Source of the DNA: Pedobacter arcticus A12
Lineage (GTDB): Bacteria; Bacteroidota; Bacteroidia; Sphingobacteriales; Sphingobacteriaceae
Length of the DNA: 64,000 nucleotides
Direction: 5' to 3'
Assembly: GCF_000302595.1 (NCBI RefSeq)
Contig: NZ_JH947126.1
Location: 1-64,000, forward strand
The notes below the pieces were generated by a model, which made no database searches, was not told the DNA's origin, and worked only from the letters and a program-made list of their open reading frames with translations. Every line of letters begins with the position of its first letter. Position 1 is the first letter of the stretch. Below, piece by piece: positions 1 to 64,000 of this stretch. The position numbers and the translations under genes were made by a program.

Positions 1-15
1 GACGGCGGTAATGCC

Positions 16-50
16 AGCCCCCCATCATAACTGATGGGGGGCTTTTTTTG
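16..50 (+). terminator. Rho-independent terminator of an upstream gene
   Basis: An 11-base stem (AGCCCCCCATC pairing with GATGGGGGGCT) with a 6-base loop is followed by a run of T. It ends a plus-strand transcript whose gene lies outside the window. Confidence 0.85.
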
Positions 51-114
51 TGCACTTTTTTTAGGGGAAGGGCAATACCTGTCACAGGATATCCCGAAAA
101 AAGTGAACAAAATC

Positions 115-628
115 TCAAAGAGGTTTAGCAGCATTAGTTAAATTGTTAATTGTTGCTTTATTATATTCGGGGATTATGAGATTATTTAGATGTCTGTGTC
201 TCCTTTTGGTATTGTAGAATGTTTCGATGTATTCAAATATCGATAATTTTGCTTCGTTCCTTGTCTGATTTTCTATGATAAATCAATTCTGTTTTTAAGG
301 TCTTGAAAAAGCTTTCTGTTACAGCGTTATCCCAATAGTTTCCCTTTTCCCTTTCTGCTCATACTCCTTATGATGTTTTTATTGTTCGATAATACATCTG
401 TAAAATCTTTACAAGCGTATTGTAGACCTCTGTCGGTATGAAAATAATCGGTTGGTACTTGTCTATAGTCCCGTTTAATTTGATCGTATTAAAAGCAGGA
501 ATCTAGTTTCTACAGCTTTCATAGTATGACTGAGTGCCCATCCAATTAATTTCCTATCAAATAGATCTATTACCGTTGTTAGGTTTAGCCATCCTTGGGC
601 CGTTGCTATCTAAGTGATATGAGAATGC
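115..628 (-). pseudogene. IS3-family transposase (OrfB, integrase core), decayed C-terminal part
   Basis: Translating the minus strand and switching frame several times gives the C-terminal half of an IS3-family DDE transposase. Readable pieces include [49 protein letters not shown] and [19 protein letters not shown], with a stop at 115-117. The glutamate of the DDE triad would lie in the AVTESFFK piece. Frameshifts (for example near 265-275) and in-frame stops mean that no intact reading frame remains. The N-terminal half and OrfA are missing. At its 5' end the remnant abuts an IS4-type remnant. Confidence 0.8.
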
Positions 629-1190
629 TTCAGGGCCAATTCCCGCTCACCTAAGTTGAGGTTCTCCAGAACCGCATCTAGCGTTATACCGTTTAGTAAC
701 ATCATAAAGGACTGATGATCTTACCTGAACTATTTCTACCTCTGACTGGTTCTTTGTTACACCATAACATGATTCAGTTCTGATGTAAAGGGTAGTGTAA
801 TCCTGGAACCATCTACGGCAAGTATTCTGACACCGTTTAAAAGTATCAATGATTTATTCTCATCGGTATAAAAGTTCTCAATCACTACTGATGATAAATG
901 ACTGAAGACCATAGGATTTATCTTTTTTGTGTTCTGGATAAATGCACTTCAGGTAAAGTGCTTTATGCTTTTTAATGGAAAACGTTCGTTTAAACAACGT
1001 ACAAACCTATCTATTTCAATTGCAAGATTCCTACGCAACAAATTGAACATGAAAAGCAACGTAGCGCTGAATGGCTGTTTTCTGTTTCTGGTAAAATACT
1101 GTTTTTTCATCTTGAAGGGTTGCGCAAGTTCCTCGCTGAATATAACTTCCCTCAATTTTTCTACAATTAAAAAGATATTCTTTTTTCATT
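629..1190 (-). pseudogene. IS4-family transposase, decayed N-terminal and central part
   Basis: Minus-strand frames give an IS4-type DDE transposase in pieces. The N-terminal part contains KQYFTRNRKQPFSATLL and FMFNLLRRNLAIEIDRF, followed after a frame change by ILAVDGSRITLPFTSEL, which holds the first catalytic aspartate. Next come SSVLYDV and, after another shift, LLNGITLDAVLENL and GERELALKH. Several frameshifts and stops make it non-functional. The C-terminal part with the last catalytic residues is absent: the sequence passes straight into the IS3-type remnant near 628. Short open frames in this stretch should not be annotated as genes. Confidence 0.75.
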
Positions 1191-1280
1191 TTAACTGTCT
1201 GATTATGAGTTAAATATAAGAAAACATAATCACAATAACAAGTTGATTTACTGATAATCAATTGGTTATTCCCTTAACTT

Positions 1281-1319
1281 ACTAAACCACTATGCACTGA
1301 AAGTGCATAGTGGTTTAGT
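1281..1319. repeat. Perfect 18-base inverted repeat with 3-base loop
   Basis: Arms 1281-1298 and 1302-1319 are exact reverse complements around GAA. The last codons and the stop of the small lipoprotein gene lie inside it. It may be a factor-assisted terminator for that gene, although no T run follows on the minus strand, or a mobile-element end. Confidence 0.7.
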
Positions 1320-1706
1320 TTGATTACTGTTAATTATTTGAGTTATTTCTAAATAATACAAATCATCACCTGCCATTTGAGGACTCATGTTCTCGTCAGC
1401 ATTAAACTTTTTTAGCTGTCCGCTAATCTTGACATTTGTTCCTTCTTTACGGAATTCTCTTGGTATATCGCAAGTCAATCCAATTATTTGAGAGTCTATA
1501 TTTCCCGCTAGAGTAGTGTTTATACGAACACCATATCTGTTATATTTTTGATAATAGATAACTATTGCCGTTTGAGTGTTTATAGTGCTAACAGCCATTC
1601 TATTTATTGAGCAAAAATTATCCTCAGATTCTTTTTTACAATTACTAAAATTAAACATTGATATAATTAGGAAGAAATACAATAGAGGTATATTTAAATT
1701 TTTCAT
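1290..1706 (-). CDS. Small lipoprotein of unknown function
   Basis: The 138-residue product starts with a hydrophobic signal segment (residues 7-19) and a lipobox ending FSNC at about residue 23, so it should be a lipid-anchored envelope protein. After the anchor come a lysine/glutamate-rich tether and a mostly beta-like domain with NVKISGQLKKF and DDLYYLEITQI. Two further cysteines (about residues 32 and 79) could form a disulfide. I do not recognise the family. It sits between decayed transposases and an acetyltransferase gene, in accessory DNA. Its 3' end, including the stop, falls inside a perfect 18-base inverted repeat, so the C-terminal tail may not be ancestral. Confidence 0.65.
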   Translation of the reverse strand: MKNLNIPLLYFFLIISMFNFSNCKKESEDNFCSINRMAVSTINTQTAIVIYYQKYNRYGVRINTTLAGNIDSQIIGLTCDIPREFRKEGTNVKISGQLKKFNADENMSPQMAGDDLYYLEITQIINSNQTKPLCTFSA

Positions 1707-1836
1707 GATAGTGTTTTAATTAATTTACAACTATTTTAATTCAATTCTTTTTAAGTGATTAGCGAAGTTCCTAGCAGTTATTAACCTATAAGCGCTTCGC
1801 TCCGTAAATTTGCAAACCTGTTTTAGGGCAGGCTTT

Positions 1837-2244
1837 CTAGTGTTCATGTCCCTGATAAATCCACATTGGTTTTGTTTCCCCTGCATTTTTAAATCCGCTT
1901 TTTTCGTAAAAATCTATTGCTTTTCCGTTAGCAACTAAAATTTGTTGATGAAAATCTGCGTATTTTTCTTGAATTTTTTTTAAGATAAGTTTACCAACTC
2001 CTTTTCCCTGAAAGTCGGGATGTATAATTAGGTGAGGATAATAAACAACCAAATGCCCGTCTGAAATTGCGTTTCCTAATCCAATAAGTTTTTCATTGTA
2101 CCAAGCCGTCACAAAGGAATGAGAGTTTAATAAAGCTTTGTAAAGCAGTTCTGGCTTGTCAGCAGAAGACCACTTATTCGCTTTATAAATTTCAATGATG
2201 TCCCCTTGTTTGACGTTTTTGGTTTCTTTTATTATAAAGTTCAT
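1837..2244 (-). CDS. GNAT family N-acetyltransferase
   Basis: The 135-residue protein is a single GNAT domain that transfers an acetyl group from acetyl-CoA to an amine; the substrate cannot be told. The beta-4 strand reads HLVVYYPHLIIHPDFQGKGV and leads into the acetyl-CoA-binding motif A, QGKGVGKLIL (about residues 79-88). The C-terminal FYEKSGFKNAGE matches the usual final helix and strand of the fold. Length is normal for a small cytosolic member. It lies alone on the minus strand between a small lipoprotein and a long gene-free stretch, in the accessory part of the window. Confidence 0.85.
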   Translation of the reverse strand: MNFIIKETKNVKQGDIIEIYKANKWSSADKPELLYKALLNSHSFVTAWYNEKLIGLGNAISDGHLVVYYPHLIIHPDFQGKGVGKLILKKIQEKYADFHQQILVANGKAIDFYEKSGFKNAGETKPMWIYQGHEH

Positions 2245-2882
2245 TCGCGGTTTAATTTGGTTTAAAACCCCGCTAACTTACTTACGCAAGTCCTTCATAT
2301 TATGCTACAAAATCCTGTTGCACAAAGTACAGTCTCATACGCATTCATTCTTCAATACTGCTCTATATAAACTTTTGTTTGATTCGTTTTTTTTCTCGTT
2401 AGGTCTTTCTAGAGTTAAATTTAGCATAAAAATTTTAAATAAATAAACTAATATTTAAATAAAAATAAAACAAATACAGCTAATAGCTATTGAAAAGTTA
2501 GATTGATTTTGTTTTAATTAAATAAAAAAACCTTATCTATTGACTTAGAAGGTCATTTTTATCTAAACAGATTTCCCAGTGCGCAGATCTAGCATGCAAA
2601 TAGATTTACACTAACTCGTAGATTCAGTTTTAAAAAACATCTTTAACCATAATAAGTATAAATTTGCAAAAGGGATAGAAGGTAAGCTCCTATTTGGAGC
2701 TGTGTTTGCATTTTTGCAAATACCGGAGCATAGCGCAGTACCGCATAGCCCGCTGTTGTTTTACAACATTTGCCCTCAGTAAGTAAGAAGTTAAAAGTGG
2801 AAACTCAAAAAGTCAATAGTTTTTCGCAGTATTCAAATAAAAACGGCTGACTTTATGACGTTTAATTATTTAAAGTATATTT
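2245..2882. other. Gene-free stretch of about 640 bases
   Basis: I see no convincing gene on either strand; the one 83-codon open frame here overlaps the GNAT gene antisense and has no protein-like composition. The stretch is very AT-rich and contains one structured repeat copy (2671-2776) and the helicase promoter at its right end. Confidence 0.6.
2671..2776 (+). repeat. Intergenic structured repeat, copy 1
   Basis: This copy begins AGGGATAGAA, carries CATAGCCCGCTG two thirds along, and ends GCCCT, so its two ends can pair. Internal short hairpins are visible (GCTCC..GGAGC and TTTGCA..TGCAAA). A second sequence with the same start, centre and end lies at 10471-10553. From memory, elements of this style are common between genes in sphingobacteria and flavobacteria; the orientation is arbitrary. 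Confidence 0.45.
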
Positions 2883-2883
2883 G
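2876..2883 (+). promoter_or_regulatory. Bacteroidota -7 box TATATTTG, overlapping the first possible helicase start
   Basis: TATATTTG matches the TAnnTTTG box exactly and ends on the first base of the GTG codon at 2883. Transcription would then begin near 2889, inside the open frame, which argues for a start codon further downstream. Confidence 0.5.
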
Positions 2884-4151
2884 TGACTATACATAATAAA
2901 CCACAATTTTTGAAGTTCGAAGATTTTAATTTTGTTCCTTCTTTACAAGAAGGACTTGACACCATGGGGTTTACAAAACCTACCCCGATACAACAAGAAG
3001 CTATCCCGCATATTTTAGCTGGTAAAGATATAATCGCCTGCGCACAAACAGGTACTGGTAAAACTGGAGCTTATCTATTGCCCTTGCTACATAAAATAGA
3101 GGAGGAAGATAAGAGCGTAATTGATACACTTATTCTATCGCCAACAAGGGAACTGGCCTTGCAAATTGACCAACAGATTATGGGTTTGGCCTATTTCACC
3201 GGTTGTACTTCTATAGCCGTTTATGGTGGAGGCGATGGTTTTAGTTACGAGCAACAAAAGCGTTCGTTAACAGACGGTGTAAATATTATTGTAGCCACAC
3301 CCGGTCGCTTAATCGCACATTTAACATCGGGTACAATTGATTTAAAGCATTTAAAACATTTAGTTTTAGATGAAGCCGACAGAATGTTGGATATGGGTTT
3401 TTACGAAGATATTGTAAGAATCATCAGTTATCTGCCAGAAAAACGGCAAAATCTGCTATTTTCTGCAACCATGCCTCCAAAAATCCGTTCATTATCCAAA
3501 AAGATTTTGGTTGATCCGGTTGAGGTGAGTATTGCAATTTCTAAACCATCTGCTGGGATTTTGCAACAGGCTTATTTGGCTTTTGATGAGCAAAAATTGG
3601 CTTTGCTTACAGCAATATTGAGTAACGCTGATTATAAAAGTGTAATTGTTTTTGCATCAAGAAAAGAAATTGTTAAAAAGCTTAACTCTACGCTAAACCG
3701 TAAAGGAATACCCTCAGAAGCATTCCATTCTGATTTGGAACAGGGCGAACGCGAAGATATAATGATGCGCTTTAAAGGTAAAAAACTGGCAGTGTTGATT
3801 GGTACCGATGTAATTTCTCGTGGAATTGATGTGGAAGGAATTAGTTTGGTAGTTAATTATGATGTTCCGCCAGATCCAGAAGATTATATTCACCGGATTG
3901 GAAGAACTGCAAGAGCAGAAACTACAGGGACAGCAATTACCTTTATTAACGAAAAAGACCAACAAAAATTTGGACGAATTGAAGCGTTAATAGGCAACGA
4001 GGTTGTAAAAATGCCATTGCCAGAAGGTTTTGAAATCGGCCCCGTTTACCAGCCTTCTGTACGCCCCAAGAAAACTTTTAGTCCCGATTGGAAAAAGAAA
4101 AAGTCTCAGCCACAACATAAAAGGCCACCACATAAAAAAGCTAATCCTTAA
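2883..4151 (+). CDS. DEAD-box ATP-dependent RNA helicase
   Basis: The 422-residue cytosolic enzyme unwinds RNA duplexes with ATP and probably helps ribosome assembly or cold growth. All motifs are present in order: Q motif (GFTKPTPIQ), Walker A AQTGTGKT, SPTREL, YGG, TPGRL, DEAD in LDEADRMLDMGF, FSATMP, then in the second RecA domain VIVFAS, GTDVISRGIDV and HRIGRTAR. The tail after residue 390 is basic and lysine-rich, typical of RNA-binding tails. The frame opens with GTG at 2883 after a stop at 2871. A perfect -7 box ends on that GTG, so TTG at 2910, giving MKFEDFNF, is a serious alternative start. The 3' end overlaps the convergent thioesterase gene by 11 bases. Confidence 0.95.
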   Translation: MTIHNKPQFLKFEDFNFVPSLQEGLDTMGFTKPTPIQQEAIPHILAGKDIIACAQTGTGKTGAYLLPLLHKIEEEDKSVIDTLILSPTRELALQIDQQIMGLAYFTGCTSIAVYGGGDGFSYEQQKRSLTDGVNIIVATPGRLIAHLTSGTIDLKHLKHLVLDEADRMLDMGFYEDIVRIISYLPEKRQNLLFSATMPPKIRSLSKKILVDPVEVSIAISKPSAGILQQAYLAFDEQKLALLTAILSNADYKSVIVFASRKEIVKKLNSTLNRKGIPSEAFHSDLEQGEREDIMMRFKGKKLAVLIGTDVISRGIDVEGISLVVNYDVPPDPEDYIHRIGRTARAETTGTAITFINEKDQQKFGRIEALIGNEVVKMPLPEGFEIGPVYQPSVRPKKTFSPDWKKKKSQPQHKRPPHKKANP

Positions 4152-4539
4152 AGCGATCTTGCGAATAAGTAATTTCTGTTTTTCCGTGAGGTACGGGATT
4201 AAAATTATCGTCGATATTCACAAAAACTATTTTGTTAATGGTTAAAATACTCTGACGGGTAATTTTATTACGTACTTCACAGGTTAGCGTAATTGAAGTG
4301 TTGCCAAAACTTGTAGCCATTAAACCCATTTCTATAATGTCGCCCAGCGTTGCAGAGCTTACGAAGTTAATCTCAGACATATATTTAGTCACCACTTTAT
4401 TATTGCCTAATTGGCAAATGGTGTAAATTGCTGCTTCCTCATCAATCCATTTTAATAAGCTGCCACCAAACAATGTACCATTAGGGTTTAAGTCTTCAGG
4501 CTTTACCCATTTTCGGGTATGAAAATTCATTTTGTTCAT
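4141..4539 (-). CDS. Hotdog-fold acyl-CoA thioesterase
   Basis: The 132-residue protein is a single hotdog domain of the YciA/BFIT type, which hydrolyses acyl-CoA to free acid and CoA. The active-site segment reads NPNGTLFGGSLLKWIDEEAA, where the N..G.LFGG...W.DE pattern places the catalytic acid on the long helix. TKYMSEINFVSSATLGDIIE is the following strand pair. The open frame continues upstream to a TTG at 4605, but that codon lies inside a promoter-like box (GATATTTG on the minus strand at 4610-4603). I therefore start at ATG 4539; ATG 4530 is also possible. It is convergent with the helicase gene and overlaps its end. Confidence 0.88.
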   Translation of the reverse strand: MNKMNFHTRKWVKPEDLNPNGTLFGGSLLKWIDEEAAIYTICQLGNNKVVTKYMSEINFVSSATLGDIIEMGLMATSFGNTSITLTCEVRNKITRQSILTINKIVFVNIDDNFNPVPHGKTEITYSQDRFKD

Positions 4540-4838
4540 TTTTCTGATATTATTTTTCGAGAAAAAAGCTTCGCGAAATATGTTATTCGATAAATTGTAG
4601 TGCAAATATCGTAAAAACGTGGATAAGCGAGAGTGGCCTTTGCCAAAATCAGGATGTGTACATACACATACCGATTTATCGTTGAGAGATAAAATTTCTT
4701 TATAAAATAAAGTAGTAATTAAAATTATTCATGTGTGCGTGTTTGTTTCTTTTCGAGATATTTTGAAGCGGTAAAACGTATAATTATTAAGAGTACGGTC
4801 TGTATCAGCAGATTTTTTTTTATTTTTTTTCGAATAAG

Positions 4839-4871
4839 TTTGTTTAAACAACTAAAATGTTTCTATATTTG
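4839..4871 (+). promoter_or_regulatory. Complete Bacteroidota promoter for a small RNA candidate
   Basis: TTTG at 4839-4842 and TATATTTG at 4864-4871 are separated by 21 bases, which fits the -33/-7 consensus of this phylum. The predicted start is near 4876. Confidence 0.65.
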
Positions 4872-4875
4872 TAAT

Positions 4876-4944
4876 GCCCTCCCAAAGGGCATGTTTTTCA
4901 TAGGTAGATGTAGGGTCGAATATTTATATTCGGCCCTTTTTTGT
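4876..4944 (+). ncRNA. Candidate small RNA of about 68 nt, or an attenuated ubiX leader
   Basis: A perfect promoter ends at 4871. It is followed at once by a hairpin (ATGCCCT 4874-4880 with AGGGCAT 4886-4892), about 18 unpaired bases, and an intrinsic terminator whose GGGTCGAATAT arm pairs with ATATTCGGCCC and is followed by a T run near 4938-4944. No open frame of significance lies inside. The unit could be an independent small RNA, or a leader that ends transcription ahead of ubiX, whose start codon is at 4981. I do not recognise an Rfam family. Confidence 0.55.
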
Positions 4945-4980
4945 TTTGCAACCTTTTAGTCTTTATTTTGTTTGAATAAT

Positions 4981-5556
4981 ATGGAAAAGAAGAAATTAGT
5001 AGTAGCAATTACTGGCGCAAGTGGTTCAATTTACGCTAAATTGTTATTGCAGAAATTGAGAAGTCTAGAAAATCAGGTAGCTGAGGTAGGTGTAGTGATG
5101 TCCGATAATGCAAAAGACGTATGGCGTTTTGAGCTTGGCGATGAATCTTTTAAAGATTTTCCATTTCATTTTTACGATAAAAATGACTTTATGGCTCCAT
5201 TTGCTTCTGGCTCTGCAAAATATGACACCATGTTGATTATACCTTGTTCTATGGGAACTTTAGGGAGAATTGCTAACGGTATTTCTAACGATTTAACGAC
5301 CAGAACAGCAGATGTGATATTGAAAGAAAGGCGTAAATTGATTTTAGTAGCTAGAGATACGCCTTTGAGCCTAATCCACATTAACAATATGAAAACAGTA
5401 ACAGAAGCCGGGGGAATTATCTGTCCGGCTGTTCCATCTTTTTACAGCAGGCCAAAAACCATCGAAGAAGTGGCAGCGACCGTTGTAGATAGAGTACTGG
5501 ATTTAGCGGGATTTGTGACCAATAGCTATCAGTGGGGTAAAAGTGAAGCACTTTAG
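4981..5556 (+). CDS. ubiX: UbiX family flavin prenyltransferase
   Basis: The 191-residue flavoprotein makes prenylated FMN, the cofactor of UbiD-type decarboxylases, from FMN and dimethylallyl phosphate. The N-terminal VAITGASGSIYAKLLL is the Rossmann-like FMN-binding start, IIPCSMGTLGRIANGISNDL is the central motif, and KLILVARDTPLSLIHINNM followed by GGIICPAVPSFYSRP is the conserved C-terminal part. The frame runs back to TTG at 4974, but ATG 4981 gives the normal N-terminus. No UbiD partner is in the window. A small RNA or leader candidate lies directly upstream. Confidence 0.95.
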   Translation: MEKKKLVVAITGASGSIYAKLLLQKLRSLENQVAEVGVVMSDNAKDVWRFELGDESFKDFPFHFYDKNDFMAPFASGSAKYDTMLIIPCSMGTLGRIANGISNDLTTRTADVILKERRKLILVARDTPLSLIHINNMKTVTEAGGIICPAVPSFYSRPKTIEEVAATVVDRVLDLAGFVTNSYQWGKSEAL

Positions 5557-5567
5557 CGCAAATTTTA

Positions 5568-5575
5568 TATCTTTG
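5568..5575 (+). promoter_or_regulatory. Bacteroidota -7 box for mtaB
   Basis: TATCTTTG is an exact TAnnTTTG match 13 bases before the mtaB start codon, so mtaB probably has its own promoter in addition to any read-through from ubiX. Confidence 0.5.
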
Positions 5576-5588
5576 CGATCAATTTATT

Positions 5589-6908
5589 ATGAATAAAAAA
5601 GTAGCATTTTACACCCTTGGCTGTAAGCTAAATTACTCCGAAACTTCTACCATAGGCAGACAGTTCAATCAGGCGGGTTTTGATACCGTTGATTTTACCG
5701 ATACCGCTGATGTTTATATTATAAATACCTGCTCTGTAACGGATAACGCTGATAAAAAATGCCGGAAGGTTGTTAAAGAAGCACTTAAACATTCGCCTAA
5801 CGCTTACGTAACTATTGTAGGTTGTTATGCGCAATTAAAACCTCAAGAAATTGCCAATATTGAAGGCGTAGATATGGTTTTAGGCGCAGCCGAAAAATTC
5901 AGAATTGTTGAGTTTATCAGCGATTTAACAAAATCCCCCAAAGCGGTTATTCATAATAGTCCAATTGCAGAAGCTACACAATTTGTTGCTTCCCACTCAT
6001 TTGGCGATCGTACCCGTACCTTTTTAAAAGTGCAGGACGGCTGTGATTATTCCTGTACTTTTTGTACCATTCCACTAGCTAGAGGCGAAAGCCGTAGTGA
6101 TACCATTGAGAATATTGTGCAACAGGCAGAAGAAATTGCAGCTTCGGGCATTAAAGAAATTGTGTTGACCGGTGTAAATATTGGCGATTTTGGATTGCGA
6201 GATGGGAAAAGGGAAGATAAGTTTTTGGATTTGGTAAAAGCCTTGGATAAAGTTGAAGGCATTAACAGAATCAGAATCTCGTCCATCGAACCAAATTTGT
6301 TAACCAATGAAATTATAGAATTTGTAGCGCAATCAGATCGCTTTGTGCCTCATTTCCATATCCCTTTACAATCCGGCTCCGATAAGATTTTGGGTTTAAT
6401 GCGGAGAAGGTATAAAAGAGATTTATACGTTGATCGGGTAAATACCATTAAAACTTTAATGCCGGATTGCTGTATCGGGGTTGATGTTATTGTTGGTTTC
6501 CCCGGAGAAACCCGCGAAGACTTTATAGATACCTATAACTTTTTAAACGAACTGAACATCTCATACCTCCATGTGTTTACCTACTCGGAAAGAGAAAATA
6601 CACCGGCTATTGATATGGAAGGTGCTGTTCCTGGTTCGCAAAGAGCAGATCGCAGTAAAATGCTGCATATCCTTTCGGAAAAGAAAAGAAGGGCATTTTA
6701 CGAAACCCAGATTGGTAAATATGAAGATGTGCTTTTTGAAGCAGACCATAAAGAAGGATATATGCATGGTTTTACCAAAAACTATGTAAAAGTAAAAGCT
6801 AAGTATGATCCTGTAATGGTAAACGAAATAAAAGCCGTAAAATTAGATGCGATATTGCCTGATGGAGACATGAGCGTAATTGAAGCTGTTGAGCTATTAA
6901 AACATTAA
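5589..6908 (+). CDS. mtaB: tRNA t6A37 methylthiotransferase MtaB
   Basis: The 439-residue radical SAM enzyme adds a methylthio group to t6A at position 37 of ANN-decoding tRNAs. The N-terminal MTTase domain has the expected cysteines: TLGCKLNYSET, INTCSVTDNADKK and VGCYAQLKP. These ligate the second iron-sulfur cluster. The radical SAM motif is C152-x3-C156-x2-C159 in QDGCDYSCTFCTIP. The GVNIGDFG and HFHIPLQSGSDKIL stretches are typical of the MtaB/MiaB group, and the closing TRAM-like region (about 375-439) binds tRNA. Length and order match the family. lgt follows after 9 bases. Confidence 0.96.
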   Translation: MNKKVAFYTLGCKLNYSETSTIGRQFNQAGFDTVDFTDTADVYIINTCSVTDNADKKCRKVVKEALKHSPNAYVTIVGCYAQLKPQEIANIEGVDMVLGAAEKFRIVEFISDLTKSPKAVIHNSPIAEATQFVASHSFGDRTRTFLKVQDGCDYSCTFCTIPLARGESRSDTIENIVQQAEEIAASGIKEIVLTGVNIGDFGLRDGKREDKFLDLVKALDKVEGINRIRISSIEPNLLTNEIIEFVAQSDRFVPHFHIPLQSGSDKILGLMRRRYKRDLYVDRVNTIKTLMPDCCIGVDVIVGFPGETREDFIDTYNFLNELNISYLHVFTYSERENTPAIDMEGAVPGSQRADRSKMLHILSEKKRRAFYETQIGKYEDVLFEADHKEGYMHGFTKNYVKVKAKYDPVMVNEIKAVKLDAILPDGDMSVIEAVELLKH

Positions 6909-6917
6909 AAAAGACTT

Positions 6918-8081
6918 ATGTTCCCAACCTTATCACACCTTATCGATTATCTTTTTGGCATTAACATTCCTTTGCCCATCCAAACTTTTGGTTTTTTTGT
7001 TGCAATGGCTTTTATTGCCGGTTACTGGGGTTTTTCTGAAGAATTAAAACGCAGAGAAAAATTAGGCCAAGTGCATCCCGTAAAACGTACAGTGATTATT
7101 GGTGCACCCGCAACTACCACAGAGCTTATTTTGAACGGACTTTTTGGATTCATCATTGGCTACAAAATTATTTACGGTCTTTTAAACTATACCGCTTTTG
7201 TGGATGATCCGCAGGGGTTTATCCTTTCTACAGACGGGAACTTTTTTGGCGGGCTTTTATTAGCTGGTGTATTTGCTTATTGGGCTTACCGCGATAAAAA
7301 GAAAACCCAGTTACCACAGCCTAAAACAGTTACAGAGGTTGTTCATCCCTACCAGATGATGGGCACTTTTATAGCTTATGCAGCAATTGCAGGGATTATT
7401 GGTGCTAAAGTTTTTGATAATTTGGAGTATTGGGATAGGTTTATGCAAGATCCCATCCAAAACCTGTTGTCTTTTAGTGGCTTAACATTTTACGGAGGCT
7501 TAATCTGCGGCGCTTTTGCAGTGCTTTACATTTCAGGTAAAAACGGAATTAAGGCTATTCACATGGCAGATGTATCTGGTCCGGGATTGATGTTGGCTTA
7601 TGGCGTAGGTAGAATTGGTTGCCAGTTAGCTGGTGATGGAGACTGGGGCATAAACAATACCAATCCAAAACCAAACTGGCTTTCTTGGGCACCAGATTGG
7701 GTGTGGTCTTTCAAATATCCGCACAATGTAATTAATGAAGGAATTGCTATTCCCGGTTGCGAGGGCAAATTTTGTCATGAATTGGCAGTAGCCGTTTACC
7801 CAACTCCGCTTTACGAAGCGGTTGCCTGTATTTTATTGTTTTTCTTTTTATGGAGCATCCGTAAAAAAATTACAACGCCAGGTGTTTTGTTTTCTATTTA
7901 TTTAATATTGAATGGTTTAGAGCGATTCTTTGTAGAATTAATTAGGGTAAACTCTAAATACCACGTTGGTTCGTTCGCCTTTACACAGGCCGAGTTGATC
8001 TCAACGTTATTGGTTTTAGGTGGATTAACAGGAATTGTAGTTTTTACAGCAAACCACAAAAAGCGAAAGGATATCGCTTAA
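6918..8081 (+). CDS. lgt: Prolipoprotein diacylglyceryl transferase
   Basis: The 387-residue inner-membrane enzyme moves diacylglycerol from phosphatidylglycerol to the lipobox cysteine of prolipoproteins. Multiple membrane segments are visible from [19 protein letters not shown] onward. The signature region reads [17 protein letters not shown] (about residues 229-245), a Bacteroidota variant of the usual GRxGNFxNGE box. [15 protein letters not shown] and [17 protein letters not shown] are further conserved parts. It is about 90 residues longer than the enterobacterial enzyme because of extended loops, as is common in this phylum. The next gene starts at the base after its stop codon, so the genes are translationally coupled. 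Confidence 0.95.
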
Positions 8082-8543
8082 ATGGATTCTGAATTAACCA
8101 ACGAAACAAATTATTTATACCGTATTGTTAATAGTAAAGTAATCAGGTTTTTTTTATCAGCAGGTGTAGCTACACTGGTTGATGTGCTTATTTACTTCGG
8201 CGTTATAAATTACATTTTAAATTACCAAAGAATTGATCTGGGCGGTTACAGTTCCAGTGCCCATAATTTTTCGCTCTGTATTTCGTACTCAAGCGAGGTA
8301 GTGGTTAACTTTTTGTTAACCAAATATGCAGTATTTAGCGAATCGAATATAGCAGGCAGAAAGCAGTTTCGCAGATTTGCACTCATTGCTTTTTTAGGTT
8401 TTTTTGCAAACTACGCACTGTTAAGATTTTTTGTAGAAATAGTCGGTTTTTATCCTACACCTTCACGAATTGTATCTGCTTTAAGCTTGGGCGTCGCCAG
8501 TTATTACGTTCACAAACTGTTCACCTTTAAAATAAAAGAATAA
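8082..8543 (+). CDS. GtrA-like membrane protein
   Basis: The 153-residue protein has four predicted membrane helices: FFLSAGVATLVDVLIYFGV, a second around SLCISYSSEVVVNFLLTKY, FALIAFLGFFANYALLRFF and a last around SALSLGVASYYVHKLF. The pattern G.....VD......L and N F ... Y. VF matches the GtrA family, whose members are thought to flip or present polyprenyl-linked sugars for cell-surface glycosylation. Start and stop touch lgt upstream and the phosphatase downstream with no spacer, so the three are co-translated. Confidence 0.87.
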   Translation: MDSELTNETNYLYRIVNSKVIRFFLSAGVATLVDVLIYFGVINYILNYQRIDLGGYSSSAHNFSLCISYSSEVVVNFLLTKYAVFSESNIAGRKQFRRFALIAFLGFFANYALLRFFVEIVGFYPTPSRIVSALSLGVASYYVHKLFTFKIKE

Positions 8544-9338
8544 ATGAATTACGAAGCTTTATGTAATGAGGTAATCATCGTCGCTAAAAAAGCAGGTACT
8601 TTTATCCTCAACGAAGCCAAAAACTTTAGTGCTTCAAAAATTGAGTATAAAGGTTTAAATGACATGGTTTCTTATGTGGATAAAACTGCGGAACAAATGA
8701 TTGTAGACCAGCTTTCTCAGCTTTTGCCAGAGTCTGGCTTTATAGCAGAAGAAGGTACTTCCAACAAAACAGGTGAAACCTATAATTGGATTATTGATCC
8801 TTTAGATGGTACTACAAATTTTATACATGGCATTCCGGCTTTTGCGGTAAGTATTGCGCTTAAAAAAGATAATGAGTTGGTGGTAGGTGTGGTTTATGAA
8901 ATCAACCAAGACGAGTGTTTTTACGCTTGGAAAGATAGCAAGGCTTATTTAAACGGAAATGAAATCCATGTTTCTGATAACGAAGCCCTCTCAACCAGTT
9001 TGGTAGCAACAGGCTTTCCGTATTACGATTTTAAAAGGCAAGCTAATTATATGAATCTGTTTAGTGATGTAATGCAAAAATGCCATGGCTTACGCCGGAT
9101 TGGTGCTGCATCTGTAGATATGGTTTACACTGCTTGTGGTAGGTTTGATGCGTATTTTGAATATAATTTGAAAGCTTGGGATGTTGCAGCGGGTATTTTG
9201 ATTGTTAAGCAGGCAGGAGGGGAATGTTTTGATTTTGTGGGTGGAGATGATATGTTGGGTAGTGGCGACATTGTAGCAACCAACGGAAAAGTTTCTGCAG
9301 AACTGAATCAGATTATCCATCATCATTTTAACAGCTAA
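8544..9338 (+). CDS. Inositol monophosphatase family protein
   Basis: The 264-residue, magnesium-dependent phosphatase belongs to the IMPase/SuhB group. The metal site is complete: GFIAEEGTS supplies the glutamate, and IIDPLDGTTNFIHGIPAFAV supplies the DPxDGT motif. The C-terminal WDVAAGILIVKQAGG supplies the last aspartate. Likely substrates are myo-inositol phosphate or another small sugar phosphate; 3'-phosphoadenosine 5'-phosphate is a less likely alternative. It begins at the base after the GtrA-like gene and is 3 bases from the haem-binding gene. Confidence 0.92.
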   Translation: MNYEALCNEVIIVAKKAGTFILNEAKNFSASKIEYKGLNDMVSYVDKTAEQMIVDQLSQLLPESGFIAEEGTSNKTGETYNWIIDPLDGTTNFIHGIPAFAVSIALKKDNELVVGVVYEINQDECFYAWKDSKAYLNGNEIHVSDNEALSTSLVATGFPYYDFKRQANYMNLFSDVMQKCHGLRRIGAASVDMVYTACGRFDAYFEYNLKAWDVAAGILIVKQAGGECFDFVGGDDMLGSGDIVATNGKVSAELNQIIHHHFNS

Positions 9339-9341
9339 GCA

Positions 9342-9824
9342 ATGTCTAAAAAGATTTTGATGGTCATTGCGGCAATATTGGTAATTATCCAGTTTTTTCA
9401 TCCAGCAAAAAACATAGAAGCAACAGAACAGGTAAATTCCATTACCACCAAATATAACGTTCCGGATACGGTAGCAAGTATATTGGCGGTAGCTTGTGCC
9501 GATTGCCATTCTAACAATACAAAATATCCTTGGTACAGCAATATCCAACCCGTTGCTTGGTGGTTAGCAAGCCATGTGAATGATGGTAAAAAACATTTTA
9601 ATTTAGATGAGTTTACAAAGTACAGCCTAAAAAGACAGGATCATAAACTGGAAGAGCTGGTTGAGTCTCAAAAGGATCATTGGATGCCTTTAGAATCTTA
9701 TTCGGTAATCCATACTGATGCAAAATTATCAGAAAAGCAACGAAAAGTTTTGATTGATTGGGCAAACGAAACCCGGAAAATTATCCAAGCGGACAGTTTA
9801 TTCGCGTCTTCGGCAAAGAAATAA
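9342..9824 (+). CDS. Secreted or membrane-anchored haem-binding domain protein
   Basis: The 160-residue protein starts with an uncleaved or cleaved signal helix (about residues 4-20). A haem-binding (Haem_bd) domain follows, with CxxCH at CADCHSN (about residues 51-55) in the context CHSNNTKYPWYSNIQPVAWW. HVNDGKKHFNLDEF is also typical of the family. The haem would be attached on the periplasmic side. Its role is unknown; relatives often sit near redox or phosphatase genes. It closes the lgt run. A convergent double hairpin follows. Confidence 0.88.
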   Translation: MSKKILMVIAAILVIIQFFHPAKNIEATEQVNSITTKYNVPDTVASILAVACADCHSNNTKYPWYSNIQPVAWWLASHVNDGKKHFNLDEFTKYSLKRQDHKLEELVESQKDHWMPLESYSVIHTDAKLSEKQRKVLIDWANETRKIIQADSLFASSAKK

Positions 9825-9879
9825 ATCTATCTGTAGCCACGCGAGGTGCAACGTTTTGGTCTTTTGTAGTTTTTCTAAA

Positions 9880-9938
9880 TGAGATTTTAAAAACCTATTG
9901 CGATCAATAGGTTTAACTTACTTTTCATAAAAATCTCA
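9880..9938. terminator. Nested convergent terminator
   Basis: An inner stem (AAACCTATTG 9891-9900 with CAATAGGTTT 9905-9914) sits inside an outer stem (TGAGATTT 9880-9887 with AAATCTCA 9931-9938). It separates the plus-strand lgt run from a minus-strand gene. Confidence 0.6.
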
Positions 9939-9945
9939 CGAATCT

Positions 9946-10263
9946 TTAAACAGCTTCGTTCGTTACTTTAACCGCACTGTTCAAAGCCCTCAATAAAGCC
10001 TCTTTATATTTAACAAAATTAGCTTCACGATCTGCTTCTTCACTTAATTTTAGCGCTCGTTTAACAATTTTTACCTGCTCTAACTCGTTTTGGTACAAAC
10101 CAGTAAAAGCTTCTGGGTTTTTGTTTTTTAATATTCTAACAGAATGAGAATATTGCTCAAATATATCTGTGATAACAGTAAGACTTTTATCATCGTAATT
10201 TTTTAAAGCACTAACCTTTGTTGCTAGCTTTTCAAGCTTTCCTCTTTCTTTTGCGTAACCCAT
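9946..10263 (-). CDS. Small helical protein of unknown function
   Basis: The 105-residue product is predicted to be almost wholly helical and rich in lysine, glutamate and leucine, with heptad-like stretches such as ELEQVKIVKRALKLSEEADR. There is no signal peptide, membrane segment or cysteine. I do not recognise a named family. The codon pattern and a clean start (ATG at 10263, just downstream of an AT-rich region) suggest a real cytosolic protein. It is transcribed towards the haem-binding gene and ends beside the shared nested terminator. Confidence 0.6.
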   Translation of the reverse strand: MGYAKERGKLEKLATKVSALKNYDDKSLTVITDIFEQYSHSVRILKNKNPEAFTGLYQNELEQVKIVKRALKLSEEADREANFVKYKEALLRALNSAVKVTNEAV

Positions 10264-10792
10264 ATTTTGGCGAAGATACGGTTTTTAGACATTATTTATC
10301 CCGCAATTTGGTATAAGTGTTTACAATGGTATGCCGATAAATTACATAGAGTCCATTATTTAATTTCACAATCAATCATTATAATGTGTTATTATTTATG
10401 TTTTTAGCTTTAGGCTTTGTGCATTCTGCTTTTAGCCTTTATGTAAAATAAGATGCTACTCTATTGCGTTAGGGATTGAAATGGATACCGGCCTGTGGCT
10501 AATGCCTTGTGGCGTATGAATGCAAAGCCCGACCGTTTTTACGGGAACGCCCTAAACAATGTTTAAAGTAGAAAGTGAAAAGGAAAAAGCGAAAAGTACA
10601 TGATGCTGGTTTGAGATTCTATCATTCAATATTCTATCATTCTGTCCTTACAGTCATTCAAAATTATCTCACTCACTCAAAATTATTACCTCAAAATCAT
10701 TACCGTAAAAAAACAATGCGTTAACAATTAACGTTGATAAGAAAGATAAAATTTTAATACATTAGCAGAGTAAAAAAGCAAAACGTTTAGAT
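10264..10792. other. Gene-free stretch of about 530 bases upstream of clpP
   Basis: No gene is visible. The stretch holds a structured repeat copy at 10471-10553 and, at about 10612-10705, a low-complexity tract with repeated ATTC and CATTCAAAATT-like words. A similar CATTCAAAATTCATTC tract occurs upstream of the EVE-domain gene (about 16158-16195). The clpP promoter should lie in the last 100 bases, but I cannot place it with confidence. Confidence 0.6.
10471..10553 (+). repeat. Intergenic structured repeat, copy 2
   Basis: It begins AGGGATTGAA, holds GCAAAGCCCGACCG in its second half and ends GCCCT after a small hairpin (CCGT.TTTT.ACGG). The start, centre and end match the copy at 2671-2776, while the variable middle parts differ. 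Confidence 0.5.
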
Positions 10793-11494
10793 ATGAATAT
10801 TGATAAAAGCGAATTCCGTAAATATGCCGTAAAACACCATAGAATTGGTGGTTTACATGTTGACAAATACATAAACCAAACCGAAGGAATTTTGCGCCCA
10901 AGCGGAATGACGCCTTATATTATTGAAGAGCGCCAGTTGAACGTTGCGCAAATGGACGTCTTTTCGCGTTTGATGATGGATAGAATTATTTTTTTAGGTG
11001 ATGCTATCTATGATCAAAACGCGAACATCATTCAGGCGCAACTATTGTTTTTACAGTCCGCTGATGCTAAAAGAGATATTCAGATTTATATCAACTCGCC
11101 AGGGGGTTCTGTATATGCAGGTTTGGGTATTTATGATACCATGCAGTACATTTCGCCAGATGTAGCCACTATTTGTACAGGTATGGCGGCATCTATGGGT
11201 GCGGTAATTATGTGTGCAGGTACAAAAGGTAAAAGAGCAGCGTTGCCACATGCTAGAATTATGATTCACCAGCCCTCTGGCGGTGCGCAAGGCGTAGCAT
11301 CTGACATGGAGATTAACTTACGTGAGATGCTGAAGTTAAAAAAAGAGCTTTATGATATTATTGCAAAGCACTCTGGACAGTCTTACGATTGGGTTGAGAA
11401 AGCGTCAGACAGAGATTACTGGATGAAAGCAGATGAAGCCAAAGAATATGGCATGGTTGATGAGATTTTGGAACCGAATAAAGAAAAGAAATAA
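10793..11494 (+). CDS. clpP: ATP-dependent Clp protease proteolytic subunit
   Basis: The 233-residue serine protease forms the double heptameric barrel that degrades proteins unfolded by ClpX. The catalytic triad is S134 (in TGMAASMGAVI), H159 (in ARIMIHQPSGG) and D208 (in SDRDYWM). The oxyanion-loop sequence INSPGGSVYAGLGIYDTM is also present. The first 30 or so residues are a longer N-terminal extension than in E. coli and may include a propeptide. clpX follows 3 bases after the stop codon, so the two are one operon. Confidence 0.97.
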   Translation: MNIDKSEFRKYAVKHHRIGGLHVDKYINQTEGILRPSGMTPYIIEERQLNVAQMDVFSRLMMDRIIFLGDAIYDQNANIIQAQLLFLQSADAKRDIQIYINSPGGSVYAGLGIYDTMQYISPDVATICTGMAASMGAVIMCAGTKGKRAALPHARIMIHQPSGGAQGVASDMEINLREMLKLKKELYDIIAKHSGQSYDWVEKASDRDYWMKADEAKEYGMVDEILEPNKEKK

Positions 11495-11497
11495 AAA

Positions 11498-12739
11498 ATG
11501 AGTAAGAGCGTAAAAGATATTAAATGTTCTTTTTGTGGAGCGGGAAAGCAGGATAGCTTAATGCTGATTGCTGGTTTGGATGCCCATATTTGTGATAAAT
11601 GTGTGCAACAGGCCAATGAAATTTTGGGCGAGGAGTTGAGCCTAAAGAAAGGGAAGAATATAAATTCTGTCCTTACGCTGTTAAAGCCTTTGGAAATTAA
11701 AAACCATTTAGACCAATATGTAATTGGGCAGGATGATGCGAAAAAAGTACTTGCCGTAGCGGTTTACAACCACTACAAGCGTTTAAACCAAAAAATCACC
11801 AAGGACGAGGTGGAGATTGAAAAATCTAACATTATGATGGTGGGTGAAACCGGTACTGGTAAAACTTTATTGGCTAAAACCATTGCCAAGGTTTTAAACG
11901 TTCCGTTTTGTATTTGCGATGCTACTGTTTTAACAGAGGCTGGCTATGTAGGTGAGGATGTGGAAAGTATTTTAACCCGTTTGTTACAAGCCGCAGATTA
12001 TGACGTAAACGCTGCTGAACGGGGTATAGTTTATATTGATGAGGTGGATAAAGTTGCCCGTAAGAGCGACAACCCGTCGATCACTCGTGATGTTTCTGGC
12101 GAGGGTGTACAACAGGCTTTGTTGAAAATTTTGGAAGGTACTATTGTTAACGTTCCACCACAGGGAGGAAGAAAACACCCTGATCAAAAAATGATTCCGG
12201 TAAACACCAATAATATTTTGTTTATCTGTGGAGGTGCTTTTGATGGTATTGAAAAGAAAATTGCAAATCGTTTGAGAACACAAACGGTAGGTTATAAAGT
12301 TAAGTCTGATGACGGAGAGGTAGATTTGAAAAACCTTTATAAGTATATTACGCCATTAGATTTAAAATCTTTTGGGATGATTCCGGAATTGATTGGTCGT
12401 GTACCCGTGATTACGCATTTGAATCCATTAGATCGTGAAACTTTGTTGAGCATTTTGACCGAGCCTAAAAATTCATTGATGAAGCAATACCAAAAACTTT
12501 TTGAATATGAAGATATTGCTTTAGAATTTAAGAGTGATGTTTATGAGTTTATTGTAGATAAAGCAATGGAATTTAAGTTAGGTGCCAGAGGTTTACGTTC
12601 TATTTGCGAAGCGATTATGATTGATGCCATGTTTGAAATCCCATCTCAGAAGACCAAGACGAAAAAATTGGTCATTGATTTGGCTTATGCCCGAGAGCAG
12701 TTTGAAAAATCGGATATTAAGAAACTGAAAGTAGCTTAA
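11498..12739 (+). CDS. clpX: ATP-dependent Clp protease ATP-binding subunit ClpX
   Basis: The 413-residue AAA+ unfoldase feeds substrates to ClpP. The N-terminal zinc-binding domain has four cysteines (CSFCGAGK and HICDKC). Walker A is GETGTGKT at residues 116-123 and Walker B is [17 protein letters not shown] is the pore-loop region, and the sensor-2 region carries [12 protein letters not shown]. An IGF-type ClpP-docking loop is not obvious; the matching stretch reads PELIGRVPV, so docking may use a different loop sequence. It ends an operon with clpP, with a strong terminator just downstream. Confidence 0.97.
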
Positions 12740-12749
12740 TGCTATGAGG

Positions 12750-12780
12750 AGCCTCTCGATTTTTTCGAGAGGCTTTTTTG
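12750..12780 (+). terminator. Rho-independent terminator of clpPX
   Basis: AGCCTCTCGA (12750-12759) pairs with TCGAGAGGCT (12765-12774), followed by a T run. Confidence 0.92.
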
Positions 12781-12945
12781 TTTATAGCGCTTTTTTTAGG
12801 TGCTTGCGTCTTGAAAACTAAAACTAACTGTTAAGTAATAAAATCAACATGTTTACTTTATACAGAATTAATTCGCGATATTGAACTTTGCGCAACAGTT
12901 TTAAGTACATGACTTTATGTATTGCGTTAAATAAATCTATTGATT

Positions 12946-13800
12946 ATGAATGAAGAGAAAGATATAAAAAAGAAACCGGTGAACACGCCGGATAAGGAAG
13001 TTAAAAGTCCAATTAAAAAAGGTTTAAAATCTAAAGAAGATATTGTTGCCAACTGGTTGCCACGTTACACCGGAAGACCCTTATCAGAGTTTGGCGAATA
13101 TATTCTGCTTACAAATTTTTCAAAATACGTTCAGCTTTTTTCCGAATGGCATGATAATGCTCCAATTTATGGCTTAGATAAACCTATGCAAAGCGTTACT
13201 GCAAAGGGAATTACCATCATAAATTTCGGAATGGGAAGTCCTTTGGCAGCTACCATGATGGACTTACTAACAGCTATTGAGACCAAAGCCGTTTTGTTTT
13301 TAGGTAAGTGTGGTGGTTTGAAAAAGAAGAATGAAATTGGGGATTTGATTTTACCGATTGCAGCGATCAGGGGCGAGGGAACATCAAATGATTATTTACA
13401 CCCTGAGGTGCCCGCATTGCCTGCATTTGCTCTGCAGAAAGCAATATCAACCACAATTAGAGATCATTCTAGAGATTACTGGACGGGTACTGTTTACACA
13501 ACCAATAGAAGGGTTTGGGAACATGATAAGGAATTTAAAAAGTATTTAAAAGAGCTAAGGGCAATGGCGGTTGATATGGAAACTGCTACTGTATTTGTGA
13601 CGGGTTTTGCCAACAAAATTCCTACTGGTGCTTTGTTGTTAGTGTCTGACCAGCCTATGATTCCAGAAGGTGTTAAAACTGCTGAAACAGATGGCAGTAA
13701 AACATCTGCAAAACATGTAGAATCTCACCTAAAAATCGGGATTGACTCACTTATGCAGTTGATCAATAACGGTAAAACGGTGAAGCACTTAAAGTTCTAG
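12946..13800 (+). CDS. amn: AMP nucleosidase
   Basis: The 284-residue enzyme splits AMP into adenine and ribose 5-phosphate. It is the short Bacteroidota form, with only the nucleoside-phosphorylase-like catalytic domain. Recognisable stretches are NWLPRYTGRPLSEFGEYILLTNF, FGMGSPLAATMMDLL, FLGKCGGLKK and AMAVDMETATVFVTGF, where the glutamate of DMETA contacts ribose. LVSDQPMIPEGVKT holds the conserved aspartate. The first 35 residues are lysine-rich and probably disordered. The frame extends to TTG at 12940, but ATG 12946 is the natural start. A shared terminator follows. Confidence 0.92.
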   Translation: MNEEKDIKKKPVNTPDKEVKSPIKKGLKSKEDIVANWLPRYTGRPLSEFGEYILLTNFSKYVQLFSEWHDNAPIYGLDKPMQSVTAKGITIINFGMGSPLAATMMDLLTAIETKAVLFLGKCGGLKKKNEIGDLILPIAAIRGEGTSNDYLHPEVPALPAFALQKAISTTIRDHSRDYWTGTVYTTNRRVWEHDKEFKKYLKELRAMAVDMETATVFVTGFANKIPTGALLLVSDQPMIPEGVKTAETDGSKTSAKHVESHLKIGIDSLMQLINNGKTVKHLKF

Positions 13801-13818
13801 AATATGCTTTATAACGAA

Positions 13819-13857
13819 AAAAGCTGTGGTCATTTTTTGATCACAGCTTTTTCTTTT
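13819..13857. terminator. Bidirectional terminator between amn and a convergent gene
   Basis: AAAAGCTGTGGTCA (13819-13832) pairs with TGATCACAGCTTTT (13839-13852), with A and T runs on the two sides, so it can stop transcription from both strands. Confidence 0.88.
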
Positions 13858-14326
13858 AGGCAGCTACAGCGTTTGCTTTAATCTGTTTAATCCGCTGACG
13901 TAAAAATTCTTTGATTTCCCAGCGTTTCTGCTTGTTAGCCACTTCGTTTAGTGGTAAAATAATTTTTTCTTGCTCTTTTGTACTCAAAATAATTTCAGAG
14001 AATCGAGTTTCGAAATTGTCAAGCCCATCAAACCGTAAACGTATTTCGTCGGTTGACCTACTTTGCTTGAACAAGATTTCTTCATTATCCATAAAAATAT
14101 ACTGGCCCGTCGATTCTTTAAACAGCTGGTATAGACTTAAAACAGCAAATAAAGCACAAACGGACGAAATGAGATAGGCGTTAACAGGCGTAATGGCTTG
14201 GTAATACTTAAGGACGAATGAAAGTAAGGTGAGGCCACTAGCGGTTGTTAGAATAGTAATAAGATGATTTTTGGATAAAAGACAATTATCACATTTAAGG
14301 TAAAAAGTGTTTTCTGTTTTCATCAT
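13856..14326 (-). CDS. Two-helix membrane protein of unknown function
   Basis: The 156-residue protein begins with a CxxC pair (KCDNCLL) on the N-terminal side. Two adjacent membrane helices follow: LITILTTASGLTLLSFVLKYY and NAYLISSVCALFAVLSLYQLF. The rest is a cytosolic domain of about 85 residues with alternating strands and a basic C-terminal helix (KRWEIKEFLRQRIKQIKA). The domain order is reminiscent of small PH-like membrane proteins, but I do not recognise the family. It is transcribed towards amn and shares its terminator. Confidence 0.65.
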   Translation of the reverse strand: MMKTENTFYLKCDNCLLSKNHLITILTTASGLTLLSFVLKYYQAITPVNAYLISSVCALFAVLSLYQLFKESTGQYIFMDNEEILFKQSRSTDEIRLRFDGLDNFETRFSEIILSTKEQEKIILPLNEVANKQKRWEIKEFLRQRIKQIKANAVAA

Positions 14327-14545
14327 TTAAGGTTTGGTGTTTTTCTTTTTACGAAAGCCCAAACATAAAGTTACAGCTTTTTTTTATAATCACTTAATAG
14401 GTAGTTAGTTCAGTAGATTTATTTTTAACCTTGATTTGTAAATTGTGATATTATATCCTAATGAATCGTTGAAGAATAGTTTTATGCTGCACTATTAAAG
14501 GGTGAGTGTAGCTGAAATTACTTTACAGATTTGATGATAATAAAC

Positions 14546-15034
14546 TTAACATTTTATGCATTCTGGCAGTTCTTTCAAAAATTGATAGCTGTTTTTTTTA
14601 TAATCCATAACGCAGTAATAATGTTGTAAGCCATTGGTAATGACCAAGTATTTTACTTTGTGCACCATGTTATAGCGGGCGGCTTGTTCAAAAACGTCTT
14701 GCGTAATTTTTATCGATGTGGCTTTGCATTCCACTAAAATATGGGCCTCTCCACTTTTATCGAATACTAAAATATCTGTGCGTCTTTGGAGTTTATTCAA
14801 TTTTAAACCACCTTCAAGTTTGATAAGTGTTTTAGGATATTTTTTTTGGATGATTAGAAACTGCACAAAATGCTGGCGTACCCATTCCTCGGGAGTTAAC
14901 ACTAAATATTTTTTCCTAAGTTCATCAAAAATGAAAACGATACTTTCTTTTTGCGTTAATTTAAAAGCATAAGGAGGAAGATTAAGCGCAACGGGTTTAA
15001 ACATTGTGCTAAAATAGCTTAGAATTTTCAACAT
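14546..15034 (-). CDS. Stand-alone HSDR_N-type nuclease-fold protein
   Basis: The 162-residue protein resembles the N-terminal nuclease domain of type I restriction HsdR subunits but stands alone. The PD-(D/E)xK core is visible: RRTDILVFDKSGEAHILVECKA gives the aspartate and the ExK pair, and LTPEEWVRQHFVQFLI is the usual first helix. No helicase, specificity or methylase gene is nearby, so it is not a restriction system. Relatives are found across Bacteroidota beside holA, so the divergent arrangement here, 39 bases from the holA start, is the family's usual place. ATG 15004 (MFKPVALNLPPY) is an equally good start. Confidence 0.82.
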   Translation of the reverse strand: MLKILSYFSTMFKPVALNLPPYAFKLTQKESIVFIFDELRKKYLVLTPEEWVRQHFVQFLIIQKKYPKTLIKLEGGLKLNKLQRRTDILVFDKSGEAHILVECKATSIKITQDVFEQAARYNMVHKVKYLVITNGLQHYYCVMDYKKNSYQFLKELPECIKC

Positions 15035-15073
15035 TCTGATTTTTGAAAGCTAATATTTATAATTTAGCAGAAC

Positions 15074-16078
15074 ATGACAGCTGCAGATATTATCAAAGAC
15101 ATAAAAGCCCGAAAGCTAAAGCCTATTTATTTGTTGCATGGCGATGAAAGCTATTATATAGATTTGATTAGCGACTGCTTGGAAGAAAACGTTTTGTCTG
15201 ATGCGGAAAAAGGTTTTAATCAAACGGTGCTGTATGGTAAGGATACGGAAATGATGACCGTGTTAAATGCTGCTAAACGGTATCCAATGATGAGTGATTA
15301 TCAGTTGGTATTGGTTAAGGAAGCACAGGAGCTGAAGATTGATAAAGCGCCCGAACAGTTTCAGGCGTATTGCGAGAACCCTTTAAAAAGTACCATTTTA
15401 GTGCTTGGCCATAAATACGGTAAGTTTGATAAGCGCAAAAAGGTTTATAAGGTTTTAGAAAAAAACGGACTTGTGTTCGAATCGGCAAGTATTTACGACA
15501 ATAAAGTGCCAGCTTGGATTGATGATTTCATTAAAAGTAGGGGACACCATATTAACCCAAAAGCTTCGGCTTTGTTGGCCGAATATTTAGGAAATGATCT
15601 GAGTAAAGTTGCCAATGAGCTCGATAAATTAATGCTAAACGTAGCAAAAGGGCAGGAAATCGGTACAAAAGAAGTGCAAGACAATATTGGAATCAGTAAA
15701 GAATACAATGTTTTCGAATTACAGAACGCTTTAGCTCGCAAAGATGTATTTAAAGCCAACCAGATTATTAATTATTTTGAAGCAAATCCGAAAGCAAACC
15801 CATTTGTACTAATTATAGGAAACCTAAGCGGCTGGTTTACTAAAATTTTGAAATATCATTACGTAACAGATAAATCCCAAGCGGCAAGAGAATTAGGTGT
15901 TAACCCTTACTTTTTGAAAGATTATGAGCTGGCAGCAAGAAACTATAGCTTGGGAAAAACTTTTGAGGTCGTTTCGTTATTAAGAGAATATGATTTAAAA
16001 TCAAAAGGAGTAGACAGTACAGGTAATACCGAACCAGGCGATTTGTTAAAGGAGCTGATTTTTAAAATAGTTCATTAG
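15074..16078 (+). CDS. holA: DNA polymerase III subunit delta
   Basis: The 334-residue protein is the clamp-loader delta subunit that opens the beta sliding clamp. The N-terminal LKPIYLLHGDESYYIDLISD is the conserved opening of the first AAA-like domain. GLVFESASIYDNKVPAWIDDFIKSRG and LLAEYLGNDLSKVANELDKL (about residues 175-195) fit the second domain. The C-terminal collar region has NPFVLIIGNLSGWFTKILK and a final ELIFKIVH helix. No Walker A is expected in delta, and none is present. It is divergent from the nuclease-fold gene. Confidence 0.93.
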   Translation: MTAADIIKDIKARKLKPIYLLHGDESYYIDLISDCLEENVLSDAEKGFNQTVLYGKDTEMMTVLNAAKRYPMMSDYQLVLVKEAQELKIDKAPEQFQAYCENPLKSTILVLGHKYGKFDKRKKVYKVLEKNGLVFESASIYDNKVPAWIDDFIKSRGHHINPKASALLAEYLGNDLSKVANELDKLMLNVAKGQEIGTKEVQDNIGISKEYNVFELQNALARKDVFKANQIINYFEANPKANPFVLIIGNLSGWFTKILKYHYVTDKSQAARELGVNPYFLKDYELAARNYSLGKTFEVVSLLREYDLKSKGVDSTGNTEPGDLLKELIFKIVH

Positions 16079-16199
16079 TTGATTAGGTTTTTAGTTGGCT
16101 TGTTTGTTAGTTAGGTTGTTAGCTTATCATGTGTCAGGCTTATTTCGTTGGTTAGATTCAAAATTCATTCATTCAAAATTCATTCAATCATTATAAAAC

Positions 16200-16604
16200 A
16201 TGCAATATTTCCTCGTAAAATCAGAACCATTTAAATACAGTTGGGACCAGTTTATTAAAGATGGCAAAACCTTTTGGGACGGTGTTCGTAATTATCAAGC
16301 CCGCAACAATATGAAAGAGATGAAAAAAGGCGATCTTGTGCTTTTCTATCATAGCAATGAAGGGAAGAATGTAGTTGGAATAGCAAAGGTGGTAAAAGAG
16401 TTTTATCAAGATCCAACAACAGATGACGATCGTTGGGTAGTGGTTGATCTAGCGCCAATAGAAAGTCTTAAAAACCCAGTGAGTTTAGAAACGATTAAAG
16501 GCGATGAACGTTTGAAAGATATCTCGCTGGTGCGTCAAGGTAGGCTGTCCGTAACTACGCTTAAAGTGGAAGAGTTTGATCGGATCGTAGAATTGGGTTC
16601 ATAG
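16200..16604 (+). CDS. EVE domain protein
   Basis: The 134-residue protein is a single EVE (PUA-like) domain, opening with YFLVKSEPFKYSWDQF, with the core WDGVRNYQARNNMKEMKKGDLVLFYHS. GIAKVVKEFYQDPT and DLAPIESLKNPVSL complete the fold. EVE domains bind modified bases in DNA or RNA; in cellular housekeeping versions the ligand is probably a modified tRNA or DNA base. No restriction or defence partner is next to it, so this looks like the widespread housekeeping member. A small lipoprotein gene starts 13 bases downstream. Confidence 0.93.
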   Translation: MQYFLVKSEPFKYSWDQFIKDGKTFWDGVRNYQARNNMKEMKKGDLVLFYHSNEGKNVVGIAKVVKEFYQDPTTDDDRWVVVDLAPIESLKNPVSLETIKGDERLKDISLVRQGRLSVTTLKVEEFDRIVELGS

Positions 16605-16617
16605 CTAAGGGTTTAAA

Positions 16618-17016
16618 GTGAAAAGTTCAAAGGTCAAAGTTATTTTAACTGTTCTTATTTTTTGTATTGCAATTTTTTCTGCTTGTGGGATTAAATCCGA
16701 CGATTTAATTGGTCGCTGGAATTATGTTTCTTACGAGTACACTAATAAATCACTTAACAAGCCATTGGCTGATATCGCCATTCAAAAGCCATACATTGAG
16801 TTTGATAAAGATGGTAAGTGTAAAATTGTTTCTAGCGGTAAATTTTTATCCGAAGGAACTTATTATCTTGAAAATAAAATTATCCGTTATACCGAGACCC
16901 TTGAGGACGGTAAAAAAAGAGCGATTCCTTTTTTGATTAAATCTTTAACAGCTAAGGACCTTGTTTTTCAAACAATGGATGCGGAAGTTAAGGTGATTAC
17001 GGCAGTTAAAGAATGA
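16618..17016 (+). CDS. Small lipocalin-like lipoprotein
   Basis: The 132-residue product starts at GTG, has a hydrophobic signal segment (residues 8-20) and a lipobox ending FSAC at residue 23. The mature part begins with DDLIGRWNYVSYEY, the GxW-type first strand of small lipocalin-like proteins of Bacteroidota. Alternating strands such as YIEFDKDGKCKIVSSGKF and GTYYLENKIIRYTE follow, which fits an eight-stranded barrel. The ligand is unknown. It is probably co-transcribed with the EVE gene 13 bases upstream. Confidence 0.75.
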   Translation: MKSSKVKVILTVLIFCIAIFSACGIKSDDLIGRWNYVSYEYTNKSLNKPLADIAIQKPYIEFDKDGKCKIVSSGKFLSEGTYYLENKIIRYTETLEDGKKRAIPFLIKSLTAKDLVFQTMDAEVKVITAVKE

Positions 17017-17247
17017 TTGATATAATTTGAATGGAGCTTATTGACATAATTTTAGAGCGCTATAGACCTTAGTCTATGTGAGCTTAGTTTAAGTCAGTTT
17101 TGAATTTCATATCTCTGGGTCTATATTAGTGCAATCAAATATAAAACGAAAGCAACTACAATTTCATTAATCCGATTTCCCAATTAAAATACATTTAATT
17201 TAATAATTCAATCTGCTATTTCTAATTTAGGGCTTTAATACAAAGTT

Positions 17248-18282
17248 TTGAAAAAACCTATACTAGTAATAAAATTTGGTTCGGCATCGGTAACTACGGC
17301 AAGTCACGAAATTGACGAAGCAGTTATCGCCTCCGTTGCAAAACAAGTTTCCATTTTAAGCAAGCAATACAATATTGTACTGGTTTCATCTGGAGCGGTA
17401 GCTGCGGGTAAAAAAAAGCTGATCAATTATAAAGGAACTTTAAGTCAAAAAAAGGCCGCCGCAGCAGTTGGTAATCCATTGTTGTTACAAACCTACTCGC
17501 GTTATTTCGAACCCTACAACCTTTCTATAGCACAAAGTCTTTGCGAACGTCATCATTTCTCAAACAGAAATCAGTTTTTACAGCTCAAGAAAACCTACGA
17601 GTTGCTTTGGGAAAATAATATTATACCAGTGGCTAACGAAAACGACGTAGTGAGCAATATGGAAATTAAGTTTTCTGATAACGATGAACTGGCCACATTG
17701 ATAGCCGTTGGTTTCGGCGCAAGCATGATTTTGTATTGTACTTCCGTTCCTGGAGTTTATGACGAAAAAGGGAAAATTATCGATGAAATTAAAGTCATAG
17801 ATAAAGCAGCCCTGTCTTTGGCTAAAAAGGAGAAATCAAGTGTAGGCTTAGGCGGAATGACATCAAAACTTACATTTGCCCGTTTGGCTACGCAAATGGG
17901 GATTAAAGCGGTGATTTTTGGCATCAAATCAGAAAATGCAATTATCAATGCGGTTGAGGGTAAAACAGGGACAGTTTGCCAGCCACAGATTAGTAATATT
18001 TCGGCCCGTAACAAATGGTTGGCAAGTGGTAGCTTAATTAAAGGGCAGTTACAAGTTGACGATGGCGCTGTAAAAGCATTGTTAAAGCGTCGTAGCTTGC
18101 TGGCTGTAGGTGTTGAAAAAGTGATCAGGCATTTCGAGGCGGGTGAGGTGTTCGAAATTTTGGATGCGGCACAGATTGTAGTTGCAGTTGCAAAATCAAA
18201 GATAGATTCTCAAACCATTGTAAAGAAAGACGATAAACAGAACTTAGAAATTGCGCATGCGGATGATATTGTTTTAATTTAA
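17248..18282 (+). CDS. proB: Glutamate 5-kinase
   Basis: The 344-residue enzyme phosphorylates glutamate in the first step of proline synthesis. The amino-acid kinase domain opens with ILVIKFGSASVTT, with VLVSSGAVAAGKKKL next and NDELATLIAVGF in the active site. SVGLGGMTSKLTFARLA is the family's GGM..K segment. The last 95 residues form a PUA domain (WLASGSLIKGQLQVDDGAVKAL onward). The start codon is TTG at 17248, with no better ATG upstream. proA follows 27 bases downstream, so this is a proBA operon. Confidence 0.95.
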   Translation: MKKPILVIKFGSASVTTASHEIDEAVIASVAKQVSILSKQYNIVLVSSGAVAAGKKKLINYKGTLSQKKAAAAVGNPLLLQTYSRYFEPYNLSIAQSLCERHHFSNRNQFLQLKKTYELLWENNIIPVANENDVVSNMEIKFSDNDELATLIAVGFGASMILYCTSVPGVYDEKGKIIDEIKVIDKAALSLAKKEKSSVGLGGMTSKLTFARLATQMGIKAVIFGIKSENAIINAVEGKTGTVCQPQISNISARNKWLASGSLIKGQLQVDDGAVKALLKRRSLLAVGVEKVIRHFEAGEVFEILDAAQIVVAVAKSKIDSQTIVKKDDKQNLEIAHADDIVLI

Positions 18283-18309
18283 ACAAATCGACCGATTAAA
18301 AGATATATA

Positions 18310-19557
18310 ATGGATAATATTCAAGAATTACTGATCAATGCTTCAAATGCGACTGCAGCAATCAGGGTGCTTTCGGATGAAAGAAAACAGGCAGTTTTAA
18401 ATACAATTGCCGACGAATTATTGGTAAATAAAGCAAATATCATTGCGGAAAATTTAAAAGATTTGAACCGCATGGATGATGACAATCCTAATAAAGACAG
18501 GCTGTTGTTGAATGAGGAAAGAATCGGAGATTTAGCAGCTAGCGTCCGCGATGTCGCAAATCTGGAAGATCCAACCGGAAAAGTAATATTAGAACGTACC
18601 CTAGAAAATGGTCTGTTTATTCAAAAGAAAACAGTTGCCTTAGGTGTTGTTGGTGTGATTTATGAAGCCCGGCCAAATGTAACGGTAGATGTTGCCACGC
18701 TGTGCATCCGTTCTGGCAATGTTTGCCTATTGCGTGGAGGTTCTGATGCTGATGATACCAATATCTGTTTGGTGGCTATCATCCAAAAGGTTTTAAAGGC
18801 TTTTAAACTAAATTCAAATATTGTACAGCTTTTACCTGTTGACCGTAAATACGTTGAAGAGTTATTGACTGCAGAAAAGTACGTGGATATCATTATCCCT
18901 CGTGGCTCTAAAAGTTTGATTGATTTTGTTCGTAAAAATGCAAAAGTTCCGGTTATAGAAACAGGAGCGGGTGTTTGTCATACTTACATCGAAAAGACGG
19001 CTGATTTACAAAAGGCAGGGAAAATAGTATGCAATGCAAAAGTAACTCGTCCGTCAGTTTGTAATTCATTAGATACCATTGTTTTAGATGAAGAAATCGC
19101 AAGAGATGCTTTATATATAATTGCAGATCTATTAAAGGAATATAAGGTAGAAATGTTTGCTGATGAAACTGCTCACCCGATTTTAAAGTCTGTTCATTAT
19201 CCATATTTACAGGAAGCTGAAGTAGAAGATTTTGGTCGCGAGTTTTTAGCACTGAAATGCTCAGTTAAAGTGGTAAACAATTCAGAAGAAGCGTTAGCGC
19301 ATATCAAGAAGTTTTCTTCTAAACATTCTGAAGCCATTGTAAGCGAAGATACTTCAAAAATAGAGGAGTTCTTAAATCAGGTTGATGCCGCTACGGTTTA
19401 TGCAAATGCTTCTACCCGTTTTACAGATGGCGGTGTATTTGGTTTAGGTGCAGAGATTGGAATTTCTACGCAAAAACTTCATGCTAGGGGACCTTTTGCA
19501 TTAGAAAAGCTAGTGACCGAAAAATGGGTGGTTATCGGAAACGGACAGGTGAGATAA
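18310..19557 (+). CDS. proA: Glutamate-5-semialdehyde dehydrogenase
   Basis: The 415-residue NADPH-dependent enzyme reduces glutamyl 5-phosphate to the semialdehyde, the second step of proline synthesis. Diagnostic stretches are ALGVVGVIYEARPNVTVDVA, CIRSGNVCLLRGGSDA (cofactor region) and IIPRGSKSLIDFVRKNAKVPVIETGAGVCHTY. The catalytic cysteine lies in KVTRPSVCNSLDT. FTDGGVFGLGAEIGISTQKLHARGPFALE is the conserved C-terminal segment. Length and order are normal. It forms an operon with proB. Confidence 0.97.
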   Translation: MDNIQELLINASNATAAIRVLSDERKQAVLNTIADELLVNKANIIAENLKDLNRMDDDNPNKDRLLLNEERIGDLAASVRDVANLEDPTGKVILERTLENGLFIQKKTVALGVVGVIYEARPNVTVDVATLCIRSGNVCLLRGGSDADDTNICLVAIIQKVLKAFKLNSNIVQLLPVDRKYVEELLTAEKYVDIIIPRGSKSLIDFVRKNAKVPVIETGAGVCHTYIEKTADLQKAGKIVCNAKVTRPSVCNSLDTIVLDEEIARDALYIIADLLKEYKVEMFADETAHPILKSVHYPYLQEAEVEDFGREFLALKCSVKVVNNSEEALAHIKKFSSKHSEAIVSEDTSKIEEFLNQVDAATVYANASTRFTDGGVFGLGAEIGISTQKLHARGPFALEKLVTEKWVVIGNGQVR

Positions 19558-19616
19558 GGTGTTTAAAATATGTTAGCTTGTTCATAAATTCATACCAAAA
19601 ACCAAAACAATTGATT

Positions 19617-19624
19617 TAGCTTTG
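19617..19624 (+). promoter_or_regulatory. Bacteroidota -7 box of the deacetylase gene
   Basis: TAGCTTTG is an exact TAnnTTTG match. It predicts a transcript start near 19630 and favours ATG 19647 over ATG 19635 as the translation start. Confidence 0.55.
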
Positions 19625-19646
19625 CATTTAAAGAATGTGCAATAAA

Positions 19647-20543
19647 ATGAAAAAAATAATATTAAGTATCAGCGTTTTGTCGTTGATTTTTCTTGGCGGA
19701 TGTAATTCCTCAAATTCAAAAACTACCGATTCGGTAACCACTACTAATGACTCTACAGAAGTATTAGCATCAGTGAAAACGGAAGAAAAAACGGAGACCA
19801 CGGTTACGCAAAATCATGAAGGCAAGAAAATTGCCGACGCTGCTACGATTTTAGCTCGTAAACAAGTGCCTATCTTATGTTATCACCAAATTAGAGACTG
19901 GAGAGCAACGGATTCAAAAACAGCGAAAGATTATATTATTCCGGTGGCAACTTTTAAGGCACAGATGAAAATGCTTGCAGATAGCGGCTACAACAGTATC
20001 CAGCCAGAACAACTTTACAACTATTTAGCTTACGGAGACGCTTTGCCAGAAAAACCGGTGATGCTAACTTTTGATGATACAGATTACGACCAGTACGAAG
20101 TTGGTGCTAAAGTTTTAGACCAATATGGTTACAAAGGTGTTTATTTCATCATGACAGTTTCTATCGGTAAAAAAGGAAAAGTACATTACATGAGCAAAGA
20201 AGACATCAAAGATCTTGCAGACCGTGGAAATACCATTGGTAGCCACACTTATGATCATAAAAACTTCAAGAAATACACTGGGGAAGATTGGGTACAGCAG
20301 TTAGATAAACCTACTGCGAAATTGGAAGAAATTACTGGCAGAAAAATGCTAGACTTTGCTTATCCTTTCGGTTTGTGGAATTCAGAAGGTATCCCAGAAT
20401 TAAAGAAAAGAGGATTTAGAGCGGCTTATGCTTTAGCTGATAAAAGAGATGAAAAGGAACCACTTTATACTATCAGAAGAATTATAGCTAGTGGTTACTG
20501 GAGTCCAAAAACATTGCACACCAGCATGGTAAGAAGTTTTTAA
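19647..20543 (+). CDS. Polysaccharide deacetylase family lipoprotein
   Basis: The 298-residue protein begins MKKIILSISVLSLIFLGGC, a signal peptide with lipobox. A serine/threonine-rich tether follows, then a NodB-type carbohydrate esterase domain. The metal-binding and catalytic motifs are visible: VPILCYHQIRD, VMLTFDDTDYDQYEVG (TFDD motif), NTIGSHTYDHKNF (HxxxH motif) and DFAYPFGLWNSEG. Such enzymes deacetylate surface polysaccharide or peptidoglycan sugars. The first 45 mature residues are a low-complexity spacer. The frame extends to ATG 19635, but the promoter box makes 19647 the better start. A hairpin terminator follows. Confidence 0.92.
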   Translation: MKKIILSISVLSLIFLGGCNSSNSKTTDSVTTTNDSTEVLASVKTEEKTETTVTQNHEGKKIADAATILARKQVPILCYHQIRDWRATDSKTAKDYIIPVATFKAQMKMLADSGYNSIQPEQLYNYLAYGDALPEKPVMLTFDDTDYDQYEVGAKVLDQYGYKGVYFIMTVSIGKKGKVHYMSKEDIKDLADRGNTIGSHTYDHKNFKKYTGEDWVQQLDKPTAKLEEITGRKMLDFAYPFGLWNSEGIPELKKRGFRAAYALADKRDEKEPLYTIRRIIASGYWSPKTLHTSMVRSF

Positions 20544-20564
20544 ACGTATTTTATATAAAAGTGA

Positions 20565-20595
20565 AGCTCGAGACGTCTGTTTCGGGCTTTTTTGT
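20565..20595 (+). terminator. Rho-independent terminator of the deacetylase gene
   Basis: AGCTCGAGAC (20565-20574) pairs with GTTTCGGGCT (20579-20588), with two G-U pairs, and a T run follows. Confidence 0.78.
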
Positions 20596-20838
20596 TCTCA
20601 GGGGTTTTTATTGAAATATCTTACCAATAAATTCAATAAGGTATGCTTTACGGAAATGAGTTTTAACGACTTTAAAAGTGATTAGATTTTTTTGCTAGAT
20701 GAAGTCTACTAAAGTCAACAAAAAGTAAAAAATAGACAAGAAAATTTTATCTTAGTCTGAATAGAAATAAACTATCTCCTAGGTATCTTATGTTAAAATA
20801 GTGTATAAGAGCTTACAGTACATCAACCTTACCCCATT

Positions 20839-22272
20839 ATGAAAATTTCGAAACTTAAACTTATTCCTTTTTTATTAGCAATTGTGGTGCTTTTAAGTAA
20901 TTGTACTTCATCACAGAAAAAGTCTGCTAACAACAGCAAAGACTCAGTAGGCGATATGTATACTGCAGAGCTAACAGATGCTCCAAACGTTCCCGTGGCA
21001 CCCAATTACAAATCTCCACGAAAAGTGAAGGTGGAATTAGAAATTGTAGAACATGTGATGCAACTGGCAGACGGTGTTGATTATAACTTCTGGACTTTTG
21101 GAGGCAAGGTTCCGGGTAAGTTTATCAGAGTGCGCTTGGGTGATGTTATCGAATTCCATTTACACAACCATCCTAATAATAAGCTTCCCCATAATATTGA
21201 TTTACATGCGGTTACCGGGCCAGGCGGTGGTGCAGAAGCTTCCATGACAGCGCCGGGGCATTCTACACAGTTTACTTTTAAAACGCTTAATCCTGGCTTA
21301 TATATCTACCATTGTGCAACAGCGCCTGTAGGTATGCACATTGCCAACGGTATGTATGGACTAATTTTAGTTGAACCAGAAGAAGGATATGCTAAAGTTG
21401 ATAAAGAGTTCTACATTATGCAGAGCGAGTTCTACACAAAAGCACAGTTCGGTAAAATTGGCTTAACTTCTTTTGATATGCAGAAAGCGTTGGATGAAAG
21501 ACCAGATTACGTGGTTTTCAATGGAAGTGTTGGTGCTAATATGGCGGATAAAGCCATGGAGGTAAAGGTAGGAGAGACCGTAAGGCTTTTTGTAGGGAAC
21601 GCAGGACCTAATTTAATATCGTCGTTTCATGTTATCGGTGAAATTTTCGATAAAGTACATATTGAAGGCGGTGATTTAATTAATAAGAATATACAGACAA
21701 CAGTTATTCCTGCGGGTGGAGCTGCAATTGTAGAGTTTAAATGCGATGTTCCAGGCACACTTACGGTAGTAGATCATTCTATTTTCAGAGCGTTTAACAA
21801 AGGTGCATTGGCACAAATCAGAGTAACGGGGGACGAAAAACAAGAAGTTTACACGGGCAAACAGAAGGATGTAGTTTATCTTCCAGAAGGATCTGCTGTA
21901 CAGTCTATTACCAGTCGAGAAAAATCAGCACCAATACCAGAGAAATCGATGAATGAGCGCATGAAAAATGGTCAAATATTGTATAATGCTAACTGTGCTG
22001 CCTGTCATCAACCAAACGGTGAGGGACTGTCTGGAGCTTTTCCTCCGTTGGCAAAATCTGATTATTTAATGGCGAGAAAAGACAAAGGAGTTGGTATTGT
22101 ACTGCATGGCTTGTCTGGAGAGGTTATCGTAAACGGAAAAAAATACGATGGCGTAATGCCGGCAATGCAACTTGGCGATGACGAAGTCGCCAGCATTTTG
22201 ACCTACGTTCGCAACAGTTGGGGTAATAAGAGTGATTTAGTGAAAGCGGGTGAAGTGAGAAAGGCAAGATAG
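20839..22272 (+). CDS. nirK: Copper nitrite reductase with C-terminal cytochrome c domain
   Basis: The 477-residue lipoprotein (lipobox LLSNC) reduces nitrite to nitric oxide on the outer face of the cell membrane or in the periplasm. The first cupredoxin domain supplies LPHNIDLHAVTGPGGG (type 2 copper histidine) and YIYHCATAPVGMHIANGM, with H158, C159 and the methionine as type 1 copper ligands. The second domain carries VDHSIFRAFNKGALAQI (type 2 copper histidine). A class I cytochrome c domain follows, with C386-A-A-C389-H390 and a likely axial methionine in VMPAMQLGD. This covalent haem donor is a known variant of NirK. A SUMF1-like gene begins 3 bases later. Confidence 0.93.
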   Translation: MKISKLKLIPFLLAIVVLLSNCTSSQKKSANNSKDSVGDMYTAELTDAPNVPVAPNYKSPRKVKVELEIVEHVMQLADGVDYNFWTFGGKVPGKFIRVRLGDVIEFHLHNHPNNKLPHNIDLHAVTGPGGGAEASMTAPGHSTQFTFKTLNPGLYIYHCATAPVGMHIANGMYGLILVEPEEGYAKVDKEFYIMQSEFYTKAQFGKIGLTSFDMQKALDERPDYVVFNGSVGANMADKAMEVKVGETVRLFVGNAGPNLISSFHVIGEIFDKVHIEGGDLINKNIQTTVIPAGGAAIVEFKCDVPGTLTVVDHSIFRAFNKGALAQIRVTGDEKQEVYTGKQKDVVYLPEGSAVQSITSREKSAPIPEKSMNERMKNGQILYNANCAACHQPNGEGLSGAFPPLAKSDYLMARKDKGVGIVLHGLSGEVIVNGKKYDGVMPAMQLGDDEVASILTYVRNSWGNKSDLVKAGEVRKAR

Positions 22273-22275
22273 AAT

Positions 22276-23064
22276 ATGATCAGTAGTTTTTTAAAAACGA
22301 TTTTAATAATTTTTATAAGTATTATAACAACCATTTCTTCGGGATTTAGCCAGCACAAAGCTGCGCCCGAAGGAATGGTTAAAATTCCGGCAGGCAAACA
22401 CCGGTTGTTTTTCGAAGAAAAGCAGGGTAAAACTGTGGATGTACAAGCTTTTTATCTTGATATTACTCCCGTAACCAACGAAGATTTTTTCAACTTCGTT
22501 AAGCAAAATCCAAAATGGGTAAAATCGAAGGTTTCAAAACTGTACGCGGATGCAGGCTATCTAAAGCATTGGAAGAGCGATTTCAATTATGGTTCCAGTC
22601 AGCTTAAAAATAGCCCCGTAGTTAATGTTTCTTGGTATGCAGCAAACGCTTATGCAAAATGGAAAGGAAAACGGTTGCCAAACTTAGTTGAGTGGGAATA
22701 CGTTGGAAGCGCTCCAATATTAAACGAAAAACGCCCTATGGAGGAAGTTATTTTGAGTTGGTACAGCAAACCTACTCCTGTAAGTTTTCCGTCGGTAGGC
22801 ACAACGTTAAAAAACAAGTTTAACGTATTTGATATGCATGGACTGGTTTGGGAATGGGTAGTTGATTTTAACAGTGTAGTAATTGATGGTGATTCAAGAA
22901 GCAATTCAGCAATCAATCGAGATTTATTCTGCGCATCGGGTTCATTTGGCGCTGCTGATAAGGAAGACTATGCAGCCTTTATGCGTTATGCATTCCGAGG
23001 TAGCCTTAAAGCGAAATATACCGTTAGCAATTTAGGTTTCCGTTGTGCAAAAGACGTTTTATAA
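22276..23064 (+). CDS. Secreted SUMF1/FGE-fold protein linked to nirK
   Basis: The 262-residue protein has a signal peptide (cleavage near GFSQ) and one formylglycine-generating-enzyme-like domain: MVKIPAGKHRLFFEE, FYLDITPVTNEDFFNFVK, PVVNVSWYAANAYAKWKGKRLPN and GLVWEWVVDFNS. The real enzyme has a cysteine pair near the C-terminus in an RGGSWxCxxxYC context. Here the stretch reads FRGSLKAKYTVSNLGFRC, without that pair, so sulfatase activation is unlikely. As part of the nirK operon it more probably helps assemble or partner the reductase. The exact role is not known. Confidence 0.83.
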   Translation: MISSFLKTILIIFISIITTISSGFSQHKAAPEGMVKIPAGKHRLFFEEKQGKTVDVQAFYLDITPVTNEDFFNFVKQNPKWVKSKVSKLYADAGYLKHWKSDFNYGSSQLKNSPVVNVSWYAANAYAKWKGKRLPNLVEWEYVGSAPILNEKRPMEEVILSWYSKPTPVSFPSVGTTLKNKFNVFDMHGLVWEWVVDFNSVVIDGDSRSNSAINRDLFCASGSFGAADKEDYAAFMRYAFRGSLKAKYTVSNLGFRCAKDVL

Positions 23065-23132
23065 CCCAGGAAAAATCAAGTAAATAGCTCGATAATTAGC
23101 TGGGTAAATCATCCCGCGATAATAAAAGTAAC

Positions 23133-23723
23133 ATGAAAAGATATTTTAACATTTTAGTCGTAACGCTTATCGGAATTGGGTTTAGCAACTGTAGTTCTGG
23201 AGAAAGAAATCAGCAGACAGTTCATGAGCCGGCAGTTACGGAAAGCGAGTCTCTTTATCAGATGGACGGAAAATGGACTACGCAAAATGGAGACACCTTC
23301 CACTTAAGTGAGCTAAAAGGAAAAATACCCGTAGTAGCAATGGTTTTTACCAGTTGTACTTACGCTTGCCCTAAAATTATAGAAGATATTCAAAAGGTTA
23401 AACGCCAGGTTCCCGTAAATCAAAAAGAAAAAATGGTATATGTTTTAATCAGTTTTGATACAGAACGAGATACCCCCGAACGGTTAAAAGAATTTGCAAT
23501 AAGTCAGCAACTTGATGATCAATGGCTTTTGTTGCATGGTGATGAAGACGAAGTTCGTGAAATGTCTATGCTACTTAACGTGAAGTATAAAAAGCAACCT
23601 AACGGCGATTTTGCCCATTCAAATGAAGTGACTCTTTTGGATACTCAAGGCGCTATAATTGCCCAAGTTGAAGGTTTAGGGAAAAACCAGCAACCCATTG
23701 TTGATAAAATAAAGGCGATGTAA
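23133..23723 (+). CDS. SCO1/SenC family copper chaperone lipoprotein
   Basis: The 196-residue lipoprotein (lipobox FSNC) has a thioredoxin-like SCO domain. The copper ligands are C75 and C79 in FTSCTYACPKI and H162 in DFAHSNEVTLLD. VLISFDTERDTPERLKEFA is the usual central stretch. SCO proteins deliver copper to cytochrome oxidase; directly behind a copper nitrite reductase, delivery to NirK is the simpler reading. The gap to the previous gene is 68 bases, so co-transcription is likely but not certain. Confidence 0.92.
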   Translation: MKRYFNILVVTLIGIGFSNCSSGERNQQTVHEPAVTESESLYQMDGKWTTQNGDTFHLSELKGKIPVVAMVFTSCTYACPKIIEDIQKVKRQVPVNQKEKMVYVLISFDTERDTPERLKEFAISQQLDDQWLLLHGDEDEVREMSMLLNVKYKKQPNGDFAHSNEVTLLDTQGAIIAQVEGLGKNQQPIVDKIKAM

Positions 23724-23884
23724 ATCTCTGTGAGGCTGAATTTGTATCATGAAGAATTAGCGGAAAAGCGATGAAACTGCGTTTTAGTAAGGTTAATTTT
23801 TTAATGCAAAATGTTACAGTCCTATTTTCTAACAGTAATCGATAATTCTTACCTTTAAATCCTCATTAATCGATAGCACATCAC

Positions 23885-25918
23885 ATGAAAAAAATATTAT
23901 TCTTAGGCTTATTACTAGCTAGTACAGTCACATTCGCACAAAAAAGTTTAACGCCAGAAATGCTTTGGCAATTAGGCAGAGTAGGAGGGGAAGCCATTAC
24001 TCCCGATCATAAATCAGTGATTTTTGGTGTTTCTAATTACGATTTGGCAACCAACAAATCCGAAAGAAAACTATACAGCATCCCACTTAACGGTGGAAAA
24101 TCTACACAAATCTCCAAAACCTCGGGTTCAGAAAGCGTGGTCAGCATCAATAAAGTCACAGGTAAAATCACCTATACTTACAAAGGTCAGTATTGGGAGA
24201 TGAACGCCGACGGTACTGCTACTAAACAGTTGACCAGTTATAACGGCGGTTTGGATAATGCCCGCATATCGCCAAACGGAAAGCATATTTTATTTAGTAA
24301 AGAAGTGCTGATGGTGAAAAATATAGCGAGTGATAAATATCCGGATTTACCGAAGTCAAACGCCTACATTTTTACAGACTTAAGCATCCGCCATTGGGAC
24401 ACTTGGGAAGACGGAAAGTTTTCTCACGTTTTTGTAGCCGATTATAACAACGGTAAAATCAGCAACGAGGTTGATATCATGGTAAATGAACCTTATGATA
24501 CGCCACAGAAACCTTTTGGAGGTTTGGAAGACATGATTTGGTCGCCGGACAGTAAATCAGTACTGTATGTATCAAAAAAGAAGTACGGTAAAAATTACGC
24601 ACAAAGTACCAACACAGATATTTACCGTTACGATTTGGATAGTAAGCAAACGCTTAACTTAACCGATGGAATGTTGGGTTACGATATGCAACCCGCTTTT
24701 AACAAAGATGGATCAAAGCTTGCATGGACAAGTATGGCAGAAGACGGTTATGAAGCGGATAAAAACGATATTATCGTTTTCGACTATAAAACCAATGAGT
24801 GCCATAACTTAACCAAAGACTGGGATGAAACCGTAAGTAGTTTTGTTTGGAGTGAGGACAATACAAAGATCTATTTTTTAGCTATTTATAGGGGTACAGA
24901 ACAGCTTTTTGAAATTTCTTTAAATAAAGATTTAAGTAAGAATACCGCAAAAAACGTTCGCATGCTTACTAAAGGACGTTGGGATATCAACGGAATTGTT
25001 GGTCAGGCGGGTAATACCATGGTGGTTTCCCGTACAGATATGAATCATTCGGCGGAACTATTTAAAGTAGATTTAAAATCGGGAAATTTAACAGCATTAA
25101 CCCAGGTTAACAAAGCAGTTTACGATGGTTTGGCAATGAGTGAAATTGAAGAGCGGATCGTAAAAACTACCGACGGAAAAGATATGTTGACTTGGGTAAT
25201 TTATCCTCCAGGATTTGACCCCACTAAAAAATATCCTACTTTATTGTATTGCCAAGGTGGACCACAATCTGCACTGTCTCAGTTTTATTCTGTTCGATGG
25301 AACTTTCAATTGATGGCAGCGCAAGGATATATTGTTGTTGCACCAAATAGACGCGGAATGCCAGGTTACGGTGTAGAGTGGAATAAGGCCATCAGTGGAG
25401 ACTGGGGGGGGCAGCCAATGCGAGATTATCTTTCCGCTATTGACGATGTTGCAAAAGAATCTTACGTAGATAAAGACCGTTTGGGTTGTGTTGGCGCAAG
25501 TTATGGTGGCTATTCGGTATTTATGCTGGCCGGGATGCATAAGAATAGGTTTAAAACATTCATCGCTCATGATGGCTTGTTTGATTTAAGAAGCTGGTAT
25601 GGTACAACCGAGGAATTGTTTTTTGCTAATAAAGATATCGGCGGACCGTATTGGAGCAAAGATGCGCCTAAATCTTACAAAGATTTTGATCCTGCAAATT
25701 TTGTTAAAAATTGGAACACGCCAATTATGATTATCCAAGGTGGTAACGATTTCCGGGTACCTATTGAACAAGGCTTAGAAGCTTTCCAAGCCGCACAATT
25801 GAAAGGTATAAAAAGTAAATTGCTTTACTTGCCAGAAGAAAACCATTGGGTGCTTTCTGGGCAAAATGGAATTGTTTGGCAACGGGAATTTTTTAGTTGG
25901 TTAAAGGAGACCTTGTAG
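23885..25918 (+). CDS. S9 family prolyl oligopeptidase-type peptidase
   Basis: The 677-residue secreted enzyme begins with a clear signal peptide (KKILFLGLLLASTVTFAQ). An N-terminal beta-propeller (about residues 30-400, with WDL/WSPD-like repeats such as DMIWSPDSKSVLYVS) precedes an alpha/beta hydrolase domain. The catalytic triad is S539 in VGASYGGYSVF, D622 in GGNDFRVP and H654 in EENHWVLS. Such enzymes trim dipeptides or oligopeptides in the periplasm. It stands alone, with its own 160-base upstream region. Confidence 0.95.
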   Translation: MKKILFLGLLLASTVTFAQKSLTPEMLWQLGRVGGEAITPDHKSVIFGVSNYDLATNKSERKLYSIPLNGGKSTQISKTSGSESVVSINKVTGKITYTYKGQYWEMNADGTATKQLTSYNGGLDNARISPNGKHILFSKEVLMVKNIASDKYPDLPKSNAYIFTDLSIRHWDTWEDGKFSHVFVADYNNGKISNEVDIMVNEPYDTPQKPFGGLEDMIWSPDSKSVLYVSKKKYGKNYAQSTNTDIYRYDLDSKQTLNLTDGMLGYDMQPAFNKDGSKLAWTSMAEDGYEADKNDIIVFDYKTNECHNLTKDWDETVSSFVWSEDNTKIYFLAIYRGTEQLFEISLNKDLSKNTAKNVRMLTKGRWDINGIVGQAGNTMVVSRTDMNHSAELFKVDLKSGNLTALTQVNKAVYDGLAMSEIEERIVKTTDGKDMLTWVIYPPGFDPTKKYPTLLYCQGGPQSALSQFYSVRWNFQLMAAQGYIVVAPNRRGMPGYGVEWNKAISGDWGGQPMRDYLSAIDDVAKESYVDKDRLGCVGASYGGYSVFMLAGMHKNRFKTFIAHDGLFDLRSWYGTTEELFFANKDIGGPYWSKDAPKSYKDFDPANFVKNWNTPIMIIQGGNDFRVPIEQGLEAFQAAQLKGIKSKLLYLPEENHWVLSGQNGIVWQREFFSWLKETL

Positions 25919-26107
25919 CTAGTTCAAATTTTTTTAAGAATTTAGGTTTTGGCATTTTAACACGCTTTTACACTGTACCTTTTTTTGTTGCATGGACATA
26001 GTCTAACGACAAAAAAAAGATGCCGTTACAATAATCGTTAATGCACTTATAATGGGTTTAAAACAGAATTAAAATTCGTCACGTTTTAATTAATTTACTG
26101 ATATTTA

Positions 26108-26137
26108 AAGGCTGAAACTAAGTTTCGGCCTTTTTTA
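26108..26137 (+). terminator. Rho-independent terminator between the S9 peptidase and the MFS gene
   Basis: AAGGCTGAAAC (26108-26118) pairs with GTTTCGGCCTT (26122-26132), with one G-U pair, and T's follow. It lies 190 bases behind the peptidase stop codon. Confidence 0.85.
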
Positions 26138-26167
26138 TTAAAAATCACCGCTAACCTAAACCGCTAA

Positions 26168-27481
26168 ATGACCGCGAAAAACGATAAAAAAACCATTAAG
26201 GCCTGGGCAATGTTTGATTGGGCAAACTCTGCTTACAACCTCGTCATAACTTCAACCATTTTCCCAGCCTATTACACAGCCATAACAACCACCCAAATAA
26301 ACGGCATGGTGAATGATAAAGTCAATTTTTTCGGATTGCGTTTTGTAAACACAGCACTTTCAAATTACGCTTTGGCCGTTGCGTACCTAATCATCGCTAT
26401 AATTACGCCTTTGCTAACCGCTACCGCAGATTACCGGGGCAATAAGCGTTTGTTTATGAAAGTATTTACTTGGATTGGTGCCTTAGCCTGTTGTGGGTTA
26501 TATTTTTTTAAAATCGACACCTTAGAACTTGGCATAATTTTGTTTGCCATTGCTGCTATTGGCTACTGTGGCGGAATTGTATTTAATAACTCTTATTTAC
26601 CAGATATTGCCACACCAGACCAGCAAGATAGCGTAAGCGCCAAAGGTTTTGCCTACGGCTATATTGGCAGTGTTATTTTACAGATCATTTGCTTTGTATT
26701 TGTATTAAAACCAGATTTATTTGGGATTACAGATGCATCTTTTCCAGCCAGATTATCTTTTTTATTAGTGGGGATTTGGTGGGTTGGTTTTGCTTACATT
26801 CCTTTTACGGTGTTACCAAAAAGTAGCCCAAATTATAGTAAAGTTCTAAAAACAAAAGCTGCCAGCGGTTATGATGAATTGAGAAAAGTTTGGAAACAAC
26901 TGGGGGAGATGCCTGTTTTAAAAACTTTTTTACTTGCTTACTTCTTTTATGCAATGGGTGTACAAACGATTATGTTGGTTGCCGCCAATTTTGGAGAAAA
27001 GATTTTACATTTAGGTACTTCAAAACTTATTGCAACAATTTTAATTATTCAGCTGGTTGCTATATTTGGGGCTTACTTCATGTCGCGATTATCACAGATT
27101 TTTGGGAATATTAAGGTATTGATGTTTGTAGTTTTAATTTGGATAGCAACCTGCGTGGTAGCTTATTTTATCCAAAATGAATTTCAGTTTTATGGTTTAG
27201 CGGCAGTTGTAGGTTTAATTATGGGCGGAATTCAGTCACTCTCTCGTTCCACTTTTTCAAAATATTTACCAGAGAACACACCCGATACCGCATCCTTTTT
27301 TAGCTTTTATGATGTTACTGAAAAACTGGCAATTGTAGCAGGTTTATTCAGTTTTGGATTTATAGAAGAGCTTACCAGCAATATGCGGAATAGTGCTTTA
27401 ACATTAGGTGTGTTTTTTATAATCGGCTTTATAGTCTTGTTTGTAGTACTCAAGAAAGAGAAGAACATAAAACTAGCTTAG
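26168..27481 (+). CDS. Atg22-like (UMF1) major facilitator transporter
   Basis: The 437-residue inner-membrane protein has 11 to 12 predicted helices. The opening KAWAMFDWANSAYNLVITSTIFPAYY is the signature start of the UMF1/Atg22-like group of the MFS. GLIMGGIQSLSRSTFSKYLPE is the conserved segment of the second half, and SFFSFYDVTEKLAIVAGLFSFG follows. Related eukaryotic proteins export amino acids from the vacuole; bacterial substrates are not established. The start ATG comes about 30 bases after a terminator, so the gene is on its own. Confidence 0.9.
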   Translation: MTAKNDKKTIKAWAMFDWANSAYNLVITSTIFPAYYTAITTTQINGMVNDKVNFFGLRFVNTALSNYALAVAYLIIAIITPLLTATADYRGNKRLFMKVFTWIGALACCGLYFFKIDTLELGIILFAIAAIGYCGGIVFNNSYLPDIATPDQQDSVSAKGFAYGYIGSVILQIICFVFVLKPDLFGITDASFPARLSFLLVGIWWVGFAYIPFTVLPKSSPNYSKVLKTKAASGYDELRKVWKQLGEMPVLKTFLLAYFFYAMGVQTIMLVAANFGEKILHLGTSKLIATILIIQLVAIFGAYFMSRLSQIFGNIKVLMFVVLIWIATCVVAYFIQNEFQFYGLAAVVGLIMGGIQSLSRSTFSKYLPENTPDTASFFSFYDVTEKLAIVAGLFSFGFIEELTSNMRNSALTLGVFFIIGFIVLFVVLKKEKNIKLA

Positions 27482-27550
27482 TAAACGTGTTTTTCAAAAA
27501 GTTGTAAATTCTCTGTATAGTATGTGCGTACAAGTTTTATAGAAATATAG

Positions 27551-27584
27551 GCCCTGATTTGCATAAACAGATCAGGGCTTTTTG
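27551..27584 (+). terminator. Rho-independent terminator of the MFS gene
   Basis: GCCCTGATTTG (27551-27561) pairs with CAGATCAGGGC (27568-27578), followed by T's. The remaining part of the 300-base gap up to the convergent Nramp gene shows no gene. Confidence 0.85.
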
Positions 27585-27783
27585 AATATAAATAGATAAT
27601 TTTTTCTGCCTTTTTAAACCAAACTTTTCAATCTTACTGTATAAGCAAATCTTTGTATTTCGAGATTTCCCATTTTTAATCTCGCAATTGGTTAGATTGG
27701 TTAAGATAAATCACTCATGAAACTTAAGGTTGAAAATTAATCGAACTCCTCAGGTTTATACTAAAAAAGGTTTATGGTATTGC

Positions 27784-29661
27784 CTAATTAATAATAAGTA
27801 CTGGGATTCGGATTTTATGCCTCACACTTTCTACCGTGGTACCAAAAACCAAATCTTTAAAACCTTTGTGTCCGTGGGAGCCCATTACTAAAAAATCGAT
27901 TTCAGAATCGTTAACAATTTTCGCAATCGCGGCAGCGGTGCTTCCATAACCAATTTTGTAGTCGGCTTTAAAGCCTAAAGCAATTAGATCTTTGGCGTAT
28001 TTCTTTAAATTTTCCTCGTCCAGTATCGTTTCTTGATCCATTACGTTTTTACCATGATACCTAGCCGCTGCGGTTTCAACCACATGAATAAATGTATAGC
28101 TTGCATGCTTTCCGCCTTGTATCAAAGCATTATTGATTATTTTTTCATCTTTTGATGAAAAATCTGTAGTAATTCCAATGTGTTTGTATTTGATGCTGTC
28201 ACTTTTCACATAGCCAACAGCTTGCCCGTGAGGTACCAACAATTGTTTCTCTTTTTGCTTCGAGATAAACGGATGGATAAAAATGTAAATGAGCAAAGCC
28301 ATTGCTGCCAATAAAACAGGAATTACCGCAAAATATATAATAAGCTCACTAGTATATCCTCCTTTTAACCAAGTACTAATTTCATCAATAACTAAATGGA
28401 TGTTTAGATAAACGATAATTGCAGAACTCAACCATGCCAACACTTTCACCCAAGGTTTAATGGTAAAGTCGCCCATTAGTTTCCTATCGGAATTAAAATG
28501 GATAAGTGGAATAACAGCAAAGCCTAACTGTAAGCTCAATATTACCTGACTAAATATCAATAAATTCCCTAAGGAGTCTTCTCCGAAAAATAGTATTGTG
28601 CAAAAAGCGGGAACAATTGCAATTAAACGAGTGATGAGCCTGCGTAACCATGGTTGGATGCGAAGATTCAAATGACCTTCCATAATGATCTGACCAGCAA
28701 GCGTTCCTGTAATTGTAGAGCTTTGACCGGCAGCAATTAATGCAATAGCAAATAGCATAGGGGCAGACTTCCCAAAAATATTCTCTAAAAGCACAAAGGC
28801 ATCCTGAATTTCTGCAACTTCATGATATCCGTTGACATAAAACGCGGCTGCCGCCAAAACCAAAATTGCCGCGTTTACAAAAAAAGCTAGATTTAAAGCG
28901 ATTGTTGTATCGATAAAATTAAACTTTAGCGCTTCTTTAATTCCACTGACAGACCGATCAAACTTCCGGGTTTGTACTAAAGACGAGTGCAGGTATAAAT
29001 TGTGAGGCATAACAGTAGCTCCAATAATACCAATAGCGATATATAAAGCAGAACCATTTAAACTGGAAGGAACTAATCCTTTTATTACATCTCCGTAAAC
29101 GGGTTCCACAATAAGCATCTCTACGAAAAATGCCAATCCAATAATAAACACCATTGAAACTATAAATAGCTCTAAAGAGCGCATTCCTTTTTTGATTAAA
29201 AAAAGCAACAGCAAGGTATCAAGTATGGTTACGCTAATTCCCCATATCAATGGAATGCCAAATAATAGGTTTAAACCGATGGCCATACCAATAATCTCGG
29301 CCAAATCGCAAGCGGCAATGGCAATTTCTGCTAGAATATATAATGGGAAGTTGGCCCATTTAGGATAAGCATTTTTTGAAGCTTGAGCTAAATCCATACC
29401 TCCAACAATACCTAAACGAGCGCTTAGCGACTGAAGTAAAAGCGCAATTAGGTTAGACATTAGCAAAACCCAAATCAATTGGTACCCGAACTGCGATCCA
29501 CCGGCAATGTCTGTAGCCCAATTTCCAGGATCCATATAACCTACGCTAACTAAATACGCAGGTCCTAAGAATGCTAAAATACGTTTCCAACCTTTCCTTT
29601 TGTTGGTGGTTACGCTTCCGTGAACTTCGCTAAGCGATTTTAAATCGTCATTTAAGCTCAT
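27784..29661 (-). CDS. mntH: Nramp divalent metal transporter fused to a universal stress protein domain
   Basis: The 625-residue protein has an N-terminal Nramp transporter (residues 25-455). The first helix carries GYMDPGNWATDIAGG (DPGN metal motif) and the sixth carries GATVMPHNLYLHSSLVQ (MPH metal motif), the standard manganese/iron ligands. After a short linker, residues 484-625 form a cytosolic UspA-type domain starting KYKHIGITTDFSSKDEKI and ending with the ATP-binding pattern MGSHGHKGFKDLVFGTT. The fusion suggests nucleotide- or stress-dependent control of metal uptake. The gene is divergent from an Lrp regulator. A promoter box and a palindrome lie upstream. Confidence 0.93.
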   Translation of the reverse strand: MSLNDDLKSLSEVHGSVTTNKRKGWKRILAFLGPAYLVSVGYMDPGNWATDIAGGSQFGYQLIWVLLMSNLIALLLQSLSARLGIVGGMDLAQASKNAYPKWANFPLYILAEIAIAACDLAEIIGMAIGLNLLFGIPLIWGISVTILDTLLLLFLIKKGMRSLELFIVSMVFIIGLAFFVEMLIVEPVYGDVIKGLVPSSLNGSALYIAIGIIGATVMPHNLYLHSSLVQTRKFDRSVSGIKEALKFNFIDTTIALNLAFFVNAAILVLAAAAFYVNGYHEVAEIQDAFVLLENIFGKSAPMLFAIALIAAGQSSTITGTLAGQIIMEGHLNLRIQPWLRRLITRLIAIVPAFCTILFFGEDSLGNLLIFSQVILSLQLGFAVIPLIHFNSDRKLMGDFTIKPWVKVLAWLSSAIIVYLNIHLVIDEISTWLKGGYTSELIIYFAVIPVLLAAMALLIYIFIHPFISKQKEKQLLVPHGQAVGYVKSDSIKYKHIGITTDFSSKDEKIINNALIQGGKHASYTFIHVVETAAARYHGKNVMDQETILDEENLKKYAKDLIALGFKADYKIGYGSTAAAIAKIVNDSEIDFLVMGSHGHKGFKDLVFGTTVESVRHKIRIPVLIIN

Positions 29662-29722
29662 CTATGGGTTAAAACTAATTGATTTAAATGCTGTTGTAAA
29701 AACATATAAACTTTGAGTGTTA

Positions 29723-29730
29723 CAAATCTA
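29723..29730 (-). promoter_or_regulatory. Bacteroidota -7 box of the Nramp gene
   Basis: On the minus strand the sequence reads TAGATTTG, an exact TAnnTTTG match about 62 bases before the start codon. Confidence 0.6.
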
Positions 29731-29753
29731 TTAATTTTCTAAAAAGACCTGCA

Positions 29754-29779
29754 TTTTTTTTAGGCTCATCTAAAAAAAA
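29754..29779. promoter_or_regulatory. Perfect 10-base palindrome, candidate metalloregulator operator
   Basis: TTTTTTTTAG (29754-29763) and CTAAAAAAAA (29770-29779) are exact complements around GCTCAT. The core TTAGGctcaTCTAA resembles DtxR/MntR-type sites. It covers the place where the -33 element of the Nramp promoter should be, so a bound repressor would block it. A regulator gene is not in the window. Confidence 0.55.
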
Positions 29780-29827
29780 GATTTAGAAAAATTTATTGAA
29801 GTAAAATGCCTGTTTTGTGAAATATAA

Positions 29828-29857
29828 TTTGGGATATGAGGAATAAATCTAATTTTG
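29828..29857 (+). promoter_or_regulatory. Promoter of the Lrp-type regulator gene
   Basis: TTTG at 29828-29831 and TAATTTTG at 29850-29857 are 18 bases apart, close to the consensus spacing, and end 16 bases before the start codon. Confidence 0.5.
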
Positions 29858-29873
29858 TAATAAATCATCAATT

Positions 29874-30338
29874 ATGGAGCTGGATAAAATAGATTTCAAT
29901 ATTCTTAAGATTTTACAAGAAAACGGTAGAATCACTAATCTTCAATTATCGCAACATATTGGGCTTTCTCCAGCGCCAACTTTAGAACGGGTTCGTAAAC
30001 TCGAGAATTCTGGCTATATAAAAAGCTATCATGCCTTGGTTGACGAAGAGAAGTTAGGTTTGGGAATCAAAACCTTTATTCAGGTATCTTTAGACTTTCA
30101 CCAGCCAGATACCAGGGATATTTTCTTAAATGAGATTGCAACCATTAAAGAAATTACAGAATGCCACCATGTAACGGGGCAGTATGATTTTTTGTTGAAG
30201 GCTTATGTAAAGGATATAAAAACTTACGAGCAGTTGATTATGCAGAAAATAAGTAAAATATCTGTTGTTAAAACTTTTCAGACGATGATGATCATGTCTA
30301 CAAGTAAGAAAGAGCCGATAGTTCCTTTAGAATATTAA
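29874..30338 (+). CDS. Lrp/AsnC family transcriptional regulator
   Basis: The 154-residue protein opens with the Lrp winged helix (DKIDFNILKILQENGRITNLQLSQHIGLS, recognition helix around SPAPTLERVRKLENSGYIKSY). The ligand-binding RAM domain follows: FIQVSLDF, ITECHHVTGQYDFLLKAYVKDIKTYEQLI. The family senses amino acids and controls their metabolism or transport. It is divergent from the Nramp gene across 212 bases and could affect it, but the palindrome in between looks more like a metal-repressor site. Confidence 0.95.
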   Translation: MELDKIDFNILKILQENGRITNLQLSQHIGLSPAPTLERVRKLENSGYIKSYHALVDEEKLGLGIKTFIQVSLDFHQPDTRDIFLNEIATIKEITECHHVTGQYDFLLKAYVKDIKTYEQLIMQKISKISVVKTFQTMMIMSTSKKEPIVPLEY

Positions 30339-30380
30339 ATATTTAAACTCCATACAAAATAATTAACCAATAGCTGGGAT

Positions 30381-31397
30381 ATGAAAAATGTAACGCTAAA
30401 GCATTTGGCAAGTAAGCTAGGTTTATCTGTTTCTACGGTTTCAAGAGCCTTAACAGACAGTTACGAAATCAATGTTGAAACAAAAAAGCGAGTAAAGGCA
30501 TTAGCAGAGGAGCTAAATTACCAGCCAAATCCCTTCGCGGCATTTTTGCGCAAACATATTAGTAAAACAATAGCCTTAATTATTCCCGAAATTTCAAACA
30601 ACTTTTTTTCTTTGGTGATTAAAGGAGTAGAAACAATTTGCGCAGAAAAAGACTACTATGTGCTTATTTATGAAACTCATGAAGACTATAAAAAAGAGGT
30701 GCGCATAACCAATCATTTAATAGGAGGTAGGGTTGATGGCGTTTTGATTTCTGTAAACTCTGAAAGTGACAATTGCCAGCATCTGCAAGAGCTGGTAGAT
30801 AGAAACGTTAAAATGGTGATGTTTGATCGTGTGGTTGAGAATTTTAATGCTTCAAAGGTATACAGTGATGATTATGACAGTAGTTTTGCAGGTGTAAGCC
30901 ATTTGGTTAACCGAGGTTGCAAACGCATACTTTTTTTAAAAGCCGGTGATAAACTCTCTACCATGCACCAGCGGGAAAAAGCATATTTTGATGTTTTGGA
31001 GAAGAATAACTTACCCAAAGATCCTTCATTTGTTAAATCGTTTGTACCTTCTAAAGAGATTGATTTAGAAGATTTAACAAAGTTTATCGTAGAAAAAAAG
31101 CCAGATGCTATTTTCTGCTCAGTAGAACGTTTGGCTATTGGATGTTACGATATTTGCAATAATCTGGGTTTGAATATTCCTAACGATATTAAAATCATCA
31201 CATTTTCCTGTCTAAACGTTGCCAGACTGTTAAATCCTTCTTTATCAACAATATCGCAACCTGCGTTTGAAATTGGAAAAACCGCAGCTAGGCTTTTGCT
31301 AGACGAAATTGAAGGTAAAAACTTAGCTGATGGATTTGCTAACCTAAGTTTACCCTCAACTATTATTAAAAGAGATTCGACCAGAAAATCACTTTAG
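30381..31397 (+). CDS. LacI family transcriptional regulator
   Basis: The 338-residue protein has a LacI helix-turn-helix at the N-terminus (VTLKHLASKLGLSVSTVSRAL), with the hinge helix near NPFAAFLRK. A periplasmic-binding-protein-like sensor domain follows: IALIIPEISNNFFSLVIKGVE, GGRVDGVLISV, MVMFDRVV, and ending SLPSTIIKRDS. The ligand is probably a sugar or nucleoside. No sugar operon is adjacent, so its target is elsewhere or is the gene itself. Its stop overlaps the convergent pabB stop by 4 bases. Confidence 0.94.
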   Translation: MKNVTLKHLASKLGLSVSTVSRALTDSYEINVETKKRVKALAEELNYQPNPFAAFLRKHISKTIALIIPEISNNFFSLVIKGVETICAEKDYYVLIYETHEDYKKEVRITNHLIGGRVDGVLISVNSESDNCQHLQELVDRNVKMVMFDRVVENFNASKVYSDDYDSSFAGVSHLVNRGCKRILFLKAGDKLSTMHQREKAYFDVLEKNNLPKDPSFVKSFVPSKEIDLEDLTKFIVEKKPDAIFCSVERLAIGCYDICNNLGLNIPNDIKIITFSCLNVARLLNPSLSTISQPAFEIGKTAARLLLDEIEGKNLADGFANLSLPSTIIKRDSTRKSL

Positions 31398-32647
31398 GTC
31401 AAAATAGCGAGGATTGCTTTAACTTTTAATAAGCATTCTTCATACTCTAGACTGGGAATAGCGTAATAAGTAATGGCGCTACCCACCTGAAAGGAAAGGT
31501 ATTTATTAGTTTCATTATATAAAATCGTCCTAATAATTACGTTGAAATCAAAATCACCATTCGGAGAAAAGTAGCCCACGGCTCCAGAATACATTCCTCT
31601 TTTTGTATGTTCAAATTGCTCCATTAATTCCATGGCTTTAATTTTTGGAGCACCTGTCATACTTCCCATCGGGAATGTATTTCTTATAACTTGTACACTG
31701 TCTAGTTCAGTTTTTTTAATACAAATTATAGTAGATATTAGGTGATGAACTTGTTTAAAGGTATGAACACCAAACAGTTTTTCAACCCTTACTGAGCCTT
31801 CCTGTGCCGATTTTGTAAGGTCGTTTCTTACCAAATCTACAATCATCACGTTTTCTTGTTGCTCTTTGCTACTTTCCTTTAATTGAGCGATAATTTTATC
31901 ATCTTCCTCATCAGTTAAACCTCTTTTAGCAGTACCTTTTATGGGCTGTGAAATTAGTTTTTCGCCACGTTTAGCCAAAAAACGTTCTGGTGTAGCCGCA
32001 ATAATATGCCGATCAAACCACTTAAAGTAGTTTGAAAATGGGGTAGGAGATTGACTGTTGAGTTGGCGATAAGTGTTTAATGGATCAATTATAGCATCAC
32101 TAGCGTAGAACTCCATACAGAAATTAGTTTCGTAAATATTGCCGATACTAATTTGATGGATAATTTGCTTAACCGTATTTATGTAATCTTTTTTACTAAA
32201 GCGTTGCTGAATGGCTAGTTTTTTGGCTTTTACCGGCTTTTGAACCACGACACTGTTAATCGCGGTCCAAATTTCATCAGCGTTTTCGCTGATGATTTCT
32301 AACTCTTTATCTTTTAAAATTAAAATATGCTTGGGTACAAAAAAGAAAGCATCAGGGAATTCAATATAATCGGTATTGTTAGAGCTAAGTGGCTCGATAT
32401 CATTTTTTAAATCGTAACCAAAACCTCCAAAAATCCAGCTATTTTGGTGTTTTAGGTTAAATGCACTTATCTCTAAAAAAGAGTTGGTTTCTACAAAATC
32501 TGCAGGGTCGGCAGCGATTGCAAAATCAAATTTCGTATAGGGGTCGGGATATGAATTAGAATCTAAAACACAGTAAACCTTAAAATTGGATGCCCAACTT
32601 TGTGCCTTAGCTTTAAATTCTTCTAAATTATTAAGGTGCAAAATCAT
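31394..32647 (-). CDS. pabB: Aminodeoxychorismate synthase component I
   Basis: The 417-residue chorismate-using enzyme makes aminodeoxychorismate for folate synthesis. K237 lies in the motif QPIKGTAKRG; a lysine here marks PabB, where TrpE has alanine. YETNFCMEF, NVMIVDLVRNDL, GSMTGAPKIKAMELM and YSGAVGYFS are the other conserved active-site stretches. The N-terminal 100 residues are a shortened tryptophan-binding-like region. No glutamine amidotransferase partner (PabA) is adjacent, so it may share TrpG or use one encoded elsewhere. Confidence 0.92.
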   Translation of the reverse strand: MILHLNNLEEFKAKAQSWASNFKVYCVLDSNSYPDPYTKFDFAIAADPADFVETNSFLEISAFNLKHQNSWIFGGFGYDLKNDIEPLSSNNTDYIEFPDAFFFVPKHILILKDKELEIISENADEIWTAINSVVVQKPVKAKKLAIQQRFSKKDYINTVKQIIHQISIGNIYETNFCMEFYASDAIIDPLNTYRQLNSQSPTPFSNYFKWFDRHIIAATPERFLAKRGEKLISQPIKGTAKRGLTDEEDDKIIAQLKESSKEQQENVMIVDLVRNDLTKSAQEGSVRVEKLFGVHTFKQVHHLISTIICIKKTELDSVQVIRNTFPMGSMTGAPKIKAMELMEQFEHTKRGMYSGAVGYFSPNGDFDFNVIIRTILYNETNKYLSFQVGSAITYYAIPSLEYEECLLKVKAILAILT

Positions 32648-32729
32648 ATACCTCGCTAAATTAGAATAAGCTTCGCTAAATCGGAGTAATTTTAAAATTT
32701 ATAACCCGAAAAAACTTCAAAAAGCACAA

Positions 32730-33197
32730 TTAACTATTGCTTGGAATAATTAAAACCGGGCAATTGGCATGACGGGTTACACTTTCTGCAACAGAACCAG
32801 AAATAAAGTGGTCAAACCCTTTTCTGCTGTGTGTGCCCATAATAATCATCGAGAAATTCTGTTCCTTAGCTAGCGATACAATCTCACTGGTAACATCGCC
32901 AATCAGAATATATTCATCTACAATTGTTTCCGGAGCAAACTTTAGCTTTAGATCCGCAAAAAGTCTTTCCGCATGTTCTTTCTGTATGTCCATTACATTT
33001 GGCAAAATCATCCCGGTATCTCCTAAAATAGGGTCTCCTGTAATGTTTGTGGCTACTGGAATTTGTGTAATATGTACTAAAGAAACGGATGCGTTTAGCT
33101 TTTTAGCTAAGGCAAATCCATAATCTGCAGCGTGATATGCATATTTCGAATCGTCAACTGCAATTAAAATACGCTCGAATGTTTGTAAATTTTCCAT
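32730..33197 (-). CDS. Universal stress protein
   Basis: The 155-residue cytosolic protein is a single UspA domain: ERILIAVDDSKYAYHAADYG at the start and MIIMGTHSRKGFDHFISGSVAESV near the end. The latter keeps the G-x2-G-x9-G-S ATP-binding spacing, so it is probably the ATP-binding type. It follows pabB on the same strand with an 80-base gap. Its start overlaps the longest reading of the divergent NlpC gene, which argues for the shorter NlpC start. It is similar to the stress domain of the Nramp fusion 3 kb away. Confidence 0.94.
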   Translation of the reverse strand: MENLQTFERILIAVDDSKYAYHAADYGFALAKKLNASVSLVHITQIPVATNITGDPILGDTGMILPNVMDIQKEHAERLFADLKLKFAPETIVDEYILIGDVTSEIVSLAKEQNFSMIIMGTHSRKGFDHFISGSVAESVTRHANCPVLIIPSNS

Positions 33198-33249
33198 GTT
33201 AAATCGATTTATACTAAATTACGCAAAATTCAGACCACCTTATCTTTCT

Positions 33250-34096
<847 letters not shown>

Positions 34097-34131
34097 TTTG
34101 AAGGGTTGAGTTTTTAAAAATTGAACAGAGA

Positions 34132-34689
34132 ATGAAAAAGCAGTTATCTATAAATCAAAAAACGGAACTTTTATTGATTCTTAAAACACGGTTTGAGAAA
34201 AATAGTAAAAGGAACCCAAACTTAGACTGGGCGAAAATTCAAACAAAATTGGAAAACCACGAGCTAAAGTTATGGTCTTTAAATGAGATGGAAATAACTG
34301 GAGGTGAACCAGATCTTATTGCTTTTGATGAGCATACTGACGAATATGTTTTTTGCGACTGTGCTATTGAGAGTCCGAAAGAAAGACGCAGTTTATGTTA
34401 CGACCATAAGGCGCTAGGTGCAAGAAAAGAAAATAAACCTAAAAACTGCGTAGAAGACGTAGCGAAAGAAATGGGTATTGAACTTTTAACCGAAGAGCAA
34501 TACCAGAACTTACAAAAATTGGGAAACTTTGACAACAAAACATCTAGCTGGGTACAAACGCCAGAACCCATCAGGAAATTAGGTGGTGCGATTTTTTGTG
34601 ATTTCCGTTATGGAACGGTTTTTACTTACCACAACGGCGCCGAATCTTATTATGCGTCAAGAGGATTTAGGGGAATTTTAAGGGTTTAG
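34132..34689 (+). CDS. DUF4256 family protein
   Basis: The 185-residue cytosolic protein matches the DUF4256 type by MEITGGEPDLIAFDEHTDEYVFCDCAIESPK, RRSLCYDHKALGARKENKP and the C-terminal GAIFCDFRYGTVFTYHNGAESYY. The function of the family is not known. Cysteines in CDCAIE and DFRYG are conserved-looking and could bind metal. It sits behind a microsatellite that could shift the spacing of its promoter, and is otherwise isolated from its neighbours. Confidence 0.88.
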   Translation: MKKQLSINQKTELLLILKTRFEKNSKRNPNLDWAKIQTKLENHELKLWSLNEMEITGGEPDLIAFDEHTDEYVFCDCAIESPKERRSLCYDHKALGARKENKPKNCVEDVAKEMGIELLTEEQYQNLQKLGNFDNKTSSWVQTPEPIRKLGGAIFCDFRYGTVFTYHNGAESYYASRGFRGILRV

Positions 34690-34857
34690 GATATTTATTG
34701 AATGATAGAAGTAGTGAGTTTTAAATAGTCTAAAAAGGAAGAGATTGTTGTTTGACTTCCCAGCTGTACGTTCCATCTTGTTTTATACAATTATTGCATT
34801 CGATTCTCAAAAAGGTAATATCTTTATCAAACCTAATTTACTAAACCAATAAAAAGA

Positions 34858-37800
34858 ATGCTGCTTTTTAAACCATGCTATAAAGTCAATATAAAAAAAG
34901 CAGTTGCGAAGCACACAACCGTCTTTTTATTATTTACGTTATGCTTATCGGCAACAGCTATCGCTCAAAATACCCAAATTTCGTTTGATAAGCTTACGGT
35001 AGAATCGGGCTTATCACAAAGTGGCGTAATAGCTATTACGCAAGATAGTATGGGGTTTATGTGGTTCGGCACTAAGAATGGGCCTAATAGATACGATTCT
35101 AAGCGATTTGAAATTTTCAAACACGACAGGAAAGACAGTACTTCCATCAGTAGCAACCAAAATGTAAATAGTTTACTAACAGATAGTAAAGGAGATTTAT
35201 GGGTAGGTACGCAAAATGGTTTAAACAAATATATTCCAGAAACTAAATCTTTTAAAAGGTATTTTAATATACCAAACGATAAATCGAGTTTGAGCAATAA
35301 TACCATTAGGTGTTTGTATGAAGACAAGGTTGGAAACCTTTGGATAGGTACAGAGAACGGCTTAAATAGATTGAATGTTAACGGTAAATTCGATAGGTTT
35401 TTTTGCCAGGGCTCACCTGGTGATGGCTTGGTCAACAAGGTTATCAAAGCAGTTTTTCAGGCTAGCAATGGTGTTGTATGGGTGGGTACACAATTTGGTT
35501 TGGTAGCGCTAACCGAAAAAAACAATAGTTATAGCTATAAAACCTATTTTCATGATGATGCAGACATTACCAGTCTTTCGGATAATGATATCCATACTAT
35601 TATAGAAGATAAAGAGCGAAATTTATGGATCGGGACACACTTTAGAGGAGCTAACCAGCTAAAGCAGGGTACAAGCGGATTTACACATTTTACATCAGAA
35701 AACAGTGGTCTCGTTAGTAATATTATCCGAAAAATAATAGTAGATAAACATGGAAAACTATGGTTTGGAACGTTAAACGGGATTAGTATTTACGACCCCG
35801 CTACGAAAAGTTTCCAAAACCAAACCCATAATCCCGAAGATCCCAAAAGTTTGAACCAGAACTCTATTTATGATATTTATGAGGACAGGACCGGTTCTGT
35901 TTGGGTAGGTACTTTTTACGGTGGCGTAAATGTTTATCACCCAAACGCAATCAATTTTCGTGTTTTTAAGCATTATTCTTATAAAAGTTCTTTAAGCAGT
36001 AATATTATTAGCGTATTAACAGAAGACAAGTTTGGAAATCTTTGGGTTGGTACCGAAGCCGAAGGGTTAAACCATTTCAATAGAAAGACGGGACTGTTCA
36101 CGAATTTTAGTGTGGAAAAGGGTAAAAACTCTGTGAGTTCTAACCTTATAAAAGCCATTAGTATTGATTCAAAAGAAAACCTGTGGATCGCTGCTTACGA
36201 CGGAGGTGTTGATTATTTTGATACCAGAAAAAATGTTTTTAAACATTACAATATATCAGACAATAAAATAGCAAGTATAAAACGCATCACTTACATATTA
36301 ACAGATTCGCAAAAACGAGTTTGGGTGGGTACAAAAGGGAGGGGACTCTTTCTTTACAATATTTCCACAGATTCATTCAACCCCTTAAAAACAAGTACCA
36401 ATAAGTATCATTTGCCAGCAAATAATATCAACTGTTTGTACATGGATAAGGAAAATACACTTTGGGTGGCAGCAGATGAAGGGCTTTTTTTTATAAAAGA
36501 AAATGCAAAAAGTTTTGTAAGAGTAATACTTAACAATAGCACCTATTTTAACCAAGTTAGTTTTATTACACAAAGTTTTAATGGTGAAATGCTGTTTGGT
36601 GGATATAACGAGGGGCTTGTTTTTTATAATCCGGTAAATAGAAAGTTTAAATTATACACCACAAAAGATGGGCTTCCATCAAATACAGTTGCAGGAATTA
36701 TTGAAGATAACCAAAATAGAGTTTGGGTTAGCACAGACAAAGGCTTGGCCTTGCTGAAAAAAGGATTTATAAGAGTTTATGACCGTAACGACGGCTTACC
36801 GGGTAACGTTTTTAATTACCATTCTGCTTTAAAGGATAGTAATGGCACTTTGTTTTTTGGTGGATACAATGGTTTGGTAAGTTTTAATCCAGCCGATATT
36901 TTGGACAATAAGATAGCGCCCAAAGTTGTTTTTACCAGTTTGAGACTGTTTAATAAAGAAGTACCGGTAAAGGAAGGTAATCCTGTTTTATCAAAATCGT
37001 TAAATAAAACGGAGGCCTTAGTGCTAAATTATCAGCAAAATGTTTTTAGTATCGATTTTTCGGCCTTAAATTTTGTAAAACCTAAAAAGAACAAATATGC
37101 TTATAAACTTAAAGGGTTTGAGCGGGACTGGAACGAAGTTGAAGAACCTACGGCAACGTTTACCAATTTGCCTGATGGGAAATACACTTTATTGGTGAAA
37201 GGCAGCAATAATGATGGTGTTTACAACGACATACCTGCAAGTTTAGAAATAATTATAAAACCACCATTTTGGCGTACTTGGTGGGCATATCTGGTTTATA
37301 TACTGGCGTTTTTAGCCTTGCTTTATTTGGTGATGAGGTTTTTGCTGATTAGAGCTTTATTAAAAAGAGAGCATAATATACATCAGATGAAGTTAGATTT
37401 CTTTACCAATGTATCGCATGAAATACGTACGCCACTTACCTTGATTTTAGCTCCTTTAGAGAAAATAATTCAAGATACGCAGAATAATTTCGCACTTAAA
37501 AAGCAGTTGCTGGTTATCGATAAAAATGCAAAACGTTTAATGAGACTGGTAAACGAGCTCATGGATTTTCGAAAAATTGAAAGTGGGAAAATGCAACTTA
37601 ACCTATCGGTAGGTAACATTGTGAGTTTTGTAAACGAAATTTATTTATCATTTCAACAATTGGCGCAACAGCAACAGATCAATTATACCTTTAAAACCGA
37701 CCAGCAAGATATAGAGCTTTATTTTGACAAAGATCAGTTAGAAAAAGTGATTTTTAACCTGTTATCAAACGCATTTAAGTTTACAGCGCAACATAATGCA

Positions 37801-38931
37801 GAAGTTGCGGTAGAAATCAGTCAGCAAAATCAGCATATCTATATCAGAATAAAAGATAACGGCGAAGGAATTGCAGAAGAGGATAGCGCTAAGCTTTTTA
37901 CAGATTTTTATCAAGTGCCAAACCATCAACAACGTAATATAGGTACGGGTATAGGGCTGGCATTATCAAAAAGTATTGCAAAGCTACATCATGGCGATCT
38001 GGTTCTGGAGCAAAATGTCGATGATACCAGTTTCTGTTTATCATTGATGACAGGTACTTCGCAGTATAAACCAGAGGAAATAGCTATTGCAGTTTCGTTT
38101 GAGGAGACTAGTTTATTTCAACTCAATAAAAATCTCGAAGAAATTGCTGTTGATGAGTTAAAGAAAAAAACATCGATTGTTGGCAACTTACCTTTGTTGC
38201 TGGTGGTTGATGATAATAAAGATATTAAAGATTTTATTGTAAACACGCTTAATCCATTTTATCAAGTTATACACGCTAACGATGGTAAAGAAGCATTGTT
38301 GCTTGCTTTTGAAAAACTGCCAGATGTAGTAATAAGTGACGTAATGATGCCTGAAATGGATGGCTTTGAACTTTGTTCGAGATTAAAGACAGATATTAGA
38401 ACCAGTCATATCCCTGTGGTATTATTGACGGCCAGGTCTAGCGAACTGCATGAGTTAGAGGGTTTAAAAACCGGAGCTGATGTTTACTTAACCAAACCGT
38501 TTAGTGTTACAAAACTTCTGGTTATTGTAAGTAACCTCATTGCCTTACATCAAAATATGCGGGAGAAATTTTCGCAACAGTTTTCATTGGAGCCTACAAC
38601 GATAAAAATAGAATCTTCTGATGAGGAATTTTTAAATAAAGTATTGAGTTTGTTAGAAGATAACATCAGTAATTCAGAGTTTAACGTAAACCTTTTTGCA
38701 TCCGAAATAGGAATGAGCACTTCAGTTTTTTATAAAAAGATTGATGCGCTTACAGGCTTAACCGTTAACAACTTTATAAAATCTATCAGACTAAAAAGAG
38801 CGTTTCAGCTGTTGCAACAAAAAGCTGGCAACGTTTCTCAAATTGCTTATATGGTTGGTTTTAATGATGCACAGTATTTTAGTAAAGAGTTTAAAAAGCA
38901 GTATGGAAAACCTCCGTCTCACTATGTTTAA
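34858..38931 (+). CDS. Hybrid two-component system sensor-regulator (HTCS)
   Basis: The 1357-residue protein is a whole signal pathway in one chain. After a signal peptide (to about residue 37) come about a dozen beta-propeller repeats, each with a W-x-G-T pattern (for example NLWIGTENGLNRL and GSVWVGTFYGGVNVY), and a Y_Y_Y domain at about 730-795. A membrane helix (WWAYLVYILAFLALLYLVMRF) leads to a histidine kinase with H854 in FFTNVSHEIRTPL. The ATPase domain has NLLSNAFKFT, then GTGIGLALSKS. The receiver domain carries D1161 in VVISDVMMPEMDG. An AraC-type helix-turn-helix closes the chain. It senses an oligosaccharide in the periplasm and should activate the adjacent glycan locus. Confidence 0.96.
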   Translation: MLLFKPCYKVNIKKAVAKHTTVFLLFTLCLSATAIAQNTQISFDKLTVESGLSQSGVIAITQDSMGFMWFGTKNGPNRYDSKRFEIFKHDRKDSTSISSNQNVNSLLTDSKGDLWVGTQNGLNKYIPETKSFKRYFNIPNDKSSLSNNTIRCLYEDKVGNLWIGTENGLNRLNVNGKFDRFFCQGSPGDGLVNKVIKAVFQASNGVVWVGTQFGLVALTEKNNSYSYKTYFHDDADITSLSDNDIHTIIEDKERNLWIGTHFRGANQLKQGTSGFTHFTSENSGLVSNIIRKIIVDKHGKLWFGTLNGISIYDPATKSFQNQTHNPEDPKSLNQNSIYDIYEDRTGSVWVGTFYGGVNVYHPNAINFRVFKHYSYKSSLSSNIISVLTEDKFGNLWVGTEAEGLNHFNRKTGLFTNFSVEKGKNSVSSNLIKAISIDSKENLWIAAYDGGVDYFDTRKNVFKHYNISDNKIASIKRITYILTDSQKRVWVGTKGRGLFLYNISTDSFNPLKTSTNKYHLPANNINCLYMDKENTLWVAADEGLFFIKENAKSFVRVILNNSTYFNQVSFITQSFNGEMLFGGYNEGLVFYNPVNRKFKLYTTKDGLPSNTVAGIIEDNQNRVWVSTDKGLALLKKGFIRVYDRNDGLPGNVFNYHSALKDSNGTLFFGGYNGLVSFNPADILDNKIAPKVVFTSLRLFNKEVPVKEGNPVLSKSLNKTEALVLNYQQNVFSIDFSALNFVKPKKNKYAYKLKGFERDWNEVEEPTATFTNLPDGKYTLLVKGSNNDGVYNDIPASLEIIIKPPFWRTWWAYLVYILAFLALLYLVMRFLLIRALLKREHNIHQMKLDFFTNVSHEIRTPLTLILAPLEKIIQDTQNNFALKKQLLVIDKNAKRLMRLVNELMDFRKIESGKMQLNLSVGNIVSFVNEIYLSFQQLAQQQQINYTFKTDQQDIELYFDKDQLEKVIFNLLSNAFKFTAQHNAEVAVEISQQNQHIYIRIKDNGEGIAEEDSAKLFTDFYQVPNHQQRNIGTGIGLALSKSIAKLHHGDLVLEQNVDDTSFCLSLMTGTSQYKPEEIAIAVSFEETSLFQLNKNLEEIAVDELKKKTSIVGNLPLLLVVDDNKDIKDFIVNTLNPFYQVIHANDGKEALLLAFEKLPDVVISDVMMPEMDGFELCSRLKTDIRTSHIPVVLLTARSSELHELEGLKTGADVYLTKPFSVTKLLVIVSNLIALHQNMREKFSQQFSLEPTTIKIESSDEEFLNKVLSLLEDNISNSEFNVNLFASEIGMSTSVFYKKIDALTGLTVNNFIKSIRLKRAFQLLQQKAGNVSQIAYMVGFNDAQYFSKEFKKQYGKPPSHYV

Positions 38932-39086
38932 AATGAGATTTAAGTTTAAAAACTGACTTTTAAGAATGTTCTGCAGGTTGATTTACTTTTGTCACATTCA
39001 TCTGTTTCGCACAATTTGGCGTTATAAAATTTGAAAATAACTGTGCAGCTACCTCCGAAGGAAACCGAAATATTATGCAGTACTTT

Positions 39087-40292
39087 CTAAGTGCTAAATT
39101 TATAAAGCTCTTTACCTTTATCGTCAATTACTAAGGCAGTTAAAGCTTTTTCGTTTGCTGTCAAGGTAATCAAAGTGCGTTCTCCTTCTTTAGGTCCGCC
39201 TCCAATAATCATCGGAAAGTTATGGTCTTTTTGCGCTGGGTAAAACCCGTGTTTATGGGTATGTCCGCATATCATTAGGTCTATTTTATGTTGGTTAAAT
39301 AAAGTGCCAAATAGTGCTCTACAATGTAAAGTACCATGCAGTTTGTCTGAGTGGTAATGAGGAATGTGCATGACCACCACTTTATATTTAGCTTTTTTAA
39401 AAGCTTTACTTTTTAACTGTTTCTTTAACCATACCGCTTGTATCTCTCTATATGAATCGAAATCTGCGAAACCAGAATATTCTTTATGGTTATCTTCTTT
39501 ATCTTCTCCAGTATCTAAGCAAATAAAATGTACCGGTCCGCGGGTAAATGTAAAATATTGAGCTTTGTTTACATTTTCAAAATAACTTGGGAGCTGTCGG
39601 GCAAACTTTCCGCGAACTTCATGATTGCCTCTTAGGTAAATAAACGGTATTTCGGTAGAGAAAGTTTCTGCACATGGATTTAGTAAATTTGCAACAATTT
39701 GAGCTTCATCCGTTTGATAATTAAACATATCGCCATTGAGCACCACAAAATCGTAAGGATTTTTGCCGTTCAACCCAATCAGGTGACCAATAGATGCTGG
39801 CCTGTCGTGGATATCATTCATTATCAGTAAAGTGACTTCTTTTTCTTGCTGGCTTACGGTTTTAAAGCTGTAAATTTCGCTTCCTATCGTAGTGCCGAAT
39901 TTAATTTTGTAGGGTTCGTAGCTTTCAAAATCTTTAGAAAAAACCTTGTAATAATAACGTTTTCCGGGTTTAAGCCCGTTTAGCGTAATACCGTGAACAC
40001 GGTTGTTCGCCTCAATCAAGCCTAAATTAGAGGCTTGTGCTTTGTTGCCTAATTGCTCATCCAAACCATACTCCACCCAGCTGTAGCAAGGTTTATTGGT
40101 AATCCATCTTACCGTAATTTTATCTTGAGATACGTTCTGTAAATAAGGCTTTGTTGTAAATGAATGATCTGTGTCAGCATTGGGTTCGATTTCTTTTGCA
40201 TTTAAGTCTCTGCCACCTCCCAAACTTATTACGGCGCTTGTAGTTAATGCAATATTCAGAAAACTTCTTCTCTTTAATTTCAGATCGTTCAT
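39087..40292 (-). CDS. Secreted metallophosphoesterase, purple-acid-phosphatase-like
   Basis: The 401-residue protein starts with a twin-arginine-style signal (KLKRRSFLNIALTTSAVISLGGG). A fibronectin-like N-terminal domain (TKPYLQNVSQDKITVRWITN) precedes a calcineurin-like phosphoesterase. Metal ligands appear in LIMNDIHDRP, VVLNGDMFNY, YLRGNHEVRG, VVMHIPHYH and MICGHTHKHG. It would release phosphate from esters in the periplasm. It lies between the sensor gene and the GH95 gene on the opposite strand, so it may be a neighbour of the locus or part of it with its own promoter. Confidence 0.92.
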   Translation of the reverse strand: MNDLKLKRRSFLNIALTTSAVISLGGGRDLNAKEIEPNADTDHSFTTKPYLQNVSQDKITVRWITNKPCYSWVEYGLDEQLGNKAQASNLGLIEANNRVHGITLNGLKPGKRYYYKVFSKDFESYEPYKIKFGTTIGSEIYSFKTVSQQEKEVTLLIMNDIHDRPASIGHLIGLNGKNPYDFVVLNGDMFNYQTDEAQIVANLLNPCAETFSTEIPFIYLRGNHEVRGKFARQLPSYFENVNKAQYFTFTRGPVHFICLDTGEDKEDNHKEYSGFADFDSYREIQAVWLKKQLKSKAFKKAKYKVVVMHIPHYHSDKLHGTLHCRALFGTLFNQHKIDLMICGHTHKHGFYPAQKDHNFPMIIGGGPKEGERTLITLTANEKALTALVIDDKGKELYKFST

Positions 40293-40659
40293 GAGTACGT
40301 TTTGGTTTATTTAACTTAAAATATTGATTATTATTCACTTATTTAGATAAGTGAAGTGCAATGACTTGCATACAAGTTCAAATACGAACTATTCCTTTAG
40401 AGCTTCTTCCTTACCAACAGCTATTTATGTACAAATCTCGCTCATAAATCGAAGATTATAAGAATGTTTTTTAGCTTAGTATTAAGGATTCTTACCCAAC
40501 TCGGTACTAACATTCTTTTTTTCGTTTCTTTTGCTGAGATTGCTCATATAGCTTATCAAAATGCCAGAATAGGTAAAGAATACCTCAACTTAAATTTCGT
40601 AATTGCCCAATTGGTATCGTGGATGATGCTATGTAAGATTAACAGTTAGAGAGATAGAT
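40293..40659. other. 367-base region upstream of the glycan locus
   Basis: No gene is supported; a 61-codon frame at 40464-40649 lacks protein-like composition. A short inverted repeat (AAGTTC..GAACTT-like, about 40373-40395) and two TAGCTTA words (about 40470 and 40554) are visible. The promoter of the GH95 gene should be here. Confidence 0.5.
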
Positions 40660-43206
40660 ATGAGATTCAAATTCCAGGCGATCACAGCCTTAGTTATTGG
40701 ATGGGGGAGTGTTTCGGGACAATCAACTAATCAACAATTAAAACTTTGGTATAATTCACCAGCCAATGCTTGGGAAGAAGCCTTGCCATTAGGCAATGGA
40801 AAAACAGGAGCAATGATTTTTGGTAAAGTAGCGCAAGAACGGATTCAATTAAACGATAATACTTTATGGTCTGGTTCTCCGGATCCCGGAAATATTCCCA
40901 AAGGGCCAAACATTTTACCCGAAGTAAGGAAAGCGATTTTTGAGGGTGATTATGACAAGGCGGCAGAACTTTGGAAGAAAATGCAGGGACCTTATTCTGC
41001 CAGATATTTACCGTTGGGCGATCTTAATTTGTATTTTAACAAGAAGGACACGCTGACTAAAAACTATCATCGCGAACTGGACCTAAAAACGGCAATAGCT
41101 AAGGTAAACTATGAATTAAAGGGTGCTAAATATACCAGAGAAGTTTTTACCAGTTATCCTGATAAAGTGTTGGCGGTTAAAATTACGGCAAATAAAAAAG
41201 CATCCCTTAATTTCGAAATAGGTTTAAGTAGTAAATTGCGTTACCAAACCAACTCTAGTCAAAATAACGAAATTAAACTGACAGGTAAAGCACCAAAGTT
41301 TGTAGCCAATAGGGATTATGAGAAAGTTCAGGTTGCGTATGATGAAGCAGGCGGAGAAGGAATGACTTTTGAGATTTTGGCCAAGGTTAAAAATGATGGA
41401 GGAACGGTTTCAAGCAAGAACGGAAGAATTGTAGTGAAAAATGCGAATTCGGTGACCATTTATCTAACGGAAGCAACAAGTTTTAATGGTTTTGATAAAT
41501 CTCCGGGATTGGCAGGGAAGAATCCAGCCATTGAAACACAGCTGAACATGAAGAAAGCCTTTACCAAAAGCTTTGAAGAACTGAAATCAACACATATTAA
41601 AGATTACCAGAATCTTTTTAACCGCGTGAGTTTTAGCTTAAACAATAATGAACAGTTGGCAGCAGAACCTACAAACGAAAGGCTAAAGAATTACACAGAA
41701 GCCGATCAGGGTTTGCAGGTTTTGTATTATCAGTTTGGGCGGTATTTAATGATTGCTTCTTCCAGACCGGGCTCCAGACCAACAAACTTACAAGGTTTAT
41801 GGAATGATCATGTACAGCCACCGTGGGGCAGTAATTACACCATGAACATCAATACCGAGATGAATTATTGGCCTGCAGAGAATGCAAATTTATCAGAATG
41901 TCATCAACCGTTATTTGATTTTATTAAAGAGCTTTCTATAAATGGTGCGCAAACCGCAAAAGTAAATTATAACATTAAAGAAGGCTGGGTGGCGCACCAT
42001 AATTCAGATTTATGGGCAAAAACTTCTCCTCCGGGCGGTTATGATTGGGATCCGCGTGGAATGCCGCGTTGGTCTGCCTGGCCAATGAGTGCATCGTGGT
42101 TAAGCACCCATTTATACGAACATTATATGTTCACCGGCGATAAAGAGTTTTTAGCAAAAACAGGCTATCCGCTAATGAAAGATGCTGCCGAGTTTATGCT
42201 ACACTGGTTAATTAAAGATCCAAATTCAGACTATTTAATTACCAATCCTTCCACTTCGCCAGAAAACACCGTTAAAATTGATGGAAAAGAATATCAGCTT
42301 TCTATAGCGTCCACAATGGATATGTCTATTTTGAGGCAGTTATTTACAGATTTAATCCGTTCGTCAGAGATTTTAGCTATCGATGAAAAGTTTAGAAAAG
42401 AGTTGATGGTTGCAAGGGCTAAGCTGTACCCTTTTCATATTGGACAGTACGGACAATTGCAGGAATGGTTCAAAGATTGGGACGACCCGAAAGATACTCA
42501 TCGTCATATCTCTCATTTATTCAGTCTTTTCCCGGGTGATCAAATATCTGTATTCAACACGCCGGAACTTGCTAAAGCCGCAAAACAATCTTTGATTTTT
42601 AGAGGAGATGTAAGTACGGGTTGGTCTATGGCTTGGAAAATAAATTGGTGGGCAAGATTGCAGGATGGGAACCACGCCTATAAAATTTTGCAAGATGCTT
42701 TTAGATATATGGACCCAAATGAGAAAAAAGAGCAAATGAGCGGTGGCGGAACTTATCCAAATCTGTTTGATGCACATCCACCTTTTCAAATTGACGGTAA
42801 TTTTGGCGCTACAGCCGGCATTACGGAAATGCTACTACAAAGTCAGGATGGAATGCTTAACATATTACCTGCTTTGCCTGATGCGTGGACAGAAGGAAGC
42901 ATTAAAGGAATTAAAGCCCGTGGCAATTTTGCGGTAGACATCAGTTGGAAAAAAGGAAAATTGGAACAAGCTAAGATTTATGCTGTAATAGGAGGGAACT
43001 GCCGATTGAGAACAACAATACCTGTGAAAATTTTAGAAGCAGTTGATTTTACGGATGAAAATTTTAACCCTTTGTTGAAAAAGCCATTTGTTCCAACGTT
43101 TGAGGTAGTAAAGAAACCAACGGTAGAACTGGATATTAAAAAAGGGTATTTGATCAACTTCAAAACGGAAAAGGGAAAAACTTATACCATTGTCCCTGTT
43201 GATTAA
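40660..43206 (+). CDS. GH95 family alpha-L-fucosidase
   Basis: The 848-residue secreted enzyme removes alpha-1,2-linked L-fucose or, in some members, L-galactose, by inversion. A signal peptide ends near GSVSGQ. The opening LWYNSPANAWEEALPLGNGKTGAMIFG and LNDNTLWSGSP belong to the N-terminal super-sandwich domain. The helical barrel carries NLQGLWNDHVQPPWGSNYTMNINTEMNYWP in two consecutive stretches, E535 in TNPSTSPEN (general acid) and D712 in IDGNFGATAGI. HRHISHLFSLFPG is also characteristic. It opens the plus-strand glycan run; GH31 follows 39 bases later. Confidence 0.95.
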   Translation: MRFKFQAITALVIGWGSVSGQSTNQQLKLWYNSPANAWEEALPLGNGKTGAMIFGKVAQERIQLNDNTLWSGSPDPGNIPKGPNILPEVRKAIFEGDYDKAAELWKKMQGPYSARYLPLGDLNLYFNKKDTLTKNYHRELDLKTAIAKVNYELKGAKYTREVFTSYPDKVLAVKITANKKASLNFEIGLSSKLRYQTNSSQNNEIKLTGKAPKFVANRDYEKVQVAYDEAGGEGMTFEILAKVKNDGGTVSSKNGRIVVKNANSVTIYLTEATSFNGFDKSPGLAGKNPAIETQLNMKKAFTKSFEELKSTHIKDYQNLFNRVSFSLNNNEQLAAEPTNERLKNYTEADQGLQVLYYQFGRYLMIASSRPGSRPTNLQGLWNDHVQPPWGSNYTMNINTEMNYWPAENANLSECHQPLFDFIKELSINGAQTAKVNYNIKEGWVAHHNSDLWAKTSPPGGYDWDPRGMPRWSAWPMSASWLSTHLYEHYMFTGDKEFLAKTGYPLMKDAAEFMLHWLIKDPNSDYLITNPSTSPENTVKIDGKEYQLSIASTMDMSILRQLFTDLIRSSEILAIDEKFRKELMVARAKLYPFHIGQYGQLQEWFKDWDDPKDTHRHISHLFSLFPGDQISVFNTPELAKAAKQSLIFRGDVSTGWSMAWKINWWARLQDGNHAYKILQDAFRYMDPNEKKEQMSGGGTYPNLFDAHPPFQIDGNFGATAGITEMLLQSQDGMLNILPALPDAWTEGSIKGIKARGNFAVDISWKKGKLEQAKIYAVIGGNCRLRTTIPVKILEAVDFTDENFNPLLKKPFVPTFEVVKKPTVELDIKKGYLINFKTEKGKTYTIVPVD

Positions 43207-43245
43207 TAAATCTTTTAGTTTTTAATTTAATAACGCTTTAAAATT

Positions 43246-45393
43246 ATGAAAAAATTACGGTTGCTGTTTTTTATCGGTCCTTTATTGGGGCTTCAGCTCT
43301 GCGCAATTGCACAAACCACAGAGTGGAAAGAGGTAGAACCTGGAGTATGGAAAACCGTAGTTGGCAAACCTGGAGATTACAATTTATTAACTGCTGCAGG
43401 AGCTAAGCCTAATCAGCAAGCTTTAGAAAAATTGGGCTCGGCAGAATTTCCGTTACAAAAATCAGAGATTGAATTTAGGGTAGAAAATGGAAAAACCTAT
43501 TTAAGGTTCCCGCTCAAAAGAGAAGAGCAACTGTTCGGGTTTGGTCTAAATTTTCAGACGGTTTACCAAAGAGGTAAAATTTTAGAATTGCATGTTGATC
43601 ACTACGGAGGTAAAGACAATGGACGTACGCATGCTCCAGTTCCTTTTTATGTTTCCTCAAATGGCTATGGCGTATTCATCAACTCGGCAGAATATATTAA
43701 GGTTTGGGCAGGTACGGGCGTTAGAAAAGACAGTCCAAACTTCCCCACGCCGAAAGACAGAAATACCGATAAAAAATGGTCGTCTCGCCCATATTCTGAT
43801 GCGGTAGAAATGTTAGTTCCTGCAGAAGGTGCAGAGATTTACGTATTTGGAGGGCCAACTGCTTTAGATGCGGTTAAAAGATATAATTTGATGAACGGTG
43901 GCGGAGTTTTACCTCCAAGATGGGGTTTAGGTTTTACCCAACGCGTAATGACTCGCTCTACAGAAAAAGATGTAGAAACAGAAGTAGAAAATTTCAAACA
44001 AAAAGGCTATCCTTTAGATTTTATTGGGTTAGAGCCGGGTTGGCAGAGTAAAGCTTATCCGGGTACTTTTTCTTGGGATAAAAACCGTTTCCCAAATCCG
44101 CCAGCTTTTGTTAAAAAAATGATGGACAAAGGAGTGAGACTTAATTTATGGATTAACCCTTATGTTTCGCCAGACGCACCTTTTTATAAAGAGATTTTGC
44201 CTTATACCGCTTCGCATACGGTTTGGTTGGGTGTAATTCCAGATTTTACCATGCCCGAAGCTCGCAAACCATTTTTCAATCAGCTAAAAACAGACCAAGT
44301 AGACATCGGCGTAAGCGGTTATAAAATAGATGAAGTTGATGGTTACGATTATTATTTGTGGCCAGATGTAGCCAAGTTTCCATCGGGACACAGTGCCGAG
44401 CAAATGAGACAGACCTACGGTTTGTTAGCCATGCGCTATACCGTCGATTTATTTAAAGAACGCAACCAAAGAACCTACGGTTTGGTTCGGGCATCAAACG
44501 GAGGAGCCTCTGCATTGCCTTATGTGCTCTATAACGATTATTATAACCATGAAGATTTTATCACGGCTTTAATCAATAGCGGTTTTGCCGGCGTATTATG
44601 GACACCAGAGGTGAGGGCTTCTAAAACTGCCGAAGAATGGTTACGGCGCTTCCAATCCAACGTTTTTTCTCCCATGGCTATGATTAATGCATGGTCAACC
44701 GGTACCAAACCTTGGACTTACCCCGAAGTGGAAAAACAGGTTAAAGAATTTGCATTGTTGCGGATGAAAATGATGCCTTACTGGTATTCAGAATTTGCTA
44801 AATATCATTTTGAAGGAATACCGCCATTTAGAGCGATGAATTTAGAGCCAGGTTTTAAGCAGGAGCTGCATGGAGAAGGCGAAAAAGAGGTAAACCTACA
44901 AGAAAACCCGTATGCAGAAGCCGTTTCTAAAGAAATCAAAGACCAATATATGGCGGGTGAAAACTTGTTGGTAGCGCCAATGTTTACCGGTCAAACTTCT
45001 CGTAAAGTAGTATTGCCTAAAGGTAAATGGTTTGATTTTTATACCGGAAAATTTGTGGGAGATGGTGAAGTAATTACCGTAACTCCTGGATTAGATGTGA
45101 TTCCGGTTTTTGTAAAAGATGGAGGAATTGTGCCAATGATGCCACCTTTATTGCATTCGCCAAAATTAGGCGAAAAAGTGAATTTAGAAATTAGGTATTA
45201 CGGTACAAAGCCGGGGACTTATCAGTTGTATGACGATGACGGAGAAACTTTTAATTATGAAAAAGGTGCTTATAGTTTTAGAACTATCAGTGTGACTAGA
45301 AAGGCTGATAAAATTATAGGGAATATTGCCAAGTCTGAGAAAGGGAAACCTAATTCCTTTGCAAATATTACGTTTACCATGATGACGAAATAG
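43246..45393 (+). CDS. GH31 family alpha-glycosidase
   Basis: The 715-residue secreted enzyme (signal ending at CAIAQ) retains the anomeric configuration. The catalytic nucleophile is D362 in SGYKIDEVDGYD. The N-terminal galactose-mutarotase-like domain precedes the barrel (about residues 215-540, with WGLGFTQRVMTRSTEKDVE and LDFIGLEPGWQSK), and a C-terminal beta domain carries YQLYDDDGETFNYEKG. GH31 includes glucosidases, xylosidases and, from memory, alpha-galactosidases found beside fucosidase genes in a related Pedobacter. An alpha-galactosidase is therefore plausible here, but the substrate cannot be fixed from sequence alone. Confidence 0.92.
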   Translation: MKKLRLLFFIGPLLGLQLCAIAQTTEWKEVEPGVWKTVVGKPGDYNLLTAAGAKPNQQALEKLGSAEFPLQKSEIEFRVENGKTYLRFPLKREEQLFGFGLNFQTVYQRGKILELHVDHYGGKDNGRTHAPVPFYVSSNGYGVFINSAEYIKVWAGTGVRKDSPNFPTPKDRNTDKKWSSRPYSDAVEMLVPAEGAEIYVFGGPTALDAVKRYNLMNGGGVLPPRWGLGFTQRVMTRSTEKDVETEVENFKQKGYPLDFIGLEPGWQSKAYPGTFSWDKNRFPNPPAFVKKMMDKGVRLNLWINPYVSPDAPFYKEILPYTASHTVWLGVIPDFTMPEARKPFFNQLKTDQVDIGVSGYKIDEVDGYDYYLWPDVAKFPSGHSAEQMRQTYGLLAMRYTVDLFKERNQRTYGLVRASNGGASALPYVLYNDYYNHEDFITALINSGFAGVLWTPEVRASKTAEEWLRRFQSNVFSPMAMINAWSTGTKPWTYPEVEKQVKEFALLRMKMMPYWYSEFAKYHFEGIPPFRAMNLEPGFKQELHGEGEKEVNLQENPYAEAVSKEIKDQYMAGENLLVAPMFTGQTSRKVVLPKGKWFDFYTGKFVGDGEVITVTPGLDVIPVFVKDGGIVPMMPPLLHSPKLGEKVNLEIRYYGTKPGTYQLYDDDGETFNYEKGAYSFRTISVTRKADKIIGNIAKSEKGKPNSFANITFTMMTK

Positions 45394-46641
45394 AAACTTT
45401 CGGAAGCAAATTCCAGCCAATATCCTTGATTAAAATGCCAAATAGACAAAGCGATTTAAAGTTTAAAATTGGTTACTTGTATATTCCAATTTAGTTGGAT
45501 GCCAATTTTCAACTAGTTAATAATCAATTGTATGAAATATATCTATCTTTCCTTAATCGGTTCATTGCTATTTGTTTGCGCTTGTAAAAAGAAACCACAA
45601 GTTAAAGTGGAAACTCAGCCACCTGTTGTAGTTCCGCCAGTTGTTGATCCACCAAAAATACCCACCAATTTAATTTACTTAAATAGCGATGGGCGTTTGC
45701 AGTATAATTTATTCGCCAATCAAGGGGAAACCAATAAGATCAACAAAATTCCCGATTTTTCTATGGCAGGTTACAAAGGCGGAGGTGTAGCCATCCCTAA
45801 AATTACAGAGATTACAAAGACTTTATCGCCATTGGCAGGAGATAACCTCGCTCAAATTCAATCAGCAATAAATGAAGTACAAGCCTTGACTCCAAATGCT
45901 TCAGGGATTCGCGGTGTAATTTTATTGACGGCGGGGACTTATGATGTGAGCAATACCATTTCAATTACAAAAAGCGGAGTTATATTGAGAGGAATGGGTC
46001 AGGGAAAAACCGGAACTATCTTAAAGGCAACCAAAACTGCTCAGCATACATTAATCAGCATTAAAGGAATTGAAACACCCGTTACCAAACAACTTAATAA
46101 AATTACCACAGGATATGTAGGTACCGGAAAAATTGGTTTCAAAGTGGAGAGCAATGCCGGTATTATAGTAGGAGATAAAATTGTTGTTTACAGAACGCCA
46201 AATCAGACATGGATTGATGATTTGGATATGGCACAATACGGTTGGACCGCATCAAGTTATGCTATTGGTTTTGAGAGAGAAATTGCGTCGTTGGCAGGTG
46301 ATAGTATTACTTTAAATGCCCCAGTTGTGGATCCAATGCAAAAAAAATATGGTGGTGGTGCTATTTATAAAATTAATCCGAGCCAAAGAGTAAGTAATTG
46401 CGGCATAGAAAATATGCGTTTAAGTTCTGTTTTTTCTGGAAATGAAGATGAAAACCATGCTTGGGTAGGGATTGAACTTGAGCAAGCAGAAAACTGTTGG
46501 GTAAAACAGGTTACGGCAATATATTTTGGATACGCTTGTGTAAGTATCAGTTCTGGTTCCTACTATAATACGGTAGAGGAATGCGCCATGCTTTCACCAA
46601 AATCAATCACCACCGGCGGAAGAAAATATTCTTTCAATCTC

Positions 46642-47176
46642 TTTTGGTTTGATTCCTCGAAGCTCTGCTTCGATTTTTTTGTAATTTCGGTATGTGAGCG
46701 AATATATTCATAAGAAGCATAATGTATCAGTTTTATTATATCATTTTGTATGTCCGGCAAAATATAGGCGAGTGGTATTCAGTGAAGCGGTTGATATCAG
46801 TCTAAAAGAAATTTGTGTTGAGATTTCTAAACGGTATGATATAATTTTCATTGAAATTGGGACAGATAAAGACCATGTTCATTTTCTGATTCAGAGTGTA
46901 CCTATTGAAAGTCCAACAAAAATAATTAGAACTGTAAAAAGTATCACAGCAAAAGAGATTTTCAAAAGACATCCTGAGGTTAAGCTGAAATTGTGGGGCG
47001 GAGAATTTTGGTCTAAAGGGTTTTATGTTAACACAGTTGGGAAACATGGAGATGAGAGTACAATTCAGAATTATGTAAAGTCTCAAGGAAAAGCAGAAGA
47101 ATATAAAAAAATACACAGTCAACAGTTAGAAATGTTCTAATACCTCTGGGGCTCTGCCCCGAGGTAGTTTATTTTG
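46642..47176 (+). mobile_element. IS200/IS605-type insertion sequence, 535 bases, TnpA only
   Basis: The element has subterminal hairpins rather than terminal inverted repeats. The left one is TCGAAGC (46657-46663) with GCTTCGA (46667-46673), and the right one is ACCTC-GGGGC (47142-47152) with GCCCC-GAGGT (47156-47165). Both have a TCT loop. No target duplication is needed to restore the host gene, as expected for this family. The ends are uncertain by about 3 bases. No tnpB or guide-RNA region is present. Confidence 0.88.
46694..47140 (+). CDS. tnpA: IS200-type HUH transposase TnpA
   Basis: The 148-residue Y1 transposase moves single-stranded DNA. The HUH motif is H61-V-H63 in DKDHVHFLIQ and the nucleophile is Y127 in TIQNYVKSQG. 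Length is typical, and the frame is intact with a GTG start at 46694, so the element may still be active. It is surrounded by hairpin ends and sits inside a beta-helix gene of the glycan locus, in the same direction. Confidence 0.95.
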   Translation: MSEYIHKKHNVSVLLYHFVCPAKYRRVVFSEAVDISLKEICVEISKRYDIIFIEIGTDKDHVHFLIQSVPIESPTKIIRTVKSITAKEIFKRHPEVKLKLWGGEFWSKGFYVNTVGKHGDESTIQNYVKSQGKAEEYKKIHSQQLEMF

Positions 47177-47699
47177 GAAGGCGCTGCCAGTTTTAATTTA
47201 TTCCAAAGGTGTTATGCTGATGGCGGTAGACACGATTTTGTAACCGGATCAAGAGTGCCGGGACCAAACGTGTTTTTAGATTGTGTGGCAATTAATACCA
47301 CTGCAGATATTGGTCCGCACCACAGGTGGTCAACCGGTCTGTTGTTCGATAATATTTCTGGTGGACAAATTAGGGTTCAAAACAGAGGAGCAAGCGGTAC
47401 GGGACATGGCTGGGCAGGCGGGCAAACCTTGTTTTATAACTGTAAATCATCCAAAACCGACATTAAAGTTGAAAGTGCTAAAGGAAGTTTGAATTGGGGT
47501 ATCGGTTGTATAGGAACCAGCAAATTAGGAACCGGATACTGGGAAAGCTGGGGAACGGAGGTGAGTCCCAGAAGTTTATATCTTGCGCAGTTGAAAGACA
47601 GGTTAGGCGAAACTGCAGTACAGAATATAAGCACTAAAGCACAAAGATTGGGTGGTATAGAGTCACTTCTAAAAACTTGGGCAGGAGAAGGAAAATTAA

Positions 47700-49592
47700 A
47701 TGAAGAATAGGGAAGTGAAAAAATTAATTGTTTGTTTAGCGTTATGCTTGTTTACTGTTTCATCTTTTGCACAAGATACTGGGGATGAAGATGCTTCGAT
47801 GAAAAACGCTGCTACCAAACGAGACAATGAAATGATTGAGGAGGCTAATAATGGCTGGTGGAAAAACTCCATGCAAAGTCATGATCAAAGAATTGAATGG
47901 TGGCGTGAGGCTAGGTTTGGTATGTTTATTCATTGGGGTGTATATTCTGAAGCTGGCGGTGAATGGAAAGGAAAAAAAGTGGACGGTTATGCCGAGCATT
48001 TGATGCGAAAGGAAAAAATAACGAAAGAAGAATATTTAAAGTTAGCCGCTCAGTTTAATCCAACAAAGTTTGATGCTGATAAATGGGTTAAAACTGCTAA
48101 AAATGCAGGGATGCATTATCTGGTGATTACTGCGAAACACCATGACGGTTTTGCGATGTACCCATCAGATTATTCTGGTTTCGATATTGCTGATAAAACT
48201 CCTTTTAAAAGAGACCCGATGGCAGAATTAAAAGCTGCCTGCGAAAAGTATGAGATGAAATTCGGGTTTTATTATTCTCATGCCTTTGATTGGGAAGACC
48301 CGAATGCGCCGGGTAATGATTGGGAATACAATAACCCCGGGGGCGATAAAAACTTATTTGGAGGTAGAAATTGGTTTGATATACACCCTGAACTACTACC
48401 TAAAGCTCAAAAATATGTGACCGAAAAATCAATTCCTCAAATTCAAGAACTGCTAAAAAAGTATCATCCGGATATTTTATGGTTTGATACCCCACATAAA
48501 CTACCCTTATCCGACAATTTAAAGATTTTGAAAGCCATCCGCGAGGTTGATCAAAATGTTGTTGTCAATGGCAGACTTGCTCGTACATCGAACCAAAACT
48601 TTGGCGATTATGCAAATACCGCAGATAGGCCAGCAGAATTTTTTCCGCTTAAGGGAGACTGGGAAGCCATTCCAACTACAAACGAATCTTACGGTTATAG
48701 TAAATATGATGAAAGCCATAAACCAGCCAGTCATTTTATCCAATTAATTCCCAATGCAGCATCAAGAGGTGGAAATATTTTAATGAATATTGGGCCAAAA
48801 GGCGATGGTACTTTTGATAAAAAAGACCAGCGTATTTTAGATAGCATGGCGATATGGACAAAAAAATATGGAGAATCAATTTATAAAACTACAGCTTCAC
48901 CATTGCCTTTACAAAGCTGGGGAGTAATCACCAAAAAAGATAGCCTACTTTATTTACATGTTTTTAACTGGCCAAAAACCGGAAAATTATTGGTTGGAGG
49001 CATTACAAATAAAGTAACTGAGGTTTACACCATGGCTGATAAGAAAAAAATTAAAGCCTCGGTATCGCAACAAGGAAATCTGATTTTAGATTTGCCCAAA
49101 AATTCGCCAGATCCTGTTGATGCCGTTTTGGTGATGAAAGTAGATCAACCTATAAAATCAAACGGTTTAAGATACTTGGATGTTGATGCAGCACTAAATA
49201 GGCTACTTGCTTTTGATGCCGAATTGAACGGAGATGGTCTTTCTTACGGCGATGGTAAAACAAATAAATATTATGTAACCGGCTGGAAAAATAAAAATCA
49301 GTTTTTAACTTGGGATTTTGCGCTATCTAAAGCAACTAATTTCAAAATTGTTATTAAATATATCCAAGAAAAAGAGAATTCAGGAGAATTTAATATTACC
49401 GTTGGTAGCCATGTTTTCAAAGGAAATGCGGACAACTCCACAGATAAAGAAGGCTTAAATATAAAGGAAATCGCCATAGCCGATTTGCCTGCCGGTAAGC
49501 ACCAGTTAAAAATTACTGCTATAAAAATTTCGGGAGTAGAATTGATGAGAATATTAGAAATTGATTTAATACCAAACAATGCTAATAAATAG
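47700..49592 (+). CDS. GH29 family alpha-L-fucosidase with C-terminal beta-sandwich domain
   Basis: The 630-residue secreted enzyme (signal ending VSSFAQ) removes alpha-linked L-fucose with retention. The barrel shows WWREARFGMFIHWGVYSEAGG, YLVITAKHHDGFAMYPS and D263 in PDILWFDTPHK, the nucleophile. SRGGNILMNIGPKGDG closes the barrel. Residues about 490-630 form an extra domain resembling a carbohydrate-binding beta-sandwich, starting at LRYLDVDAALNR. The ATG overlaps the end of the preceding beta-helix gene by 11 bases, so translation was probably coupled; the IS insertion upstream may lower expression. Confidence 0.94.
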   Translation: MKNREVKKLIVCLALCLFTVSSFAQDTGDEDASMKNAATKRDNEMIEEANNGWWKNSMQSHDQRIEWWREARFGMFIHWGVYSEAGGEWKGKKVDGYAEHLMRKEKITKEEYLKLAAQFNPTKFDADKWVKTAKNAGMHYLVITAKHHDGFAMYPSDYSGFDIADKTPFKRDPMAELKAACEKYEMKFGFYYSHAFDWEDPNAPGNDWEYNNPGGDKNLFGGRNWFDIHPELLPKAQKYVTEKSIPQIQELLKKYHPDILWFDTPHKLPLSDNLKILKAIREVDQNVVVNGRLARTSNQNFGDYANTADRPAEFFPLKGDWEAIPTTNESYGYSKYDESHKPASHFIQLIPNAASRGGNILMNIGPKGDGTFDKKDQRILDSMAIWTKKYGESIYKTTASPLPLQSWGVITKKDSLLYLHVFNWPKTGKLLVGGITNKVTEVYTMADKKKIKASVSQQGNLILDLPKNSPDPVDAVLVMKVDQPIKSNGLRYLDVDAALNRLLAFDAELNGDGLSYGDGKTNKYYVTGWKNKNQFLTWDFALSKATNFKIVIKYIQEKENSGEFNITVGSHVFKGNADNSTDKEGLNIKEIAIADLPAGKHQLKITAIKISGVELMRILEIDLIPNNANK

Positions 49593-49601
49593 TAGTATTC
49601 A

Positions 49602-49638
49602 ATGTTGTCAGGCTGAGAGCGGAGTCGAAGCCTTTGCA
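49602..49638. repeat. REP-like intergenic word
   Basis: GTCAGGCTGAGAGCGGAGTC followed by GAAGCC resembles a short palindromic word (GTCA..CTGAGCG..GTCGAAG) that I recall as widely dispersed between genes in Bacteroidota. Only this copy is in the window. Confidence 0.5.
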
Positions 49639-49854
49639 AATGACCCTTTGATTCCGATCAGGGGGGTAATTGCCACAATATCATTAACTAAACAATCTTA
49701 TTTGAGTTAAATCCTAACTCATCAAGCGTGGTAATAAAGGGTTTGAACATAGCTAAAATCTTTTATAATGAAGCTAATAAACCTTGAATCCAGATAGATT
49801 ACTATTGCCTTATTGAAAAAAAAGTGAATTTCTTTGGCATTTTATAAGCCAAAA

Positions 49855-49888
49855 TAGCTTAATCATTAGCTAATGTAGCTCATCATTA
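49855..49888 (+). promoter_or_regulatory. TAGCT direct repeats, candidate HTCS binding site
   Basis: TAGCTTAATCATTA (49855) and TAGCTCATCATTA (49876) are direct repeats spaced 21 bases, two helical turns, with a further TAGCT at 49867. AraC-type HTCS regulators usually bind such repeats. TAGCTAnnnTAGCTC recurs at 62075-62089 before the second GH29 gene. Confidence 0.4.
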
Positions 49889-50082
49889 CGCGAGCACTTT
49901 AATTTAAATTTGATAATTGAGTATTTTGTGAAAACCGGCTAAATACTCAGCCAAAAACCAATTAATTTTTATAACCATAATTAAATAAATGAACATTAGG
50001 TTTTTACATAGCTCTCTTATTCTAAAGATAAACTAGAGGCCTAATTTGAGTTCTTAAAAGTTATTATAGCCAATATTGCGTA

Positions 50083-50090
50083 TACATTTG
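50083..50090 (+). promoter_or_regulatory. Bacteroidota -7 box of the susC operon
   Basis: TACATTTG is an exact TAnnTTTG match. No clear TTTG lies at -33, which fits a promoter that needs an activator. Confidence 0.45.
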
Positions 50091-50164
50091 CTAAAAAGGT
50101 AAAATAATACATCTTAAATTTTCTATTACTTGCAATTATCAACTAAACTAAATAAATCTAAATT

Positions 50165-50281
50165 ATGGGTCAACATTACCTCTGTTTTAATACAAATCAG
50201 ATTCTGTTTCGTGATGAAAAAAAGAACATCGTTTCAGTTTCGCAAACAAAATTAACCAATCTATTAACTCTTATTAATTAA
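50165..50281 (+). CDS. 38-codon open frame ending 2 bases before susC
   Basis: An ATG frame of 38 codons lies inside the predicted susC leader and ends with TAA at 50279-50281, two bases ahead of the susC ATG. The peptide has no signal sequence and no recognisable family. It may be a leader peptide that couples translation to susC, or chance. Confidence 0.3.
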   Translation: MGQHYLCFNTNQILFRDEKKNIVSVSQTKLTNLLTLIN

Positions 50282-50283
50282 AC

Positions 50284-53200
50284 ATGAAAGTAATCTACAT
50301 TATAAACCAACTAAGCAGTTGGTTTAAAGTCAGCACTGTTATTACCTTGTGTTTCTTTCTTTTATCGTCAGGTACTCAGTTATATGCGCAACAACCTATT
50401 GTTGTAAAAGGAGTGGTGAAAGACAAAAGTGGAGAATCGCTACCGGGTGTCAGTGTTAAAATTAAAGGATCAAAACAAGGAACAGTAACTTCTTTAGATG
50501 GCGCATTTAGTATTAGTGTGCCACAAAAAAGTACTGTTTTAGTTTTTAGTTTTTTAGGCTTTGAAGACAGGGAAATTACCGTTGGCGATAAAAACACACT
50601 TAACATTGCCATGAACGAAAGTCTTAGTGCTTTAGATGAAGTGGTAGTGATTGGTTACGGTCAAGAAGTTAGAAAGAGAGATGTTGCTGGAGCTATTTCA
50701 TCGGTTAGTGCGAAAGAAATAGAAAAAAGACAGCCTATTAATCTTTTTGATGCTTTACAAGGAAAAGCGGCTGGTGTGTTAATCGTTAATGACGGTGGCG
50801 GTGCGCCGGGTGCTACAGGCTCTATTCAAATCCGTGGAAATTCTACGCTTAATGGCGGTAGTGGTCCTCTGTATTTGGTAGATGGAGTTATTAATGAGGA
50901 TGGCTCATCAATTAACCCAGCGGATATTCAAAGTATAGAAGTACTTAAAGATGCAGGATCGGCTTCTATCTACGGTGCAAGAGCTGCAAACGGCGTTATT
51001 CTAATTACTACAAAAAAAGGAGTATCAGGAAAACCGAACCTAAACTTAAGTTATAACCATTTATTTGGGAGGTTGGCTCATGGGATTCCAATTAATAACG
51101 CTGCTGAAGTTCGGGAGTTTAGAGATATCCAAGGTCAAAATAGCAGCCAAGATTCTTTAAACCCTAGTTTTAATGCTGATAATGATTTGATAGACTTGTT
51201 GATGGGGAATTTAGCCCAAAAGAAGGAACTAAAGCTAGGTATTGGTGGCGGATCAAAAGATCTTACCTACTATGCCAGTTTAAATTACCTTGATGATAAA
51301 TCTATTATTATAAACAGCTACGCTAAAAGATTGCAGTCTAGAATTAACGTAGAATATAAATTCTCCGAAAAATTTAAATACTCAAATAATATATCATTTT
51401 CTTGGCAAAAAGGAAATGCGATTCCGATTGGAAATACGGTAAGAGTTGTTATTGATAGACCTGCTTATTCATTGATTTATTATCCAGACGGTTCCTTAAC
51501 CAGTTATGTGGGCTCCAAAAGAAACCCAATTGCAAATGCACTTTTTGAAAAAGATGAAGACGAAACTTTTGGTAGTCAGTTCAATAACCAAATAGTATAT
51601 AAAATTCATAAGGATTTGCAATTTACTACGCTGTTCAATGTTAGATTAGATAATTTTCAAAACACTTATTTCTCTCCTCGTTTCATATCTGCAAATAAAG
51701 ATCAAAATGCTGGACGAAACGAAATGAGAAAGACATTCTCGTGGGAATACCAAGCATTTTTTAACTACAATAAAAAAATCGGTAAAGACCATAACATTAC
51801 CAGTTTGTTAGGTTTTAGTGCAGACAGAAGAAGATACGATCTATTCCATACCGAGTATTTAAATAGTGTGAATGAAGAGATTTTAGTTACGCTTCCAGAT
51901 TATCTTACTGCTGCTAAGACCTATACTAATGCATCCGCAAGTACTACAGCGTCTGTATTTGCTAGAGCAGGTTATGATTACAAGGGCCGATATATTTTAG
52001 CAGGAACTTATAGGCGAGATGGTTCTTCTCGGTTTGGAGGAGATAGAAAATCGGGAGATTTTTACTCAGGTACTGTAGCGTGGAGATTCTCAGATGAAAA
52101 ATTCATGAACTGGTCTAAGAAATTTTTGGAAGATGCGAAAGTTAGATACAGTTATGGACAGTTAGGTAACGATAAGATTGGTGATTATGAGTCTGTAACC
52201 AAGGTTGGCTTTTCTGGTAATTACAACGGAATAGGAGGGGCAGGATTGTTATCAGTTTTTGGTAATAACTATATTCAATGGGAAACCACTACACAAAGAA
52301 ACTTAGGTTTAGATCTGAGCTTTCTTAAAGGTCGTTTAAGTTTTACAACTGATTACTATATAAAAACTACAGATGACTTGCTTTACAGCAAAGAACTGCC
52401 GAAAGAGACCGGTTTTTCTAAAGCACAGGTCAATTTAGGTTCTATCCAAAACAAAGGTGTAGAGTTTAACGTAGGAGGAATACCAATTGTGAATAAAGAT
52501 TTTTCGTGGAATGTAAATGCTAACGTTTCTTTTGAACGCGGAAAGATTGTGAAATTGGCAGATGGTATCCCTTTCTTTGCAGGTAATAAGTGGTATGCTG
52601 AAGAAGGAGGAAAGATTGGTAATTTTTACGGCTGGACAAACTTAGGTGTTTACCCATTTAATGAATCTAACGCTTACAATGATAACTGGGAGAAATTAAA
52701 CCTGGTATTAGGTACTGACGGACAGCCCCTTTATGAGTCAGGAAAGCCTGTTTATACCTTTAATGGCCAAAACTACAACGGTACTGTACATAACATGTAT
52801 GCGCCAGATGGTAAATTGAAAGGTGGTGATGCGGAATGGTTGAATATCAGACAAGATAGTTTAATTGATGATGCTGACCGTCACATACTCGGTAATCCAA
52901 CACCAGATTTTTACTTTGGTATAGTGAATTCATTTAATTACAAGCAGTTCTCTTTAACATTTATGTTCAACGGAGCAATTGGAGGAGAAGTTTATAATGC
53001 GCTTAAATACAGACAGAATTATCCGTCTAACACAGGTGCTGGCTCTCCAGATATGGTTTATAATTCTTGGAGAAAACCAGGAGATATTGCAAAGTATCCT
53101 TACTATAAGGAAAAAAGCAATAGAGGTAATCAAAAAGCCAATCAAAATAGTTTATATGTAGAGGATGCATCATTTGTGAGACTTTCTAGCGCTAGGTTTT

Positions 53201-53406
53201 CCTATACGCTACAACCTAAACCTGGGCAAAATCTATTCTTCAAAGGACTTACCGTATATGTGTATGGAAATAACCTGCTAACATGGACAAATTATACAGG
53301 ATTTGATCCAGAGTTTAGCACAAACAATCCCTTAACACCAGGTGATGATGATGGAAGATATCCAAGAAGAAGAGAGATTGGACTTGGACTTAATGTAAAC
53401 TTTTAA
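50284..53406 (+). CDS. SusC/RagA family TonB-dependent outer-membrane transporter
   Basis: The 1040-residue protein imports oligosaccharides across the outer membrane using TonB energy. A signal peptide (to about residue 36) precedes a carboxypeptidase-like domain (VVKGVVKDKSGESLPGVSVKIKG). The TonB box region DEVVVIGYGQEVRKRDVAGAIS is followed by the plug domain (ALQGKAAGVLIVNDGG, SIQIRGNSTLNGG, SIEVLKDAGSASIYGARAANG). The large barrel ends in a strand closing with LGLNVNF, the typical aromatic C-terminus. susD follows 7 bases later. Long leader and regulatory repeats are upstream. Confidence 0.97.
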   Translation: MKVIYIINQLSSWFKVSTVITLCFFLLSSGTQLYAQQPIVVKGVVKDKSGESLPGVSVKIKGSKQGTVTSLDGAFSISVPQKSTVLVFSFLGFEDREITVGDKNTLNIAMNESLSALDEVVVIGYGQEVRKRDVAGAISSVSAKEIEKRQPINLFDALQGKAAGVLIVNDGGGAPGATGSIQIRGNSTLNGGSGPLYLVDGVINEDGSSINPADIQSIEVLKDAGSASIYGARAANGVILITTKKGVSGKPNLNLSYNHLFGRLAHGIPINNAAEVREFRDIQGQNSSQDSLNPSFNADNDLIDLLMGNLAQKKELKLGIGGGSKDLTYYASLNYLDDKSIIINSYAKRLQSRINVEYKFSEKFKYSNNISFSWQKGNAIPIGNTVRVVIDRPAYSLIYYPDGSLTSYVGSKRNPIANALFEKDEDETFGSQFNNQIVYKIHKDLQFTTLFNVRLDNFQNTYFSPRFISANKDQNAGRNEMRKTFSWEYQAFFNYNKKIGKDHNITSLLGFSADRRRYDLFHTEYLNSVNEEILVTLPDYLTAAKTYTNASASTTASVFARAGYDYKGRYILAGTYRRDGSSRFGGDRKSGDFYSGTVAWRFSDEKFMNWSKKFLEDAKVRYSYGQLGNDKIGDYESVTKVGFSGNYNGIGGAGLLSVFGNNYIQWETTTQRNLGLDLSFLKGRLSFTTDYYIKTTDDLLYSKELPKETGFSKAQVNLGSIQNKGVEFNVGGIPIVNKDFSWNVNANVSFERGKIVKLADGIPFFAGNKWYAEEGGKIGNFYGWTNLGVYPFNESNAYNDNWEKLNLVLGTDGQPLYESGKPVYTFNGQNYNGTVHNMYAPDGKLKGGDAEWLNIRQDSLIDDADRHILGNPTPDFYFGIVNSFNYKQFSLTFMFNGAIGGEVYNALKYRQNYPSNTGAGSPDMVYNSWRKPGDIAKYPYYKEKSNRGNQKANQNSLYVEDASFVRLSSARFSYTLQPKPGQNLFFKGLTVYVYGNNLLTWTNYTGFDPEFSTNNPLTPGDDDGRYPRRREIGLGLNVNF

Positions 53407-53413
53407 ATTTAAG

Positions 53414-54958
53414 ATGATGAAGAAATTAATCACCATATCAGCTTTAAGTGTTTTGATAGTGTTAGGAAGTTGTAAAAAATTTCTGACCGAAAAACCTTTA
53501 GCACAAGTTGCTTTAGAGCAATTTTATAAAAATAAGTATGACGTTGACGCGGCTGTTGCAGGGATGTATTCCGCTTTTCAACTCACAATGGTTGGAAACT
53601 CGCAATACACAGAGAACTATCTTTATTGGGGCGAATACCGCTCAGACAATTTTGATAGAGCTATTTCCTACACCAAAGATTATACTGATGAAATCGCTTT
53701 AAATTCGCTTACCCCAACAAATGATTTTTCGGATTGGACGGGTTTATACAACGTTATCGGTAAGTCCAATAATAATATCAAGTATATTCCTAAAGCTACA
53801 GCTTTAGATCCACAGCTTACTCCTGAGATTTCTAATAGCTATATGGCGCAAGCTTACGCTATGAGAGCAATGAGTTATTTTTATATAGTAAGGGTTTGGG
53901 GTGATGCTCCAATTTGGCTAGAACCTTATGAAGATTTGAAATCTCCAGCAGCAAGACCAAGAGAGTCTAAAGATAAAATCATTACCGAAATCATCGTTCC
54001 AGATTTGGAAAAAGCATATGGTATGATAAAAAAAGGAGACAAAGCGAATATTTTCTATATTAACGAAGGAGCTATATGCGCTACATTGGCTGATGTGTAT
54101 ATGTGGAAAAAGGATTATCCTAATGCAATTAAGTGGATACAGAATTTGTTTAAGGCAAAATCTGCAACCAACACATTGTACGCAGGGATTGATGATGGTA
54201 ATTTACAACCTAGCGCAAGCTGGAAGAGTATTTTTACAAACCCTACTACAAGTAAAGAAACCATCTGGAGTATTCATTGGGATTATGTTAAGAATGGTTG
54301 TGCTTGTATGCAAACCTCTTGGACTGCAAATAATAAGCAGATAATTGTTGATGAAGATATTTTTAGTTCTTGGTTTGCAGTTCAAACTTCACCTACACCA
54401 TCACCGGATATCAGACCAAAACAGACTTTAGATGTGTACCCTGCCACCGGTAATAAAAGAGATAGGTTAGTAAAATGGTATCCAACAGCGGCTAATCCAA
54501 TAGCTGCAGATCCTTGGCCAGCTACTAACCAAACACTTCCTGTTTACTTAACCATGTATCGCTTGTCTGATATGTACCTGTTATATGCAGAAGCATTGAA
54601 TGGTACCAATAATCCAACAGCTGCTTTAAAATATCTGAATTTTGTAAGAAAAAGAGCGGGTGTGGCAGAGTACTTACCTGTAGACCCATTGGTGACGGGA
54701 AAAGAAGCACTAGAAGATGCTATTCTCAATGAACGTCAAAAAGAGCTTTTTGGTGAAGGTAAAAGATGGTTTGATTTAGTGAGAACAGATCATGTTAAAG
54801 AAGTAATGGATCCAATTCTTAAAAGAAGACAAATTGCAGCAGGAAACTTAGACGCACCAGGATTTATCGATCCAACAAACCGTGTGCTTTGGCCTATCAA
54901 TAGAAATGTACTTAACTCAAATACCCAACTAGTACAAAACGCTGGTTACACAGATTAA
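53414..54958 (+). CDS. SusD/RagB family surface glycan-binding lipoprotein
   Basis: The 514-residue lipoprotein (lipobox VLGSC) caps the SusC barrel and binds glycans. The early KKFLTEKPLAQVALEQFYKN is the SusD N-terminal signature. TPR-like helices include NSYMAQAYAMRAMSYFYIVRVWGDAPIW. The C-terminal half has LTMYRLSDMYLLYAEALNG, NFVRKRAGV and NERQKELFGEGKRWFDLVR. It is transcribed with susC. A fasciclin-like lipoprotein gene begins 10 bases downstream. Confidence 0.96.
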   Translation: MMKKLITISALSVLIVLGSCKKFLTEKPLAQVALEQFYKNKYDVDAAVAGMYSAFQLTMVGNSQYTENYLYWGEYRSDNFDRAISYTKDYTDEIALNSLTPTNDFSDWTGLYNVIGKSNNNIKYIPKATALDPQLTPEISNSYMAQAYAMRAMSYFYIVRVWGDAPIWLEPYEDLKSPAARPRESKDKIITEIIVPDLEKAYGMIKKGDKANIFYINEGAICATLADVYMWKKDYPNAIKWIQNLFKAKSATNTLYAGIDDGNLQPSASWKSIFTNPTTSKETIWSIHWDYVKNGCACMQTSWTANNKQIIVDEDIFSSWFAVQTSPTPSPDIRPKQTLDVYPATGNKRDRLVKWYPTAANPIAADPWPATNQTLPVYLTMYRLSDMYLLYAEALNGTNNPTAALKYLNFVRKRAGVAEYLPVDPLVTGKEALEDAILNERQKELFGEGKRWFDLVRTDHVKEVMDPILKRRQIAAGNLDAPGFIDPTNRVLWPINRNVLNSNTQLVQNAGYTD

Positions 54959-54968
54959 TAAAGACATT

Positions 54969-55718
54969 ATGAAAAGTTTTAAAACATCATTTAAAAGCAT
55001 TTTTGCAATCGCATTGGTTGCGATGGTTTGCCAAGCATGTACTTTGTTTGATATGGATCTGCAGAAAAAGTACGAATATAAACATGACACTTTAGATCCG
55101 AACATTAACATCACGGCTCGACAGTTTTTAGAAGATAGATCTTACGGGGTAACGCCTGCAGATACGGTCTTCAAATGGATGAGAAAAGGTTTAGAGTACG
55201 CCGAGATTGACTTAGCCGAGTACGAAAAGCCAGGAAGAACTTTCTTTTTTCTTCATAACGAAGGAGTGAGAGTGATAAGCGGTGGTAAAGTAACCGCCGG
55301 TTTATGGTTTGATTTTCCAATTGTTACCAGCGTTAATCCAACCACCGGAGTACCTGTAACCAGGCCAGCAACAAAGTGGGAAGATTACCCTAAACAAGAT
55401 GTTAAAAATTATTTTCTTTATCTGATTACAGAAGGGGATTATAATTTTGATAAGCTTACCATCACCAATAAGGCTGTTCAAACATTGTTACCTCCTAATC
55501 AAATTGCCAGTAAGCAATCCTATTTAGGCTTTTTGAACGATGGAAAAGGATTTGACCAAGAGGGGAAAATGAATTTGAAGCTGGTGAACAATAATGATTT
55601 AGCTCCGATTCAGATCAACGACAAAACTAATGATCGTTCTGGAGGTTATATTGCCACCAATGGTATAGTTCATGTTTATGGCATGAAGAGTCACTACACC
55701 ATCTATCCTTTTAGGTAA
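54969..55718 (+). CDS. Fasciclin-like surface lipoprotein of the SusCD operon
   Basis: The 249-residue lipoprotein has a signal with lipobox MVCQAC. The mature part looks like a divergent fasciclin domain: ITARQFLEDR and FKWMRKGLEYAEIDLAEYEKPGRTFFFLHNEGVR at the start, and GGYIATNGIVHVYGMKSHYTIYPF at the end, like the usual NGVxHVID closing strand. As the third gene behind susC and susD it probably acts as an extra surface glycan-binding protein. The family assignment rests on these motifs and is moderate. Confidence 0.78.
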   Translation: MKSFKTSFKSIFAIALVAMVCQACTLFDMDLQKKYEYKHDTLDPNINITARQFLEDRSYGVTPADTVFKWMRKGLEYAEIDLAEYEKPGRTFFFLHNEGVRVISGGKVTAGLWFDFPIVTSVNPTTGVPVTRPATKWEDYPKQDVKNYFLYLITEGDYNFDKLTITNKAVQTLLPPNQIASKQSYLGFLNDGKGFDQEGKMNLKLVNNNDLAPIQINDKTNDRSGGYIATNGIVHVYGMKSHYTIYPFR

Positions 55719-55731
55719 TAAGCGCTTTATC

Positions 55732-55791
55732 CCACATTGATGATTAGATTGGTGACTCGCGGAATCCAACCTGCTAAGATCATCAATGTGG
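55732..55791. repeat. Long hairpin behind the SusCD operon
   Basis: CCACATTGATGAT (55732-55744) and ATCATCAATGTGG (55779-55791) pair perfectly, with a small inner stem (TTGG with CCAA) in the 34-base loop. No T run follows, so a stability or processing element is as likely as a terminator. Confidence 0.7.
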
Positions 55792-56015
55792 ATATTGCTT
55801 ATTTAACCACCAACAATTCACCTATATAAAAGGTCAATAAACCCATTAATTAGCCTTTCCTTTTTTAGCAGCGAAATCTTATAGTTCATCACCACACTTC
55901 TTTAATGTTCAAGGAACAAAATAAAGAGGGCTGGGTGAGATATGATTTAACATGGTGTATTGACTGAAATTCTACGTCACCAATTAACCAAATTATAAAC
56001 TAAAATTGAAAAATC

Positions 56016-56789
56016 ATGAAAAAAGAAAAGTTAATGTTGCTTGCTTTGGCTTCTGCCGGTATAATGTTGTCCAACTGTAAAAAAGATGCTGAACAAACAA
56101 CAACACAGACAGAAACAGTCGATAAAGTGGTTAAAACACAAGCTGTACAGTCGGTGTTATTTAATGGAGATGCAACTAACGGAACGTCTATTTGGAAAGC
56201 AATTAACATTGAGGGAACTGGAGCACTTTCTACAGTGAATGATGAGACCGGAACTTTGGTCTGGAAGTATCTGAAACCTTCGGGCAGTCACCGAACAGAA
56301 ACCAGAGGTGCAGTAGGTTACCAAGCTGCCGAGGGAGATAATATCTACATCGGTTGGACCAGTAAAATCTATATGCCAACAAATTTAAAAACAGAAGCTA
56401 TATTTCAGTGGAAATCATATCCCACTACTGGTTCTCCACAAAATCATCCTTTAATGATTAGGACTAAAGATGGAAAGCTAGAATTACAGCATTTTGATGC
56501 TAACCATACCGCTACGGTGCCTTGGAATACAACTATTTCTGTAAATAATTGGTTAAAATTTGTTTTGCGAATTAAAGTTTCGCGTAACCCAGCTGTAGGG
56601 TATATAGAGTTTTGGTACAACGGCGTTAAACAAACCTTGTCTAACGGTACCCAGCGTGTATATTGCCAAACATTAGATACCTATGATTGTGATCCGAAGT
56701 GGGGCATTTACGGTGGTGATGCATCACAAGCAACACATTTTGTGAAGAAAATCCGTATTGGAACTACTTATGCAGATGCTGCGCAATAA
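56016..56789 (+). CDS. Heparin-lyase-I-like (jelly-roll) polysaccharide lyase lipoprotein
   Basis: The 257-residue lipoprotein (lipobox MLSNC) has a threonine-rich tether and then a concanavalin-like beta-jelly-roll. SGSHRTETRGAVGY has the arginine-rich first motif of lyases of this fold, and IYIGWTSKIYMP and EAIFQWKSYPTTG are the next strands. NHPLMIRTKDGKLELQHFD and the C-terminal DCDPKWGIYGGDASQATHFVKKIRIGTTY fit the polysaccharide lyase family that includes heparin lyase I and glucuronan lyase (PL13/PL20 type). A uronic-acid polysaccharide is the likely target. The gene has its own terminator. Confidence 0.75.
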   Translation: MKKEKLMLLALASAGIMLSNCKKDAEQTTTQTETVDKVVKTQAVQSVLFNGDATNGTSIWKAINIEGTGALSTVNDETGTLVWKYLKPSGSHRTETRGAVGYQAAEGDNIYIGWTSKIYMPTNLKTEAIFQWKSYPTTGSPQNHPLMIRTKDGKLELQHFDANHTATVPWNTTISVNNWLKFVLRIKVSRNPAVGYIEFWYNGVKQTLSNGTQRVYCQTLDTYDCDPKWGIYGGDASQATHFVKKIRIGTTYADAAQ

Positions 56790-56818
56790 GTAGAAATTGT
56801 TTAATTATGATAATTAAG

Positions 56819-56852
56819 AAGGCGTAACTAATAAAATTGTTACGTCTTTTTT
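56819..56852 (+). terminator. Rho-independent terminator of the lyase-like gene
   Basis: AAGGCGTAAC (56819-56828) pairs with GTTACGTCTT (56839-56848), and T's follow. The remaining 365 bases up to 57218 show no gene and hold only AT-rich leader sequence. Confidence 0.82.
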
Positions 56853-57218
56853 ATTGCTTCAAATGTAAAAGCTTAGATCGTTTAAACACTAACAACTTAA
56901 ATGTAACCATTGCCTTTCGAGTACCTTTTTTAGTGATTAACCCAAACCCGTAAAATATTGCCAATAAGAGTTACTCATTAGCCAAAATTGCAGAGTAATT
57001 CCTGTTTAAATAGTGGTAATATCGTAATATAATGTTCATTATCAATTATTTATAAAATGTTTTTAAGTCAAAGATGATACTGTTACGTACATCTGGAGGA
57101 ATCTTTAGATATGCTAGGGATCTTATTGACCGTATTAAAATTGCAACCATAATTATAATTGAGCATGAACCACAGCGAATGAATTAAACCAATTATTATA
57201 CATATAAATTAAATTAAC

Positions 57219-58556
57219 ATGAAAAAACTAGTACTATTATTTAGCTTCTTTTTTATAGCTTATCAGGTTAAATCACAAACCTTTAGTGAAGATTTCGAGA
57301 GTTATACTGTTGGAGATTTAGTTGGACAAGGAAACTGGGTAGCAAACTCCAAGTACGCAGGTGTTTCCATTAAGGTCGATGCCACTAGTCTTAGCGGAAC
57401 AAAATCGGCTCATATGAATCCGGGTGGTAGTGCAGGCGACGGTCCGGTTATCCCTTTTAATAATGCGGGCATTTCATTACTCAAAAACGCAACATCGGGC
57501 ACTATTTACGTTTCATTTTTAGTGAGATTTTTAGCTGTACCAAGTAATGTAAATGGGAGTTACTTCTTTTATTTGGCTGATTTGTCAACTAGTCCAAACA
57601 ATACAGATGGTAGGGGTAGAATATATGTTAAACCGGAAATGACTACTGATTTAATTCCTGTGCCTACAGGTAAATTTGCTATTGGAGCGATAGGAAGTAG
57701 TAATAGTGCCGTTGATGTAACCTATACTCCCTTTTCTTACGAGCTTAATAAAAACTATCTTATTATTGAAAAATACGAAAAAAATTCGGTAACAACCACT
57801 GCTGATAAAGTAAGTTTATGGATTTATAGCAATGGTCAAACTCAAAATACTACAGAAGGAGTTGCTACGGTTACAAATACGAGTGAATCAGCAGTAAGCA
57901 AAAAAGATATTCAAGGTCTTGGCTTTAGAACATTCAACTCTTCCGATAATATTATTATTGATAATATTAAAGTAGATCAATCTTGGGCGAACGTACTTAC
58001 TGCTGTACCGCTTCCCGTTAAGCTAACTTCATTTACTGTAGCTGTTCAAAATAGCAACGTAAAATTGAATTGGACAACAGCGTCAGAACAAAATAATTCT
58101 CATTTTGAGGTATTACGTTCTGAAGATGGCAAGGTCTTTAATAGTTTAACGAGTATTTCTGGAAATGGAACTACACAGTCAAATAATAATTACAGCTATA
58201 CAGATGCGAGTCCGCTTTCAGGTACAAATTATTACCAATTACGTCAAGTAGATTTTGATGGAAAATCAGAACTATCAAAAGTTGTAGCTGTTAAAGCAGA
58301 TCTAGTACAAACTGACTTAAAAGTTCATGCATCTTCTGCTGATGCGGATATTCATGTTTCGGTATATGCTTTAGCAAAAGGAACAGCAAATGTTACAATC
58401 TCAGATGTATCAGGCGTTCAATTAGCTACATTAGATGTTCAATTATCAAAAGGCTATAATGTTTTACAATTACCAGTGCAAACTAAGCCCGGCGTATATG
58501 TACTTACTTTAAAAGTAGGGGCAGAGGTTACTAGTAAAAAATTTATCAGTCAATAA
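57219..58556 (+). CDS. Type IX-secreted protein with jelly-roll and fibronectin-like domains
   Basis: The 445-residue protein has a signal peptide ending VKSQ. Residues 20-260 form a jelly-roll-like domain beginning FSEDFESYTVGDLVGQGNW, a lectin-like opening. Next come a fibronectin-like domain (VKLTSFTVAVQNSNVKLNWTTASEQNNSHFEV) and a C-terminal sorting domain of the type A class (NVTISDVSGVQLATLDVQL, GVYVLTLKVGAEVTSKKFIS). It should be exported by the type IX system and attached to or released from the surface, where it probably binds the locus glycan. No catalytic motif is obvious. Confidence 0.85.
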   Translation: MKKLVLLFSFFFIAYQVKSQTFSEDFESYTVGDLVGQGNWVANSKYAGVSIKVDATSLSGTKSAHMNPGGSAGDGPVIPFNNAGISLLKNATSGTIYVSFLVRFLAVPSNVNGSYFFYLADLSTSPNNTDGRGRIYVKPEMTTDLIPVPTGKFAIGAIGSSNSAVDVTYTPFSYELNKNYLIIEKYEKNSVTTTADKVSLWIYSNGQTQNTTEGVATVTNTSESAVSKKDIQGLGFRTFNSSDNIIIDNIKVDQSWANVLTAVPLPVKLTSFTVAVQNSNVKLNWTTASEQNNSHFEVLRSEDGKVFNSLTSISGNGTTQSNNNYSYTDASPLSGTNYYQLRQVDFDGKSELSKVVAVKADLVQTDLKVHASSADADIHVSVYALAKGTANVTISDVSGVQLATLDVQLSKGYNVLQLPVQTKPGVYVLTLKVGAEVTSKKFISQ

Positions 58557-58559
58557 AAT

Positions 58560-58603
58560 AAATGGTTTACTTCACTTTAATTTGTGGGGTAAACCATTTT
58601 AAA
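58560..58603 (+). terminator. Probable terminator of the type IX-secreted protein gene
   Basis: AAATGGTTTA (58560-58569) pairs with TAAACCATTT (58590-58599), with a 20-base loop and a short T run. Confidence 0.6.
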
Positions 58604-58831
58604 TTATTTCAAATTCTCCCTTGATAAAGTATGGCGAACATAGGCGAAAAAATTGGGCACAGGAGTTTATTACATAAAAATATTCCAAAGCCACGCTTTA
58701 AAAAGCAGCTTTCGTAAGCAGAGCCAATATTGCTGAGTAGATAGGCAATCAAGCATATCAAATTCATAAAATTTATCAAGTAATTAGCTTATTAAGATAT
58801 GGGGAATACTCTTTCCTATTGTTCATCATTT

Positions 58832-60331
58832 ATGAAAAATGTTTCTATGAAAGTATTATTAAGATTTTTGGTATTTTGTTTCATTTTGCCGATAGCGATT
58901 TCGGGATGTAAAAAATCAAAGCAGGTAGAAAAAGAACCTCCGATAGTTGTCCCTCCTGTAGAGGAGCCTGCTTGCAAATCTTGTAAATTAATTTCTTCAG
59001 CAGCAGAGTTAGCGGCGCTTACACTTATTCCCGGAGATACTATTATGATGAAATCTGGCGACTGGACTGATCAGAAACTGGTTTTTAAGGCAAAAGGAAC
59101 AGCGCAATTACCTATTGTACTTATAGCACAAAAAGCAGGGAGTGTAAATATGAAAGGGGCATCTTCTATTCAAATAGATGGCGAATATTTGGAAGTAAGC
59201 GGATTAAATTTTAGAGGGGGGAAGTTAACGGTCGGACAATTTATTATTGATTTCACCTCAAGTTCGAGTAATTGCAGGTTAACCAATACCGCTATTGTGG
59301 ATTATAACCCTACCGATGCAACTATAGATTATCGTTGGGTTTCTATGAATGGCACAAAAAACCGCTTGGATCATTGCTACATCAAAGGCAAATCCCATCA
59401 GGGAGCAACAGTTGTTGTTTGGGGTAAAAACTCTTCTTTGGGCCATCGGATAGATCATAATTATTTTGGCACCAGACCCGATTTGGGAAACAATGGCGGA
59501 GAAACCATTCGTGTAGGAACCAGCGATTATTATTTGACGCAAAGTAATGTTACGGTTGAAGACAATATTTTTGATAAATGTAACGGCGAAACAGAGATTG
59601 TTTCTAATAAAATGAGTAACAACATTATTCGTAATAACTTGTTTTTTGAAAGCCGCGGAACGTTAAGTCTTCGTCATGGCAATGGCACAGAAGTTTATGG
59701 GAATTATATTATAGGTAATAATTTGGCTACCGTCGGTGGAATTAGAATTATAGGCGAAAATCATCTTGTTTACAATAACTATATTCAGGGTTTAAAAGAA
59801 ACCGGGCAATTGTGTGCAATTTCCATTATGGACGGTGTACCAAACTCGGCGCCGAGCGGATATTTTCAGGTTAAGAACGTTAAAGTTGTAGGAAACACCA
59901 TTGTGAACTGTGCAGAAGCTTTTGAAATTGGCGCAGGAAAAGGAGGTAACGACCGCACTGTGCCACCAGCAAATTGCACTATAGCTAATAATCTGGTGCA
60001 GCAAAAAGGTGGAGCAACCCTTTTAAAACTAGCAGATACACCAACAGGCTTTACTTATACAGGTAATATGGCCTATGCAACCGGAGTCACTATGCCAGAA
60101 GGTTTTGTACAGATTACTCAACAAATGGGAACAACTACATTTGGTACTTATGCGCCACAAAGCGGCCATCCGGCGTTTGGTGCTTTTCAAGGAACTTTTC
60201 CTTTTTATACATCTACTGATGTTGGTGCAAAAGCACTGGGCGATACACATAATGCCCTTTTAAAGGGTGAGGGAATTGGACCAACATGGGTGCCGGGTTT
60301 AGCAGCTTCGATAGTTATAAAAGCGCAATAA
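58832..60331 (+). CDS. PL6 family polysaccharide lyase lipoprotein
   Basis: The lipoprotein (lipobox IAISGC) is a parallel beta-helix lyase of the alginate lyase/chondroitinase B family. Family signatures are NNGGETIRVGTSDYY, CNGETEIVSNKMSNNIIRNN and GTLSLRHGNGTEVYGNYI, in the order of the calcium-binding and catalytic region. The family's Lys/Arg pair would be K in EIVSNKM and R in LSLRHGN. It cleaves uronic-acid-linked chains such as alginate or dermatan sulfate. The frame extends to ATG 58799, and ATG 58847 is also possible; I start at 58832. It lies between the type IX-secreted protein and the esterase gene. Confidence 0.92.
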   Translation: MKNVSMKVLLRFLVFCFILPIAISGCKKSKQVEKEPPIVVPPVEEPACKSCKLISSAAELAALTLIPGDTIMMKSGDWTDQKLVFKAKGTAQLPIVLIAQKAGSVNMKGASSIQIDGEYLEVSGLNFRGGKLTVGQFIIDFTSSSSNCRLTNTAIVDYNPTDATIDYRWVSMNGTKNRLDHCYIKGKSHQGATVVVWGKNSSLGHRIDHNYFGTRPDLGNNGGETIRVGTSDYYLTQSNVTVEDNIFDKCNGETEIVSNKMSNNIIRNNLFFESRGTLSLRHGNGTEVYGNYIIGNNLATVGGIRIIGENHLVYNNYIQGLKETGQLCAISIMDGVPNSAPSGYFQVKNVKVVGNTIVNCAEAFEIGAGKGGNDRTVPPANCTIANNLVQQKGGATLLKLADTPTGFTYTGNMAYATGVTMPEGFVQITQQMGTTTFGTYAPQSGHPAFGAFQGTFPFYTSTDVGAKALGDTHNALLKGEGIGPTWVPGLAASIVIKAQ

Positions 60332-60488
60332 ATTTTTAAGAACCAATTTTAAGATATAAAACAGTTAAAAAAAAATAAACTATAAAAACTTGTTCATAGG
60401 CGTTTGAGCGCTGTTTAGCTAAGGTTTGGTTTACAAAGTATTTCTTTCAAATTCCTTCTCCCCTTGGTGCGGGGACAACCTTCAATAC

Positions 60489-61898
60489 ATGAAAAATCTA
60501 AAAGCTATTCTTGTTTTTGTTACGCTCATGGGCGCTAACCAAGTGTACGCTAAAGTTAAAATAGCATGCATTGGTAACAGCATTACTTACGGTGCTTTTT
60601 TGCCAGATCGGCTATCGCAAAGTTATCCGGCTAGGCTACAGCAAATGTTGGGCGAAGGTTACGAGGTAACTAATTTTGGAGTGAGCGGTACTACCTTATT
60701 GAAAAACGGAAATAAACCATATTGGGCAACTACGGTTTATCAGTCGGCATTAAAAAGTGAACCTAATATTGTTTTTATTGCATTGGGAACTAACGATTCT
60801 AAGTTGATCAATAGAAAGTATTTACATCAATTTATTGATGATTATCGCGAGCTCATAGAAAGTTTTCAAAAACTAAAATCAAAGCCAAGAGTAGTTTTAC
60901 TTAAGCCAATTACGGTTTTTACCGTTGATACAAATAAGATATGGGACAAGCCGATTTCTAGCATCATGATTCCGGCGCTAGAAAGGCTAGCATTTGAGGG
61001 AAACTTAGAAATTATTGACTTGCACAGCCTTTTTAAAGATAAAGAATCGTTGATGCCAGACAAAGTTCACCCCAATGCGGAAGGCGCAAATTTTATCGCA
61101 AAAAGATTATTTGAGTTTCTAGATACCAAATTTTATCCCTTTGATAGCTCAAAAGAAATCAAAGAAACAAAAATAGAAAAATCGTTTTATGGCTTTAAAG
61201 ATTATCAGTTTACTTTTAAAGGACGTAAGGCTCATATTGTACAGCCTAAAAATGCCATAAAAGGAAAACCTTGGGTTTGGCGAGCCCGTTTTTTTGGCAA
61301 CCAACCACAAGCTGATATTGCTTTATTAGAGCGAGGCTATCATTTAGTTTATTGCGACGTTGCAGAACTGTACGGAAATAAGCAAGCCATTCAAATTTGG
61401 AATAATTTTTATGTTTATATGCGAAAGTTGGGTTTAGCTAAAAAAGCAGTTCTGGAAGGTTATAGCAGAGGCGGAATTTACATTTATGCATGGGCGTCGC
61501 TTAACCCTAAAAAAGTAGCCTGTATTTATGCAGATAACGCCGTAATGGATATAAAAAGCTGGCCTGGAGGTTTTGGCGAAAGGGCCGGAAGTAAAAAAGA
61601 TTGGGAAATTTATAAAGCAGATTTCGGCTACCAAGCGGATGAGCAAGCTAAAGCCGCAAACGATAGCCCAGTGGATAAAATAAAAGCTATTGTAAAAGGC
61701 AAATACCCAATGTTACACGTTGTGGCCGACGAGGACGACACTGTTCCAACAAAAGAAAACACCATACCTTTTGCAAAATTAATTACCCTCGCCGGAGGCA
61801 ATATCACCATCATTCATAGATCGGGCAAACATCACCCGCATAGTTTAGCCAATCCACAACCAATAGTTGATTTTGTTTTAAAGGCTTCAAAAAAGTAA
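60489..61898 (+). CDS. Two-domain esterase: SGNH hydrolase fused to alpha/beta hydrolase
   Basis: The 469-residue secreted protein (signal ending QVYA) joins two hydrolases. The N-terminal SGNH domain has S31 in IGNSITYGA, the G of FGVSGTT, N in LGTND and the D-H pair of MPDKVHPNAEG. The C-terminal alpha/beta hydrolase domain has S326 in LEGYSRGGIYIY, an acid in VVADEDDTVP and H451 in KHHPHSL. Either domain could remove acetyl or other acyl groups from the glycan. The frame opens at 60426, but ATG 60489 gives the correct signal peptide. Both active sites look intact. Confidence 0.9.
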   Translation: MKNLKAILVFVTLMGANQVYAKVKIACIGNSITYGAFLPDRLSQSYPARLQQMLGEGYEVTNFGVSGTTLLKNGNKPYWATTVYQSALKSEPNIVFIALGTNDSKLINRKYLHQFIDDYRELIESFQKLKSKPRVVLLKPITVFTVDTNKIWDKPISSIMIPALERLAFEGNLEIIDLHSLFKDKESLMPDKVHPNAEGANFIAKRLFEFLDTKFYPFDSSKEIKETKIEKSFYGFKDYQFTFKGRKAHIVQPKNAIKGKPWVWRARFFGNQPQADIALLERGYHLVYCDVAELYGNKQAIQIWNNFYVYMRKLGLAKKAVLEGYSRGGIYIYAWASLNPKKVACIYADNAVMDIKSWPGGFGERAGSKKDWEIYKADFGYQADEQAKAANDSPVDKIKAIVKGKYPMLHVVADEDDTVPTKENTIPFAKLITLAGGNITIIHRSGKHHPHSLANPQPIVDFVLKASKK

Positions 61899-62074
61899 AA
61901 GATAAATATGGTTGTTGTTCTTATCCAAAAAAATCAATAGATGCTAAAACAGGCTAACTTAATGGAATTTTATATGATAATTTCCAATCAAGCTTATCAA
62001 TTTGCCAAATTCTATTAATGCTTTGTGCTTTAAAAGTCCTTCTTTTATACAAATAATAAATAGATTCTTTATTC

Positions 62075-62089
62075 TAGCTATTTTAGCTC
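62075..62089 (+). promoter_or_regulatory. TAGCTAnnnTAGCTC copy before the second GH29 gene
   Basis: TAGCTATTTTAGCTC matches the pattern at 49867-49881 upstream of susC and lies 92 bases before the GH29 start codon. It is a candidate shared operator of the glycan locus. Confidence 0.35.
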
Positions 62090-62180
62090 GTTAACTTGAG
62101 GTGAGTGCAGGAACTTGCTTGGCCGTAATAGCTGGGGAATAACATTTAATAAACCACCATAATTTTATATTTAAGGTATC

Positions 62181-63617
62181 ATGATTAAAACATTTTTTGC
62201 TGTTGTATTTTCCTTTGCATTACTTACACAATCAGTGTCGGCACAAAAAGTACTGACCAAAGACGAACGCATGGAATGGTGGCGTGAGGCCCGGTTTGGG
62301 ATGTTTATCCATTGGGGAGTATATGCGCAGTTTGCTGGCGTATATCAAGGTCATGAACAGCGTAGGGGTGGGGCAGAGTGGATCATGAACCGCTGTAAAA
62401 TTCCAGTTGCCGAATATCAGGACACGGCCAAAAACTTTAACCCGGTTAAATACGATGCTGATGCATGGGTAAAAATGGCTAAGGATGCTGGAATGAAGTA
62501 TATTGTGATTACTGCAAAACATCATGACGGGTTTGCTTTGTTTGATTCTAAAGCCAGTAAGTGGGATGTTGTAGATGCTACGCCTTACGGAAAAGATTTA
62601 ATAGCTCCTTTGGCGGCAGCATGCCGTAAATATGGTGTAAAACTAGGCTTTTATTACTCGCAAGCGCAAGACTGGAACAACCCAGGCGGAGCTGTAGCAA
62701 GAAAGGTAATGAGCGAAGGCTGGGCAAATCCAGATTCTACAAAAATAGATGCCTACACTTTAGCTCATAAAGGGCATTGGGACCCAGCACAGGAAACAAA
62801 AACTTTTAACCAATATATTGATGAGGTAGCTGTGCCACAAGTGAAAGAGTTAATGACCAATTATGGTGATATTGCTGTTTTATGGTGGGATACGCCTACT
62901 AATATGACGGATGAAGCGGCATTGAAATTTCAAGAAGCTTTAAAACTACAACCAAATATCATTACAAATGATCGTTTAAAACGTCCTAACTTCCCTGGAG
63001 ACACCAAAACTCCCGAACAAAAAATACCTACGGTTGATGAGCTAGATGGGCAAGATTGGGAAACCTGTATGACCATGAACGGGACTTGGGGTTTCAGAAC
63101 GTCGGATCATAAATGGAAATCAAGCGAAACTTTAATCCGCAATTTGGTTGATATCGCATCTAAAGGAGGTAATTATTTACTAAACGTTGGTCCTAAACCA
63201 GATGGTACTTTTCCTCAAGAAAGTATTGATCGTTTAAACGACATCAGTAAATGGATGAAGATCAATAGCGAAGCCATTTACGATACAAAACCTAGTCCGA
63301 TAGATCCAGTTACATGGGGACGTTGTACCCGTAAGAACTCTAAAAAAGGCACCACTTTGTACGTATCAGTATTTGATTGGCCTACAGACGGGAAACTGGT
63401 TATTCCAGATTTAAACCATAAAGTAAGCTCGGCAAAACTTTTAGATGGCAATATGAAGCTTAAAACTTCTTTTTCTAAAGAAAAAGGTTTAATTATTAAC
63501 ATCCCTAAAGCAGCACCCGATAAAATTGCTTCTGTAATTAAAATAGAAGTAAAAGGAAAAATGGAAACCAGGTTTTCTGATGCTGCAAAAAAGATGAAAA
63601 CAGGAGAATTGGACTAA
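62181..63617 (+). CDS. Second GH29 family alpha-L-fucosidase
   Basis: The 478-residue secreted enzyme (signal ending VSAQ) is a compact GH29 without the extra C-terminal sandwich of the first. It shows WWREARFGMFIHWGVYAQFAG, YIVITAKHHDGFALFDS and D237 in AVLWWDTPTNM, the nucleophile, and ends the barrel with SKGGNYLLNVGPKPDG. It is not a recent duplicate of the first: the loops differ strongly, for example KVMSEGWANPDSTK here. Different linkage preference is likely. It follows the esterase gene by 282 bases, with its own upstream region. Confidence 0.94.
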   Translation: MIKTFFAVVFSFALLTQSVSAQKVLTKDERMEWWREARFGMFIHWGVYAQFAGVYQGHEQRRGGAEWIMNRCKIPVAEYQDTAKNFNPVKYDADAWVKMAKDAGMKYIVITAKHHDGFALFDSKASKWDVVDATPYGKDLIAPLAAACRKYGVKLGFYYSQAQDWNNPGGAVARKVMSEGWANPDSTKIDAYTLAHKGHWDPAQETKTFNQYIDEVAVPQVKELMTNYGDIAVLWWDTPTNMTDEAALKFQEALKLQPNIITNDRLKRPNFPGDTKTPEQKIPTVDELDGQDWETCMTMNGTWGFRTSDHKWKSSETLIRNLVDIASKGGNYLLNVGPKPDGTFPQESIDRLNDISKWMKINSEAIYDTKPSPIDPVTWGRCTRKNSKKGTTLYVSVFDWPTDGKLVIPDLNHKVSSAKLLDGNMKLKTSFSKEKGLIINIPKAAPDKIASVIKIEVKGKMETRFSDAAKKMKTGELD

Positions 63618-63826
63618 ATTGGTTGGTTTATATTGTAAGTGGAAAGAATACCTGTACGTTTAACAATGTATGGGTATTTCTTTTTAGGTATAGGTTCAAA
63701 ATATGCTAAGTCAAGCAACCATCCACATAGTTATAAGAATTCTAAGCCGATTTCCGGTTTTTATATTAAAATTTTTATATTAAAAGCTGTAAGTAACAAA
63801 ATTAAAGTTCTAAAAGTTTAAAAAAA

Positions 63827-64000
63827 TGAAAATCCTCAGAATTCTTGCCCTCCTAGTGTTTCTTTCTCCGTTTTATTCATCGGCACAAAAAGTCATCAAG
63901 CCTGTATTGGGCAATAATTTCAATAATGTTCCGGCCCGACCAAAATTGGTGGTTGGTATAGTTGTAGACCAAATGCGCTGGGATTATTTATACCGCTATG
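63827..64000 (+). CDS. PafA-like alkaline phosphatase, start only
   Basis: The first 58 codons are inside the window and the rest is cut off. A signal peptide (LRILALLVFLSPFYSSAQ) is followed by RPKLVVGIVVDQMRWDYLYRY, the conserved start of the alkaline phosphatase/phosphodiesterase family of Bacteroidota, whose aspartate (VVDQM) is a metal ligand. It would free phosphate in the periplasm. It follows the second GH29 on the same strand after 209 bases. Confidence 0.85.

Follow-up and report, generated by a model that had tools for sequence, protein, structure and literature searches.

A predicted small RNA gene upstream of ubiX

The window, a stretch of 64,000 nt from a Pedobacter arcticus A12 contig (NZ_JH947126.1), carries on its forward strand a compact unit of promoter, hairpin, and terminator that ends shortly before ubiX. 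Its parts and the neighboring gene are as follows:

4839-4842, + strand: −33 promoter element TTTG, read in the sequence, 21 nt ahead of the −7 box
4864-4871, + strand: −7 promoter element TATATTTG, read in the sequence, matching the Bacteroidota-type TAnnTTTG
4874-4892, + strand: hairpin 1, ATGCCCT-CCCAA-AGGGCAT, from the fold and compensatory changes
4876-4943, + strand: predicted small RNA (about 68 nt), its ends deduced from the −7 box and terminator
4893-4915, + strand: near-invariant core GTTTTTCATAGGTAGATGTAGGG, from 77 aligned sequences
4893-4911, + strand: single-stranded seed; the last 4 nt of the core enter the terminator stem
4912-4943, + strand: intrinsic terminator AGGGTCGAATA-TTTA-TATTCGGCCCT (hairpin 4912-4937, then six T at 4938-4943), from a terminator scan and the fold
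4981-5556, + strand: ubiX, the downstream neighbor and not part of the RNA (Pfam Flavoprotein, 2.2e-43)

The original prediction proposed that a correctly spaced −33/−7 promoter, a hairpin, and a terminator make up a complete small RNA unit here, and the unit is indeed present: TTTG and TATATTTG are separated by 21 nt, and the spacing of the −7 box is fixed among relatives. As the predicted start lies at about 4876, hairpin 1 would be at the extreme 5′ end and the RNA would be about 68 nt long. The 75 nt segment folds at −25.7 kcal/mol, compared with −14.0 kcal/mol for shuffled sequences (z −4.2), and none of 200 shuffles was as good. Both hairpins were picked up by a terminator scan of the region, which on its own performs at chance level there (four sites versus 3.3 expected). 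That scan was insufficient by itself, and we judge the unit to be real because the whole arrangement of promoter, hairpin, core, and terminator is conserved.

Within the genus the unit is found upstream of ubiX with 89-97% DNA identity by BLAST, and the UbiX protein is 72-85% identical. A strong match to the sRNA was present in 16 of 18 genus genomes; the remaining two also lack a ubiX match. The original prediction suggested searching related genomes for both hairpins and their distance to ubiX, and all of these are kept among relatives. A covariance model built from 13 sequences matched the window at 4872-4942 with 102.6 bits, and it found matches in 234 of 251 Sphingobacteriaceae genomes and 20 of 25 genera, including Pedobacter, Mucilaginibacter, Sphingobacterium, Olivibacter, Arcticibacter, Daejeonella, and others. 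Genomes of the family have 1-11 copies, and P. arcticus has two. Because an order-level search returned only Sphingobacteriaceae, we took the breadth of the distribution from a class-level search, in which all 13 sampled family members had matches, compared with 4 of 283 other genomes, all four of them weak.

The core, GUUUUUCAUAGGUAGAURUAGRG (23 nt), is near-invariant in the 77 aligned sequences, and the flanking hairpins vary in sequence with their pairing preserved. Compensatory changes affect four of the seven pairs of hairpin 1 (for example, GC to AU in 13 sequences) and seven of the 11 pairs of the terminator, in which 98.7% of cells pair. Over both hairpins, 11 of 18 pairs are changed on both sides, a number that none of 500 shuffles reached; 95.5% of cells pair on 57 distinct rows. 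The alignment had been fitted to the model, which favors covariation, but structures slid along the same alignment nonetheless scored only 1-4. A small ORF inside the sRNA was considered and rejected: the ATG just before the core is missing in several copies, and the hairpin lengths vary out of frame. The copies share no conserved reading frame, in line with the original view that no protein is encoded.

At gathering score, Rfam 15 gave no matches in the window, and the matches obtained at E values up to 10 (mmgR, sbrA, FopS, and GibS) were dismissed as sub-threshold and shape-driven. A search for carriage of the sRNA on phages or plasmids, as noted for FopS, gave no match, and we found no published description of this sRNA in the literature searched. 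No Rfam 15 family fits, the FopS threshold is not reached, and the RNA appears to represent a new sRNA family. The fixed promoter spacing, the covarying hairpins, the near-invariant core, and the paralogs away from ubiX together indicate that the locus is almost certainly an sRNA gene of about 68 nt, much as originally proposed.

Two promoter classes and the relation to ubiX

Of 83 named copies, 58 have a housekeeping promoter and 22 have a sigma-54-like promoter. In the first class, TAnnTTTG lies 29-33 nt ahead of the core (58/83 copies, compared with 2% of shuffles), and 30 of the 58 have a TTG at 15-26 nt before the −7 box. The second class is defined by GGYAN6TTG, which has the spacing of the sigma-54 −24/−12 elements and stands at a fixed distance before the core (22/83 copies, compared with 0.4% of shuffles); a terminator loop containing GCGAGAG is common to 19 of these 22. 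The sigma-54-like copies, which occur in Mucilaginibacter and relatives, would turn on the same seed under other conditions. Three such copies stand in tandem in Mucilaginibacter pedocola (L187:3521-4260), with a tRNA gene about 660 nt upstream, and a tRNA gene is also near sRNA copies in L150 and L192. The second copy in P. arcticus (L002; C3:940048-940116, − strand) is on another contig, and its −7 box, TATATTGC, corresponds to the alternative TAnnTTGY (SM5) motif, which was described for Flavobacterium psychrophilum (PMC9723704).

The original prediction also raised the possibility that the unit attenuates ubiX, in which case it would be a cis-acting leader whose terminator sets read-through into that gene. 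Deep synteny favors such a role, in that ubiX is directly downstream of 47 of the 58 housekeeping-promoter copies, usually 40-93 nt past the core, and neither of the two genus genomes that lacked an sRNA match gave one for ubiX. An attenuator or riboswitch, however, is expected only before the gene that it controls, without a downstream promoter belonging to that gene, and the unit departs from this pattern. None of the 22 sigma-54-like copies precedes ubiX, and the P. arcticus paralog likewise keeps the core away from it. An additional TAnnTTTG lies between the terminator and ubiX in 30 of the 47 linked loci (6% in shuffles), and because of this, ubiX probably has its own promoter; the corresponding gap in the window contains only a version of the −7 box with one mismatch, TTATTTTG. 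The fold shows no alternative anti-terminator pairing, and attenuation does not require an unpaired, near-invariant stretch of 19 nt. A role of the unit as a leader or attenuator of ubiX is thus very improbable, and this part of the original prediction is not supported; some influence on ubiX through read-through may still occur. The promoter classes, the unlinked copies, and the post-terminator −7 boxes therefore identify the sRNA as an independent gene and ubiX as its stable neighbor.

Antisense sites at start codons and in 3′ UTRs

The RNA has the general properties of a trans-acting sRNA, namely, an independent promoter and terminator, no coding capacity, and a conserved unpaired seed. It is predicted to consist of a short 5′ hairpin, the single-stranded seed GUUUUUCAUAGGUAGAUGU, and the hairpin of the terminator. 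The sequence to which the core is antisense, CATCTACCTATGAAAAAC, is a start-codon region; the reverse complement of the core, CCCTACATCTACCTATGAAAAAC, can be read as a leader followed by a start codon and the codons for Lys-Asn. The seed is antisense to translation starts of the form ACAUCUACCU-AUG-AAA-AAC.

Target statistics were obtained from pattern searches and sampled stretches. The pattern CATCTACCTATGAAAAAD, which leaves out the usual form of the sRNA itself, had 30 matches in the 251 family genomes, compared with none for the reversed pattern and about 0.5 expected from a Markov model. Ten or 11 of the 30 are divergent sRNA paralogs, and nine of the approximately 19 that are left begin ORFs of at least 150 aa. 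The sites cover the start codon of a GH76 lipoprotein gene in four genomes and the starts of ORFs for an outer-membrane beta-barrel protein, a glucose/sorbosone dehydrogenase-like lipoprotein, an ECF sigma factor, a histidine-specific methyltransferase, and a secreted protein without family assignment. A second pattern, ACATCTACCTATGANB, had 21 matches, compared with four for its reverse and 2.8 expected (Markov); about five are paralogs and five lie inside one conserved protein motif, and among the matches are another ECF sigma homologue and a 51-54 aa protein in three copies. Start-codon sites recur in homologues of the GH76 lipoprotein (four genomes), the ECF sigma factor (two), the 51-54 aa protein (three), and a 45-46 aa protein (two). 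In the GH76 leaders CATCTACCTATGAAAAA is kept and the adjacent intergenic bases differ. Predicted sRNA-target duplexes range from −24 to −29.5 kcal/mol, with shuffled means near −11 kcal/mol.

The position of the CATCTACCTATGAAAAAD matches at start codons is not significant alone, because 27-35% of ATGAAAAA[AGT] occurrences are gene starts in any case. What counts for targeting is how many exact sites there are and that they recur in homologous genes. The excess of sites is clear family-wide; within the genus, non-self 12-mer sites are at control level (10 versus 10). A sample of 379 starts from two genomes showed no excess of general start-codon complementarity. SusC-like TonB receptors were considered as main targets and set aside, as their 30 start regions in P. 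arcticus had no clear excess of complementarity. The only start-codon candidate in this genome, the gene for a thioredoxin-like secreted protein (L289), has a predicted duplex of −19.3 kcal/mol, about equal to the best of 200 shuffles.

Some of the putative target mRNAs have a further antisense site, located in the 3′ UTR directly ahead of the terminator. The GH76 genes in L243 and L244 have an additional site past the stop codon, near the terminator, and the gene for the 45-46 aa protein, which ends in A-A (L338 and L250, the latter on the − strand), has one site at its start codon and another in the 3′ UTR, ahead of the terminator. Small conserved ORFs in L234 and L237, a group with C termini such as KQAA, are also followed by 3′ UTR antisense sites before a terminator. 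The best two sites in P. arcticus are in 3′ UTRs, those of an outer-membrane protein gene (L264, position 1500) and of what is presumably a DUF892-like gene (L286, − strand, position 1500). These sites of 14-17 nt form TTTCAT-CTACCT-ATGAAA hairpins that are complementary to the core and lie just before the terminators.

Four further loci (L241, L249, L252, and L260, at about locus position 1500) match the complement of the core exactly, and a conserved hairpin stretch, GAATTCTCAG..TGAG, comes next. The two with enough sequence aligned (L252 and L260) have a common tail ending in a terminator, and the other two have a clear sigma-54-like promoter. We note as a lead that all four could be sponge RNAs.

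These loci and the two 3′ UTR sites in P. arcticus could mean that the main controllers or pairing partners of the sRNA are sponge-like RNAs and that it reaches its mRNA targets through shorter pairing that our searches did not recognize. We consider this unlikely: the same 12-mer search did not find the two 3′ UTR sites in congeners, and start-codon sites recur in homologous genes elsewhere. Still less likely is that the core serves mainly as a protein-binding site, as in a 6S-like or CsrB-like RNA that titrates a regulator or chaperone. In favor of that reading, many base-pairing seeds are shorter and less invariant than this core, the paralogs have it in common, and in the FopS sRNAs of Bacteroides the seed region is itself bound by the protein RbpB (PMC11697453). 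A pure protein site does not, however, predict the large family excess of exact antisense matches at start codons and in 3′ UTRs of unrelated genes, and a search for an RbpB-type RRM_1 protein (PF00076) had no match in the P. arcticus genome, with Bacteroides ihuae positive as a control. Antisense pairing at start codons is the reading that we favor, and it is probably the mechanism: the sRNA would act in trans, pairing over the start codon of an mRNA and thereby blocking initiation. Taken as a whole, the locus is quite likely to encode a stand-alone, multicopy, trans-acting antisense sRNA and would be the ubiX-linked, housekeeping-promoter copy of a Sphingobacteriaceae family.

Comparison with other sRNAs and significance

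In Bacteroides, base pairing of FopS sRNAs close to the SusC start codon represses translation of the mRNA, an effect that RbpB opposes (PMC11697453). Like the present RNA, FopS (RF04319) is multicopy and about 65-70 nt long, with housekeeping promoters, a terminator, and a single-stranded seed, GUUUUUCAU-G...UAGAU.UAaGG; the cmscan alignment shows the similarity between the seeds, UGUUUUUCAU.G..UAGAU.UA.GGU. The FopS seed is antisense to start-codon regions, as is predicted for the present RNA from the family-wide excess of sites. The present RNA nevertheless scores 17.1 bits against a gathering score of 56 for FopS, and 16 member loci had no FopS match. Its 5′ hairpin is conserved and covarying, whereas FopS begins with a single-stranded seed stretch and has one terminator hairpin after it. 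The seed sequences diverge after GUUUUUCAU, SusC mRNAs are not evident targets in P. arcticus, and its genome gave no match for an RbpB-type RRM_1 protein. GibS (RF04182, also from Bacteroides) has an R1-type seed in common with FopS and a non-housekeeping promoter, and it pairs at the translation start of a glycoside hydrolase family 13 mRNA, which it represses. Its model, however, has 142 positions and two seeds, and the present RNA reaches 15-20 bits against its gathering score of 115. The best reading is that the sRNA would work like FopS and GibS, and we do not class it as FopS. The shared UUUUUCAU could reflect either common descent or convergence on ATGAAAAA starts.

Outside Bacteroides, the Qrr sRNAs of Vibrio may offer a parallel: they have several copies with a near-identical core, sigma-54 promoters for some copies, and targets in start regions. 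Qrr sRNAs belong to another phylum, have another fold, and depend on Hfq. Rfp18 of Flavobacterium is a conserved trans-acting Bacteroidota sRNA with predicted targets among secreted hydrolases (PMC9723704); compared by description, it differs in pairing through its third stem-loop.

Among the four outside genomes with weak matches, G329, from another family, clearly shows the same architecture; one of its copies has the core CATAGGTAGATGGGG, and a second has a close variant of it. The same layout, with lineage-specific cores after UUUUCAUAG, occurs in G329 (L363 and L370), G349 (L365), and G355 (L364), all outside the Sphingobacteriaceae. These distant relatives suggest a wider superfamily. 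A more far-reaching proposal, which we make tentatively and with considerable doubt, is that there is a class-wide Bacteroidia superfamily of anti-start-codon sRNAs, all combining UUUUCAU with a lineage-specific seed (FopS and GibS in Bacteroides, the present family, and relatives in at least two other families), and that the Sphingobacteriaceae seed, expressed under two promoter classes and without an RRM protein, acts on mRNAs that have one site at the start codon and its partner ahead of the terminator, with dedicated sponge RNAs counteracting it.

What is known of sRNA regulation in Bacteroidota comes from a handful of gut and fish species. The sRNA described here belongs to a large family of soil and water bacteria, nearly all of whose sampled genomes have it; it is absent from Rfam, has a near-invariant seed, and comes with concrete predicted targets: a GH76 glycosidase, an ECF sigma factor, and small proteins. 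Two questions thereby become testable, namely, whether start-codon antisense control of glycan genes is older than the Bacteroides split, and whether such control is possible without the RRM protein RbpB.
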